Assembly (NCBI RefSeq): GCF_020520425.1
Contig: NC_079487.1
Coordinates: 110,332,141 to 110,396,140, forward strand
DNA length: 64,000 bases
Reading direction: 5' to 3'
Source: Spinacia oleracea
Lineage: Eukaryota > Streptophyta > Magnoliopsida > Caryophyllales > Amaranthaceae
Shown: in pieces, positions 1 through 64,000 of the stretch
Numbering within the stretch: the stretch's first letter is position 1
How the letters are laid out: each line of letters opens with the position of its first letter
Notes under the pieces: generated by a model
What the model was told of the DNA's origin: nothing
What the model saw: the letters and a program-made list of their open reading frames with translations, nothing else
The model's database searches: none
Translations under genes and position numbers: made by a program

Positions 1-3000
1 TCTAAATTGAAACATAAATCATCCCTTGTATTGTAGAATCTAAAGAATTGATTGTACAACTGCCTGCACATTCATTGATATTGTATAGATTGTTATTGAC
101 TTCTTCAATTAGTTCATTGTTATGTAGTTCTATAGCCATCCTTTTCATGCTCATTATCCATCTTCTTTCCTCTTCTTGGATTGTGCATTTGTGCTGTAGT
201 TTCTGCATCTGAAAGTATAATGTTGAACAATCTTAATATGTTATTGTGCTGCTTACTTGTTTCTTGCAGTCCTTTTACGTTCATTTACCCGCTCGTCATC
301 CATCTTCGTTCCCTGAGCTTGAAGTTCCAACAGTTCTGCAGGTAATTATTTCTACCATTATGTTCTATTGTTCTGTTTGCAGGTGTCCCATGAGAATTAT
401 TTCATTTATTTATTACTGTAATTTTTTATTGGGCATTATTATGCCATTATTATTATTGATGCTCCTACAGTTTGTAATGGGTGGACCATATCAGCATATC
501 TTATGGAATTCTGATGCAGGATAATGACCTGTGAATCGTGGGGTTGGAATTTTTAAATAAAATGTATAAAGTATAAATGGGAAAATAATATTTTACATTA
601 GTTGGCTATTTGACTTGTTTTGGACTTTTTACTTTGATTCCTTGATATTTGAAGAACGATGAGGAATGAGTTGTTTTGTGTTTTTCATTTGGAATAAAAG
701 GAAAGTTTCTGTGATGAACCGTAGTGAGTAATATTAGGTAGAAGACAAATCAGGTAGGGGTAGTAGAATGGTTAAAAATTAGGGCACATTAGGTTATGAG
801 GGGCATGTTTGAGAATTTTGGTAAAGCTTAGGCTTTGGAGAGTGGTGACCTCAAGTCACTAAATTTAGAGATTGGTGGCCTCAAGTCACTACTTTTGTAT
901 CCCCTTTTGTGTTCTTCATCCATTAAGCAAATTAAAACAGTTTCTGCCATTATTTTTATGCTCAAATTTACGGTTCGTTACAGTTTATTGATAGCTATAT
1001 TTGACATTGTGTGACTAGCTTATAGGGTAGTTTCTTGTTTGCTTAAAGTGGACATCCTTTATGGATAGTACTACAGACATGTGTATGATTTTTGTTGTTC
1101 GTGTGATACTTTTTCTCTGAATAAAACTGTAGTAGGTATATACCAAGCTTAGGTGGTTCCTGAACGCTGTAGTTGCAAATAATCTTGGTGGATCCCGAGT
1201 TTTTCCTTTCCTCATTTCTTTTCTTTGTATGGTTTTACAGTCAGCGGCGTTGATGTCTCTTGGCCTCCTTTTTGAAGGATCTGCTCATCCTCAGACTATG
1301 CAATTTCTGATGGTATTATGTTTCTTTATTGCTTTCACTGTTCAGTTTGAGCTTGAGTACTTGAAGCGCTTCATCTCATCAGTTAGCATAATAAGAAAAT
1401 ATAGTGGATTTGAAGTCCTTTTGAGATAATCTGGTTTCCCAGTCCTTACTAACCCTGGCTTTGTTAGTTACACTATCTTCCTGAAGTTTGTTACTGTTCT
1501 TGGTTAAGAGCAAGCTAAACTATTGCTTACAATTTTTAGTTTTGACTGCTCTTTGTAGCCAATTCTGTCTGGACTGGCTACACTAAGGGGTTATTTACTG
1601 GTTCCACAAATTTGGAACTAAATAATTGGAAATGAGTGTAATTTTTTGTTTTTCTTGGTGCAAGTGTTAATTTTCTATTGTGTGTATTCTGTACATGATA
1701 TTTCTGAGGGTTGATTAGTCTTTTGCATCTCTAATTGTCATTAACCAACTAGGAGTGAGGCTGCACACATTTGGAGATCCCTAGACCTATCTCTGGGGAG
1801 TCCTTCGTCTTTTTTATTGTTTTTTGGGGTGGGAAGAGTGGGACTTTCTTGCTCTGGAGCATTAGCTAAGGTTTATGCAAATCGTGACTATATGATTTAG
1901 TTTATTATGTGTGCTTCTTTACTGATTCCTCTAGTTAATCCTCATAAATGTAAAGAGCCACTAACTTAATGCATCTTCATTCTTCAACACAGGGGGCCCA
2001 TGTCTAACTATTAACATCTGACCGATTCTTTTGCAGGCTGAAATAGGACGTAGAAGCGGTGGTGATAATGTGCTTGAGAGGGAGGGCTATGCTGTTTCTG
2101 CTGGATTTGCACTTGGACTTGTTGCTTTGGGTATGAATGATTAGATCAAGTTTTCTTGAAATACCTATTCCGGCTCACTGCGTTTTCCAATTGTAGGCCG
2201 TGGAGAGGATAAATTCGCTTGCATGGATACGTTGGTCGATCGATTGTTCCACTATGCTGGAGAAAAAATTGATGCATCTCGTCAGGTACTCATCGTATGC
2301 CACGTAAATTTTCTATCTCTATTTGTGAAACCTAGTGCTGCTTAAACCAAATAATGCTGGAATCTGTTAACCCTTTCTGAAAATTTTCTCTTTTGTTTTG
2401 TCAGGAAAAGTCCCCCTTCATATCAGTGACAGATGAGCACAGCCGGGGTGTGGGACAGGTAAAATAAAAGAAAGCCTTGGATCAGTTGGATGTGAAAGCA
2501 TCTTTCTGGGCCTTTTCTTTGTTCAGCTGTATTGTAGATGCCTTGAGATTTGAGTAGACATTATTTTCCCCTCTGTTTGCGTTATCTTAGCAGATGTTGG
2601 ATGGGGTTCCTGTTAATGTAGACGTCACTGCACCTGGAGCTATAATTGCTTTAGCTTTGTTGTTTTTGAAGGTATGTGTTTTAGAAATCTCAATCTGGTG
2701 AGCCAGATCAAGTACTGACTTGATAAATTGTCTTATTATGCTTTGAAATTTATGTTGTTTGCTATATGGTGATTGAGGACAACCTAATTAGTTTTCAACT
2801 CCATTGGTATGCGAGAAAAATATATTTATCTCATTGGAACAGTATTTTATTGATGGAAATACAAACAAGTCACTTGCAAGGACCAAATCTATTCGTTGTC
2901 ACTTTATAACTCACATTTAAGGTCCTATGTGGTTAATTTATAGTTACCTTTTTATTAATGTGTATGTCTGCGATGTCTGTAAACTTTAGTGTACGTTTTC

Positions 3001-4968
3001 AAGATTCATTTGCTGGTGATAGTTAATAGTCAACTATTATTAACTATAAAAGTATAATAGGTATGTTAAGTTAATAAAAACAACAACAATACACACAACT
3101 TTAAATGTCGTTTTCCAATCAATTTTACAAAAAGTTAAAATACCATCAGACGGAAAATGCACAAGGGCGCAATAATCTACCCCACAAGGTTTGTGTTAAA
3201 CTTCATGTGGAATATAATTGCAAGTTCAACTTCTCCCCTGATATTCTTTAGTCTTTCTTTTAAATACAATTATAAACATATGATTACTTCTAGAATTAGG
3301 TAACATGCAACCTAATTCTTTAGTCAAAATATGATTCCCAAATCATACATGATACATTTAGTATTTTTAGTTTGTCCTATTAAAGATAAAACTCATAAAC
3401 ACCATTATTGATTAATAATGTCACAAAATTGATTTTCTTACAATGGCCATCATTGCATATTGGTTTAAACGATTCTTTTGGATTATATTAACATTTCCAT
3501 TTAAAAGATTTCATTAGCTATTCACTAATATCAATTGATATGTTTCTGGACATAACCATCATTTGCGTAACAGAATAATTTTTGAGAGATATAAGTAATT
3601 GAGATAAAAGATCCAACACTAAATTTTTAAGTACGTATATTACCGGCCATTAAATTCACCAGCCCTTTTCATATTTGGATCAATAAACAAACCGGTGCAT
3701 CTGATTATAGAGAGATGTTGCCTATAAATGAAGAATGGTTGTGTAGGTGTACAATTTTTTTAAAACGACCTGTTTTATATTTTAACAGAACCGTATTCTA
3801 TTAACTGTTCCTATAATAGTCTCCAACTACTAACATAGATACACCCAAAATGTATCATGTTTCAGTTTATCGAATAATAAACGACCTTGATCAGTAACAA
3901 CCTATCCCTTAAAGTTAATCTTATTGTTATTATCCCGTAACATAAATTAAAGTGTAATCAGTAAATTTGCAAATTACTCCGTATTTGATAAGAATGAGTA
4001 ATTGCAAATGAAAAAGTACTTTGAACACCTCTATGTATGTACTTCATTTGGTAGTGATTCATTTTACTTTATTTCCTAGAAAATAATAAAACAGTGCTTG
4101 AAATTCAAAAAACATGTTGAACCCAGCACCTCCATACCTTTTTCTCATATCTTATTGTCTCTCTTCTCCTTATCTAAGTAATTTAGGGGTTTTCAGAGTT
4201 TGGTGTAAACCACACCATGCAAATAATTTTTTATTTGTTTGATTTGGAAAACAAATTCAAATTGCAATTTATGGTTTGGTTTTCCGAAAATTTGAAACAA
4301 ACCAAACCGAGCGCAAACGTAATAAACCATCTTATGCATAAAATATTCTTTTATATTTTAAAAAGAATTGTATCCAATATACATTGACCCAAAAGTATTA
4401 GTATTGATTTATGTGATTTATTCTGCAATATATTAATTTTCTCAAACATTTTTTAATGTCTTTAGTTAAACATTTATGTTACAAACTACTTTGACCAAAA
4501 AAAATTTGTTAACCGAAAACAAAACAACACCAAACCGTTTAAATGTGATTTGGTCCTGTCATGCATGTATATAGCTTGTCAATTTAATTACTTTCCTTGT
4601 TTTTTTCCTTTTTCCTTTCATTTGTTTGCCAATTTAATTACTTTCCTTTTTTCTCATTCGATTGATATTGCTTCTCTTTTATTTAGTTTTTTCTTTATTT
4701 GGTTAGACAATTATTCTCCTTGCCTTTTTCAATTGTTTCCAAAATTAGAGAGTAGTTGAAAGAGGAGTATTGGGGTTTAAGAGCCCTCAGATTAACCACC
4801 ACTCCGCTTTAATAATATAGATGTCTGATTAATGCGTACTTTTGAATCTGCAATCTTCAGTTAAGAATCTGTTTACCATACTTGGAGTTTACCTCTGTGT
4901 TCTTTCTTTATTTTGTGACCAAAATACAAGCAACCGCTTAGCTTCAAGAACATTTTTCCTTGCAAGTT

Positions 4969-5058
<90 letters not shown>

Positions 5059-6852
5059 TTGAAACTCACGAATGGAGTGTAACCCATATAGAAAAGGAGG
5101 GGTAAGGAAAAACTCAACAAAGAACTAGTGCCCTCAAACAGTAAAACTATCATGAAGCAGTTTAACTACAAAATTAAATGTCGGGAAAAGAACTTTAGAC
5201 CTTGACAAGGGGAAGTTATGTCCTGAAAATTCCTTTGGTTTTTGTCTTTCCATGTGCAATTCCAGACTGCCAATAAAATCATCTTCCACTTAAGCAAGCC
5301 AACCTTTCTTTTCTTTCCAAGTTACAAAATCCTCTTTCATAGAATAAGGCCGGACCCAGCTCATCCCAGGGATCCAAACAAGGCTGGTGATAAGTCCCGA
5401 AGGGGAACCCAAGGAATTGAGGGAAAGAAGACTAAAGGACGATAAACAATAAAGCAATCTCTTCCTCCTTGAAACACACAATGCAATGGCTTTTAATGAA
5501 AAATTACTCTCTTAAGAACATCCTTGGGTCGAGATTTTCTCTTTGACACATGAAAACAAGCTCTAAGAGGAGTTTTTCAGTTTAATAACCTCATAAATTC
5601 AAGTTCCAATTCCAGCTTATCTTTCAGATCACTACTCGCATGAAAAAGGGTAAAGAACATAAAAAACTTCCTTAGCTCTTTGTTATCAGGGGAATAAACC
5701 CCCTTCATAGTTACTATACATGGTTGCAAACTGAAGTTGCTATCCACTAGCGTATATGTTAAAATTTTTCTTAAATAGGTGTCTACCTATGGAAACCCCT
5801 AAGGGGCGTTTGTTTCGCGTGGGATAGAGGGAATGGAAACTAGTATCCTTTGATGTAATATGTTCTTTGGGTGTGATTTGATGAATCAACCTCTCGTCCT
5901 CCTCTCACCATTGGTCCACCAACTTTTCTCACTTTCATGGTGTCTCCACGACTACACCCCTTCTGCTGCTGCCGCTAACTCCCTCCACGTTGCCGCCGTT
6001 TCCGCCCCAGCTTGACACCGTCTTTGCGTCGCCCCGACCCTTTTGCCATCATCCCTTCTCTCTCTTCCTTATTTTTTGTGTTTTACCATCACCATAAAGG
6101 GTTGAATTCGAGGTTTTATAGGTCAGATTCGAATATAAAAAATTTTAGATCTGGAGTTTCTAGGTAGAACTAGTTAGTGGGCCGGGGCGATGCCCTGGAG
6201 TGTTGCATATAGTTCTAGTTTTTTATAGTCATTTCAAATTCACTTATAAATTGGTTAACCAATTACCGTCAGTCCGTCAAACTAATTTTTTGAGTAATTC
6301 TGCATTATTTGTGTAAATTTTTATTTTTTGTACCTACTTTACTTATGACTTGTTCGTAAAAAATTTAAGTTACAATTGTATATTGAGTTACAAAGCCGAA
6401 ATATACTTTGGAGGGAAAAAACACATTTGATTAGCTAAAATAAAGCACAGTATTAATTTTACCTATTCTTTTCTCTGTTAATTTCATGGTTTCATGTTTG
6501 ATCTAAAAACATTTCTAGAAAACATAAATGATTCGATTAGTAAATGAAAAAAAATTAAGAAACTTTTTGTTACCATAAATTATTATTCAAGTACATAAAT
6601 TTGGGTATTAAAGGTTTATGCATTCATAAGTACGATTCTTTTTTTTAGTAGTTTTAGAGTCATAAATTGTGTGATTGGAGTGATGGTTGAGACTTTCCAT
6701 TAACATATAAGAGGTCATGAGTTCAATGATGGATAACAACTTTTTTTATGAGGATGCAATAAACGATGTGTGCGTATGACATGGCACTGCTACGCCATGT
6801 TACTTGCCAAATCATCGTGACACATGGAGAGATGTCATGGAATGCCTTGGAG

Positions 6853-6892
<40 letters not shown>

Positions 6893-9800
6893 TTTTTTAC
6901 TCTTGATATTTTCCCCCGAATTTTAAGGGTTATGGCTTTTGGGTGTTTTTTAGTTTTTGGGGTGGATTAAAGGTGGTGGGACTATTTTCGGGTGGAAGGC
7001 TGTTTTCGGTGGGTGGAAGGATCGTGTGGTGACTGGGAGGGTGATTTCGGTTGGTGGGGTTCTTTCGGGTGGCTGTGAGAGGTTTTGTGTGGCTGGTAGG
7101 GTGATTTCGAGTGGCTGTGATAGTCGTTTCCGGTGGCTGGAAGGGTGGTTTGGTGGTTTCGGGTGGTGGGGTAGTGTCTATGTCTGGAGTTGTATTGGTG
7201 GATGCAGTGGTTCGGCCAACGGAGGTGGGGCAATGATGATGGTTATAGGGCGGCAACAGCAGTGGTAGGGAATTAGCCTTGTTGATTCTCGTTCCCTTTC
7301 CTGAATACCCCATACCAAACGCCCCCTAATTGGACTGCAATTAAACAGACATTCTGTATATTTCTGGCATTAAGAAAATTGTCTCAAAGCATTGAATTTT
7401 GAAGAAAAAAATGTTTCCAATTTATGATCCCGCCAACTTTGCCGCATATATATAGAAGATTCTTGCAAATTTACCTCCTAGTTGTACTGTACTTGGCCTG
7501 AAGAATATATACTCCAAATTTCTAGAATAATACCAAGTAGGTTTGAAGGCTTGAACCCATCAGTTCTTTTGAGATCATTGACCTTGGCCCTGCTGTTCCC
7601 ATGGAAGATGTCCCATGACTAGATATCAAGATGGGGGTTAAAGGTATCATCATGATTCACAAGTGATTGATTCTTTGTTATTCTTTGTTGTGTACATGGA
7701 GTTGTAACTTTCTGTGATCCCAACCTCTCTGTTTCATATCGAAATGTGCATCAAATTTTCCGAATAGGCTTTCCTTCATAACAATACGTATGAGAGAAAA
7801 CACTATCATTGGGTTTTGAATTTTTGATCCTATGGTTCAACACAATACCTTGATTTTTTTGGATTGATTCTATTACATGAGCTAATTCTGAAATTTTATC
7901 TATTTTACATTTTGTTTTGAAGGTAATTTATCTATTTTACATTGATAGGCATATGTAATTTTTTCTTTTTCCTTTTTTGTATTTATGAGCCCAAAACCTT
8001 ATTATTGATTCTACCTTGCTTCCTCTCTATCAGTTCTTTTATGTGCGTACTTAGGCACATCCTATTTCACCATGTTTTTACTTTGAATGTGTAGTACCTC
8101 AAACTTTCTTTCTTTGCTGCAGCTTAAAACAATTTCCATAAAGGATGATGCATGTGTAGCTAGCCTGTTTTGTTTTAGTATCTGCTAGCACAATTTGTTT
8201 TCTTTTTTCTTTTCGTAATGGATAAATTTATGAGCTATTGCACCAACATGATTTCAGTTTTCGAGATGATATATATCTTAAATTGCTCATATGAACTTTG
8301 TCAACTTGCTGTATCATCTGACCTGGCTTTTTGCACAACTATTTCAGACTGAATCAGAAGTGATTGTTTCCAGACTTTCCATTCCCCGTACAAATTTTGA
8401 GTTGCAATATCTGAGGCCTGACTTCATTATGCTTCGCGTTATTGCACGAAACTTGATAATGTGGAGCAGGTTTGATGCCACAGAAGAATCTTTTGATTTG
8501 GAGAATTGACCATAGCTCTAAAACTTATTAAGTAGCTACTCTGAACTCATGCAGGGTTAAGCCAACCAAAGAATGGGTTGAGTCTCAGATTCCTCAAATT
8601 GTGAAAGAAGGTATTGGGGCTCTTGGTGATGAACGGACTGATATGGATGAGGTGGATGAAGAAGCAATTGTCCAAGCATACATGAATATTGTTGCCGGAG
8701 CTTGTATATCTCTTGGTAAGTTCGGTTTGCTATCCTCTTTCCACTTTCATATGCAGAAATTTACTTTTTTGTTTTAATTTCAATAATTGTGGCATTTGCT
8801 TGTATCACATCACCTTGTTGTACGGTATTTTACTTAGAAATCCTCCCCCCCTTTCACGTTCTTCTTTTTGACCTAAATATGAGTTGCTGCCTAATCCCTA
8901 CACTTCTGTAGTTCATTAGTTTCTGAAGAAACACGAAATTTTAAATAGTAAACCTGGTGGTAAAAATGTCTGCCTATCATTGGTGACGATTGACTTGCTG
9001 AGCACATTTTTCAATCTCTTATATCCTTGTATCCTTTCAACTTTTTTTATTGTATACTTTTATATGTTTGTTTATCCTATAGGACGCAGTGATCAATAAT
9101 TGTATAGTAAAGGCTTGTAAACAGGTCATTTGTAATTTTGTATTGCTAATGTTTTCTAGCACATGCATGTTTCACCCTTGTATACTCTTCAATTGCGCCT
9201 TAGATTTTCATCTTTAGTTTGAAAAATACGCTGCACTTTTTCCAATCTTTTCGTGCATTTTTTTAATGGAGGGTTGGGACATTTTGGGGGTGGGAGGCGA
9301 GGAGGGGCCGAGGGGGATCAATTTTGTAATGCATTTTCTGTTGTGATCCAATATTGTATAACTGGACATGATTTTACCTTTGTGTAACTTCCTCCTTTTA
9401 CTTGTTAATAGAAGAACAAATAAAAATTTTAATTTCGGCTTTTAGATTTATTTGGAAGTCCTGAGCTCCACTTAAAGTGGGAGATTTTGTATGCACCGTG
9501 ACATTGGGTAGAATCAATACTAATTATATGCACCAAAGTAGAAGATTAGGGATGGCTATTTCTCTGGATATGTGCATGTTGGGTCGTGGACTCTTGGCAA
9601 TAGTGAGTCCTGCCGTATGTCTTTATTCATTGTGAGATGGCTAGTAATATTTGGAGGCTAATTGCAGCGTACGTAGATCACCAAGTTTACCCTTGTATTG
9701 TTTTAGTCCTATTGAAGTTCACTTTGTGGGCTCTGAAAGGGCAAAGGAGGAGAAGATGTGGTGGCGGCGATGCTTTTTTGGCAATCCTTTGGTGTTTTTG

Positions 9801-12800
9801 TTTTGAAAGAAATGTGTTATTTTCTTAGGAATCGCTTTATCTTGTGATTTGTTGTGGGATAGAAATATAGAATAACTCCTCCTTCTTTGTGTTCTTTTTA
9901 ATAGTTACTCAATGTAATATCTAATTTAAAGCGGTGAAATTACTCAATGTAACTCATTCTCCTTCTTTGTGTGCTTTAAACGTAACTGGGCTAATAAATA
10001 ATTTCTTCCTTGCTGTTTGGATAACTTATCCTCTGTTCTACTTTCTGCTGATTGCTCATTTATAAAAAAAAAATGTATCTCATATTGTACTTCTGCCTGA
10101 TCTACCTGAAAACTTGTACTTCCCATTTTGTTTCCTAGTTCTAGCTTCAACAAGCAAATGGAACTCCTATAGTTCTTTGGTAAGGACTAAGGAGTGTAAA
10201 CTGAAAAGCTTGGGGATTGGAATTTACTGTTGGATATTTTGGGGTGTGGCGGGGTATTTGACGTTAGGATTTAGTGATGGAGCCTAGGCACAAGGCTCAG
10301 GCGCGCGCCTTTTGAATACGAGGCGCACATAATTTCCTAGTAAACCTTAAAATTCAGTATAGAACAAAATTAACACAATTTATACTCAAAACAACATAAT
10401 ACTAGGAGTGTCAAATTTTCTTGCCGGTTTATAAGCGTCGCGTGATCCCGTCGATGGAGTGCCTGAATTATAACCTTCCATGGTAATTACAAGTTGGAAA
10501 TATGAAAATTAACTCATATTATGCTACTGCCACTACCCAACAAGCTTAGGTTGTAGAGGATATGACCATTGATAGGTCACATGGGGTGTGTTTTATATCA
10601 TTGGAAAAGAAAAAAAAGTAAATAAAAGATCCACGTCAGCCTGATTCGCCTGAAAACTGAAGGCGACGGCACTGCGCACTGTGCCTTACTTTAAGGCGCT
10701 GCGCCTTGTGCCTTACTTAAGGCGCACGAAGGCGCGCGCCTAGAGAGCTGAAGGCGCCGAAGGCTGAGCCTAGGTGAGCCTTGAGCCTAGGCGCGCCTTG
10801 GGCGCGCTTTTTTAAACTAATCCTTTTAAGGTGGTCATTATAATACTTGTAATAGGTTCGAAATTTTTGAATCAACTTCCCGTATTTATCATCTTCTCCT
10901 TTGCCTTGTTGTCTCCCTCTCGTGAGTCGTGATCATCCCATCATGTACAACCAGTGATACCTAAGTCGTGGTATGCTTTGGGATGCAAAACAGGTATAGG
11001 AATGAAATTCTCTACCTAGAAATAGTAATTGCTAGTCTAAAAGTGTACTACTGTTCCATATACCACGTATCAATTGGCACTATCGGGTCTTGGTTCATGG
11101 GGAGATTAGTGAGTTGGGTAACATTGGTCCAAACCATCAGTTCCTGGCACTTTGAGCTTTTTCTTTGGGGCCAATAGTAAATCATGATATCTGTTACATC
11201 TATAATCAATATCTTTCTCCTGGTGATGGATTCTCTTCTGATGAACTACACAAATCAGTGTCGTTATGTGGTTTTACCTTTACTGTCTCTCACCTCCAGT
11301 TAGCTAAGCACTCAGCAATGTCCCCTCTTTATATTTCCTTTCTGCAGTTATGCAGTATCAATTGGCAGTGGCTTACTTCTGTACGCAGGGCACTAGGGCG
11401 CCAGATTCTGCTCAGTGCCTTCAACGCTGCCTTTTGAAATATCTATAAATTTTTCGGATTTTTCATGAAATACCCCCGAGTTTTTGCAAAATTCACCAAA
11501 TGCCCCTCGACTTTCAGAAATTCACCAAATACCCTCCACTTTTTAACAAATACACTATATACCCTTAGTGAGCATTTTCTGTAAATTCCGTTAGATTTCC
11601 GTCAACTTTAACCTAATTAACTCTATTAATCCATACTTATCTTAATTACCCTAACTAAATTTAAAAATAAAAAACTTTATTTTCCTTTACTTATTTCCCT
11701 CACCATCTTCCATCTTATGCCCAATCTCTCTCCCCACCTTCATTCTTCGGTTCTTCCTCTTCTCCTCACCATTGAAATCCGCCCAATATCTCTCCTCCCC
11801 CTTAAATTTGCTTCAAAACCAAAACAAAAAGCTAATTAACACAAAAATTGCAACAATCACCCTTTTACCAGTCATACTAGTAATCCCAGACTCCCTGAAC
11901 CCACGAAATATAGCCAATGCCACCAAGAACTGAGCCGCACCCACGTCCTTTCACTCAACGACGACGACAAGGGGCTCGAATCGGAACACTCACCCGGACG
12001 AGTCTGAGTTGGTCGATTCGGGCGAGTTAGCTGACTCGCCGGCGACGATTGTGGTGGTGGGTGGGAAGATGAGGTTGAGGATCGAATTCGGGTCCACCGG
12101 GTCGTGGGAGATGAAAGCCCATGTGCCTCATTTGGGGTTGTTTAGGAGGTGAGAGAAAATGGAGATGCGGCCGGAGCAAGAGGAGGTGGTTTAGTAGGAA
12201 GGGTGGTGGTTAATGGTGTTGAAAAGAGGTATGATTGGTGCGTCAATTTGTGAGGAGTATGATTGTGTGCTTCTGCTAATGCTATAGCCACTGAATTTGT
12301 GAGGCATTATTTTGATTTTTATTTTCAAATTTGAAAGGGAGAGAGGAGAAAGGTTAGTAGCAGATCGGGATTGGGAGTCCATTGAAGAAGGAGAAAGGGA
12401 AGTAGCAGATCGGTATTGGGCATCCATGGAAGAAGGAGAGAGGGAAGATAAAAGGGGTGAGTTAGGAGGAAGGTTAGTTGTGGGTTGGCATTTAAATATT
12501 TTTTAGGGTAGTTGATTAGATTAATTAGGAGTTAATTAGTTTAGTTAAGGAAAAAGTTAACGGAAAAGTTAACGGAGCTAACGGAAAATCGTCATTAAGG
12601 GCATCTTGTGTATTAAGTTTATAAATAAGAGTATATAGTGTATTTGTTAAAAAGTGGAGGGCATTTGGTGAATTTCTGAAAGTCGAGGGGCATTTGGTGA
12701 ATTTTGCAAAAATTCAGGGGTATTTCATGAAAAATCCGTAAATTTTTACATTAGATCTTAGTGGAACATGCGTTTGCCAATTCTAGCATGAAAATGGCTA

Positions 12801-15281
12801 AGATGTGAACCTGCGGTGTAACAATAACTCAACTAAAGTATGGTGAAAGGTGAATGATTTACAGTGGAAGGCGTTTCCATATGAAATGTAGAAGTGAATA
12901 TGGGCAATGAAAACATGTCAAGATGTTAGAATTCTGAATTTCGTTACTTGCCTGGACCTAGAAAAATACTTCCAACCTCTTTCTTATATCTTCTATTGTC
13001 ATTTGGTCATATCTAAGTTCTTACTTTCTACTTTCAGTACCTTGTGAGTGGAAATTTATCTGCTGTCTTATTTATTTGTTTTTTACTTTCTACTTTGTGA
13101 GTGGAAACAATTTTTCGATTTCTCCAATACCATTTCCGTTCTTTTGGCAGGATTGAAGTACGCTGGATCAAGAAATGCCAATGCTCAGGAATTGCTGTAC
13201 AGCTATGCTATCTACTTCCTGAATGAGGTCTTTATCCTGTTTATCTTATTTTGTCATTTCTTTCAATTGATTGCCAGTCTCATGTTTGAATTTTGCAGAT
13301 TAAGTCTATTTCTGGTACAGCTGGTAGTATGTTTCCCAGAGGGTTGTTAAAGTTTGTGGACCGGAGCACACTGGAAATATGTCTCCACCTTGCTGTCCTT
13401 TCCCTGGCATTGGTAAATGAAAGCACCAAATTATAGTTTTTACTGTTTATATAAAAATCTATTGCAGTACTGGCTTCTTTTATCTGCTTTTTGATGCTAG
13501 CTTCGGAGCAGGTTATGGCTGGTTCTGGGAACTTGCAAACATTCAGATTGCTCAGATTTTTGCGCGGTCGAAATTCTTCTGATGGACAAGCTAATTTTGG
13601 CACTCAAATGACTGTAAGTGTTATTTATGTCCTATACAGTTGATGTTCTGAATAGTTTGTAGCTTCCACCTTTCATGTTTGCTGCTCTGTTTATAAATCC
13701 TTCGCATTCTCAGTGCCACTGCTAATGTAAGTTCTGTGTCATTCCTTAGGAATTTCTTTCCCTTTTTTGCACTCATTCACTCTATCTGTCTGTCCCGCTC
13801 TCCTATGTCTCTCTTGATATTTTAGCCTTACGGGAATTTTTGTTAGCTTTTGTATGAAGCATTCAGAACATAGGAAACAACTAAAACAATGCATCACAAT
13901 CAATATGTAGTGCATTTCTCTATTAAGTTTTAGCAGAAGACTAGTTGCTTTAGAGAATGTGAAAGATAGCCCGACATGCCAGAACTCTGGGCTCACAGCA
14001 TCTTTCTGGGGCTTTTCTTCAGGGGGTGGGATGTGGCGTGGGTTTTTGAGCATTTGAATGGTCTTGTAATCCCGAGGACAAATGGTTATTTATTTCCCTC
14101 TTGCCTGCACAATCATTAGTCGCGACAACTTGCGTTACAAGTAATTTTGGCTTCATCTCTGTCTCTCGAAAGCTTGAATATTCTTCACATTTGCTTTAAA
14201 TTCCAGTTTATTAATCAATCATCTTCTTCTTCCCTTAAAATCTGCCATTAATGGTGTATTGGTGTCTAAGCTAAGTTAATTCCTAGCTTTGCATAAGAGG
14301 AATGCAAAATTCATTTGGTTAGTTCTGAAGGGATGTATGTCTTTTAGAAACTCGTCATTATTATCAAAATGGGGTTCGTGTGTCTTGGCTTACAAATTTG
14401 CATGATCCAAATGCCTTTCTTCCTTAAAAGTTTTATGGTACAACAAGAGGCTCCTTGACCACTTTCAGTAATTTGTTTGGCCATGATGGGGTGTTGACAG
14501 TACCACTTAGATACCTGTCGTGTACTGTTCCACCAAATTGTGTTCTCCCTTAGTCTTTTATAAGTGCTTATTTCTTTCCTTTATTGCTCTATAAAGTATT
14601 CGACTTCGTTTCAATAATATTTTTAATAACTGTTGCATATTCCTGTAAAAAATCATAAGAAGAATGTGAATGAAACATAAGTGTTTTTTATTCGACTGCC
14701 TTGATGTAGGTAAGCCTGGCAATTGGCTTTTTGTTTCTTGGAGGAGGAATGCGATCGTTTTCTTCTAGTAAGAGTTCTATTGCAGCTTTACTGGTTACCC
14801 TCTATCCTCGTTTTCCCACTGGAACAAATGATAATCGCTGCCACCTTCAGGTACATTTATTGGTCTCCATTTACCGCTCATCTTTGCTTTGCAGCTATTT
14901 TTGAAACGTTAAATTTTTTGAAGCATGAATTTGCTTACCGTCTCGTGTCTTTTAGCTCAATATTTCATAGGTTAAAGCTGCTATAGCAACTCTCTTTGTC
15001 CTCTCACTGTTTATCTGCTTGAGAAAATTCCGTAGGTTATATAGGCTCATGTGTGATTAACTGCCTCCTCTTCCCTTTGATTTACTAAGAATTTATCTCT
15101 GAGCAGTTCAGCCATAAGTTTAGATCTGAGCTTGAGGATTCTTAGCTTTATTATGCAGAACAAATTTCTTAGGCACACTTCTATAACCATATTTTTGGAA
15201 AGACGCAGTAGCTAATTTACCATCAGGTAACAGCTAAAGTAGAAAGTATGGTCAATGTAGCCTTTTGCAAATACCATTAGC

Positions 15282-15312
<31 letters not shown>

Positions 15313-18300
15313 TTTTGAAAGAGATGTAACCTTGACATAGGAGTTACACTGATTGCTCCAAATCAAATGAAGGTGACCCTCCTGAATTCCCTGAAAGCAT
15401 ATCCTGATTCGGTGGTACAATTTTGCTGCCTTTTCTCAGCAATAGAACTTGTTGTTCTTAGGTTTTTCAAAATTAATTTTATTGTCTTGTATGAAGTATC
15501 TGTTAATTATAATTATGCTTGATTATCTATGGTATTTTTTCAAAATGATTATACATCATTTGAGATGTTGCACCTGCTTTCTTCCAGGCGTATAGGCACT
15601 TCTATGTTCTTGCTACAGAAGCTCGCTGGATTCAAACAGTTGATGTTGACACTGGTCTACCAGTGTATGCCCCTCTTGAAATTACTGTAAAAGAAACTGA
15701 ACATCATGCAGAGACAAGTTTCTGTGAGGTCACACCTTGCCTTCTTCCAGAACGCGCCATTGTAAGTTTAGAGATCTTTCAAAATTAGGATACGCTTTAG
15801 CTATTAAGTACTTATTATATAACATTGAAACAATTGAATGAGACAAAGAGGAAGAAAACATCAAATAGCAGTTCATTGTTACAATATTTCTAGAAACCTC
15901 AAGTTTGAATATCTTAATCCTGGCACTTTCCACTTGGTAGGTTATTTTAATGATCTCAATATTTATATTGCTTACAGCTCAAAAGTGTTCGTGTTTGTGG
16001 TCCAAGGTACTGGCCCCAAGTCATAGAGCTTACTCCTGAAGGTAGTATGTTTACTTTTATTGCTTAATTTTCTCAAGAAATGAATTATAAAAAATAGATA
16101 TTTTAATTTGTTTTGATGTGTTATTCTCACAGATAAACCTTGGTGGCTTACTGGTGACAAAGATCACCCATTTAATTCTGGTGTTCTTTACATCAAAAGA
16201 AAAGTTGGAGCTTGTTCTTATGTGGATGATCCTGTTGGATGTCAGTCATTAATATCTAGAGCCATGAACAAGGTATGTTTTTCATGAATAAAATACTAAT
16301 TTTTTTGTTGGTCCCTATTGTGATCATAATTTGATGTTTAATAGTTTTGCTAACATTTGCGTCTATAGGTAACTAGAATTTGTTTATCCTTGTGCAGGCA
16401 TTTAGTTTGACAAGCATGCTAGGTTATGCTTCCAAAATCAATAGGCATCCTGAACCAGGTTCTAGTAATGTCGATCACCTGGTCAGCACATTTTCGTCTG
16501 ATCCAAGCTTAATTGCTTTTGCTCAGCTTTGCGGCAACTCTTCCTGGAACAGCAGGTAAAATGTGGAACTGCAATGATGCAATATTTCCTTTTTCCTTGA
16601 ATAAAGGATCAAATAAATAAATATATTTTTCCTTGAAGGTGTCTGTTTTTCAAATTCATGGTTCTGTTAGATGATGTGAAATTCTCTTGTTATTTCTGAG
16701 ATGTTATCAAATGATTCCCGCTGCAACATATGGTACTTATGTATTCTGGCAAAAGCATCTAGCTTGTTTTATTGTGCTTGGTTTCGTATTCGGTTTCAGA
16801 GTTGCATGGCCTTTCTGAGTTTCTTGAGGGTGAAATATGTTGTGGCTAACGTTATCTTAATTGAGTAGATGCTGAAAGGGGTATGATAATTTGTGACATA
16901 TCCATGACCAACTCATTGTTACAGAAACCAATTTAAGTAATCAATCGAATATGCAAATTTCCTTCCTAAATTGGGTTTGGAGGTTGGATAATTTTTGTTT
17001 TGTTTTGTTTTGCAAATGTTTGGGGGTTTACAAGCTTTTATATAAGGCGGTCTTACACAAAAGACAACATTGGTGTTGTATAAGTTAAGCAATGGAACCA
17101 ATTAGTTAAGCACTACAACCAATTAGTTAAGCAATGAAGCTAATTAGTTAAGCACTAGAACTAATTAGTTAAGCAATGGAACCAATTAGTTAAGCAATGA
17201 AACTAATTAGTTAAGCAATGGAACCAATTAGTTAAGCACTAGAACCAATTAGTTAAACAATGAAACCAATTAGTTAAGCACTAGAACCAATTAGTTAAGC
17301 AATGAAACTACTTAGTTAAGCACTTGAACCAATTAGTTAAGCAATATAACCAATAAGTTAAGCAATCAAAGTGGTCTTTTCGGTAAGGCAGACTTACCCA
17401 AAAGTTGCCGTTGTGGGTTAGATATGCATAACCTTACTCTTGTTATGGCTGAGTGACTGTTTCCTACACTATTTTTAGTACGGAATCTGTGCTTTGGTAA
17501 TTAACTACTTGTTTGTCTGGGCAACAGGTCAGATGTTGATTTCCAGGAATTTTGCTTGCAAGTTTTATTTGAGTGTGTCAGCAAGGACAGACCAGCTCTT
17601 TTGCAGGTATAATTTGTCTGATATTTCTTGCCTTAACATAAATCACTGTGGTAATGGGATATGGGATAAGTTTTATGTGGATTTTCCTGCTTATAATTCT
17701 ATTACCTTCACTGCGTTAGTTGGCAGAATAATGGAAACATATTTGGCAAGATGTTGTGACACTATTATTTTTATGTTTATGATACCAATGCTGAATGCTA
17801 TGCAGGTCTACATGTCTTTGTATACAATGATTAGATCAATGACTGACCAGGTCACAGGCGACATCGTCACCTTTTCTGATTCCCTCTCCATATCTAGTTT
17901 GAAGGTAACATGTCCACCAGAAACTGCTGTTTGTCGTACAGTATTATTAACAAAACAAAACAAATGTGGAGAAACAAAATCAGTAGTTACATTTAGATTA
18001 CTAACAGTTGCTTGATGATGGAGACTTTTCTTTACATTTGAATGCCTTTTTTCCACTTGAAAGATCTTAAATAAAACTTTTGATAATGAAGTTCTGGCTA
18101 TTGTTTCTCCTTTAAACCTGGAGGTACACTAACTTGTCAAGAGTGCTCATATATTGGCCTACTAGGCTACTATTATAATATGGGTCTTTCCATTTCATCA
18201 TATAGTATTATGAATTTCTTATGAATGCAGCTTGTAGTAGCCTACAATGAGGCCTTGCTGAGAGGAAGATTATCCTCGTCGAGATATGGCATTGTTCAAT

Positions 18301-18605
18301 CAAATTTTCTAGGGTCTCTGAGAAAGCGCGTAGAGGAGCTCTTCAGCTGTTCCCATGAAATGCAAACTGATTTACGCAACTATTGGACTTGTGGGAAATG
18401 GCCAGATGATAAAAAGTGTTATATACTATTATCTTGGTACCTTCAGTGGTATTGTGTACCGTCTCCATCTGTAATCCAAACAACAATAGAGAGATTAAAG
18501 CCCAAACTCAGGAGATCCTCTGCAGCCCCTCTTTTGCGGTTAGTGTTTCCTCGGATTCATGTCAGAGTGATTTCTGAGATGGATAAAATGTTGATTTCTT
18601 CCTAG
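1..18605 (+). CDS. APC1: Anaphase-promoting complex subunit 1 (APC1), C-terminal part, 5' partial
   Basis: APC1 is the large scaffold subunit of the anaphase-promoting complex/cyclosome, the E3 ubiquitin ligase that degrades mitotic cyclins and securin. I read 19 exons: 270-341, 1241-1312, 2037-2130, 2197-2285, 2405-2458, 2594-2671, 8348-8469, 8555-8715, 13151-13227, 13299-13412, 13512-13613, 14710-14850, 15588-15761, 15978-16041, 16133-16272, 16398-16555, 17528-17606, 17806-17904 and 18231-18605. All junctions are GT...AG and the joined frame is 2265 nt, 754 residues plus stop. The plant family is about 1,700 residues, so upstream exons lie left of the window. Recognisable blocks are the PC-repeat (proteasome/cyclosome) region, e.g. 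SAALMSLGLLFEGSAHPQTM, then EREGYAVSAGFALGLVALG and TAPGAIIALALLF, followed by the conserved C-terminal domain (EARWIQTVDVDTGLPVYAPL; CLQVLFECVSKDRPALLQ). The frame is intact despite introns of 5.7 kb (2672-8347) and 4.4 kb (8716-13150) swollen by transposons. It converges on the GH9 gene. Confidence 0.95.
342..1240. other. APC1 intron, no element recognised
   Basis: This 0.9-kb intron between the first two APC1 exons in the window is T-rich. I found no terminal repeats or coding potential in it. The first 269 bases of the window also look intronic, ending in a T-rich acceptor tract before 270. Confidence 0.6.
2672..4973. other. 5' part of the large APC1 intron, unassigned AT-rich sequence
   Basis: The left part of the 5.7-kb intron has no open frame and no terminal repeats that I could pair. 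Around 4190-4560 there are several TTTGGT/ACCAAA-type inverted words, such as GGTGTAAACCACACC, which hints at a decayed MITE, but ends and target duplications could not be set. Confidence 0.4.
4974..5053. repeat. (TA)n microsatellite
   Basis: About 40 uninterrupted TA dinucleotides inside the large APC1 intron. It abuts the 3' side of a LINE-like remnant that reads on the minus strand, so it could have grown from that element's tail; this is inference. Confidence 0.95.
5054..5800 (-). mobile_element. Possible LINE (non-LTR retrotransposon) 3' remnant
   Basis: On the minus strand, broken frames across 5200-5480 resemble the C-terminal zinc-binding region of plant LINE reverse transcriptases: a Cys-x-x-Cys-like start followed by KEEE, and then a segment reading VWNCTWKDKNQRNFQD, which recalls the IWKERNRRIFQ-type motif of that region. 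Frames are shifted and interrupted, so it is non-functional. The assignment rests on remembered family patterns and is weak. The 5' limit is set by the Harbinger-like element that starts at 5803. Confidence 0.3.
6170..6892 (-). mobile_element. Non-autonomous Helitron nested in the Harbinger-like element
   Basis: Read on the minus strand, it begins TCTGTATATATA at 6892 and ends in ACTAACTAG at 6170. Just before the end is a GC-rich hairpin, CCAGGGC-ATC-GCCCCGG with one mismatch. The host bases on either side are A and T. A TC start, a short 3' hairpin, a CTRR end (CTAG) and insertion between A and T with no duplication are the Helitron hallmarks. It is 723 bp and has no Rep/helicase frame. A TA microsatellite (6860-6889) lies at its 5' end. 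Confidence 0.65.
6656..6790 (+). mobile_element. Possible tRNA-derived SINE fragment
   Basis: The words GTGATGGTTGAGAC and, about 35 bases later, GAGTTCAAT sit at the spacing of RNA polymerase III A and B boxes, followed by T-rich sequence. It lies inside the Helitron. No target duplication was found, so this is tentative. Confidence 0.25.
7327..8347. other. Right part of the large APC1 intron, nothing recognised
   Basis: About 1 kb of T-rich intron sequence with no paired terminal repeats or coding potential. It ends at the acceptor before the exon that encodes TESEVIVSRLSIP. Confidence 0.5.
8716..10266. other. APC1 intron, unassigned
   Basis: The first 1.5 kb of the 4.4-kb intron. It is T-rich with a G-rich patch near 9270-9320. 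No gene or element could be supported. Confidence 0.5.
10267..10823. mobile_element. GC-rich inverted-repeat element built of AAGGCGC words
   Basis: A roughly 550-bp block whose left end (GGATTTAGT...GCCTAGGCACAAGGC...GGCGCGCGCC) mirrors its right end (GGCGCGCCTAGGCTCAAGGC in reverse, closing with ACTAATCC). It carries many AAGGCGC/GCGCCTT words, in sharp contrast to the AT-rich intron around it. A clear target duplication was not found, so the superfamily is undetermined. It may be a decayed MITE or a foldback element. Confidence 0.45.
10824..11445. other. APC1 intron, unassigned
   Basis: About 620 bases between two elements with no supported gene. Short open frames on the plus strand have no recognisable domain and no splice context. 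Confidence 0.4.
11455..12738. mobile_element. Mutator-like element (possible Pack-MULE) with ~130-bp terminal inverted repeats
   Basis: Ends starting CGGATTTTTCATGAAATACC are mirrored at the right end over roughly 130 bp. They are flanked by a perfect 9-bp target duplication TAAATTTTT (11446-11454 and 12739-12747). Long terminal repeats plus a 9-bp duplication define Mutator-like elements. There is no transposase. The interior is richer in GC than the intron: one plus frame near 11960-12150 reads VDSGELADSPATIVVVGG before a stop, and 12350-12450 holds a direct repeat encoding EEGERE-like words. This composition could reflect a captured host gene fragment, whose source I do not recognise. Confidence 0.8.
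15282..15318. repeat. (TA)n plus T-run microsatellite
   Basis: A TA dinucleotide run followed by a homopolymer of about a dozen T, within an APC1 intron. Confidence 0.85.
17083..17376 (+). repeat. 21-bp minisatellite, 14 units, in an APC1 intron
   Basis: Fourteen head-to-tail units of 21 bp with consensus AACCAATTAGTTAAGCAMTRG. Units ending in CAATGG/CAATGA and in CACTAG/CACTAC are interspersed, giving an irregular higher-order pattern. The array lies between AAGGCGGTCTTACACAAAAG (about 17045) and AAGGCAGACTTACCCAAAAG (about 17384), which are near-identical direct flanking copies. This suggests that array and flanks belong to one repeat. Confidence 0.9.
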
Positions 18606-19235
18606 TAAAGGTCATGTCACGGCTTCTTAAGTTATCTCTAAATGTCACACTAAGGCGTTCATGAGTTCACTGTATGTGGCGAACCTTAGTTGGGCTCTTC
18701 CGAAGCATTATTGGGCAGAGTTGCTCCCATGTACAAGCAATACAGATGCTTGTAAAATATGTGGAAGTTTTCAGGTTTTAAGCCAAATGTTATGTTTGAA
18801 ACTGCGGCGAGTTTCTTGATTCAACCCGCATAAATGCTATATTCGAGGTTAAGAGCCTGACAATGTACATTAACCCGATGTATCTTCAAGTGTAGTTTAC
18901 CATGTAAGTTATACCTGACCAATTCTGTCAATGTATTGTAGGAAGTAGGAGTTACTGATTTTAGGACTTCTGTCTCCAGAAGTGGAGACTAATGTAATTC
19001 AACTCTTCAAAAATAAGTTAATGAAGTGAGGAAATTGTTCGTTGCTTCACATTTTTTATTGAATTATCCAATTAATTGTGAAGTTTAGCATTCATTTTGA
19101 CTAATACTTCGTATTAGATTGCGTAAACTCTATCAACCAAGTTTCAAACTTTTATTTATTTCATATGTATTAATCTGACACTAAGTTTTACATGAGATGA
19201 ATGTAGGTCAAAAAATCTCCTAGTTGTATTCAAGT
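18606..19235. other. Convergent 3' intergenic region between APC1 and GH9
   Basis: 630 bp hold the 3' ends of two genes that converge. No other open frame or repeat is evident. Exact polyadenylation sites cannot be set from sequence alone. Confidence 0.6.
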
Positions 19236-22200
19236 TCAATTGATCCTAGCTAGTACCCCAACAAGGCCAGCAGAGTTAGCAGTGGCAGCTTCAGCCATCT
19301 GAAAATCGTTTCTATCATCAACATAGTTATCATTTTTATCCGGACCACCCACAATCGCCCCGACCAATATATTTGGGTTAGGTGTGTCCTTATGAAACCA
19401 ATTGAACCCGTCTTTACACCCAACTGGTGTTGGATCCTTCTTGATAGACACAATTGAGGCTCCTCTGTGATGCACCTTTTGTGGGTAGTTCGACCCATAA
19501 CCCACCATGTAGCTCATTTTCTTCGGGTTGGATCCTAAAATGTAGTCAACCTAGTAACCATGAAACACAGGGTTATACTTATACCAACTTATAAGTACAG
19601 TAGTATTAAGCACTAATCTAATTAATTAGATGTGAAAAATCATACCTGTGATCTAGCAACAGCAATAAGTTGAGAAGGATTGACCAAGGCAGAGGGGCAT
19701 TTTAGTGATTTCCCTGTCGCTGAGAGGTAATCAGCATAAACTGTGATGGCTAAAGAAGCAGCAGTTGTATACTGGAGATTATCCCATTCATTAAACCATA
19801 ATAATCCACCACTTGTTTTAAAAATGTTGTTATTGCCTTTCTGTAAACAATTGCACAGGAACTGCTCTGCTTCAGCATTGTAATTACCCCAATTCCCTGA
19901 GTTTGGCACCTTCCCCTCTAATACTTGCTGCATAAGAGGGAGTATTAAGTATTAACACAATTGAAATTGTTCAATTAGCACAAAATACAATAAAGACACA
20001 AACAATCGAGTCACAACTCTAAGCAAGGTAAAACTACGTGTAACATACAACGATTGCACTGATATTTTCGGATCCTACCACATGTACACCTAGTGTATAA
20101 GGTACACCATGCCTTTCTATTAGTTGAAATGTCATATTTATTGTCTTTCATTCTCATTTTTAGTGGGTTTGATGACGTGTCAACAAATTAATGATGGTGT
20201 ACATGAGAATCTTGTACATTAGGCGTACATGTAGCCTTTTCCCATATTTTCTAAAAAAGTATGGTAAATAATAAGTAGGTACCTTGGCAAGAAGAACTTG
20301 AGCACCAAGAAACTTGTCGTCCCAAGAGAACATCGATCTAGGGCCTTGATTACCCTGAAAGTTCCCTATAAAGTCATGGTAGATTTTCTCTCCAGTAGCT
20401 CTTTGTAGCCATGCAGCTGCCCATAATAACTCATCCTGCATCATTATATAATTAATTACTATTAATTTCTCCATTTTTTTTATAATTTTTTTGCAAAGAT
20501 ATTTCTTTATTACCTGAAAACCACTGCTCGAGTAGAATTTTGTAACTGATTGAATACTGTCCGAATATTTTCCTTGGTGAGTCGTTGCAAAATTAAACAA
20601 CTGTTCACGTGAAAATCACAGTAATCAGCAATGAATAAATAATAATTCAAAAATATCAACCACAGAAAAAAAAAAAAATCGAACTTTCGATTTTGTACCT
20701 TAAAGATAAGTACAATCGTGTGAGATTTTGTTTAGAATCATGTCAATATATAAATCTTCTTAATATCAACTTTTTATAAATTTTAATGAAACCAAATATA
20801 AGGTGATTATCGATATTATGCGTTAAAAAATTGAAAAAAAATAAATGGTAAATCTTTTCTAATACTAAGAAAGTATACTAATATAGGACCTTCATCTTAC
20901 TAACAATGAAAAATATATTTAATTTTTTAATTAAATATATTTAATATATTTAATTACTAAATATTTTGATCAAATCACCCTAATCAGTGGCGGAGCTTCC
21001 ACGGGGGCCATCTGGGGCCTGGTCCCCGGTACAACCCAAAAAGAAAACTAGTTGTATAGGCTTAGTAGTAATAGCCCAACAAAAAAAAGTAATGCGGCCC
21101 AAACTCTTCATTGGTTCTTTAAGTATTTCAGTATTTGTGTTTCCCAACTTCCTCCACTATAAAGTATCTGGGACCCACATGGGATGTCATAGATACGCGC
21201 ATCTTATAGACTCCTATTAGAAGTAGTCTAATAGTAGCCTTTCTTATTTGTTTTTACTTTTTTTATATGTATATTTTTTTTTTGTATTTTTTGGTGTTTG
21301 AGAAAGAGAACTGGAAGAGAATATGTACGGAGTAGCAACTTTCGTCAATACTCAACTCATAAGCTTTTGTTGTTATTTATTTATTTTATTTTATTTTGAG
21401 TAAAAGCTACTATTTTAGTAAATATTTCATAATACGAAGTAACACTTTTTTAAAAAAATTGGAAATAATACCTCACTTATTTTTTTTTATTATTAATATT
21501 TAGTTAAGACCTATATTTATGTTACGTGTGTAAGTTTTAATTGGCCCCCCGAAAGAAAAAGTTTCAAGATCCGGCACTAACCCTAATAACATATCAAATA
21601 TTTGGCAAAATCAACCTTTAATATATCGAATATTTTAGTCAAACATATAACGAAGTATAAAAATTAGTCAAATAATTTTAGAATATCAGTACACGCACGG
21701 TGTAATAATTACTCACCTGTTTTGCATGAGCAAGAAGCAAGGATGAATATTTAGGATCAAGACGGTGAAAAGCAATGGAAGCAGCGGCTAGAGCGGCGGA
21801 GGTTTCAGCGGCCAAGTCGGAGCCAGGGTTAGACTCATCGATCTTGTACACCGTCCTAGGCGTAGTCATGTCTTCAGGCCTTTGCCAGCAGTCGTGATCA
21901 GAATCCCCGTCGCCGACACCGGCGTAAAGGAGGTTGGGTTGAGGGTGAGCCTTGATGAAATAGTCAGTGCCCCATTTGATAGCAACCAATGCATTTTGTA
22001 GCTCATTATGAACCTTAAGGTGGTTGCCATACTCAACTACACTCCATGCAAGTAGGGTTACTGTAAATGCCATTGGGAGCCCGAATTTTACGTTGTCCCC
22101 TGCATCATAGTATCCTCCTACTAGATCAACCTGCATCTATATATGCACGTTTAATTTGTTCAATCATAAATCCCTAGCTTGTCAAAATTTAACATACTTT

Positions 22201-22925
22201 GGTATATAGGAAAACATAAGGGACATATTATACCTCTGTTCCTTAAATTTCTTTACATATACATACCGAGACCAATTTAACAAGATCTTACATGATATAT
22301 AATGTTTTGATGTATATAATAGTCCAAATTTAGGGTCACATTTTTTCATACTTTCGACATATATATTCCAAGGCATAAAAAACTTTCATGAACGAAGGTA
22401 GTACATGCGAAAATAGAAAAGTTGATTGAATATAATAAAAATATGGATAAATTATGAAAAACGCGTAAGAAAATGAGGTGAATATAAGAAAAAAAAAAAC
22501 TAAATAAAGTAAAAGAAAGTGAGTGAAAATTGTAAATACTGTGGGATAAGACAGATGATATAGTAAATTCTCATGTTCACGAATAAAATAAAGCAAAGTG
22601 TAAAGAATATTAAGAAACAGACTAAAGTGAAAAGTGTAAAGATCCGTTTCAAACGCAGGTAGTATGTAATAAAAAGTTGAGGAAGGAGACATGAGTAAGT
22701 AGATAATTAATTGGTACGTACGCCGGCATCATGGCCATCTTTCAAACCGGAGTTGCCGCGCCATATAACACGTTGATGAGCAGGCAATGTGCCTGATCTT
22801 TGAGCTTCAAAGTATAACAAAGAATTGGTTAAAGCTTGTTTATAGTTTATAGAACAAACAACTCCATCAACAACAACATAAATTAACACAATTAGCAAGC
22901 TTATGTTATTCCTAACTGATGCCAT
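19236..22925 (-). CDS. Secreted GH9 endoglucanase (endo-1,4-beta-glucanase, class B type)
   Basis: It hydrolyses internal beta-1,4-glucan bonds of the cell wall. Exons on the minus strand are 22722-22925, 21717-22130, 20514-20600, 20283-20435, 19646-19927 and 19236-19550. All are phase 0 and join to 1455 nt (484 residues). Residues ~8-25 ([16 protein letters not shown]) form a signal peptide, and mature GH9 starts about [20 protein letters not shown]. Catalytic-site features are DAGDN at 77-81, the HHRG motif at 407-410 and the C-terminal acid Glu467 within [17 protein letters not shown]. The family usually reads EPATY there, so the Pro and Tyr are changed while Glu and both Asp (458, 459) remain. 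It ends at LVGVLARIN with no CBM49 tail, so it is not class C, and it has no membrane anchor of class A. Introns carry a hAT element and a small MITE. Confidence 0.95.
20068..20244 (-). mobile_element. Small MITE with TGTACACCTA ends (family also at 46594-46770)
   Basis: Ends CACATGTACACCTAGTGTA and, in reverse, TACATGTACGCCTAATGTAC face each other about 175 bp apart in GH9 intron 4. The interior (GTCTTTCATTCTCATTTTTA, CAACAAATTAATGATGGTGT) matches the copy near 46594-46770 in opposite orientation, so this is one repeat family with two copies in the window. Target duplications were not clear. Confidence 0.75.
20985..21579. mobile_element. Non-autonomous hAT element
   Basis: The left end CAGTGGCGGAGCTTCC and the right end, in reverse TAGTGCCGGATCTTG, are imperfect inverted repeats with inner GGGGGCC blocks. 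They are flanked by a perfect 8-bp duplication ACCCTAAT (20977-20984 and 21580-21587), the hAT signature. At 595 bp there is no transposase. It sits in GH9 intron 2 without touching splice sites. Confidence 0.85.
22131..22721. other. GH9 intron 1, nothing recognised
   Basis: About 590 bp of AT-rich intron with splice ends GTACGT...GATGCAG on the minus strand. No repeats with paired ends were seen. Confidence 0.5.
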
Positions 22926-23841
22926 CTTTTGGAATAATACAATGCAAATGAACTACAAACTGCATTCAGAATTATTCTTATAGGACATATATATATATAG
23001 TTCTACATGATTATCAATTTTGTATCAAACGGATTATTTGCGATCCTTTTCCTTCTTTTATACGATTTTATTTACCAATTCAAGTATATTTACCATTTTC
23101 ATTTGATCGCACTAGCTATTGGCACTCATTCATATTTATTCCTAGATGATATCCTTCCTTAATTGTTTCTCCTTATACTAAAGAAATTTTGACATTCACT
23201 AGTTTACGCCCACTTTTTTTTAGGGGGTTTACCCCCACTTATTCGGAGTATTACTAGTGTTTATACACGCTATCAATGAGTGATATTTTATATGATTATT
23301 GTAATTTTATAAAATAAATATGTTATATGATATTGTAATTTTATAAATCTAATTGCAAGGTGGTGTATGTACGTACGTACATCATTATTAAAGGTACGTA
23401 CTTAAGACGATTTCACAGTAACATAAGGTATGCCATGATTTCACTGTATTAGTCAAACTTTTGAATATCCATATCAAAATTAATGTATAAATTATAAGTT
23501 ATAAATGTAAACTTCTTTGTTTATTTAGTTAGCAAATAAATTAAAATATCCCCTTCCTTCCAATGTAGCAATATATTTTGCACAAATAAACTAAGATTTA
23601 GCGGAATTGAGTATAATGAAGATTCATGAATCTCTTTTATGAAATAAATAAACTTGGTAATCTGTATGATATGGTTCTCTTATTATACATGAAATCACTT
23701 TGGACTTGTGTATATTTGAAATTTTGGATTGCTTGTTATCAAATCAAATAAACATTTTTAATTTCAATTCATCCCTAGCAATGTAGTTGGTATAATCTCG
23801 GTGATAGCGTACTTGAGACTTAAAATTGAATATAGTTTACA
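22926..23841. other. Intergenic region upstream of GH9, unassigned
   Basis: AT-rich sequence that holds the GH9 promoter side. No open frame with recognisable content was seen. A short GTACGTAC palindromic repeat is near 23369-23382. Confidence 0.5.
22985..23000 (-). promoter_or_regulatory. Candidate TATA box of the GH9 gene
   Basis: On the minus strand CTATATATATATATG lies about 60-75 bp upstream of the GH9 start codon, a plausible position for a plant TATA box with a short leader. A simple TA run cannot be excluded. Confidence 0.35.
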
Positions 23842-24216
23842 GCCTTGTTCGGCAAACTAGTGGTAACAGGTAGTGTTTAACGGTTGAGTAGCAAGTAACG
23901 ATCAATAATAGAGGGTATGGGTTAATCGTCAAAGTAGAGGGTAACTAGTACGAGTGTTAGGTAAAAGTAGCGGTTGAGATTGTAAAATACAGTAAAATTT
24001 ATATACTTCTATATTGTTTAAAACTTTGTTACGGAGTATAATTTTATCAAACACTTCCGCTACTTTCAAACACTACTATTTTTAACGTTTGACAAAAGCT
24101 ACTCAACAGCTACCTCTACTGTTAACCGCTACCTCACTAAAGACTTGCAAATTTTACAAATAGCGTTTTAATTAAATACTTTTAAATAGGTCAAAAAACT
24201 AACACCGAACACGCCC
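23842..24216. mobile_element. Candidate MITE with GTTGAGTAGC-type inner repeats
   Basis: The left end GCCTTGTTCGGCAAACTAG faces a right end that reads GGGGCGTGTTCGGTGTTAG in reverse. Inside, GGTAGTGTTTAACGGTTGAG on the left is mirrored by AACAGCTACCTCTACTGTTA on the right. The length is about 375 bp. No convincing target duplication was found, so its class is open; the ends look hAT- or Harbinger-like. Confidence 0.4.
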
Positions 24217-24562
24217 CACATCACCGCCCCATTTTGCACCCATAAAAACATCATCGACATCGAATTGATCTCTTGGAGCAAAAACTCCTCTATACATTTC
24301 TTTTACTACCACTTTTATTGCTTCTAGTAGAATCGATCATACAGTATATTACACTCTCAATTTCTTTCTTTCAATTCAGGCGATTTTCGCCCTGATTTTT
24401 GAAAAAATCAAAACACATATTTTCCCCCTTTCTACACAACAGGAGAGCAACGTTGCAATCCTATACATTAATTTTCAATAATCGACGACTTCACAAAAAA
24501 TTGGACATTTTTAGTAATTAAAAAATGAAAAAAAAAAAAAAAACTAGAAACAAGTGTGACGG

Positions 24563-27500
24563 TCACGTGTGGGTAGAGATGATACTAGTGTAAAGGAACT
24601 CATTCCATGTATCAGGAAGACCAGGTAAACACCAATGTATGCAATCAGCAAAATTATCAGGGTCTGCTTGTTGTTCTGCTGTTAACAGTTTCCCCTGCCT
24701 AATTGTGTGCACTGATGTGTGGGCTTCTTTCCGGTACTCCGACAACGACGTTATGTTTAGGAAGCTCACCGGCACCACCTTCATCGACTGTGTTACGTTG
24801 TGTGCGATGGTGAACAGCCGCCTGTCCGTGCCTACGTTCAATGGCATTGATGTGTTCAATATTGGCTTCGTCTCTAAGGCACATTTTATACCATCTGGAT
24901 TTTCCCAATCCAAACTCCTACATGAAAATAATCGGTTCCATAAATAGAAGTTTAGTACACTAAAGTTTGCCAAAAGGGACTAATAGGCTCATTTGGACAT
25001 AAAAAAAATACGGATTAACACGGGCCAGTTCGATTGATATTATTTTTTATGTTCTGTTTTTCATAAAACTAAAAACCAAAATATGAAAAACCAAAAGGCA
25101 TTTTCTATGATTGGTTCGATAAGTAATAACAATAAAGGTCACCAAATGGACTAATAGGCTCATTCGGACAAAAAAAAGGGGGACTAATAAGAGCCCATTC
25201 GATGTTGTTTTTTATTTTTCATAAAACTAAATACCAAAATATGAAACCAAAAAAAAATGTTAAGCCCAACTGTAACCAGGTTAAGTTGTTCATTTAAGCA
25301 CATATATTAGCTTGTATATAAACACATATTTTGACATAAACATACTCAAGGAAACTTATTTCCTAACATTGTATCAAAGCTCACAAATTAAAAACCCTAA
25401 AAAGCTTGTTCATTTAAGCCCATATATTAATTAGCTTGTTGTCAGTTTTCAAAATCAATATTTTTTATTTTGTTCACATTTTTTAATTGTTAAAATCAAC
25501 GTGATTACTATAGGTACGAATGTAAGACTATCTTTTAATTCATGATTCAATTTAAATCATATGACATTCGAAACCAAAAAATGAAAAATGACAGTGATGT
25601 GGATTGTGGAACCAACCCTAAGTTAATTAGAAGAGACAGAAATAATTACGGAGTATATTTACTTGATATGAAGAGGAGACATGCTCATAAAGAAGACGGT
25701 GGTACGATTAGGATCAATGTTGTTATCAACCCACTTAGACCATGTCTTCAACACCCTACCATACGCTGCCGGCCTCTCTACCTCCTCGTACTCCGTGTCC
25801 CCTTCATCGAACGATCCTCGCCTGCTCGAATCAGACACCCAAACAACAATCAGTCATTCAATGCTAATTAATCAATTTAACCATAACATGCATTTAGTCC
25901 ATTTGATTAACAAGTACAATTAACTTACAAAACTTTCATATTGAAGGTGTTCATCCACCAAATGTAGGTGTTAAAAATGAGGTAATCTGCATCCTTCCAA
26001 TTAACACCATGCTTTTCTATTGATTCAGGCATTATTATCCTGTCTAATATGCTATGCATCTTTGGATCATCCGAATTTGACTCTACTAAAAATGGTGCCC
26101 AGTAGAATTCCACCGTAGCATTATAGTCCTGCAAACACCCAATAACAAAACTTTACTCCCAAACTTTTGTCCAAATAATCAAATATGATTTGAGTTCAAA
26201 TAACATGAACTTAAAAATGATTTAGATTCAAACTAACGTCAACCGTCACGAGATGTGATTTACTTATAATTCAAGCGAAGTTGTTATGCACTATTTCTAT
26301 CATATGATAAAATTGCATGCCATATGGTCCCACAAAATTGCACTTTTTTTTCTACAAAGTGGGTGACCAAATTCTTACAAAATTTATAAAAATGGAATTG
26401 GTTTAGGTTTAAAAAGTAGAGTAATGTTGATTATTGATTAAGATTGGTTGGAATATAATTTTTCAAAAGTAGTTTAATTTACCATTTCTTTATATTACTT
26501 TGTTCAAAAGTTTTTCCAATTATAATCCTTGGACCCCTAATTTTATTACGTAGCATCATTACACTAAACAAGGAAATTCCCCACTTATCATATTAATCAA
26601 AGTTACAACTCATAGAAACCAAGTAACAAGAATTTGTTTTTTGTTACATGTTGGATCATACAATAATAGCCAACCAACCATAAATCCATAATAACCAAAA
26701 AAAAAAAATTGAAACATAATTTGATTACGTGTTGACTTGTATAATATGAACAAAAAACCGAATAAACTAACCACCAATAATACATGATTATGTTTTTAGA
26801 TTATCGACTAAGTTATACTAGATAAATTTCGGACAACAGAAATAGTAAAGAGAAAGTGACACGAACCTCAATCCTGAAGATGTTAAAAGAACCAGTTTTG
26901 ACCAAGCTCTTCCTACTAGAAGGAACAGCAGATTGAACAAAACACACCATTGATTCCCATTGATTTCTGTTTAATGAGTCCCCCACAAACATCAATCTCT
27001 TCCCTCTTAGCTTTTCCAACAATAATTTTGGCTTGAATCTTTCAAAATCAACCGACACAAATAAGAAATAAAAAAGTAGATTAATTAAAGATCATAAAAT
27101 TAACAAAAATACCAAAAATTTTAATCGTGGAATTAATTCTTACTTAGGCAAATTGCAATCGTTAGGTTGCCATCTCCAATTCTGGTAAGTTGAATCTTTC
27201 CTGCCATTTCTGATGCAAGTAACTTGTTCAGTGAGAAATTCGCATTCATCTTCCTTGTATAACGGGTGTGTAACATTATCAAAAACCCATTTTCCTGTAA
27301 AAAGATCACATTCTTTTGGGGGAAATTCAATCTCTTCGTCATCTTCATCATCTTCTTCTTCAAAAACTAAACTTTTTCTCTTTCCTTCCCCAGTTTCTTG
27401 CTCTGCTCTTACCGTGTCGGTTGAAACCTCTTCTGTTTTCCCCTCAATTTTAGCTGGGTTTTCTTCAATTTCAGCTGGGTTTTCCTCAATTCGAACTGGG

Positions 27501-27709
27501 ATTTCTTCAATTAGTTTATTTTCTTGCATTTCTTGAACTTTCTGCTTAGAAAAAGGAAACTCCGCAATCGATTTCACATCCTCGTTGTACATGAAGAACC
27601 CGAACAAAAGTATCGAAAACACGACGACAAAAACAGAAAGGTTGCTGTTCTTCTTCTGCTTCATTGTGTTATCAGTTGATAAGAATAGAAGTGTTTCTTT
27701 TCGACGCAT
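24563..27709 (-). CDS. ESK1: ESKIMO1/TBL29-like xylan O-acetyltransferase
   Basis: A Golgi type II membrane protein of the TRICHOME BIREFRINGENCE-LIKE family. The Arabidopsis member ESK1/TBL29 acetylates xylan backbone residues, and its loss gives collapsed xylem and freezing tolerance. Exons are 27144-27709, 26867-27038, 25929-26128, 25663-25821 and 24563-24917, joining to 483 residues. The order is a cytosolic stub, a TM anchor at ~24-41 ([19 protein letters not shown]), the family word [12 protein letters not shown], a stem with tandem Glu/Pro-rich [20 protein letters not shown] repeats, the TBL domain ([13 protein letters not shown]), GDS at 208-210 ([14 protein letters not shown]), and the DxxH at 457-460 ([20 protein letters not shown]). 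I chose the Met at 27709 because the remembered ESK1 start has a similar ~15-residue leader before MKQ; the internal Met16 at 27664 is the alternative. The wording matches ESK1 more than other TBLs. Confidence 0.93.
24970..25260. repeat. Degenerate direct duplication in ESK1 intron 4
   Basis: A block with GGGACTAATAGGCTCATTTGG, CATAAAACTAAAAACCAAA and ATATGAAAAACCAAAA is repeated about 160-190 bases further on in altered form (GACTAATAGGCTCATTCGG, then CATAAAACTAAATACCAAA). This is a local tandem duplication with no coding content. Confidence 0.55.
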
Positions 27710-30700
27710 TAGATTGGAAGCTGAAGAAATGGTAGGTGTGAAAAGACAGAGGAAAACAGAGGAAATATAAAGAAACAGGGGAAAAACAGAGCATTATTTA
27801 TTTTTATTTTTATGAAGATTTTGTTGCTAAAAAATTAGTTTTAAGGGGTTGTTTGGTGAGAAGGGTTAATCTTAAAGGAACCAACTATTGGGAGAGTTGT
27901 CTTTCTCAAGTGGGTTATGCTTATTTCTACTCCATTTGCTTAACTACTTTGCAGTAGCTCTCAAACAATCACACAAAACAAAAATGAAAAATTTTAAAAA
28001 ACAGGGGAATTGTGTTTGTTTGAAGGTTGTTCTTCTTCTTTGATGGGATTCTAATAATGTTGTCATTTTCTAGGAAATTCTTTTCACCAAATTTAGAGAA
28101 TTAAATAATTTTTGGTTTGTAAAAAGGAACAAAAAAATAGTTATTTTTATTTTATACTTTTTGAGATCTTGGTTGCAAGATTATGGAGGTGGATGAGAGT
28201 GGAGAGTAAAGATTGTGGGCCTTAAGAAATTAGTAGCCTAGCTTGGTATGACAATGTAAACCTAGATCAAGATTGTGGGCCTTCATTTGTTGTTTTTGTT
28301 TTTCTTGTATGGCACTATGGCCTTTTTGTTTTAAAAATAACGGAAATAATAATAGTAATAGGGGGATCATTTAATTTAATTCAAGGAAAAAGAAAATTGC
28401 ATAAATTATACGGAGTACAATCATTTTTTATGTGATAAATGTACATAAAACAATAAACATTCTCACATTAGATGTGAGCAGTGAGCCACCAAGTTGGTAC
28501 TTGTGGTTTGATTTGAATTTTACTAATGTTATGTTATGTTGGACTTGTCTATTGTTATTTATATTTTTGACAAAAATAAGTTAATCTTAACAAGAGCGAG
28601 TCATTCTCAATAAAAACAAGTTGAAGATAAAATATTCTAAAAGGTTTCTATCTTTCTCATTATCTCGGTTACTAATAATGTATTCTTATCTCATAAAATT
28701 TTCAATGAGAAACAAAAATTGAAAATATTTAATAGATTTTCATGTGTAATGCAAAGCTAAAGGCATTAGTGCATTACTATTTACTAATGAGTATTAATGG
28801 AACCTCAATTGAGGTTAAAAAAACATTCACATCAATTGTTTTCTTTACTAGCTAGTAAATGTCTATTTTATTTTCAAGACTCATATATTTCCATAGTGAA
28901 ATTCTTAAAATGACACTTCTCATTTATTAGGAATTCTTAAAATAACACTTCTCATTTACTGTTAGAGGACACATTTTTTTTTTCAAAAAGAATTACATTC
29001 CTTTTTCAAAATTGTTTTTTTATTTAATGAGTAATAGTTATCAAAAGGTCATCCGACGGGGATACTAATATTTAATTTTTCTCTCATTTTGAATCCTTAT
29101 TTGAGCTCAAGTTGGTTTGAACTAATAATTTTTACCATGAAAAACTTTGAATTAATAGTTTTATGTAGCTAATCTTAAGCTAGAGACATAATGATATAGG
29201 AGTATTTAACTTAGCTTACGTGATACTACTTAAACCAATTAAATAAGTTCTTTTTTTAAAAAAATTAGTAATTAAAAAAGTTCAATTCAGTAAAATTAGT
29301 GGAATGCCAAATATTATGTTTCGATGTATTCATACTTGTATAGTTGTATATTGACATAACACCATCTAAAACAAAAACAAGAAAGGTAGGAATAATCATA
29401 CAACTTTGGATACTTGTAAATGTGTTCCATCACTATGCTTAAGATGCACTCGTAAACAAGTAGCAACTAACACCCTTTTTAGTAAAAAGCCTAATTACTA
29501 ATTAAGTGCTAGTTAAGGCATCACTAGTCAAGGCATTTGAACTTTGAAGTTTTAAGAAATGATTAGGTTGAGGAACTAATTATACTTGATTAGGCAAACT
29601 TAAGTATAATAATGAGAAGCTTTCTGTTAGAGAAAAGTGGAAACTAAGGAAAACCCCACACTTATTTTGAGCTATACGTATACACCAACAAATGTCATCT
29701 TCTTGTACTTCAACCGTTTGCCTACTTTTATGTCTATTCCCTTGGTATTTTAGGATATAAATATTAATCCAGATCCTAGCTACCAGACTTTGATTAATTC
29801 GGACTCGAGTCATATTAGACTTTAATTGAGAGTCGAGGCAGCTCTCATGGCAATGTTTCCCAACCTTCTTTTGGCAAAAAAAACTCTCTTACCAGCTGAT
29901 CCAAACACTTAAGCGTTGTTGTATTTAAAAAAAAAGATATGTATCGTTATCTCTTTTATTCCAAGGCAAGCAAATTATTTTACACTGAAAGGAAATCTAT
30001 GTATACTAGTAGTATGTCCAATCAATGACCATATTAGTGGTCGTTTAATAGAGGTTAGTAAAGAAATTAAGTCATTAAGCATAATTGGATTCCTAGGATA
30101 ATAAGGTTTAATGAAATTGGTTTTGATAATAGTTCATTCATAATGACATTTGAAAACACCCTCTCCATCCCCAAATAAGTATAAGTGCTATACATCTAAT
30201 ATGGGGTACATACTTACTACATAATATGGAGTAGTACGCAATATATACTCCGATTAGGTTCATCCTTTTCTTTATCTAGGTATAAGTTAAAGGCCCTTAT
30301 AATTCTTAAGCAGTTAAACTTATTCTCTCCTGAAATGGATTTAGGCTTTGCATTATAGCTCGATCTGAAATGTAGTAGTCGAAGCATATATGATTTCGAC
30401 ATCAAAAACCGAGTGCAGCAATATACTCACTAACTTTTTAATTAACTTATGCAGGCATCATTGTTGCATGTAATTAAAAGATACTCTATTACTCTATAAT
30501 AATTGCATGATAACCTTTAGCAATTTACCCAAAAAAAAAAAAAAACAATAGGATCATGGATTTAGATGATAATTTGCCACCAAATTGATCAATGGATCAT
30601 CATCTTTATAATTTCTAAAACAAACTTCTAGCTAGGCTTGCATATATAGAACAATTAATCACTCTTTTGACTTGGGAATAACATTTAAATGATGAATAAA

Positions 30701-31041
30701 ATTGATCAAAGAAGTTGATCGAGTTACAAGCCTTATGCAATCATATATGAGCAATACATAAAATGGTTAATATCTTGCAAAAAACAGCTACTAGTCGGTT
30801 ATAATACTACGTAGTACTCCGATCCGTACAAAACTCAGATTCATATCTAATATGGTACAAGTAGTACCATATAGAACCCAAAAACAACCACATTTGCCAC
30901 ATAAAACAGCAGGGTAAACAGATCTCCGACTCCTACACTACCAACAAAAGAATGAAACAACCAAATCTCCAGCCAAAAGGACCAGAAAAAAGAAACACTT
31001 GCAAATGCAGGCAGTTGGAAGAAGAACAATAGGCGGCGAAA
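27710..31041. other. Intergenic region between ESK1 and the 2OGD-like gene, unassigned
   Basis: 3.3 kb of AT-rich sequence on the 5' side of ESK1 and the 3' side of the dioxygenase-like gene. I saw no supported gene. Near 28905-28960 a short direct repeat (ATTCTTAAAATGACACTTCTC / ATTCTTAAAATAACACTTCTC, about 36 bp apart) occurs. No element with paired ends and a target duplication was found. Confidence 0.45.
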
Positions 31042-34000
31042 CTAGTGAATAACGCGGTATCTATCAAGGGGATCTTTAAAGAGCAGGCGCTCATGGTAAA
31101 CTCTCCATGCATAATCCTCAAAAGAAAACGAGTTAAATATCCTCTGATCCTCGTTATCAACGTCGTTACCATCATTGCTATTCGCATTTGGGTTGATGGT
31201 TTGATTATCCTTATCTTTTTGTTGGTTGTTGGCTTCTTTTTCACCGGTGTAATTAGGGACGAGGAGAAGGGGTGAGACAGTGCTCTCTAGAGGAAGGGTG
31301 AGCAGCATTGTCATTGATATGTTTGATTTTATATCCCCAAAAGCAGGAGCCGGTCTTCCTCTCACTTTCTTTAGCTTTCCATTGCTCCATACCTGTCCAA
31401 TTCGATCAATTTATATATATATATATCCCATCAGTTTCAAGCTAGTTGCTTCTTTAAAGTAATTAAACACACCTCACTAATAATGTGGCCAATTTGGGAT
31501 TGAATTCATGCCATTAGGTATTTGGCTAATTAATCAACTTGGGTTCCCTGCAGCCGCCTTACGTCACAATCAAAATACAAGTTCTATCACTTCTAAGAGC
31601 ATCTACAATGGTAAGCTAATTTTTAAATTAGCTTGTCATGCCACATAATATTTCAAGCTACTTATCTTTCTAGCTAGTTAGTACCCTAGTGGTTAGCTAC
31701 TAGCTTGATATTTAATGTAGTCATATTTGTCAATCAATATTTTAATTTAATATTATTTCATTGGCCAAGTTTTTTCAAGCAAATTAGCTTAAATAAGCTA
31801 ATTTGCTTGGCCAAGCTAATTTATTATTTCAACTCCAATGGTCAAGCTAGTAGTTTGGAATTTCTAAAAATTGCAAGCAAATCACTAGCTACAACCATTG
31901 GAGATGCTCTAAGGGGGTTCGATGGTAAATGATTCCTCACCCCCAAACATAAAACAGATGTTGGGGCTCCAACATATAACCTCAAAGTCATAACACCGGT
32001 TCCCTACCAGCTCCATCAAACAAGTTTGGTTAAGTGAGTCCAATGATTGAAATTAACTCCTTGAAACGGATGTAGTAACAAAAAGCCCACATGGCTAGCC
32101 ATATTTGAGGTTTTCTGAATCTATACTAGGTATACCATTAAAATGGTATACTAAGGGCAAAATAGTAACTTCGGTTGGTATATCAAGGGTTATATGGTAA
32201 GTTCATGTAATAAATTGAGTCTGGTCAACGATAAATGACATTTATCTTTGACTTGTGAGTACCAAACTATGTTGTTTGGAACCAAATAAAAATGAAACCA
32301 TGCTACCAAACTATGTTGTTTGGTATTACATGAGAAAATACAACTACTTTCCTTATACTCAACTACGTGATTGGGTACTAAATAAAAATGCAGAATATTA
32401 GTATATCATTTCAATGGTATACCCAGTATAGATTAAGACTTTCTCAGCCATATTTGCGTAATTCTGACTCCTTTACCCCTTTACTTACCACACTACATGT
32501 CATGATTTTTTTACTTTTTTTACTCTGTAACAGTAACCCACAGAGTAATTTACTAAAATGCCTTCGGGCCATAGGCCCGGCCAAACCTACGTGTCTTGAG
32601 TTTGGCTAGGTCCATTAGGCATGTTACTCATGTATTGTGCGGTGCACTTTTCAAAAGGGGACCCAAACACAACCCAGGCCTACTGTTAATGTGTCGTCTT
32701 GTGCTTGCGTGTCTAAGCCAAATTTCAAGCTTCCGGGATATATCTAAAGATCATATGCTTGATGGTCAAACCTTTGATTATTTTCATGTATGATTCATAC
32801 TCCCTCCATTATTAAATGTTAGTCTTGTTTTGACTTTTCAACTCGTTTCAACTCAATATTTGAAGTACGTATTGGAAAAAAATTCGAAAATTCTCTTCCA
32901 TTGTGAATAGTGTTAAGATTTCAAAAGGGACTAATATTTGAAAACAGATGGAGTATTATAGATACTCGATCATTCTCTTTTAGGACGTCTTTTTATGGAA
33001 TATATATGTACATCACTATTTGGGCCTCACTATTTGTGCAAAAAAATTATCAATATTGCCCAAATATATTTACCGTTATGTTAAATATAAAACCACGTTC
33101 AACATACGGACACAACACTAGTTTAAGTTAAAATATTACAACCCTTGTTTTTTCAAACAAATCCAATTCCTATTAAACTTTGTTATGTGAACGAACCATC
33201 AGAGGAGAATATAAAATTATACTCCCTCCGTTCCTAAATAAGTGTCACATTTCCTTTTTTAGCGTTCCCTTATAAGTGTCACATTTCTATTTTTGAACAT
33301 ATACTTTTCCCACTTTTCCATACACTTTTTACACTTTTCCATACACTTTTTCCACTTTTCTATAAATCATGATTACTTTTACTTACATATTCTACACTTT
33401 TCCACTTTCAATCCCCACATCCACTTTTATTTGTACTTTATTCAATTAAACAATTACTCCCTCCGTTCCAAAATGTTTGTTACGTATTCCTTTTAGGTTG
33501 TTTCAAAATGTTTGTTACATGGGGGAATCTTTCCTTTTATAAACTTATTATAATATTATTTTTTGTGCCAACTTTTAATTTTAATTGGTCCAATTTTTTC
33601 AACTCATTAAATTTCTTTACAATTTCCCAAGTATGTTAAGTTAGCAATCTTTGTGCTTTTCCATTATTGGTTCATTTTGATAAATAAAACAATCTTATTG
33701 GTTGTTGTAATTATTAGTGGATTGGGGTTTTACTTGGTTTATTTTTTTAATAAAAAACCAAAAGAATCTTTATTATACGTTAATAAACGTGCAAAAGTCC
33801 AAACGTAACAAACATTTTGGAACGGAGGGAGAATCTACTTTATCCTTTCCCCAAAAAAACCATTCTCAATCATTAACTCTTACACACTTTACAATTTTAT
33901 TAATTACCACGCCGGAACTCAAATGTGACACTTATTTAGGAACGGAGGGAGTAAGATATAGGGCAATATAAATGACAGGGAAGATATGTTCAAATTTTAT

Positions 34001-35391
34001 ATGGAGTAACCTATTGTACATGTACACCTAATACTCTGTGTATCTATGTACATTTTGTCCCATGAATGTTGAACCAGTTTTAATAAATTAAGTATATATT
34101 TAGTCTGTTTCAAAATAGTTGCATCATTTTGATTTTCATATTTGTTAACGAATAAATTAATCATTAATATTTTAATTATGTATTAGTAAAAATTATAAAA
34201 ATGGATGTATTTAAAATACACAATGAGACAAACTCGATAACTTTTTACATAATAATATGGAATATTTGTTTTTATTTGTTAGTAGAAATTATCGTCAAAG
34301 TAAAATAAGTAAATGGTGTCAAAAATAAATAGTATAACTATTTAGAAATGGACTCAATGGAGCCATGGAGGTAGCATATGACTAGAAATTAAACATCAAG
34401 CAAAGGATTTATGGTTGGATAAGGCAAAGGGGTTTTACATTAAATAATTAAATGAAATGACGTATTCAAATTCATAATTAAAATTGCCCTCAAAAAAAAA
34501 AAAAAAAAAAAACATTCATAATTAAAATTTGTTATGTACCTGAGCGATGTCTCCAAGCGTAACAAAAACTGACCCAACCTGAGGCTCCACACTTACCGAA
34601 CCTGAATCCGACACCAAATCCCACTTCATTGGCCTAATCTGGTACTGCAACCCCACCACATACGGGTACACCCTCCTTGCTGTTGCTTTATCACCGTCTG
34701 GTGATGTTACCCACATCAACGAACTTTGTTTGTTTGGCCCCACAACCCCTCCTTCTCTAAACGGGTTCTCAAACCCCACGGCGGACGCTAGCTTCTCCAC
34801 CACCTCCAAACCAAGCTTCTCTAACTCGCGAGTCAACTCTTTCAAACTCGCCAAACTCAACTCGGCTGTATTAGTTGCAGAGCACTGGCCATCCAAGCAA
34901 AACGACCCCGTTTGATGATCATCACCATCATTGTCATCGTCATCATCGTCGTCATTGTTGAACCCAAGAGGCCAGTCTGTAGGGAAAGAGCTAAGTTTTT
35001 CATCAAGTGGTAAGTCGAAGAGCGAGAGCGATTCCGACTCGGCGGACTCAGCAAGCTTAGGGGTTATAGAGTGGTGGGTGAGCTGGAAGTAACCCAGCTC
35101 GAACAAATTACTATCAACACCGGAAGAGGGAAATGACGTGGAGGAGAGAGACAGTGTAGGGAGATGTGGTGAAGACTTAGCCGGGGCGCGTGGGGAGAGA
35201 CGTGTAGGAAGAGAGAGACTGGGAGGGAGGCGGTGGAGAAGGCGAGAGAGGGTGTCAGCGGCAGCGTCTGACGTGGAGGAGGAGAGAGATGGTTGGGTTG
35301 AGGGTGTTGGTGGTGGAGCGGAAGTGGGTCCCCCGTAAAGGTGGTTGAGAAGGTGGCGTGGGTTTTGTGCTGTTGAAGAAGAGCTCGCCAT
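31042..35391 (-). CDS. 2-oxoglutarate/Fe(II) dioxygenase superfamily protein with degenerate active site
   Basis: Two exons, 34540-35391 and 31042-31392 on the minus strand, join to 400 residues. The C-terminal half follows the DOXC-class plant dioxygenase fold: GLQ at 247-249, then VFVTLGDIAQ|VWSNGKLKKV, where the family reads GD-x-x-Q-x-x-SNG-x-(Y/F)-K-S-V. The metal ligands are not there: no HxD about 15-20 residues before GLQ (the stretch is TSPDGDKATARRVYPY), and the distal His of the usual SVxHR is replaced in KVRGRP. The 2OG-binding R-x-S is N-I-S at 308-310. The N-terminus (1-90) is Ser/Pro-rich, and an Asp tract lies at 137-148. I start at the Met of MASSSSTAQ (35391); an upstream in-frame Met at 35463 would add 24 residues of non-family sequence. 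It is probably a pseudoenzyme or a non-oxygenase paralogue; substrate unknown. Confidence 0.8.
31597..31909. mobile_element. Tourist-like (PIF/Harbinger) MITE
   Basis: Ends GAGCATCTACAATGG and, in reverse, GAGCATCTCCAATGG are near-perfect inverted repeats flanked by TAA (31594-31596, 31910-31912). It is 313 bp with AGCTAATTT/AAATTAGCT palindromes inside. It lies in the intron of the dioxygenase-like gene. Confidence 0.8.
32118..32434. mobile_element. MITE with AATCTATACT ends
   Basis: The left end AATCTATACTAGGTATACCA is mirrored by the right end (AATCTATACTGGGTATACCA in reverse) over about 38 bp. Inside is a direct duplication of ACCAAACTATGTTGTTTGG. The target duplication is not obvious, so I leave the superfamily open. 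Confidence 0.7.
32800..32953. mobile_element. Short Stowaway-like MITE
   Basis: The left CTCCCTCCATTATTAAATGT and right ATTTGAAAACAGATGGAG ends are inverted, flanked by TA on both sides. It is 154 bp, in the dioxygenase-like intron. Confidence 0.7.
33222..33951. mobile_element. Stowaway-like MITE (outer copy), interrupted by a second one
   Basis: Ends CTCCCTCCGTTCCTAAATAA are perfect inverted repeats (AAGTGTCACATTT continues inward) with TA duplications at 33220-33221 and 33952-33953. Removing the inner element leaves about 355 bp. Confidence 0.85.
33457..33831. mobile_element. Stowaway-like MITE (inner copy)
   Basis: Ends CTCCCTCCGTTCCAAAATGT are inverted over more than 25 bp (TTTGTTACGT continues). 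The left flank is TA; the right flank is AA, a likely point change. Its different subterminal sequence shows that it belongs to another subfamily than the outer copy it interrupts. Confidence 0.8.
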
Positions 35392-36359
35392 TTTGATTGA
35401 CTCTTTAGGTTTGGGTGTAGAGAAAGAAGTGTTATGGTTATGGCGTCTATATTTTGGTGTCAAGTCAAAGTGGATGTTTATACTTGTAGCTATTACTTAC
35501 GTGGACTGCATTCCATAATTTTGATTGATCACATTTGTTTTTGTAAGAAAAAATAAAAATGAAAGGGACTACTCTTGTGATAATAATTTGATTATTTAAA
35601 ATATAATTACCAATGTTATTATTAACACAGACGATAAACACAAACCACGATTTATACTATACTTAATTCGTAGAAAGTTAATGTTGAATAAAGAGTTTGT
35701 TAAGTTCTACTTCGTACAAATTTAGGTTATTTTAAAAGAATGAAATTCAACCGTGCTTGTACGGAAGAACACGATCCTGATTCAAATTATTATTATTATT
35801 ATTAGAGAATTAATTAATTTAATAAGGTGTATCACAGAGTATGGTGTATTTTATGATCTACTACTTGTGATTTTACTTGTGGAGTTGTGGTTTAACATGA
35901 CAGTCAAGTAAGGGTTGTTGTTACTCGTTAAAAATTTGAAAGGAATGGTGTTTATTTGGCCTTAATTGCGTGACTTGGAAGAGAGGTTGGACAAGAAAAT
36001 ATGTATGTTAACATCAAATATGTCATACTTATCGAGTGTATTATAGGTTTTGCATATAGGATACGGAGTAGTTGTTTTTTAGTATTACACTCCAATAATC
36101 CATGTTAATTAATTTTCTTGCTTAAATATGGGTAGGTGCACATCAATGACATAAAAGCATAATTAATCTTTTAAGATAAAGGTATGAGTAGTTAAATAAT
36201 CATTCCACCCATACATGGTACATACATTCTTCACACTAGCCGATGGCTGAAGCCTGAAGGGAGTGATTAAATATAATTAAAATATTAATATACCGATATA
36301 CGTGGAGTCCAATAAAGTTTTTAGGGAAATAGCATGCAACTACTTTTAAGTTTTAACTG
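35392..36359. other. Upstream region of the dioxygenase-like gene
   Basis: AT-rich sequence, presumably the promoter side of the minus-strand gene ending at 35391. No strong TATA element or open frame can be claimed. Confidence 0.45.
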
Positions 36360-36810
36360 GGAAAATTTGCCAAATACAATCTCATAAAGTTCTCTATTTG
36401 TCAATTACAACCTTAAATTTTTATTTTTGCCAATTACAACCTTGAACTTATACATCCATTTTAAATTACAACCCGAAGTTATTTTCCGGCAAAAATCACC
36501 GAAAATGAGGTCATAATGTTATTAAAAAAAAAATTACATAATTTCTATAAAAAAATTAAATAGATAAATAATAAAAACAAAAAACATAAAATAATTGAAA
36601 AAGTATTTTTTTATATAGCTATTATGTCCTTCGTATGTTTTTTTTAATAACATTATGACATCATCTTCCGATGATTTTTGCCGGAAAATGGTTTCGGGTT
36701 GTAATTTAAAATAGATGTACAAGTTTAAGGTTGTAATTGACAAAATTAGAAATTTGAGGTTGTGATTGGCAAATAGTGAACTTTATTAGGTTGTATTTGG
36801 CAAATTTGCC
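36360..36810. mobile_element. Mutator-like MITE
   Basis: Ends GGAAAATTTGCCAAATACAA and, in reverse, GGCAAATTTGCCAAATACAA are inverted repeats continuing for roughly 150 bp with repeated (A)CAATTACAACCTT words. A perfect 9-bp duplication TTTTAACTG flanks it (36351-36359, 36811-36819). It is 451 bp and almost wholly palindromic. Confidence 0.85.
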
Positions 36811-36819
36811 TTTTAACTG

Positions 36820-38912
36820 AGATTTTGCTAACAACGAAATCACTTTTGTGGGTTGATTTCATTAAATGTTTAATTAGTGTAAAGTATATGCTTAATAAGT
36901 TAGGTACTCCGTATATAATATGGCAAACAAAACCCATTGTTTCAGGAAACAGAGGGAAAGAAGGGTCGTACATGATGTACCAGCACCATTGACACCAAAA
37001 TACTTACAATTAGGGTAGGGTTATGACAACAACTACATTAATTAAACAAGTACTTGTTTTTAAGACCGATTAATTGTCAAATTGGGCGACTTCTTATAAT
37101 TCAGTTTAGTGCAATTTAAAGCTACTCGTATATTTCAATAAGTTTCATTTAATTCAGTTCAGTTCAAAATTAAATTTTGGTATACATTGTCGTTACAGAT
37201 AAAGAATAATCATTCAATATAATTTTCAAAAAGGTTATATATTGAATTTGATCCGAATGACTTTTAAGTATCAGGGTAGAATACCACTAACCATTCTTCG
37301 ATAGAAATATGGATTGACATATACTTGATAACTTGAGGTGATATTACTCGTATAAAATTAGAAATAATTTATCTAATTTGCTTTTATCGTTCCCATGTCA
37401 ATAATATAAAATTATTTTGAGTTGCAAATTGTATTATTGGAAACGCTCAAAAGCAAAAGTGGAGCTTAGAGGTAATTCAGTGTGCCTTGAGCCTTGACAG
37501 AAGAGAGCATTGACAACCGCATGCTACCATACAGCATCCCCACCAGCAAGTCTGCCACAAACATTTGCTGCAACCTTGGTACATAACTCCACTGTTTACT
37601 TGCAGTCATACTTCCTCCGTTCTTATTTACATGACACAATTGGATTTTGGACACTATTCACATAAGCTCATTTGACTTTCTTTTGTGGTTTATACTTAAG
37701 AAAAAACATAGTCGTGTGGGGTCTTGTTAGATTCGTCTCAATAAATATTTTTTAAATATCAACTTTTTATAATTTTTTCTTATCCATAATTGGAGATATT
37801 AATGTTTGAAATATTACGTTGGCAAACGTGCCTAAATAATTGTGTCATTTAAAAAAGAACAGAGGAAGTATTATTCAAAGTCCTAAAGTCGATTTCTGAA
37901 TGGAGAAGGTACACAATGTAAGTTGTGGACCTCCGTGTTGTGGTCGTATTTTAAATTTTGGATAGGTGTGATGATACAGTATCTCATTTGGTTATGGTGA
38001 TATAAAATTATGTTAGTACGGAGTACTATGAATGCTTGTCGCGGTATTTATATAAAGAGTTTGCCAAATTTCGCAGTTTGCATGGAGCCAAAGCCACAGA
38101 CCCCGGCCAGCAGTCAAGTGAAGGTAATTTAGGGCTGTAAAAAACTGACTCGATCTAACCGATTTCTAACAAAAACATAAGTGAACGAGGAAAAAAAATC
38201 ATGCATTCAATCCGCATAAGCACAATGACACGCACAATCACATTATCCTATTATACCTAAACCGATTATATCCGACCGTAAGTGACCGATGGCCCGATTT
38301 GACAGCCATATTCGTAATGCTGGTGAGAAAATGGCTGAATTGAGCTGGCCCAGCAAGCCTGTGGGCTGCACGGGCCGGAAAATGTATGCTCGATCCCCCT
38401 AGCAAGATCAATATGGGCAAGGAACCTCAAAAGTACAGCCCGTCAACTTTGAAAAAAGCCCAAACAACCATTCAATAACTCCAAGCATCAGCTAATCCCA
38501 GCCTCCCTTCAACTCATAATTCACAAAGCATGTACTCGTGCATGAAGTACACACAGGCACACATCACCCTTACGAGTTGAGAGAACACTATCCAAATAAT
38601 CAACCCAGCAAAGTTTTAAAGTCCGATTGTTGGGGAATATCGCCCTCTATTTATAGGACTTTCAGAAGATGTATTTAAACGATTTTGAAGACTATCTACC
38701 AAACAATTCTGATTGTAACAGATCAACTTTGTCACACAACTCAAAACAATATTATGTGATCTAAAAGTGCAAGTATTTAAGTAAACCCAAACTCACGGTG
38801 GGGACTTAATAATAAAAGAATAGTCTCATGAGCAAAAACTAGTAAATGGTTAACTCTCTCAAATCACCATCTGCCTCATCTTCCAATTTCCAAGTGAAGG
38901 TAGTCTGCAAGC
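36820..38912. other. Intergenic region between MYG1 and the dioxygenase-like gene
   Basis: Apart from the Stowaway-like MITE at 37611-37868, I see no supported gene here. Part of it is the 3' side of MYG1. Confidence 0.45.
37611..37868. mobile_element. Stowaway-like MITE
   Basis: The left CTTCCTCCGTTCTTATTTAC and right AACAGAGGAAG ends are inverted, with an inner ATGACACAATT / AATTGTGTCAT pair. TA duplications lie at 37609-37610 and 37869-37870. It is 258 bp. Confidence 0.75.
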
Positions 38913-41900
38913 TCACAATTTCAAAGCAGCTTTAGCCATGGCAAGAGCACCCTCATAAGTTGTATTTCCGCCAATAAAACCGCTCATATGAACAAATACA
39001 CCACCAGGGATGCCTGACCCCTTGGATAAATCATCATCCCTCAAACCTCTCCATGCTTCCGGAAGAGCCTTCCTGCTCTCAAATCTATCAGGGGCTACTG
39101 ACACTGCCTGGATTCTCCAGTGTTTGCTCCTATCATCCTACCAAATAGTAATAATAGTATAACTAAGAACTGTGCTTCATAATGAATTTGCGGCCCGTTT
39201 GGTAGCCGGCCATAAATGGTGGCAATGGGAATGAATTTGTATGTAAATTTGGAAGGAAAATCGATATCCTTTCCCATGGTAATGCTAATCGAATCAAAAT
39301 TATCTCATCTTCTTTATAAATTTTCATTACCATCCATTACCATTTGGGGAGTGGTATTAGGTGGGAATGTAAATTTACGAAGAAAAACACCAAGTTTGAG
39401 ACAAAATTTCATTACCACGGATATCATGATGTTAATTTCTTGCCAAATAACACTATGATTTATTCCCATTCCCACCGTTTATTACCGACTACCAAACGGA
39501 CTGTTGGAGTATTAACATACCCCTGACTTTGTACTTGAATAGGCGTTTTTTCATTAACAAAATTTGAAGTTTCAAGAAACAAGGTAGTAACTCAACAAGC
39601 AAAATAAAGCCAGACAGTATGTATAATATCATCAACCAAAACAAAGCAGGAACTCAACAAGTAAGAACATATGTCAAGGAGTTTCAGACATACCTGGTAA
39701 AGGACATATTTGACAGGAGGATCAATCTTCATCTCCTGCTCGAGTTCAAAAAGATGGAGTTTCCACTGCAAGGTAGAGCCATCAAATCAAATGGAATCTC
39801 CTAATTCGTAATATGCAACTCAAAGTAAGATAATGGGGAAAAGGAGAAAAAAGAACCACCCAAGTGCAAAACAGTCTCAATTTCCAACTAAGAAAAAGGA
39901 CATTTCTGGGCTTATTCATTCAGAGTTAAATGGTGGTTGTCTTCCATCACAATGATCAGGGTTAAATCTGTGAGCATACTCCCCTGTTCCTTCTCCCAAG
40001 ATTTTAACTCCAAAAATCCCAATAGAAGACTATGGACTTACTCCCTCATAAACATTAAAGTATAAGTGTATAACTACCCATAAGCTCAAGTTTCAATTAT
40101 CAGGATTAACTCTGAAATCTGAATGCATAAGCCCAGAAGTATAGTAGCATACACAAAATGTCGAAAAAGAGATCCATAGTAGAGAAGATGAGATGATCAC
40201 AAATTAATTAAACATTTAAAATGAGCATAAAGCACAGACAATTTGCAAATGACAGGTGATGGAGATTAAGATTTCTACTACTTACAGGACAAAATCTGTC
40301 CAAGACCATAATCTCTCCGCTAGGGTCGACATCTTTTCTTGCCGAGAGACATTCCACCACAATTGATCGAGCTGGCAACCATGATCTTGCAAGATGTCGG
40401 AGATTCTGAGACCAAAAGATGTTCAATGTCAAAACAAACTAGAGACAGCTCAAATTTCCGAAATGACATAATTGGTAAACAGCAAGAAATAAGTATTAAA
40501 AGAGTCAATTACATGACAAGAATCTCACATCCAAAAACTCGCCACCAGCTAGATTCATCGCCCTCTCAAAGGCTTTGTTCTCGTTCTCAGCTGATTGATC
40601 AGGATCTGTCCAATCCAAATTATGTTTTCCAACTCTTGAAGACAAATGAGTGTTGTTGACATATCTTGGAGGCTGGTCAGTGTCATACTGATTGATTCCA
40701 TTATCAATTGCATCAATAGCCTGCAACAATCATCAGATGTTCCAATAAATAAGTGAATACAATTCAAACTTGTCACAGGGAATCAAATTTCCCATGTTTG
40801 GATTTTTGGATAGGGAAGGGAATAGAAGAAATCCATTTTGTTTGACTGCTAAATGAAATAAGGGGGCATTTGTTTTGGGGGTTTCAAGAAAGGGTAAGAC
40901 AATCAACTACCTTCATTCCCTTGTTTGTTAGACCAATTCATTTCCCTCTACCATGATTACTGTTGACCCTAAGTTTTGATGATGACAAAGCAAACTTCTT
41001 GATTATTGTTTAATTGTGGTATTGTTTAGGTCCCGATATCTCCTTTGATGGACAATGCTAAGTTAGGGAGTGGCTGAGTTGGATAAACTAAGCGTGTGGA
41101 AAATATACAAGCAACACAAGCAATGTCAGGAGCTACTATAAGAATCAATCAATTTGCAAGAATTGGAACCGAGTTCTTAAGGCGAGTTCCTCATATATTA
41201 TGAAGAACTTCGATGTTCCGGAGAAGGAACAAGGCGTGAAGTCTTCAAGTGAAGCTTCCTAGAGGTGCAAGCATGAAAGCTCCAACATATGAGTTTATGT
41301 TTAGGTTTTATGTAAGTATTTAATATTGTCTATGAGTAACGTGGAACAAAAGGAACACGTGTAGTTTAGTACGATTTTTAGAAAATATTAACAGTAAATA
41401 GAATAAAGTTTATTAGAAAAATCTTTGAAAAAAATAAATAAAAACAATTTAATAAAATTAACTTTGGATTCTGTTTTACAAATCCTTGTTTACCAAGTAA
41501 AATATTTTTCTTCCTGTATTCTCTCAAAACTAAACGTGCTTAGGTGGTTTGAAGGAGTCTTCCTTGTTTCTCTCGGAACACGCTGCAGTTACTCTGCAGT
41601 TACTAGTAGCAATAACGGTTAGTGGGAGTTGAGGGAAACCTCAAACATGGGAACTAACCTAATGAAACTCCTCTATAAAAGGACAAGCAATTTCATTTCT
41701 CAAATCACAACTGACAACGCTTTGTTAAATACTAGAGTTTTATAAATCGAGTTGTAATTTTGGGGTTTAAGGGTTGAGTGATCCTTGAGTGACTTAGAGT
41801 TAAGTCCGTGACAGAGTGTGAAAAGAGCAGCACAATAATCAAAGAGGATTGATGTGAGGAACTCGTGTCTGAGAGGAATGAACTCGTGTTTGAGAGGAAC

Positions 41901-44900
41901 TCGAGTTATTGAGTGTATTGTATTCGAGGTATCGTAATATATAAAGGGGTTTGAGATTTTTCCTTCTTGATTAGTGTCAAGAAGTTTCCTCAAATTCACA
42001 TTCTTCGTGTTTATTGATCAATGTTCCTTTAACGTTTAAATTCCGCAAGAAACTTAACCAAGTTCCTCTATACAATTCATCCCCCTCTTGTCAGTGTTCC
42101 TACTAAAATATCAATTACTCACCCTTCCTCAAGGCATAACCCCAAACTCCTCTTCACCCTACCAACTTAACTAGCACTTTGACCACCCTTAGTTAAAGCT
42201 CATAAGTTTGATGCAATTACTAGGAAATTTGGTAGGTGACTAGCTTATTCTAAAAGCTAGATGAACGTTCATGTTCCTCTCGTACGTTCATGATATTGCT
42301 TTCACATCTTAAAAGCCCAGCAATATTTAAGGATTGCAGCCTTATTCCAACTCTGGACTTCTGTTGCCAGATCTTCTCCTCAATCAAACTCACCACCAAA
42401 ACACCAACGAACTAATGACCCAAGGCAAGGCCCTCAACCACCAAGACCCCCAAAACCTGTTCAACCTCCTTAAAACCACCCTACCCACCAACGAAACCAC
42501 CCTAAAACCACCAAATTCACCCTACCCACAACCGAAACCACCCTACTACCACCGAACCACCCTGCCCACCAGGAAACCAAGCACCCAACCCACGAAATCC
42601 ACCCCAAACCACCCAAAAATAAACCCTAATCTCGCCGAAACCACCCCAATTCTCAAAAAACTAACCCTTATCTCGTCGGGAAACTGCCAGTCAATCCAAC
42701 AACAATTCTGACCTATGTTACTCAGACACGGGTGTCGGTGTCGTGTCCGACAAGGTGTCGGAGTATCTGACACTCCGATCCAAATATTTGCAGACACTCC
42801 GACACGGTCAAAGGAGTGTCTTGACCTTTTTTTTAGACACGGCTCGCTTGCAAGTGTCGGAAAAAAAAAATCGACACTTTTAATAAAAACTACAAAAATA
42901 GTGTTAAATAATATAATTATAAAAAAAAATGAAAATAAACATATTAATTAAGTTTAAGTTAAAATTCTAAAGCAGGATAAAACCTATCTAAAAGAGTTTA
43001 AAAGTACAAAGAATTGAAAAAGTAAGAAACAAATGAAAAAAAAAAATGCTGACTTTTTGTAAAGTTATCAGTGAGCACGTGGGTTTGTTCCCCACTTCCC
43101 ATCTTTTCCTTTCTTTTATTTATTACGAAGTATACTGGTAGGCCTAGGGTATTTTGAAAAAGGGTAAAAAAAAAGAATAAGTTTGGAAAGCCCAGTCCAC
43201 CACTCAGTCACTCACCATCACCAACAACGCATAACTCAGCATAAGGCAGAAAAATGACCGGAAGGAAACGAAGACAACCATGGAAGACTCTCAAACAGTC
43301 AATTATCGGTGAAAATCAGAATCAAAGAGTGCAATCTAGGCGTTTTTTCTTCAACAACAAAAGCCCCAACATAATTGTTCTTCTCTCGCTTCTCCCCACC
43401 TTCAATTTCTGGATCTAGGGTTTCAAATTTATCTTTCTACTCCCGATTTCGACACTTCAAATCGGACTCTTTTCCGACACTGGTGTCGACACCTCCCCGG
43501 ACACGTGTCGAGTGTCGTGTCGCGGGTCGGGTCGTGTCGACACCGACACCCACCGTCAAATGGAGTGTCGGAGTAACATAGATTCTGACCACTTGAAAAA
43601 TCACATACTTACCCTAAAAACAACCCCAATCATAAAGAAAATCCACGAAATAACTAGAACTAAAAGAGAGATTAAAACAAAGGAGTGAGAGACCGGGTAG
43701 GGGCGGCGGGCGACAGGCAGAGGGAAGGGGCAGTTTCTGAGGGGATGCGGGAAAAGCCAGTTGTGGTGGGAGTTGTATGGGTTTCTTTTGATTTTTGTAA
43801 AACAAACAACTTGTGATAATATAGGAATTTACTTTTCGTTCTTCATCTTTCCCTTTCTTCATGTCATTCTCTTTCCCCTTTCCAAACCAAACACCCCCTT
43901 AGCCCAAAAGGTGAAAGGGTTCCATTTCCCTGAGTTCAACATGTTTTAATCCGAATGCACTCAAGCTAGTAAAGCATACTAGAGAAAAAGAAAATCAAGC
44001 CAACCAAGATTGGCAGCCTCGGAGTCAGCCCTGAATGATATGAATGATCATATAAAGGGAAAGATGTCTCAATTACAAGGATCACACTCCGAGCATTCCC
44101 TTGCTTTTGGTAAATTACTCATTTCAGAGCCTCCACCCCCCAAACAACCAAGCCTTATAGCCTGCATAATTCCATCGCCTACATTTCAGCCAAATTAGGA
44201 CGCAGTGTATTACTTTGTAGTAACACTACAGCTTAGCACTTTTTATGAAGAAAAAAAAAAGTGTCATAAGCAAACACAATACTTGGAAATACAATGAACT
44301 CCTTGAAAGAGAAATCCAAAGAATGTGATCACAAAAACTCCGTATGCTAATTGGAGGACTACAAAATGATACTTGGAAAACTGGATGTGTGTATCCAACT
44401 CCAAAGCACAAATTCTATATTCGACACTAATTCCCAATTTCTCATCCCAATGAATGAACAATCCCTGCATCTATTTAGAACTTCCAATGCAGGAATAAAA
44501 TAGAAGTATCAAATTAGTTCCAAACCACAAGAAACTCCCAACTTTTCCTATCGAACTTTTCCACAAACAACACTAGTTAAGAGCAACTTAACAAACCAGA
44601 TAAAATCAAAAGAAACTGTGTTTACATAATACAATTATACAATTATAAATCCAGAAAACAAACCTCCATAAAGTTTCTATAGACAGCAATGAATAGCCGA
44701 AATACATCTTGGTGTCCTTCATCAAGCCTCAACTCCTTTGCAATTATCTCCATCCCAAAATGCTACAATAAAATAATTACAATAATCAATTCCAATCCCC
44801 GATTCTTACAATATTTTTTACAGGAAATTAAGCATAACATTAAAAAAAAAAACATTACCTTGTAAACAAGACCAGCACTACTAAGTTTAGTATTAAACCC

Positions 44901-45387
44901 ATGTCCAAAAACCTCAGCAAAACCCTTTTGATGATGATCATATCTATCATTGCTTGGATCATACACACCTCCTACGTCTAATACTGCATCCAATGTCTCC
45001 AAAACCTGCGAAACTAACCATACCCATTCTCTAATTACCATCTAAATTAATCAAACTTGCGGGGGGAAAAACCAACCACCCAGAAAAATTAAACAAAGGC
45101 CAGACCTGGGGGTCGCGGGTTCGAACAATTTCAGCAGCAAAGAATTTGTTGGAGAGGCGAATCATGAAGCAACCAAGAGCTTCGTCGCAATGAAAGCTGC
45201 CATTGTGGGTGCCGATGCGCTTGAGTTGGGAGGTAATGGGGGACCCAGTTGAGAAGGTGGAAACCCTAGAAGGTGAGAATGCCATGAGAGAGAAAGAGGT
45301 GGAAGAGGAGAAAGAAAATGAAGTGAGGGATGGGAAGAGCTTGCGACTGCTTGTATTAAACCCTCTGCTTAACGAGAGCATTAACAT
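38913..45387 (-). CDS. MYG1: MYG1 family protein (DHH-type exonuclease/metal-dependent hydrolase)
   Basis: Animal MYG1 is a 3'-5' RNA exonuclease of nucleus and mitochondria; the plant orthologue is little studied. Seven exons on the minus strand, 45106-45387, 44859-45005, 44664-44762, 40529-40720, 40286-40405, 39694-39765 and 38913-39137, give 1137 nt (378 residues). Every intron is phase 0. Residues 1-60 are rich in Ser, Thr, Arg and Phe with almost no acidic residues, as in a mitochondrial presequence. Met35 (MAFSPSRVS) could start a shorter form. Catalytic motifs of the family are [10 protein letters not shown] at 60-69 and [20 protein letters not shown] at 104-123, whose Asp and His residues bind metal. 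The C-terminal block has [17 protein letters not shown] and [20 protein letters not shown]. Intron 3 (3.9 kb) is almost all transposon. A Stowaway MITE begins 99 bp upstream of the start codon. Confidence 0.94.
39189..39502. mobile_element. PIF/Harbinger-like MITE in MYG1 intron 6
   Basis: The left end CGGCCCGTTTGGTAG and the right end, in reverse CAGTCCGTTTGGTAG, are inverted over about 45 bp (ATAAATGGTGGCAATGGGAA / ATAAACGGTGGGAATGGGAA). The flanking 3-mer is TTG on each side. The length is about 310 bp. Confidence 0.75.
40961..42113 (+). mobile_element. Solo LTR, Copia-type
   Basis: It begins TGTTGACCC and ends AAAATATCA, so it has TG...CA ends, flanked by a perfect 5-bp duplication ATTAC (40956-40960, 42114-42118). 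A TATA box, CTCTATAAAAGG, lies at 41671-41682, about 60% of the way through, as in an LTR promoter. The opening words CTAAGTTTTGATGATGACAA are like those of SIRE/Maximus-type Copia LTRs; that family label is from memory. No internal region remains, so it arose by LTR-LTR recombination. It is 1153 bp. Confidence 0.85.
42713..43581. mobile_element. hAT-like element with subterminal GTGTCGG repeats
   Basis: Ends CTATGTTACTCAGACACG and, in reverse, CTATGTTACTCCGACACT are inverted. An 8-bp duplication ATTCTGAC flanks it (42705-42712, 43582-43589). Near both ends it is packed with GTGTCGG/CCGACAC words (about ten per side), typical of transposase-binding subterminal arrays. It is 869 bp with no transposase. 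Confidence 0.8.
43899..44663. other. 5' remainder of MYG1 intron 3, unassigned
   Basis: About 760 bp next to exon 3 of MYG1 with no paired repeats or coding potential recognised. Confidence 0.45.
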
Positions 45388-45485
45388 GTCCTTCTCTCTG
45401 CCCTTTTGCTACTTGTTACAGTTCTTGCTGGGTTTGAAATGTGTAGGAGGGCTGCCCTTTTGGCTTCATTATTTCATACTTCATA

Positions 45486-45810
45486 CTCCCTCCGTCCCAT
45501 AATATAGTGCCCGTTTGACCAAAATCACGGTTATTAAGGTAAAGGATAACATTGATAATAAAAACAATAATGATTTGTACTTTCAAGATAAAGTACATGT
45601 TAGTTGGCAAAAATGGAGAGATAAATTATAGATTAAAGGTGTGTACATAATAAATAGGCCTAAAAAGGACAAAAATCAAGCACATGGGTTGAATAAAAGT
45701 CAAAATGTACAATTTTCAAAGTAAAAATTAATGGTTTAAAATAGAAATAGGCACATTATTTAGGGACACCATTTTAGGAAAACAGGCACTATATTATGGG
45801 ACGGAGGGAG
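45486..45810. mobile_element. Stowaway-like MITE beside the MYG1 start codon
   Basis: Ends CTCCCTCCGTCCCATAATAT are inverted (TAGTGCC / GGCACTA continues), with TA duplications at 45484-45485 and 45811-45812. It is 325 bp. It starts 99 bp upstream of the MYG1 start codon, so it lies in the 5' UTR or core promoter. Confidence 0.85.
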
Positions 45811-45882
45811 TAGTTCATATTAGTTCTATTATTGACCAAGTAATAGACTAAAGCAAATACGTGTCGAGTTATTTCGTGCGGA

Positions 45883-46372
45883 GCTATACCTATTATTTAA
45901 AAAGAAAAATCACATTTGATTAAATGATATGTGTCAACACATTTGATTAGATGACACGTGTCATTCATTCTTTCTTCCATCAATAACAAAGCTACTAGTT
46001 ATTGGAGCATAAATTAGCTAGACAATGAAAATACTTGAAATCTTATGTGCATAACAAGCTAATTGTCAAATTAGCTTACCATTAGAAATGCTCTTATACA
46101 ACTCCAGTCCCATGGTCACTCCATCTTCCTTGTACAACATCAATTCACCAATCTATTCATTCAATATTTTTCAACTCCATCTTCCCTATTAACACTCAAT
46201 ATTAATACACTATTTAATTTATGTATTCCCTCAAAAAAAATTTAATTTATGTATCCTCTCAACTTTCAAAATTTACCTCTATATAAATCATATTTTCTCT
46301 CTAAAATCACAAATAGATGGACTTAATAACGACTATTTAACCGCCCGTTCTATAAATGGGCTCAAAAGCTAG
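45883..46372 (+). mobile_element. Candidate non-autonomous Helitron
   Basis: The 3' end has a hairpin GCCCGTTCTATAAATGGGC followed by TCAAAAGCTAG and then T, which fits a CTRR end inserted before T. The 5' end would be GCTATACCTATTATTTAAAA after an A; it has GC instead of the expected TC. It is about 490 bp and contains the fragment ACCATTAGAAATGCTCTTA, a Tourist-like end. The 5' boundary is uncertain. Confidence 0.45.
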
Positions 46373-46593
46373 TATATATCAAAATATATGACAGTATAAT
46401 GCATTTCGCAAAAATATGTAACCACTATAACCGTATATTATTGAAAATAAATTTTTGTCAAAATTTGAGAAAATATATACAGTCAAACAACAAATTTGTG
46501 AACGGCGTCACATAATTAATAACTTTAATTTTATAAGTTTTTGAACTTTATTACGAAAATATCACTTGCTAAACGTTTTTAATGTCAATCAAC

Positions 46594-46770
46594 GGGAGCT
46601 AGATGTACACCTAGTGTACAAGATTTTCTTGTACACCACCATTAATTTGTTGACACATCATTAAACCCACTAAAAAATGAGAATGAAAGACAATAAATAT
46701 GTCATTTAAACCAATAGAAAAGCACGGTGTACAAGATGCCTTGTACAATAGGTGTACATGTATTAGAATC
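46594..46770 (+). mobile_element. Small MITE with TGTACACCTA ends (second copy)
   Basis: The left CGGGAGCTAGATGTACACC and the right end, in reverse CCGGGATTCTAATACATGTA, are inverted. The interior (CACCACCATTAATTTGTTGA, GAATGAAAGACAATAAATAT) matches the element at 20068-20244 in opposite orientation. Confidence 0.75.
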
Positions 46771-46868
46771 CCGGTCAACGAGATAAATTGGGTACTCAGA
46801 CTCTAGTCTGGTTTAAAAGCACGGTGCAACGGGCAAGGCTAGAAGTATATTTTGCTTATTTTGTCTAT

Positions 46869-47350
46869 ATTTTTTTTTTTTTTTTTGAGGGAACCTATTG
46901 GAGGAAGATTATATTAATAAATCAGCAGCAGCGAAAACCAAAACATTATCCGGCATCTCATCATCCTACATTCCAGTCCCAAACTCCCAAGGTCGAAAGT
47001 GGGATAGTTCATGGGCTAACTTATTGCCACTACGTTTAACAAAGGACCAAATAACCTTAGAAAAGCTAGAACATAAAGCAAAAATATCATCAATAATTAA
47101 CATAAAGCTGCAACATCCAGTCGACGCTTCACGAAGAGCATGTATCACGTATCTGTATTACCCACCTCGCCCAACAAACCAGCATCTGTATTAACTTTAT
47201 GCCATCCACCTCAAGCCTCGACCACGCTACAGCCCCAGTACTCCCCCCTCACTCTTGCGCCCAACTTGCTTCTCCAACTCCTCCCTGGCCTCACCTTGGG
47301 TCTTTGCCGCATACAACGGTTGGAAGTTCTCATTCAGAAACACAAAGAAA
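46869..47350 (-). mobile_element. 5'-truncated LINE (L1-type) with RNase H domain and poly(A) tail
   Basis: On the minus strand, pieces read KVNTDAGLLGEVG, then VIHALREASTGCCSFMLIID and WSFVKRSGNKLAHELSHFRP. These are the start, middle and AHxLAH-type end of the RNase H domain at the C-terminus of plant L1 LINEs. Frames are shifted between pieces. The element ends at a run of about 18 T on the plus strand (46869-46886), that is, a poly(A) tail on the minus strand. It is a dead copy, truncated at its 5' side. Confidence 0.75.
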
Positions 47351-48550
47351 TGAGTGTAAAATAAGAGTCGTCACACATTGAAAAAGCTCTTCATATTCTC
47401 CGTGTTTATTAATTGGAGAATGGGTGTAACTCTTGTGTTAAGAAAGTGTGAGAGTGGTGTGGGTGGACACATAACACACGTGCGCAATGGGTTGGGTCGG
47501 GTCGGATCGGGTCGTGGTACTTGGTACTTGGGAATGGCGGACGTGGGGTGGATTTTGTGGGCCTTACCTATTCTTTTTGGTACCGGACTGTTTTGGTTAA
47601 GTCTTTGTTACGGGAATCTGTATTGATTACGTAACCGTTGGATTAATTAACTTTATTGACGTCCGTTACAACATTAATTATTTCTGCCCGTTTTTTGGCT
47701 GTTACAATCTTTATTGTTCCAACCGTTTATGATTGTTGTCTTTCCTCAATTCTGATTACTTAATCAGGATTTTGGTTCAATTAAAAACACATAAACATTA
47801 AAACACATTTTCCAAAAAAATACAAAACACAATCTTCTCATTGACTCCATCTGATTTTACAAGTGCACACAAAGTCGGCGTTGCGCTAATCCTGGAGGGC
47901 GACCGCATTCTGTTCTACTGCATCGGGAGGTAGCGCGAAATCGCCTTTTAGGACAGTTGTTGTACACGACGCAACAATTATTCATCAATCAGTTCTTCAA
48001 CCAGGTAAGTTATTTGTTCTAATTTTTTATTTAATCACAACAAAACGTTACTGGCAGGATCACCCGTGTACCCCTCCATCACAAACTTGTTTCTCGCACC
48101 TCACATCACCCAACACAACGTCAACATCTCCTCCATCTAACCGGTTATGATTGCATAAAAACTTCACTTAACCTGAATCTTAACCAGTGACGTCAATTTA
48201 AAGTAAGACATGCTAATAACCAATGGTGTTATTGGGATAAGCTCGAAATCTCGAGAAACCTATGGTTATTTCAATTAAGCATGGAAATATAATTTGAAAT
48301 CTAATGTGTGTGTTTTCTACAATGTACTTTGTAAAGGTAATACAAGTATGAGATATAATACGTGTTTTTTTTTCCGCTTATATGTAAGTTATTTGCTTAT
48401 ATTATAGTCAAAAGTTTAAGAAGACTCACAATTACTATCTCTACACTAAGGAAATACCATGATATACTCCGTATGGCCGTTCATATTAGTAGACTTGAAT
48501 AGGTAAGGATGAACTTAAAGATCAGAAAAAGATTTGACACTGGTAGAGTA
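47351..48550. other. Intergenic, unassigned
   Basis: A GC-richer patch at 47870-47960 ends in an exon-like donor (CAACCAG|GTAAGTTATT, 48000-48013). It might be an untranslated exon or part of an unknown retroelement, but no matching acceptor or frame was found. The rest is AT-rich. Confidence 0.35.
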
Positions 48551-48559
48551 TGAATATTT

Positions 48560-48671
48560 TAACCGATGAGGTCTCAGCCTAGTAATTCAGTGCATAATTG
48601 GTATCAGGTTCAAATTCCCACACCCCATTTGTAATTTGTAGTGCTCTAGTGGCTCATTTGCAAAAAGAGTG
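48560..48671 (+). mobile_element. tRNA-derived SINE
   Basis: It carries an A-box-like GTCTCAGCCTAGTAATTC and a B box GGTTCAAATTCC with about 30 bases between them, and a short A-rich 3' end (GCAAAAAGAG). The 9-bp duplication TGAATATTT flanks it (48551-48559, 48672-48680). It is about 112 bp. Confidence 0.65.
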
Positions 48672-49426
48672 TGAATATTTAAAGATGAATTTGTAGAGAA
48701 GAAAATAATATTGGTGAATGGTAATCAAACAAAAGGTCTTGCGCGCACAAGTTGAACAATAAATTTATTATACATTATGATAACTTGTACCCAGCTTTAT
48801 AACTTTTACCTAATTTTTTGTAGCTTGTAATATGTTTTAATTAACTTTTATATTATATAAAAGAATTGATAGATAAACATTTTAAAGGGTTAAATGATTA
48901 ATATTTATTACATTATATTAAAACATACACTAGGAATGAGTGAATGACACATGTCACTTGCTGTTACAAAATTTTCCCGCCAAAAACTCTTTTTAAAAAA
49001 GACATGTCTACTTTTTAATTATTTTTTTTATTTTCTCTCATTTTGTATAAATGTTTATATATGGTTAAAAATATAGGATTATGGAACATGCCATTATTAG
49101 AAAATTTTGGTAATATTTTAGTCAAACTGTCATATCAATAATAGAAAGTATTCTTACTCAATATTTTGGTCAAATTAGCATATTAAATATATCAACATTT
49201 TTTTCAAATCATCATATTAAACATATAAAATATATAATATGTAGTAGACGAAAATTGAATATTATATGGTAAAATGAGTATATTCGAATTAAATGAGTAC
49301 AAATGTACAATAGATTTAAGGGATAGATAATTCAATTAAATATTAATCTAATTATACATTACTCCGTATTAGTGATTATGAAGAAATCATTTTTATTAAA
49401 ATGAAAAATTTAATCGTTAAAAAATA

Positions 49427-50303
49427 CTCCCTCCGTATTTTTTTAAGAGATACATTTGGTTGGGCACGGGTCTTAAGAAGAATAAAAGAAGTGGAGTTGG
49501 GGTAGATATTTTAATAAGTAAGTACTATGGGGACCATGTCCTTTTGAACAAATGGGGGTGGGGGTGGGGTGGGTGTAGTTGTAAAATTATTTTTTTAATT
49601 GGATGGTGGGCCAAAAGGTGTAGTAGATATATTATTCAAGGCAAATTTGCTAAAAAGGACCTTTTATAACTCAAATTTTGCGAGAAAGGACCTTATATAA
49701 TTTTTTTTGTGAAAACACACCTTAAAGTAATTTTTTTTGCGAGAAAGGACCTAAGGAAAGTTTCCGGCATTGACTGAGCTTTTCCGGCCATTAACTTGCA
49801 CGTGAGCAGCACGTATGGCTTACGTTGGCTAAAGACAATGATTTTCCCGACTCTTGAATTTTCAAACTTGATTTTATTTCGGTTTTTTTTTCAACTTTAG
49901 GTTTTAAAGCTTAGAATTTTGGAGGAAAATTGGGTGTGATTAGCAAAATAATGCCACACGTGCTTCTCACGTGCAAGTCAATGGCCGGAAAAAGCTCAGT
50001 CAATGCCGGAAATTTACTCTTGGTTGTCTTTCGCAAAAAAAATTACATTAATGTGTGATTTCACAATTTTTTTTTATATAAGGTCCTTTCTCGCAAAAAA
50101 ATTTATATTAAGGTGTTATTTCACAAAAAAATTATATAAGGTCCTTTCTCGCAAAATTTGGATTATAAAAGGTCCTTTTTAACAAATTTGCCATTATTCA
50201 ATTAGGTGGTGGGGTTGATAAGTTACCAAAAATGGCAAGTGTATCTCTTAAAAAAATACGGCCGGAAAAGACAAGTGTATCTCTTAAAAAAATACGGAGG
50301 GAG
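49427..50303. mobile_element. Stowaway-like MITE interrupted by a Mutator-like MITE
   Basis: Ends CTCCCTCCGTATTTTTTTAA are inverted (GAGATACA / GTATCTC continues), with TA duplications at 49425-49426 and 50304-50305. Without the insert it is about 315 bp. The right side carries an additional partial copy of the end sequence (AAGTGTATCTCTTAAAAAAA occurs twice, near 50239 and 50272). Confidence 0.85.
49640..50192. mobile_element. Mutator-like MITE nested in the Stowaway
   Basis: Ends GGCAAATTTGCTAAAAAGGA and, in reverse, GGCAAATTTGTTAAAAAGGA form inverted repeats of well over 100 bp (GCGAGAAAGGACC words repeat inside). A perfect 9-bp duplication ATTATTCAA flanks it (49631-49639, 50193-50201). 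It is 553 bp. The first bases GGCAAATTTGC are shared with the Mutator-like MITE at 36360-36810. Confidence 0.88.
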
Positions 50304-50670
50304 TAGGTAACTTTTTACGTGCATAAGAGTAACTTTTAAACATTTTTTTTTTTGAGGGGAACTTTTAAACATTTTTAGTTAACTTTAATAATCGGTTACA
50401 AGATCAGAAGCGAATATTATTACAGTAATTAAGAGATGTTGTAATGGTGAGGGACACAGTCAAATCACATTTCAACGGATTTACCTGCTTTCTTCTCCTT
50501 CAAAACACAAATACTTGCGCCTGATTCTTCTTCTTCCATCACAACTCCCGAATTCAGACTAACCCCTAAATTTAATTTCACTTATTCCTGTAATTTAATC
50601 TCTCAATTACATTTTGTTGTGTATACAAAAAAAAAAAACTAGCTCAGAAGTTCTTGATCGTCATTTCGCA

Positions 50671-53600
50671 ATGTTCTCCAAACTCTTCAACAAGCATTCA
50701 TCTGATTCTCAGGTCTCCTTCTTTCTGTTTTTGTATATATATTTTTTAATTCTTATTTCTGGGTTCAGAAGATTTATTTCTTGTCTCTGATCATTGTTTA
50801 GGGTTTGATATTGATAATTTCTGGGTTTTTCCCTGAGAAAGGGCCCAAAAACGCTCAATTTGTAGCTTTAATTGCAAGATACTTTAGTGGATTTATGTAT
50901 GTATTTATTTATTTATTTATTTATTAAAACTGGTTGTGTTGAGCTTTAGGATTTGTATGTGTTATTTGATATTACTGTATGTATAATGTATTGAAGAAAA
51001 AATGGCAGAGGACTTTTAAGTAGGCCGAGAATAAGTTATTCATTCAATCAATCATGCATCAGTTATTCAATTATTCCCACTACTATTCGAGGGGTTATTT
51101 TGATGGGAATTTTCAATGTGGTGGGAACAAGGAACATCATACCCTTGTCCGGTGTCAAGTATCCGACATTGGTACTTGAGGTAAAATGAAGAATTGGAGT
51201 TGCATAAGAGGAACTTCATACATATCAATGTTTTCTTATGCCAATTGTTAGAAATTTGGCTGTTTTGAGGCGGAGAATCAAAGTAGAGTGAGGGATGGTC
51301 ATGTTACCTATTTACCTTCAACAAGATTTAGGAATTAGAAAACATCTACTGTTGCAGTAAATTATGAATTGTGAGTTGTCCTTTCTCGTGCGATTAGCAA
51401 ATCCTGTTTTAATCTTTCGATACAATCTGATGGTCAGAAATCATGTATTTTAAATTTTAGGTTTTATATAGTGAAATAAGATCTTGTTATGCAGGGCTTG
51501 AGACCTTGAGTTATCTTTAGATGACCTTTCTCCTGTTTTTAGGTCTTTATTTGCAAGCAGTTGTGTCTACCAAATATACCTTTTAGATTTTATATTTTAG
51601 GACTTGCTAGTTTTCATCCATCATATGGTTTAAATGGTAATCTTATTCTTCGGGTACAAATCTTCACCTATTAAACTGTAACGTGAGTTGTGGATTGGTT
51701 CAATGATTAATCAGCTAAGGAAAAGTGCGAAGGGCTTTTTAAAATTCCTTCTTGCTTTGCCGTGGGGATTCTGTTGAACAAACTTTGAATACATAAAGTG
51801 AAGCTACTATGCTGAAGCCTTGCCTTGGATTTCCCTCATTTCATCGGAACTACTATTATTACGATTTGCTAGACACTTGTTCGTATAGTCAAAGCCATCC
51901 AGCGCACAAAAACTCCTCTGCTCTTTTCTATTCTTTTTTTGTGTGTGTGTGTGACGGGGTGGGGGTGGGGGAAGGGGAGGATCTTCTACCGTGATCATTC
52001 GGGGACAGTCCCCTGATAAGTTTTATGAAATTATTAACTATTCAAGCTAAAATATACATATAAAATGTTGGTGATATGTTGATTGAATGCATTTGTATTC
52101 AGTAGGATGTTAAAGTTTTAAACTTTGGCCCTCATAACGTTTGGATCCCCTACTGGAAGGGAAGGTTCAAGACCAACTTATTAAAAATGTTTTGAATGTT
52201 AGTTATATTACACATTGTTTACTCAATGATCTGAATTATGGTTAAAAAATTACATCAACCCTTTGCAGCTGAGACTAATGTCACTATTTCCATTTCACTA
52301 TGGAGTATATATCTATTGCAAAGGTTTTTTTTTTTAGTACAAATGAAAGGTCTTCGAACTTTCTGCATAAGTAACAGGTACTTTAGACACAAAGTGATGG
52401 TGTTTGTGGTATTATTTATACTAATGAAAAGGCAACGCGTGGATGGTGCAGGGGCCTGCACGTAGATCTACGTGCACCTGCACCAAAACGCAAAAACATT
52501 AAAAGAAAACGCAAAAAACAAAAAAACGAAAAAGAACATAAAAAACTAAACAGAAAGAACTAGAGTAAACAAAAAGAACATTAACTAAACCTGAAAAGAA
52601 CACTAATGTCAAAAAACTAAAGAAAATATACAAAAATGAAAATAACATATTATCTCTCCTGATAAGTGATAACTATAAAAAGAACAACTATTTTTCAAAA
52701 AGAACATCGTGTGAAAAATGCAACAGAAAAACAAAAAAAAAACATATTATCGATAATATTATTAAATATTAAAAAACTGTAAAAAAGTTAAAGAACACAA
52801 AATAATCAAAAAAAGAACAACAACTTTTTTACAAAACACAAAGACCAGAATCAAAAGAAAAATAAAATAACAAAAACTAAAAAAAAACGACAACAAAAAA
52901 AGAAAAAAGAACACAACACATGAAAAAAAACAGCATTTTCTTTTTCCTTATCAAACAAAAGAACATAATGAAAGGGACGAAAAGAACAACAACTCTATGT
53001 TCTTTTATTAGTTGTATTTGTTCTTTTCAAACCAATTAATGTTCTAATTAAAAAGACGAAAACGACGATATTTTGATGCACTTAAAACTAGATCTGTATT
53101 TTTATTTAAATGTATTTTTGTTTTTATCCCACACATCAGATCTATGTTCTTTTATTAAGTGTTATTTGTTCTATTCAAACGATTTTATGTTCTAATTAAA
53201 AAGACAAAACGACGATTTTTTGATGCAATTAAAACTAAATCTATATTTTTTTTAAAAGTATTTTTGTTCTTTTACCACGAATCAGACTATGTTCTTTTTT
53301 AAGTGGTATTTGTTCTTTTCAAACCATTATATGTTCTTTTTTAACAATCTATGTTCGTTGATATAAAAGAACAAACTATGTTGATTTAAAAGAACAAACT
53401 ATGTTGATGACACAGTAAAAGTAAAGTTGTGAAAAAGAACATAACAATCTGAAAAGAACATTAGAGAAAAAAACAAGGAAACGTACCTTAAACACTTGAT
53501 CAACATTTATCAGGAGCATCAACATTGAACTAGTGTTTTTCTTAATTCACTCATTTTCAACAAACAAGAAACATTTAGAAGGAATTTTAGAGAGAGAATA

Positions 53601-56600
53601 AGGAGAAAATGTATTTTTTACTCTTTCATTCACCATCTCATTCTTTCTCTCTCAAAAAATCTCTCTTATGTTGAGAGAATATAAATCATCTCCTCTCTCT
53701 CTCTCTAAAATGTATTTCTAAAATGACTAATGGTTATGACTCATAAGTACAATTATTATATATACAGTTGCTGAAAAATAGAAAATGAACAAATAGGAAG
53801 TAGAATCAAAGAATTGAAGAACAGAGAAGGAGAAAAGAAAAATTGTTAAAGAGTGCATAATGAGAACCGTGCACGTGTTTTTATTTTGTTCTTTTAACAG
53901 CTTATTATGAAAAGAACAAATGAAAAGTTTTAAAGAACAAATATAGAGACCAAAAGAACAAGGCAAGTACTTTGTCCCACAATAACATATGATTCGGAAT
54001 CATCATTTTCATCATCCAGTTATGAATTATCAAGCACATTATTCATAATATCTGAAAAAATAATAGGTTAATATGTATAAAAACAAGAAAAAGAACGCAA
54101 TCAAAAGAACAAAGGATAAATAAAAGGTAACAAGAAAAATAACACAATAAAATAAAAAGAACAAGTTATGAAATGCAAATGAAATTGAAATAATAGAAAA
54201 GAAGAACACAATAAAATAAAAGAACAAATTATGAAAAGCAAATGGTCTATTTTTCTACTATAATGTTCTTTTAATACAAGCATAATGTAACTGTTCTTTT
54301 CATTCGAGCATATGTTCTTTTAATACGTAAAACTGTTCTTTTCTGGAAAAAAAAACGTAATTACATAATCAAAATCTTCAAAATCAACGATTTCAACGAA
54401 ATCAGTGTGTTATTACATAATTTGATTCATTAAAATCATCAAATTCATCAAAACACGATTATTACAAAATCAAAATCATCAAAATAGTCAAAATCATCAA
54501 AAACACAACTATTACAAAATCAAAATCATCAAAACATGCCATTTGTTATTACAAAATTGAAAAATTACCTCCCAAAATCTGATTATCAACTGTAGAATTC
54601 AGATTTGAAGAAGAAGAATCCATTTAATTTGATGTTGAAGCAGAAAAATTAACGAATTTTTGGGAATTTTCATGAATTTCTCTCTCTAAAACCCATTTTA
54701 GAAAACCTAGTTTGCACTTTCTCTCTCCTCTTCACAGTTTGAATTCAAAACTTAAAACCCAGAAGAATATATATCGCAAAAATAACACAAATCTAATAAA
54801 AGCGCGATAAGCATAACTGAAAAGAACAGAGCCTTTAGTGTTCTTTTGTTTAGGGGAATTGTTCTTTTGTTCAAGGGTATTGTTCTTTTTTCTGGGAATT
54901 TAATGAAAACGCGCGTTTTGTGTTTAATGTTGGTCGTTTTAATCCCGGTGCACCTAGAGCTACGTGCACACGCCTGCACCATCCAACTTGCGATGAAAAG
55001 GGAGTGTTTAAGATGAAGTTCATAGTACTTTTTAATTTTAGCATCAACATTCTCCAATAAATTAGGCTAGAGATAGCCTTTGGATCTCAGAAATTAATGC
55101 TTACTTGTGTGATATTACTGATCATTTTTATCTCTGACTGTCAACAGAATGACTCGCCAGAAAGTAAGGCTCTGATTGACTTAAACCCCCAAGTTATTGC
55201 TCACTATGGAATTCCTTCTACGACATCTCGTCTTGCTTATGATCCCATTCAGCAGCTTTTGGCAGTTGGGACCCTGTGAGTTATACTTCCCATCTTATTG
55301 CTGACTAATGTTATCAGGGTATTACTTCCATTATGCATTTTATTTTTATTAAAGGATGAATCTGGTGTACCGCTTATGAGTATATGTGGTAAGATGATCA
55401 TTTCAACTTTGTTGATGAGAACAAATATTGCTATTGGCTAGTTAATAGGACTCGGCATTTGAAAGGTTCGACTGCTATTTTCCTTGTGCTCTAAGCTAGA
55501 GAAAGAATCACAAACTGGTAGCTTGACGTAGCTTCTTATTCTTATTAATTTATGTGTATAACTTTTTCCTCTTTGGAATTGATCAGGTTAGCTTTTTAGA
55601 AACTTTATCCAGATTTAAGACATCGATTACATACTTACATTAATGATTTGAATATGACTGCCAATAATTTCTGTATGCTTGTAACAGAGATGGAAGAATT
55701 AAAGTTATTGGCAGTAACACGATAGAAGGCCTTTTGACATCTCCAAAGGAAATACCTTTCAAAAACTTAGAGGTAGCTTAATATGATACATATGTAACTT
55801 CCCCCCTTTTGTCCTATGTTCCCGGGCAATTTATTTTTATTTTTTTGGCATAATTGTGGACGTATAGTATAATATATGCTTTACTGCTTGTAAGACTTTA
55901 TACTATGGGAGTTCCTTTTTTAACCTTGAGAATTCTGCATGGCTTCTAAACAGTAGTCGATCACCATCAAAATCGAAGTAGACAAAGGTGAAATATACAA
56001 GATAACTTTTGTGGTGGATTGGCACTCCACAAAAAATCTACAGGAATAGAAAAGGAAGAAAACAGTTATATCATGCTTATGTTCTCTAATATGATTTGCA
56101 CTAGTTAGCATAGTTTATTGCCGACTTTATCATATAGTCTTGACTGTGCCATGTGGTAGATTCTATGAAGAAGGTTCATCTTTTGAGTTATCCTAAGCCT
56201 AATATGCTGAATGTCTCCTTGTAGAAGTATTCATTGATATATTTTTATATATGTGGTACACTATTCGTCTTTTACGGGTCTCAGAACCAAAACCCCTCTA
56301 TCTTGCAGGGTTAACGGCAGTAAAGCTATGTACGGGTTACCCTTCCTTACCTGCAGGGGTAACTTATTCATCTTTCCTTTTAGTACATTATTCATCATTT
56401 GGCCTCTCTCAGATTAGAACCCTCTATTCTGCAGGGGAAAGTCTGTGACTTGTTAGTATTGTTACCCTTCTAGACCCGTAACATTTTTAGTTAGTTACTA
56501 AAGGATTATTTTATTCTAAAAAGATTATTTTGATAGACGTTCGGTTAGATTAGGCATCTCCTTCCTCTGTTGTTTTTCTTATTCCATATGAGTGGCGCCG

Positions 56601-59600
56601 CAATGCGAGTACTTCACCTATTTCTGTACATGTATATCTTGACCTAATAAGGATAATATCGCAATTATCATATGCTGAATGCTCTTATGTTGGTATTTTG
56701 ACTACTTTCTATTTATATTAACTGCATGCCAACTGCAGTGCTGCTGAAGCAGAATAAACGTTTTATGCAGCACCTTTACCTGATATACATAAATTCAAAG
56801 TGGTTGGATAATTATTCTAATAGAGTAATATCATTCTTCATTCTCGTTACTTATCCCTTTTTTTTCTTCTTTTTCTTCTTTTTATCAGTTCCTTCAAAAT
56901 CAAGGCTTTCTAATCGGTGTTTCAAATGAAAATGATATTCAGGTACTGATTTTACATCTCAGAAATCCATCTATAAATTCAAAAATTTTCCACTGATTAC
57001 ATCTCAGAAATCCATCTATAAATTCAGTCTTAGAATCAATTAGATATATGCACTGATTCAATTATTACTAATATCGGCAGGTGTGGGATCTTGAGCAAAG
57101 ATGTATAGCCTCCATGTTGCAATGGGCATCAAATATAACTGCGTTTTCTGTGACGGAAGAAACAAATTATATGTATTTACTCACAACCTAATAGTCCCTG
57201 TATTTTGTAAAGGTAAAAATGTGAACTTCAAAGAAGTCTTCTGATCTGAGCACGGTTGCACAAATCCTATCATACAGGTATCTAGGTGATGATTGTGGAT
57301 TGGTCTCTGTTCTAAAGTATGATGTTGAAGAAAGAAAGATTTTGCGGCAGCAATATAGTATCCCAGCTCATTCAGTTTGTGGTAGTGACATCACTCAATA
57401 TCTTCTCGACTCTGTGTCTTATGCATTTGGCATCAACGTACTGGTGCATGAAATATCTTAAGAATGCATATGGATGTGTACATTATGGTTGTTTCAATGG
57501 GCTACATTCTTTTGTTGCTAGAGTTTGGTATTCCATGGAACAGACACTTTGCAAACAGTTTTTTCAATAGTTAGGGTTCTATGACTTTTATCAGTTTCCA
57601 ATGGTAGCATTGTATTCCTGTGTGGCTCCATAATTTGACAGGTTCTCCAATGAATCTTATCATTTAAAATTTAACATCCTTGAGTGAGCAAGTGTCACTA
57701 CATTGGGAATTTGGGGGGGGGGGGGGGAGTAAGGGATTTAACACAAAAATTATCATCATTGTGAACTGATTTATTTGTTACTAATTATTTTGAGAATTAA
57801 TGCTCTATGAGAAACTACATAAAGTGTCGAGTGGAAAGCTGGCATAGACTGTAAAACTATGCTCCAGTTCTGTGAGAGGGGCTGTTGATGTAATGAAAAT
57901 GTTAATTATTAATAAGATAAGTGAAAGTGATTGAGAAATTTGAATTTGGAGGTCTTATGTGTTATGATATTAATGTATGTCGGTTTGTACTTGAAAAATG
58001 AAAATAACTTATCAAATTTATACGAGTCATTAGTGTCACTAGAAGCATCCATGTTTTGCTTTTTTTGAAACATTTCTCTTTAAAAAGATAAGTGAAAGTG
58101 ATAGATAAATTTGAATTTGGAGGTCTTCTGTGTTATGATATTAATGTCTGTCGGTTTGTACTTGAAAAATGAAAATAATTTATCAAATTAATATGAGTCA
58201 TTAGTGTCACTAGAAGAATCCATGTTTTTCTTTTATGAAACATTTCTTTATAATACATGGTAAGTTGTAATACAAGTTACTACTACTGTTGAGAGTGCAG
58301 AGGCTGCTGGAATTCCACTGCGTAATGACCAATCTGTTGTTGGAGTTCTTCCTCAGCCCTGTTCTAGTGGAAATAGGTAAGATGAGAAGTTTGAATTCCT
58401 CTCTTTGCATTCCACAAGCATTAGCTACTTTGAAAGGAATGTTCCAAGTTCATCTTAACAAACTGTTCTTTCTTCTTTTTCTGTTCTAGCGGAATTACGT
58501 AAGATGAGAAGTCGGAGTGCCTTTCTTTGCACTTCACAAGCATTAGCTGAATTATTTCCTAGTTCATCTTAACACACTGTTCTTTCTTCTTTTGCCTACT
58601 TTTAAATGTCTTACTATGGATGAGCCTTACTATGGATGAGCCTTTAAGAACTATGGAAAGAGAGAAATGAACAAAATGGTTACAATAGGAAATTGGACAT
58701 TACTTTTGAGACTTGATGGATTATTTGTTGTCGATTTGTATGTAATCTACCGTAGTACACTCTGTCATTGATGTACCTTCCTTCTTGCAATTTACTAGAT
58801 GTTACCGTTTGTTACATTTTGAGTTTTCTTGCAGATTGCTGTTTGCATATGATAATGGAGTTATTGTTTTGTGGGATATCTCTAAAGATCAGCTAGTTTT
58901 AGTTAGAGGATTGAATAGTCACCAGGTGAATGACAGGAATGTGGTTAATTTAGCAAATATTAGGAGCAATGAAGTAAAGGATCAGACATTTGGTGACGAA
59001 CAAGGGGATAAGGAGATCATCTCTGTCTGTTGGGCGTCTTCAGATGGATCAATACTGGCTGTCGGCTACGTGGATGGGGATATTTTGTTTTGGAATTTGT
59101 CTGATGTTGCAACCAGCAAAGACCACAAAGCTGGAAAGGCAGCGGACAATGTGACCAAGCTTCAATTGTCATCATCCGACAGAAGATTTCCTGTAATTAC
59201 TTTACATTGGTCAGCAAGTGATGCACACAGTGATCATGGTGGCCAACTCTTTGTTTATGGTGGTGATGAAATCGGATCTGCTGAAGTTCTAACGGTCTCT
59301 CTCTATCTTAACCCAGTCCCTCTGATTACAGTTTTAGTAGTGATGTCATTTGTCAATCTTATCATGTTGCCCCTGGATCCTACTTGTAGACTTGAGAAAT
59401 CTGGTTTTGTCAACTAATCTGCAATTTACATTACATTCTCCATATGCTTATTTGCTTGCAATCTATTTCCCCCATATTGGTCCTCAACCATATAATGTGC
59501 ACCCTAGAATACCAACAGGGATGCAAGCTTCAAAAAGTTAGCATAGTTGTCTGAGTCTGGAAACACATTCTTGATACTGGATATTGTATTTGGTTGATCC

Positions 59601-62600
59601 TGTGCCCTTTGAATGTCTTAGTTCATCTTTGTTTATTCTAGTCAATTGATTTCCAATCTAGGGCCTACCAGAACATATTTCTCTGCTTGTGGTAGTAAGG
59701 TCGTGGTCTTGAGGACTTTTACCTAACATAACTGATATTGGGGGGAGTCTTCTGAAGTCACTGGATCAATGTTTAGTGTTGGTCTTCAGGCATCCTATAT
59801 ATAGTTTTAGAATATTTCAAGACTTAAGAAGTTTGCTGTATACAGTAATGTTTTTTATTGGGGTCTTTGTATTTTTCCCCTTTTACTGGAAATTATTTGT
59901 TGGGTTGTTAAGTTATCTTCTGATGTATGCCCTACTTTCTTCTTTAGACAATTTGGGAACTCATTATCTTGTGTATGATCTGAACTATTTGTGCATGTAT
60001 GCAAGTCCAATTCCGGCTTCATGGTATGATGTTGACAATGATATTAATCTACCTTGTCATTTCTCCAGATCCTGAGTCTTGAATGGTCTCCTAAGAGAGA
60101 TGTTTTGAAGAATGTCAGTCGGGCAAATGTCACCCTTCAAGGTTCTTTTGCAGATATGATATTGCTTCAAAGTTTTAATGTGGTAGAAGATACAGGGACT
60201 ACATCACTCTTTTTACTGACCAGCCCTGGACAGCTGCAATATTATGACAGTCCTTGCTTGTCGGAATTAATTTCTGATCAAGATAAATCTTGTACAACTC
60301 CTCTCAATTACAGAAGTGTTGTACCGACGTCTGAACCATACTTGACTGTTGGAAGGTTCATTTCGGTACCTGGAAACACCAAGTGTTCAGCGGCTTTATC
60401 AGAGGTGCGATATATTTCCCACATAAGTAGACTTATCTCTCATCCTCTCTCCATGCAGATTATATTTCATATGAATCCTATTCATGAATAATGCCGTTTG
60501 TTTTCTCAGATGGCTTCAGCTCTGGAGCTGCAAGAAATACATCTATCGAATGATAAGAGTTCAAAGTGGCCATTAAATGGAGGAGTTCCTTGTCATCTGT
60601 CCCTGCACGGGGAGAAAAAAGTTGAAAGACTCTACATAGCTGGTTACCAAGATGGATCAGTTCGAATATGGAATGCAACATATCCAATACTGTCTCCTAT
60701 TTTTGTTTTTGATCCGGAGGTTTGTATAGTATCTTAAAGCTTTGACATCTCTGGTGAAGTGTTGGCTTCATGCTAATCATATCATGTGGTGGTTGTAGGT
60801 CAAAGGTATCACTAATGCGGGCGCAAAAGGATCAGTTTCTGCTTTGGAGTTTTCTTCTGAAACTCTGATGGTAGCAATGGGCAATGACTGTGGCACGGTA
60901 AAAAATTCAAGTCATCTGTTTCTGTATACCTTCTACTGTTATATTAGTAACTCAGTTCTGTTGCTTCCTTGCTGGTAATACAGGTTCATCTTCACAGTCT
61001 TGTTAGAAATAGCAGTGAAACCAGGTTGCATGTTGTGTCTGGAACCAAAACTGAAGGTGTGGCCTTAAGCAATTATGTTCTCCATTGTGTTATTACCTGA
61101 CTTGCTACGGAGTATCTCCTTTTGTGCAAACCATTTATCTGGTTATTCTGGTTGCTTGGTGTATAAAGTAATACACAGATTTCCTATTGAGAAAAGAAGT
61201 TGTTTGGCAGCGAATGGATGAATGAGGAATATAAGTTATAGTGTACTGATTTTCAGAGAACAATTGTAGTAAAATCTGATACCTTCAAAATAATTTTAAT
61301 CAAAGTGATAAAGCATAAAGCTTGTTAATCACCAAGAGAGAGTGGATACAGTAGTTGTTTTTGTGTGTGTGTGTGTATGTGTGTGTGTGTGTGTGTGTGA
61401 GTGTGTGTGTATGTGCAAGTGATGAAGAGTTGTCCGTCTCTTTGCAATTAAATAAGCATTACAAAATGAATTTTCACACGTCTGAGGAGACATCTTTTAC
61501 AGATAAAAGCTAAGATATTAACATAGATCTGATTTTTTCCTTAAGCAATGTGCAGAGACTTTCTTATGGATACTATAATCTGGTGAGATTCATGCTAAGG
61601 TTGGTTCTCTGGGAGAGAGACCTGGAAGCTATTCTGCGTATTAACTTTTTCACTATCTCGGGAATCAAATCATAAGCAGATAAAATCCATTATTGAAGAT
61701 TTGGGTAATTAAGTAATTAACTACTGAGATCCCAGGATGAACATGGTAGATTAGATTCTGGAATCTGTCTTTAGTCATGGCTCTGTATTTCCATATGAGC
61801 CATCTCTCACTCACAGAATTATGCCAATTTAAGTCGTCCAATTTTGGGTTCTTATTTCTTTCGTGTGATGTAGCTTGTTTCTTAACCCACCCACCCCCTT
61901 CAAAACAAAGTTATGACTGACTCTGCTGTGTATTGTTTTGAAGTCTGCGATTTCGATCAGGACAATGGATCTCATTTGTCAGCTGTGTTTACTTTAAGTA
62001 CTTCTCCTGTATGCACCTTGAGATACACAAATCTAGGAGCCAGGCTTGCAGTTGGATACAGGAGCGGTCAGGTGACTGCATTCTCATAATGAACATGTTG
62101 AAGAATGCCTTTCGTACATTCTTGATAGAATAGAAACTTGACAACTTGCGTTTATTGAGATTTGGATATTTCTGCACCTTTTCAGGTCGCTATGCTAAAT
62201 ATAAGCTCGTCGTCAGTCTTGTTTCTCATAGATACACTTTCCGGCCCGGGTTCCAATGTGGTCTCATTTTCACCAGCAATTTCTCTAGAAAATTATGACT
62301 TGGTGGCCAGCTTGGATCAACCGATAACTCATGGGACGAGTGAACCTGGAAAAGAGCTTATATGTGCCTTAACAAATGATTTGCATATTACTGTTCTAGA
62401 TAGCTCCAATGGAAATGTGATTGGTTCTGTCTCTAAAAACCAAAATAAGGAGTCAACAGCAATTTCCATGTATATTCTAGGCAAGTAGTACTTAAGATAT
62501 CGGCACATTAATTTGTCACGTTCATTTGAAGCCTTATGTTAATACTTAGATGTTATGGTTATTGCAGAGGGTACTAAGTGTATCGCTGATGTCTCTGGTG

Positions 62601-64000
62601 GAGTACATCTGCAGATGTTGTCACGAGAGAACAAGGAAAAAGCCGAACCTGCACAAGTTAGTAGCCACTGTGAAGATAATTTTGATGGAGTTGACCAATC
62701 AACAGATTTTGTGCAGAGCACAACGGACTTGCAGATTTTACTTTGTTGCTCGGATGTACTGCTTTTATACTCCTTAAAGTCTGTGATTCAGGTTCTTCCC
62801 TTATGCTTCTATCTTTTTTAATCTCTCATACACACCGACATCCCTTCCCTTTTTATGACTCCATTGGTTTTGTGCAGGGGCATGTTGACCCCGTCCGGGA
62901 GGTTAACCTTCAGAAAACCAACTGCTGGACAACCATTTTCAAGAAAGATGAGGAATACAGGCTGCTTGTATTTTATCAAACTGGTTCGATTGAGATTAGG
63001 TTGATCTTTCTCTAAACCCAATTCTTCTCACCAATTTCCTAGACCAAGAGATAGTAGTGTTCTTTTATGGACAAGAGTGATTAAAATTCCTTGTCAAGAT
63101 TGACTTGGCATTGGCAATTATTACTATTAGCGTTTCTTGGTAACCTATAGTACCATCGAAGAAAACATGAAATACAACATTAAATGATAGTCAAATACTC
63201 AAATATTAAAAACAGGTAGACCAGTAAGGTCATAACATTAAAATACCTAATGATGTTATTTCGAATATCTTTTCTGAAGGTTGAGAGAACCTTTTTGCGA
63301 CTGATGTAATAGTTTCTTGATCTTCCTATCCGTCAGATTCTTCCAAGTGAGAGTACTAGATATAGAATTATAGATACTGTACTGAGTTACTGACACTTAT
63401 CCATAAAGAAATTGGAAGCCTTGCATTTTCAGACCTCTGGGGTATACACCCAACTTTATTGTGTTTGTGTACCTGACATTACTAAACAAGCGCATATATT
63501 GTAGGAATTTATAGCTTTATATATCACTCTGCTTTTGATTGTGCAATCTGGATTATTCACGACTCTATACTGATCAGAAAATGAAGGTGATATATTCTGG
63601 TGATTAATATTCTGAATGACAGGTCTTTGCCAAATCTTGAAATTGTGGGGGAGATTTCTCTACTGTCCATTCTACGATGGAATTTCAGGACCAACATGGA
63701 TAAGACTACAAGTTGCACAGAAAAGGGCCAGATTGCTTTGGTGTGTCTCTTTCTTTCTTCATTAATACTAAATTTACTCACATCTACATACTTTGTATTA
63801 AATTCTCGACTGTGTGTTGCATGCACTTAGAAGCTAATACGTGTTGAAATCTGACCAAAGGTAAGATTCAGCCCACAGTTTTTTAGATTTTGGCAAGGTG
63901 AAAAAATAAACTTTTCGGATTTACAAAAAGAATCTTCTAAGAATCTTCTAAGATATTTTTGTTCAAGTGGGACTAGTAGAATGGAACCTAGAATTATTTG
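50671..64000 (+). CDS. Tomosyn/Lgl-like WD40 SNARE-regulating protein, 3' partial
   Basis: Tomosyn (STXBP5) and Lgl proteins are double beta-propellers that bind syntaxins and restrain SNARE assembly in exocytosis. Exons: 50671-50712, 55148-55275, 55688-55772, 56889-56942, 57081-57172, 57278-57381, 58301-58376, 58835-59294, 60069-60404, 60510-60719, 60799-60897, 60984-61056, 61944-62071, 62186-62480, 62568-62791, 62878-62999 and 63623-63740. They join to 882 residues in one frame and continue past the window. The start is MFSKLFNKHSSDSQ. Propeller words include STTSRLAYDPIQQLLAVGTL, NENDIQVWDLEQRC, VGVLPQPCSSGNRLLFAYDN and ERLYIAGYQDGSVRIWNATY. Plant members are about 1,100 residues and end in a synaptobrevin-like coil, which would lie beyond 64000. 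Intron 1 (4.4 kb) holds a 2.56-kb Mutator-like element, and the intron after 62480 is a GC-AG intron. Confidence 0.92.
50713..52423. other. Left part of tomosyn intron 1
   Basis: 1.7 kb of T-rich intron, with a TTTA tandem near 50902-50925 and a TG/G-rich stretch at 51938-51978. No gene is supported. Confidence 0.5.
52433..54992. mobile_element. Mutator-like element saturated with AAGAACA/TGTTCTT motifs
   Basis: The left end CAACGCGTGGATGGTGCAGG and the right end, in reverse CGCAAGTTGGATGGTGCAGG, are inverted and continue through GCACGTAG and GTGCACC to AAAACG. The 9-bp duplication ATGAAAAGG is perfect (52424-52432 and 54993-55001). Between the ends I count about 37 copies of AAGAACA or its complement in 2.5 kb. 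The plus-sense form dominates 52530-53000, the complement dominates 53000-53350, and both are mixed after that. A second word, ATCATCAAAA, is repeated near 54370-54530. No intact open frame is present; a possible remnant of a transposase gene reads inward from the right end. It sits in tomosyn intron 1. Confidence 0.85.
53960..54623 (-). pseudogene. Possible spliced gene remnant inside the Mutator-like element
   Basis: On the minus strand a start codon at 54621-54623 opens MDSSSSNLNSTVDNQILGG. The frame reaches a donor GGGAG|GTAATT (exon end 54569). An acceptor TTTTTTCAG at 54052-54060 continues in frame with DIMNNVLDNS, then a stop, then the acidic LDDENDDSESYVIVGQ. An acidic start next to the element end is the layout expected of a MULE transposase (FAR1-like) gene, but no catalytic or zinc-finger region survives and the match is not to any remembered protein. 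Treat it as a hypothesis. Confidence 0.25.
57713..57727 (+). repeat. Poly(G) run of 15
   Basis: Fifteen consecutive G in a tomosyn intron (57382-58300). Long G runs are rare in AT-rich plant introns and prone to sequencing error. Confidence 0.85.
57915..58257 (+). repeat. 172-bp tandem duplication in a tomosyn intron
   Basis: Two head-to-tail copies starting GATAAGTGAAAGTGAT at 57915 and 58087. They share GAGGTCTT.TGTGTTATGAT, TCGGTTTGTACTTGAAAAAT and CATTAGTGTCACTAGAAG with about 10% divergence. The second copy ends just before the exon at 58301. Confidence 0.85.
58360..58600 (+). repeat. ~122-bp tandem duplication spanning a tomosyn exon-intron border
   Basis: The end of exon 58301-58376 with its donor (TTCTAGTGGAAATAG|GTAAGATGAGAAG) is repeated 122 bp downstream as TTCTAGCGGAATTAC|GTAAGATGAGAAG. 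Both copies are followed by CACAAGCATTAGCT and by TTCATCTTAACA-ACTGTTCT. The second copy supplies a decoy donor. Confidence 0.85.
61360..61415 (+). repeat. (TG)n microsatellite
   Basis: An interrupted TG dinucleotide run in the tomosyn intron 61057-61943. The rest of that intron shows no recognisable element. Confidence 0.9.
63741..64000 (+). other. Tomosyn intron running off the window
   Basis: After the donor TTG|GTGTGT at 63741 no further exon of the gene could be identified before the window ends. Confidence 0.5.

Follow-up and report, generated by a model that had tools for sequence, protein, structure and literature searches.

Introduction

A short word repeated along almost the whole length of a transposon without a recognised protein gene raises the question of what such an element carries that is worth keeping. 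The question is addressed here for a Mutator-like element of spinach, lying in a window of 64,000 nucleotides (the whole stretch of DNA that was analysed), by analysis of the element's sequence and of its copies in the host genome.

In Arabidopsis, VANDAL elements have been shown to carry dense arrays of a word to which an anti-silencing protein encoded by the element binds (excerpts of PMC5735166 and PMC10398659). VANC21 binds the 9-mer YAGTATTAY, which is densely arrayed in VANDAL21, for the most part in its non-coding DNA, and methylation is lost; DUF1985 is named as a VANC domain (PMC5735166). The VANC6 word is AGTTGTCC/AGTTGTAC, and an unrelated element, AT9TSD1, bears it as well (excerpts of PMC5735166 and PMC10398659).

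Structure of the element

The size, ends and flanking 9-bp duplication given in a preliminary description of the locus were all recovered (Table 1). The element ends are CAACGCG...CTTGCG, GGATGGTGCAGG is present at both of them, and the inverted arms of the window copy measure 73 nt and are 75% complementary in an ungapped comparison; in most fetched copies the terminal inverted repeats are about 80-82% alike when gapped. The perfect duplication of the window copy lies within the 9-11 bp expected of Mutator-like elements (MULEs), terminal inverted repeats occur in the window copy, the fetched copies and the genome-wide end matches, and 9-bp duplications and common ends recur across the genome, all of which fits the assignment as Mutator-like. 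The ends and the 9-bp duplication speak against membership in CACTA/Spm, which has CACTA ends and a 3-bp duplication.

The window copy gave no Pfam match above the cut-off (10 frames scanned out of 48 of at least 30 aa), and no Rfam match at gathering thresholds was found anywhere in the window. A possible relic of a gene start on the minus strand consists of an ATG at 54623 followed by a GT resembling a splice donor; by string search, which missed L017, the ATG is found in subfamily A, in the window copy and in three of the other four copies. It is given little weight because ATT takes its place in the B, C and D representatives.

Table 1. Features of the element and its word array, in window coordinates
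Feature	Position	Strand	Remarks
Mutator-like element without recognised protein gene, subfamily A	52433..54992	+	2560 bp
Left copy of 9-bp target site duplication ATGAAAAGG	52424..52432		exact direct repeat
Right copy of 9-bp target site duplication ATGAAAAGG	54993..55001		exact direct repeat
Left terminal inverted repeat with GGATGGTGCAGG and 20-bp palindrome TGCACGTAGATCTACGTGCA (52457-52476)	52440..52512	+	
Right terminal inverted repeat	54913..54985	-	core end pattern recurs genome-wide
Word block 1, 9 exact AAAAGAACA and one TAAAGAACA, all +	52530..52988	+	
Word block 2, 7 copies, all -; includes 147-bp tandem repeat 52994-53337 (2.4 units)	52998..53340	-	
Word block 3, 4 copies	53365..53460	+	
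Word-free gap 1, containing TC/GA runs; word starts 363 bp apart	53461..53816		
Word block 4, mostly +, single - at 53887	53817..54226	+	
Word block 5, 4 copies, gaps 28, 21 and 21 bp	54264..54342	-	
Word-free gap 2, word starts 488 bp apart; possible minus-strand gene-start relic	54343..54819		weak
Word block 6, one + then three - spaced 21 bp	54820..54889	-	

The word array

The heptamer AAGAACA is found at 38 places in the element, in agreement with the count of about 37 reported earlier, and this density is well above that of shuffled sequence (mean 1.42, maximum 8 in 1000 dinucleotide shuffles). The conserved unit exceeds the heptamer: the 9-mer AAAAGAACA has 34 exact copies, where shuffles contain 0.36 on average and 4 at most, and only 3 are found in the 61,423 bases of the window outside the element. 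Since this 9-mer was picked post hoc, the commonest 9-mer of each of 500 shuffles was taken as an added control, giving a mean of 7.2 and a maximum of 22 with A-runs included, and a mean of 4.35 and a maximum of 8 for 9-mers holding G or C. Across 193 tiles of 2560 bp in the window the top 9-mer count has a median of 3, and among the best 25 tiles the highest counts not overlapping the element are 13, 9 and 6. A compositional quirk as the source of the array is rejected, the counts being far above those of shuffles. The tile with 13 corresponds to a 21-bp minisatellite near 17.1 kb and the one with 9 to the edge of that minisatellite.

The spacing of one heptamer every 70 bp or so given in the preliminary description holds as a mean but not as a pattern, as the words are clustered: gaps of 18-23 bp make up 16 of the 37 between neighbours (random mean 3.0), with 9 of exactly 21 bp (random mean 0.49). 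Global 21-bp phasing was absent from the periodogram, the spacing being local only. A second-largest gap as long as 363 bp has a probability of 0.0003 in simulation. The strand blocks do switch as had been described, in 8 runs where 19.2 are expected (p=0.0001). The words lie on both strands, which points to a DNA signal rather than an RNA signal, and an RNA-level role, with TGTTCTTTT as a pyrimidine tract, is unlikely.

The family in the spinach genome

The core end pattern has 498 matches (238 + 260) in the 894-Mb host genome, and the reversed control has 2 (1 + 1); the roughly 500 ends thus correspond to perhaps 250 elements. In separate contig collections the end pattern had no match in viral contigs and none in genome contigs. 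Seven matches of a triple-word pattern in viral contigs, each with 3-5 words in total, were taken as chance.

The full-length comparison set comprises 22 of the 39 non-window left-end copies, in 20 loci. All 22 carry the array, with 34-39 AAGAACA and 30-35 exact AAAAGAACA, as do the window copy and L048 and L049, so that none of the copies examined lacks it, and the ends recur genome-wide. Beyond the window copy, 20 insertions were inspected, and 19 of them are flanked by target site duplications of 9-10 bp: 16 are perfect at 9 bp, one is perfect at 10 bp, and two of 10 bp have one mismatch; the remaining insertion has none. These were counted by eye and, among the 16 perfect 9-bp ones, one needed a one-base end shift and one lies outside a trimer. 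The duplications show that the family has been mobile in the past. The family is young, and private variants among copies average 0.3% per site. Transitions private to one copy are most frequent at CG (18 in 93 columns, as against 52 in 515 at CHH, 4 in 75 at CHG and 26 in 1841 at A/T), a pattern suggesting that the copies are methylated to some extent at least.

No autonomous partner element and no word-binding protein were found, and no VANC or VANA gene was seen in the copies examined. Subfamily D, considered as a candidate autonomous element, is another copy, of 2584 bp with 33 words. A VANDAL-type protein would be a VANC with DUF1985 and DUF287 that binds the word; DUF1985 has at least 149 matches in the host genome (150 of 893 candidates scored), and no DUF1985 gene was linked to the word-array family.

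Conservation of words and spacers

The window copy (W), an older copy (E) and subfamily D (D) were compared, with the expected changes taken from base-matched spacers. The word columns show 7 changes in 270 from W to E (28.8 expected), 7 in 233 from E to W (23.4), 6 in 251 from D to E (24.9), 4 in 296 from W to D (17.8) and 2 in 285 from D to W (16.9). When the word map is shifted circularly, counts as low as these are not reached in any of the five comparisons, and the change rate of the words, between subfamilies and against the older copy, is 0.12-0.30 of that of base-matched spacers. Among four subfamilies, variable columns number 11 of 337 in words and 183 of 2023 elsewhere (shift p=0.003); gap columns are not depleted in words in this comparison (p=0.27), and B and C alone give 6/324 and 72/2183 (p=0.23). 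Word sites turn over, 30 of 37 being common to W and D and 22 of 41 to W and E. The contrast weakens when the union of both copies' sites is used, to 15/305 and 220/2058 for W and E (p=0.001) and to p=0.004-0.01 for the other three copies against E. The word is under constraint between subfamilies.

Among young copies the tests are mixed. In 21 of them, shared variants are depleted in words (3/297 and 96/1963 elsewhere, p=0.001; shared/private contrast, p=0.02), and with union definitions the two p values become 0.005 and 0.026, or 0.007 and 0.062. In 24 copies the depletion has p=0.046 or 0.007 depending on the definition, and p=0.03 by circular shift, whereas shared and private variants show no significant contrast (p=0.37, 0.37 and 0.13). 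L022b and L022c, two trimer units, were excluded from both counts, and L041 from the 24-copy count due to its end being unmatched by the end pattern. Within the 147-bp tandem repeat, words are no better kept than their surroundings (3/27 and 13/117; 2/26 and 3/26; 3/26 and 3/27).

What the array may be for

The word has been kept alike while the intervening DNA drifted, and therefore the array is probably a landing strip for a protein needed for spread. Taken as a whole, this analysis inclines us to regard it as a cis platform for a sequence-specific protein supplied in trans, an explanation that we hold to be probable. A protein from another source, most probably an autonomous relative, would recognise AAAAGAACA and occupy many of its sites, frequently as neighbours two helical turns (21 bp) apart, so marking the entire element; the likeliest consequence would be VANC-like, the bound protein stopping the host from silencing the element or recruiting an activity along its length, while a transposase would act on the terminal repeats. 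Protein binding, the element-encoded origin of the protein, and anti-silencing rather than transposition chemistry or transcription are all three inferred by us. The extended binding platform proposed in the preliminary description fits the data, as a putative platform.

TnpA binds subterminal repeats of Spm. The words could likewise be binding sites of a transposase or accessory transposition protein, spread unusually far inward and serving synapsis and cutting instead of silencing, and both of the terminal word blocks do read inward, starting some 100 bp from their end of the element (99 and 105 bp). Chenopodium CACTA elements such as Jozin offer a parallel, having many copies of a short word near the ends, direct and inverted; there, however, a 12-bp word is found 8-13 times in each subterminal region and the duplication has 3 bp (excerpt of PMC8978399), whereas here the words cover nearly the whole length and the duplication has 9 bp. 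Moreover, the words do not crowd at the ends, 9 of 38 lying in the outer 300 bp of both ends, about an even spread, and we find this alternative rather unlikely. Less likely still is a platform for a host protein, not element-encoded, acting as an enhancer, or as an A-rich stretch that excludes nucleosomes, by which the element would stay accessible or open to transcription. In its favour, A outnumbers T in plus-block spacers (0.55 against 0.22), TC/GA runs occur in the two largest gaps, both of them free of words, and the AA/TT signal has raised power at two of the 11 periods tried, 10.2 and 10.5 bp. Minus-block spacers, on the other hand, contain A and T in equal shares (0.37 each) and so lack a strand bias, the exact core GAACA, conserved as it is, goes beyond a composition signal, and a purely structural nucleosome or chromatin signal alone would not account for that core. 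The core of Dof sites is AAAG, which is not enriched outside the words (31, against 39.7 in shuffled spacers), and plain Dof-type sites therefore do not explain the array.

The runaway satellite of the preliminary description survives only locally. Duplications of 21-23 bp and 147 bp helped to build the array, and the element contains tandem units of 147 bp (2.4 times) and several of 21-23 bp. That the whole array is a slippage-grown minisatellite, a passenger kept alike by the recent spread of one master copy, would agree with these units, with the resemblance of neighbouring spacers (identity 0.37), with the youth of the copies and with the unremarkable conservation of words in the 147-bp repeat. 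It is nevertheless largely refuted and most improbable: a satellite is alike over its whole unit, as in the minisatellite at 17.1 kb, which keeps its entire 21-bp unit (83% matches), whereas here spacers of distant word pairs are no more alike than random DNA (0.29 vs 0.30), and conservation of the words exceeds that of base-matched spacers about 3-8 fold, both between subfamilies and against the older copy.

Relationship to known systems

The platform reading draws on the resemblance to VANDAL21/Hiun and VANDAL6, which are likewise Mutator-like, with dense arrays of one word mainly in non-coding DNA, same-orientation runs and array growth via tandem repeats (excerpts of PMC5735166 and PMC10398659). 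Unlike VANDALs, whose terminal inverted repeats are missing or degenerate, the spinach family has conserved ones with GGATGGTGCAGG; it also differs in its word, its frequent 21-bp spacing, a host outside Brassicaceae and copies in which no VANC-type gene was seen. VANDAL groups with Brassicaceae elements, and some members of its clade do have inverted repeats (excerpt of PMC6446971).

Literature searches on the letters of AAAAGAACA gave no transposon title among the matches listed, those on the end word GGATGGTGCAGG gave unrelated papers only, and concept searches gave no other whole-length array of this kind among the matches listed. Like the non-autonomous maize MuDR/Mu elements activated in trans, the spinach family has 9-bp duplications, terminal inverted repeats and no recognised transposase; for Mu, we know of no array of words along the full length. 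Element proteins named as linked to demethylation include Spm TnpA and maize MURA, and the effect named for MURA, unlike that envisaged here, is on terminal repeats, which it hypomethylates in non-autonomous copies (excerpt of PMC10398659). The excerpt of a citrus MULE paper has no bearing on the array (PMC4334395).

Significance

The family might, more tentatively, represent a second, independently evolved system of sequence-specific anti-silencing or element tagging in plant Mutator transposons: a chenopod family with ordinary inverted ends, whose gene-less members would be addressable via a whole-length, helically spaced AAAAGAACA array under purifying selection, the label and not a gene being the selected content. 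As a family of perhaps 250 elements in another plant lineage, with a word of its own, inverted ends that are intact and a measurable constraint on that word, it would point to such addressing as a general strategy. It would also offer a clean system in which word, spacing and protein are testable with synthetic arrays, and it illustrates that the comparison of copies can reveal the selected content of a transposon that carries no gene.

The Element and Its Word Array

Structurally the element qualifies as Mutator-like, with the flanking duplication listed in the table, terminal inverted repeats of 73 nt (75% complementary, ungapped) and GGATGGTGCAGG at both ends; a perfect 20-bp palindrome lies within the left inverted repeat. 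No transposase-like frame was recognised by Pfam in 10 frames of this copy. A WD40-type gene is found downstream, and what looks from the sequence like an early exon of it lies ~150 bp past the element; Pfam returned no match for the 45 amino acids of this putative exon.

Positions of the features described, in the window unless a locus is named (L022 and L048, genomic loci read for family copies; G000, host genome)
Feature	Position	Details
Mutator-like element	52433-54992	2560 bp; perfect ATGAAAAGG duplication on either side
147-bp tandem unit in the array	52994-53337	2.4 copies
WD40 profile matches	58746-59417	+ strand
21-bp minisatellite	17083-17366	13.5 copies; unit AGTTAAGCAATGGAACCAATT
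~30-bp tandem units	49642-50197	AAGGACCTTATAT on both strands
Three family copies, head to tail	L022 1743-9337 (G000:C5:24826442-24834036)	2 bp at junctions (AA, element orientation); 9-bp direct repeat AAAAAAAAG flanks the whole trimer, not the single copies
Subfamily D copy	L048 7317-9900	2584 bp; 33 words; 9-bp duplication GTACATTGA

The element had been described as studded with about 37 AAGAACA heptamers, and the array stood up to comparison with 1000 shuffles (38 observed; mean of 1.42 and maximum of 8 in the shuffles). The repeated unit is the 9-mer AAAAGAACA, hereafter the word, which includes the heptamer and occurs exactly 34 times in the element (shuffles: mean 0.36, maximum 4) and 3 times in the remaining 61,423 bases of the window, with no fixed letter in the flanking columns on either side. 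The top G/C-containing 9-mer of each shuffle averaged 4.35 occurrences (maximum 8; n = 500), and the top 9-mer of any composition, A-runs included, 7.2 (maximum 22; n = 500). Both a composition effect and a decayed satellite were ruled out as origin of the array, since word counts lie far above the shuffles and the 12-letter spacers between distant words are as unrelated as random pairs (identity 0.29 vs 0.30; near neighbours, 0.37-0.38). Local duplication contributed to building the array, in which tandem units of 21-23 bp and of 147 bp occur.

Gaps between neighbouring words measure 18-23 bp in 16 of 37 cases and exactly 21 bp in 9 of 37, counts matched by none of 20,000 random placements. 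The words form 8 strand runs vs 19.2 expected, and are interrupted by two word-free stretches, whose bordering words start 363 and 488 bp apart (largest, p = 0.0026; second-largest, p = 0.0003). Both stretches contain TC/GA runs, and one holds a candidate gene-start relic on the minus strand, the ATG of which was found only in subfamily A, that of the window copy.

Other repeats occur in the window. The minisatellite shares the 21-bp period of the array, but its whole unit is preserved; it lies between two short stretches that resemble hairpins and carry TAAGGC, CTTAC and CAAAAG. The whole may be a small mobile element with internal repeats, sited within an APC1-like gene's intron. The ~30-bp units apparently belong to another repeat.

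The Family in the Host Genome

The host assembly comprises 894,210,420 bases in 242 contigs, six of them of 115-189 Mb. The left 560 bp of the element gave at least 42 matches (40 of 573 candidates scored) at 88-100% identity, save two short end matches at 80%. The end pattern was detected at 238 + 260 places (reversed control, 1 + 1), which would correspond to perhaps ~250 elements if both ends of each were detected. The family was not described in the literature searched, most subscription journals lying outside that search.

The expectation that genome copies retain the array was borne out in all 22 full-length copies read (20 loci; 2515-2643 bp), each with 34-39 AAGAACA and 30-35 exact words, and the fetched copies are collinear with the window copy. 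Among 20 insertions, duplications were perfect over 9 bp in 16 and over 10 bp in 1, of 10 bp with a mismatch in 2, and lacking in 1. Private variants average 0.3% per site, which makes the sampled insertions generally young. Copies were grouped by identity into subfamilies A, B, C and D plus an older copy, E (locus L049, ~2.95 kb, 29 words). D has ~87 bp in the first word-free gap that are missing from the A-C representatives, and E carries ~400 bp extra with additional words, hence shrinkage or rearrangement of the family's interior. The trimer seems to have inserted in a single event, as a multimer or a unit derived from a circle, or else to be an artefact of the assembly.

Constraint on the Word

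Word columns were set by one sequence, and their changes in the other were compared with same-base spacer columns. From the window copy (W) to E, 7/270 word columns changed (28.8 expected), and from E to W 7/233 (23.4); the figures were 6/251 (24.9) from D to E, 4/296 (17.8) from W to D and 2/285 (16.9) from D to W. No circular shift, in which the word map is slid round the sequence, gave equally few changes in any of these five comparisons, which have branches in common and are not five independent tests. Among the A-D representatives, variable columns numbered 11/337 in words vs 183/2023 elsewhere (shift p = 0.003), and gap columns were not depleted in words (p = 0.27). Several results weaken the case for constraint: B vs C alone gave no significant difference (p = 0.23), and inside the 147-bp repeat words were no better preserved than their surroundings, unlike those of the whole array. 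Single sites turn over, 30/37 being common to W and D and 22/41 to W and E; with the union of both copies' sites, comparisons against E gave a weaker contrast (p = 0.001-0.01).

A mutation cold spot at the word is compatible with the young copies taken alone. Their shared/private contrast reached p = 0.02 with 21 copies (0.026-0.062 under union definitions) and was not significant with 24 (p = 0.13-0.37), where depletion in words gave p = 0.007-0.046 (shift p = 0.03). The conclusion drawn is past constraint on the word in the source lineages, to which the deeper comparisons lend good support.

Comparison With Known Systems and Possible Role

The subterminal repeats of CACTA elements are bound by transposase or an accessory protein. 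Words serving likewise as transposase or accessory-protein binding sites, by analogy with those repeats (PMC8978399), are the main rival reading, but they are not crowded at the ends, 9/38 falling within the outer 300 bp of both ends together. The closest precedent for the array, by anatomy, is that of VANC21 and VANC6, element-encoded proteins which bind short words in dense arrays of the same orientation, mainly in non-coding DNA of the Arabidopsis VANDAL elements, and remove their silencing (PMC5735166; PMC10398659). Anatomically the element resembles a VANDAL target, with methylation loss and protein binding putative. It was not classed as a VANDAL, for its inverted ends are conserved, the copies read showed neither a VANA nor a VANC gene, and its host is probably outside Brassicaceae. 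DUF1985, named as a VANC domain (PMC5735166), is plentiful in the host genome (at least 149 matches, with 150 of 893 candidates scored), mostly without internal stop, and nothing ties these matches to the word-array family.

The word, kept along the element while its surroundings drift, is best read as an address for trans-acting proteins. Turnover of single sites would fit a platform where word number and density count, and the 21-bp spacing would set neighbouring words on one helix face, as expected of a cooperatively loading protein. Copies that lack a transposase would propagate only when found by such trans-acting proteins.
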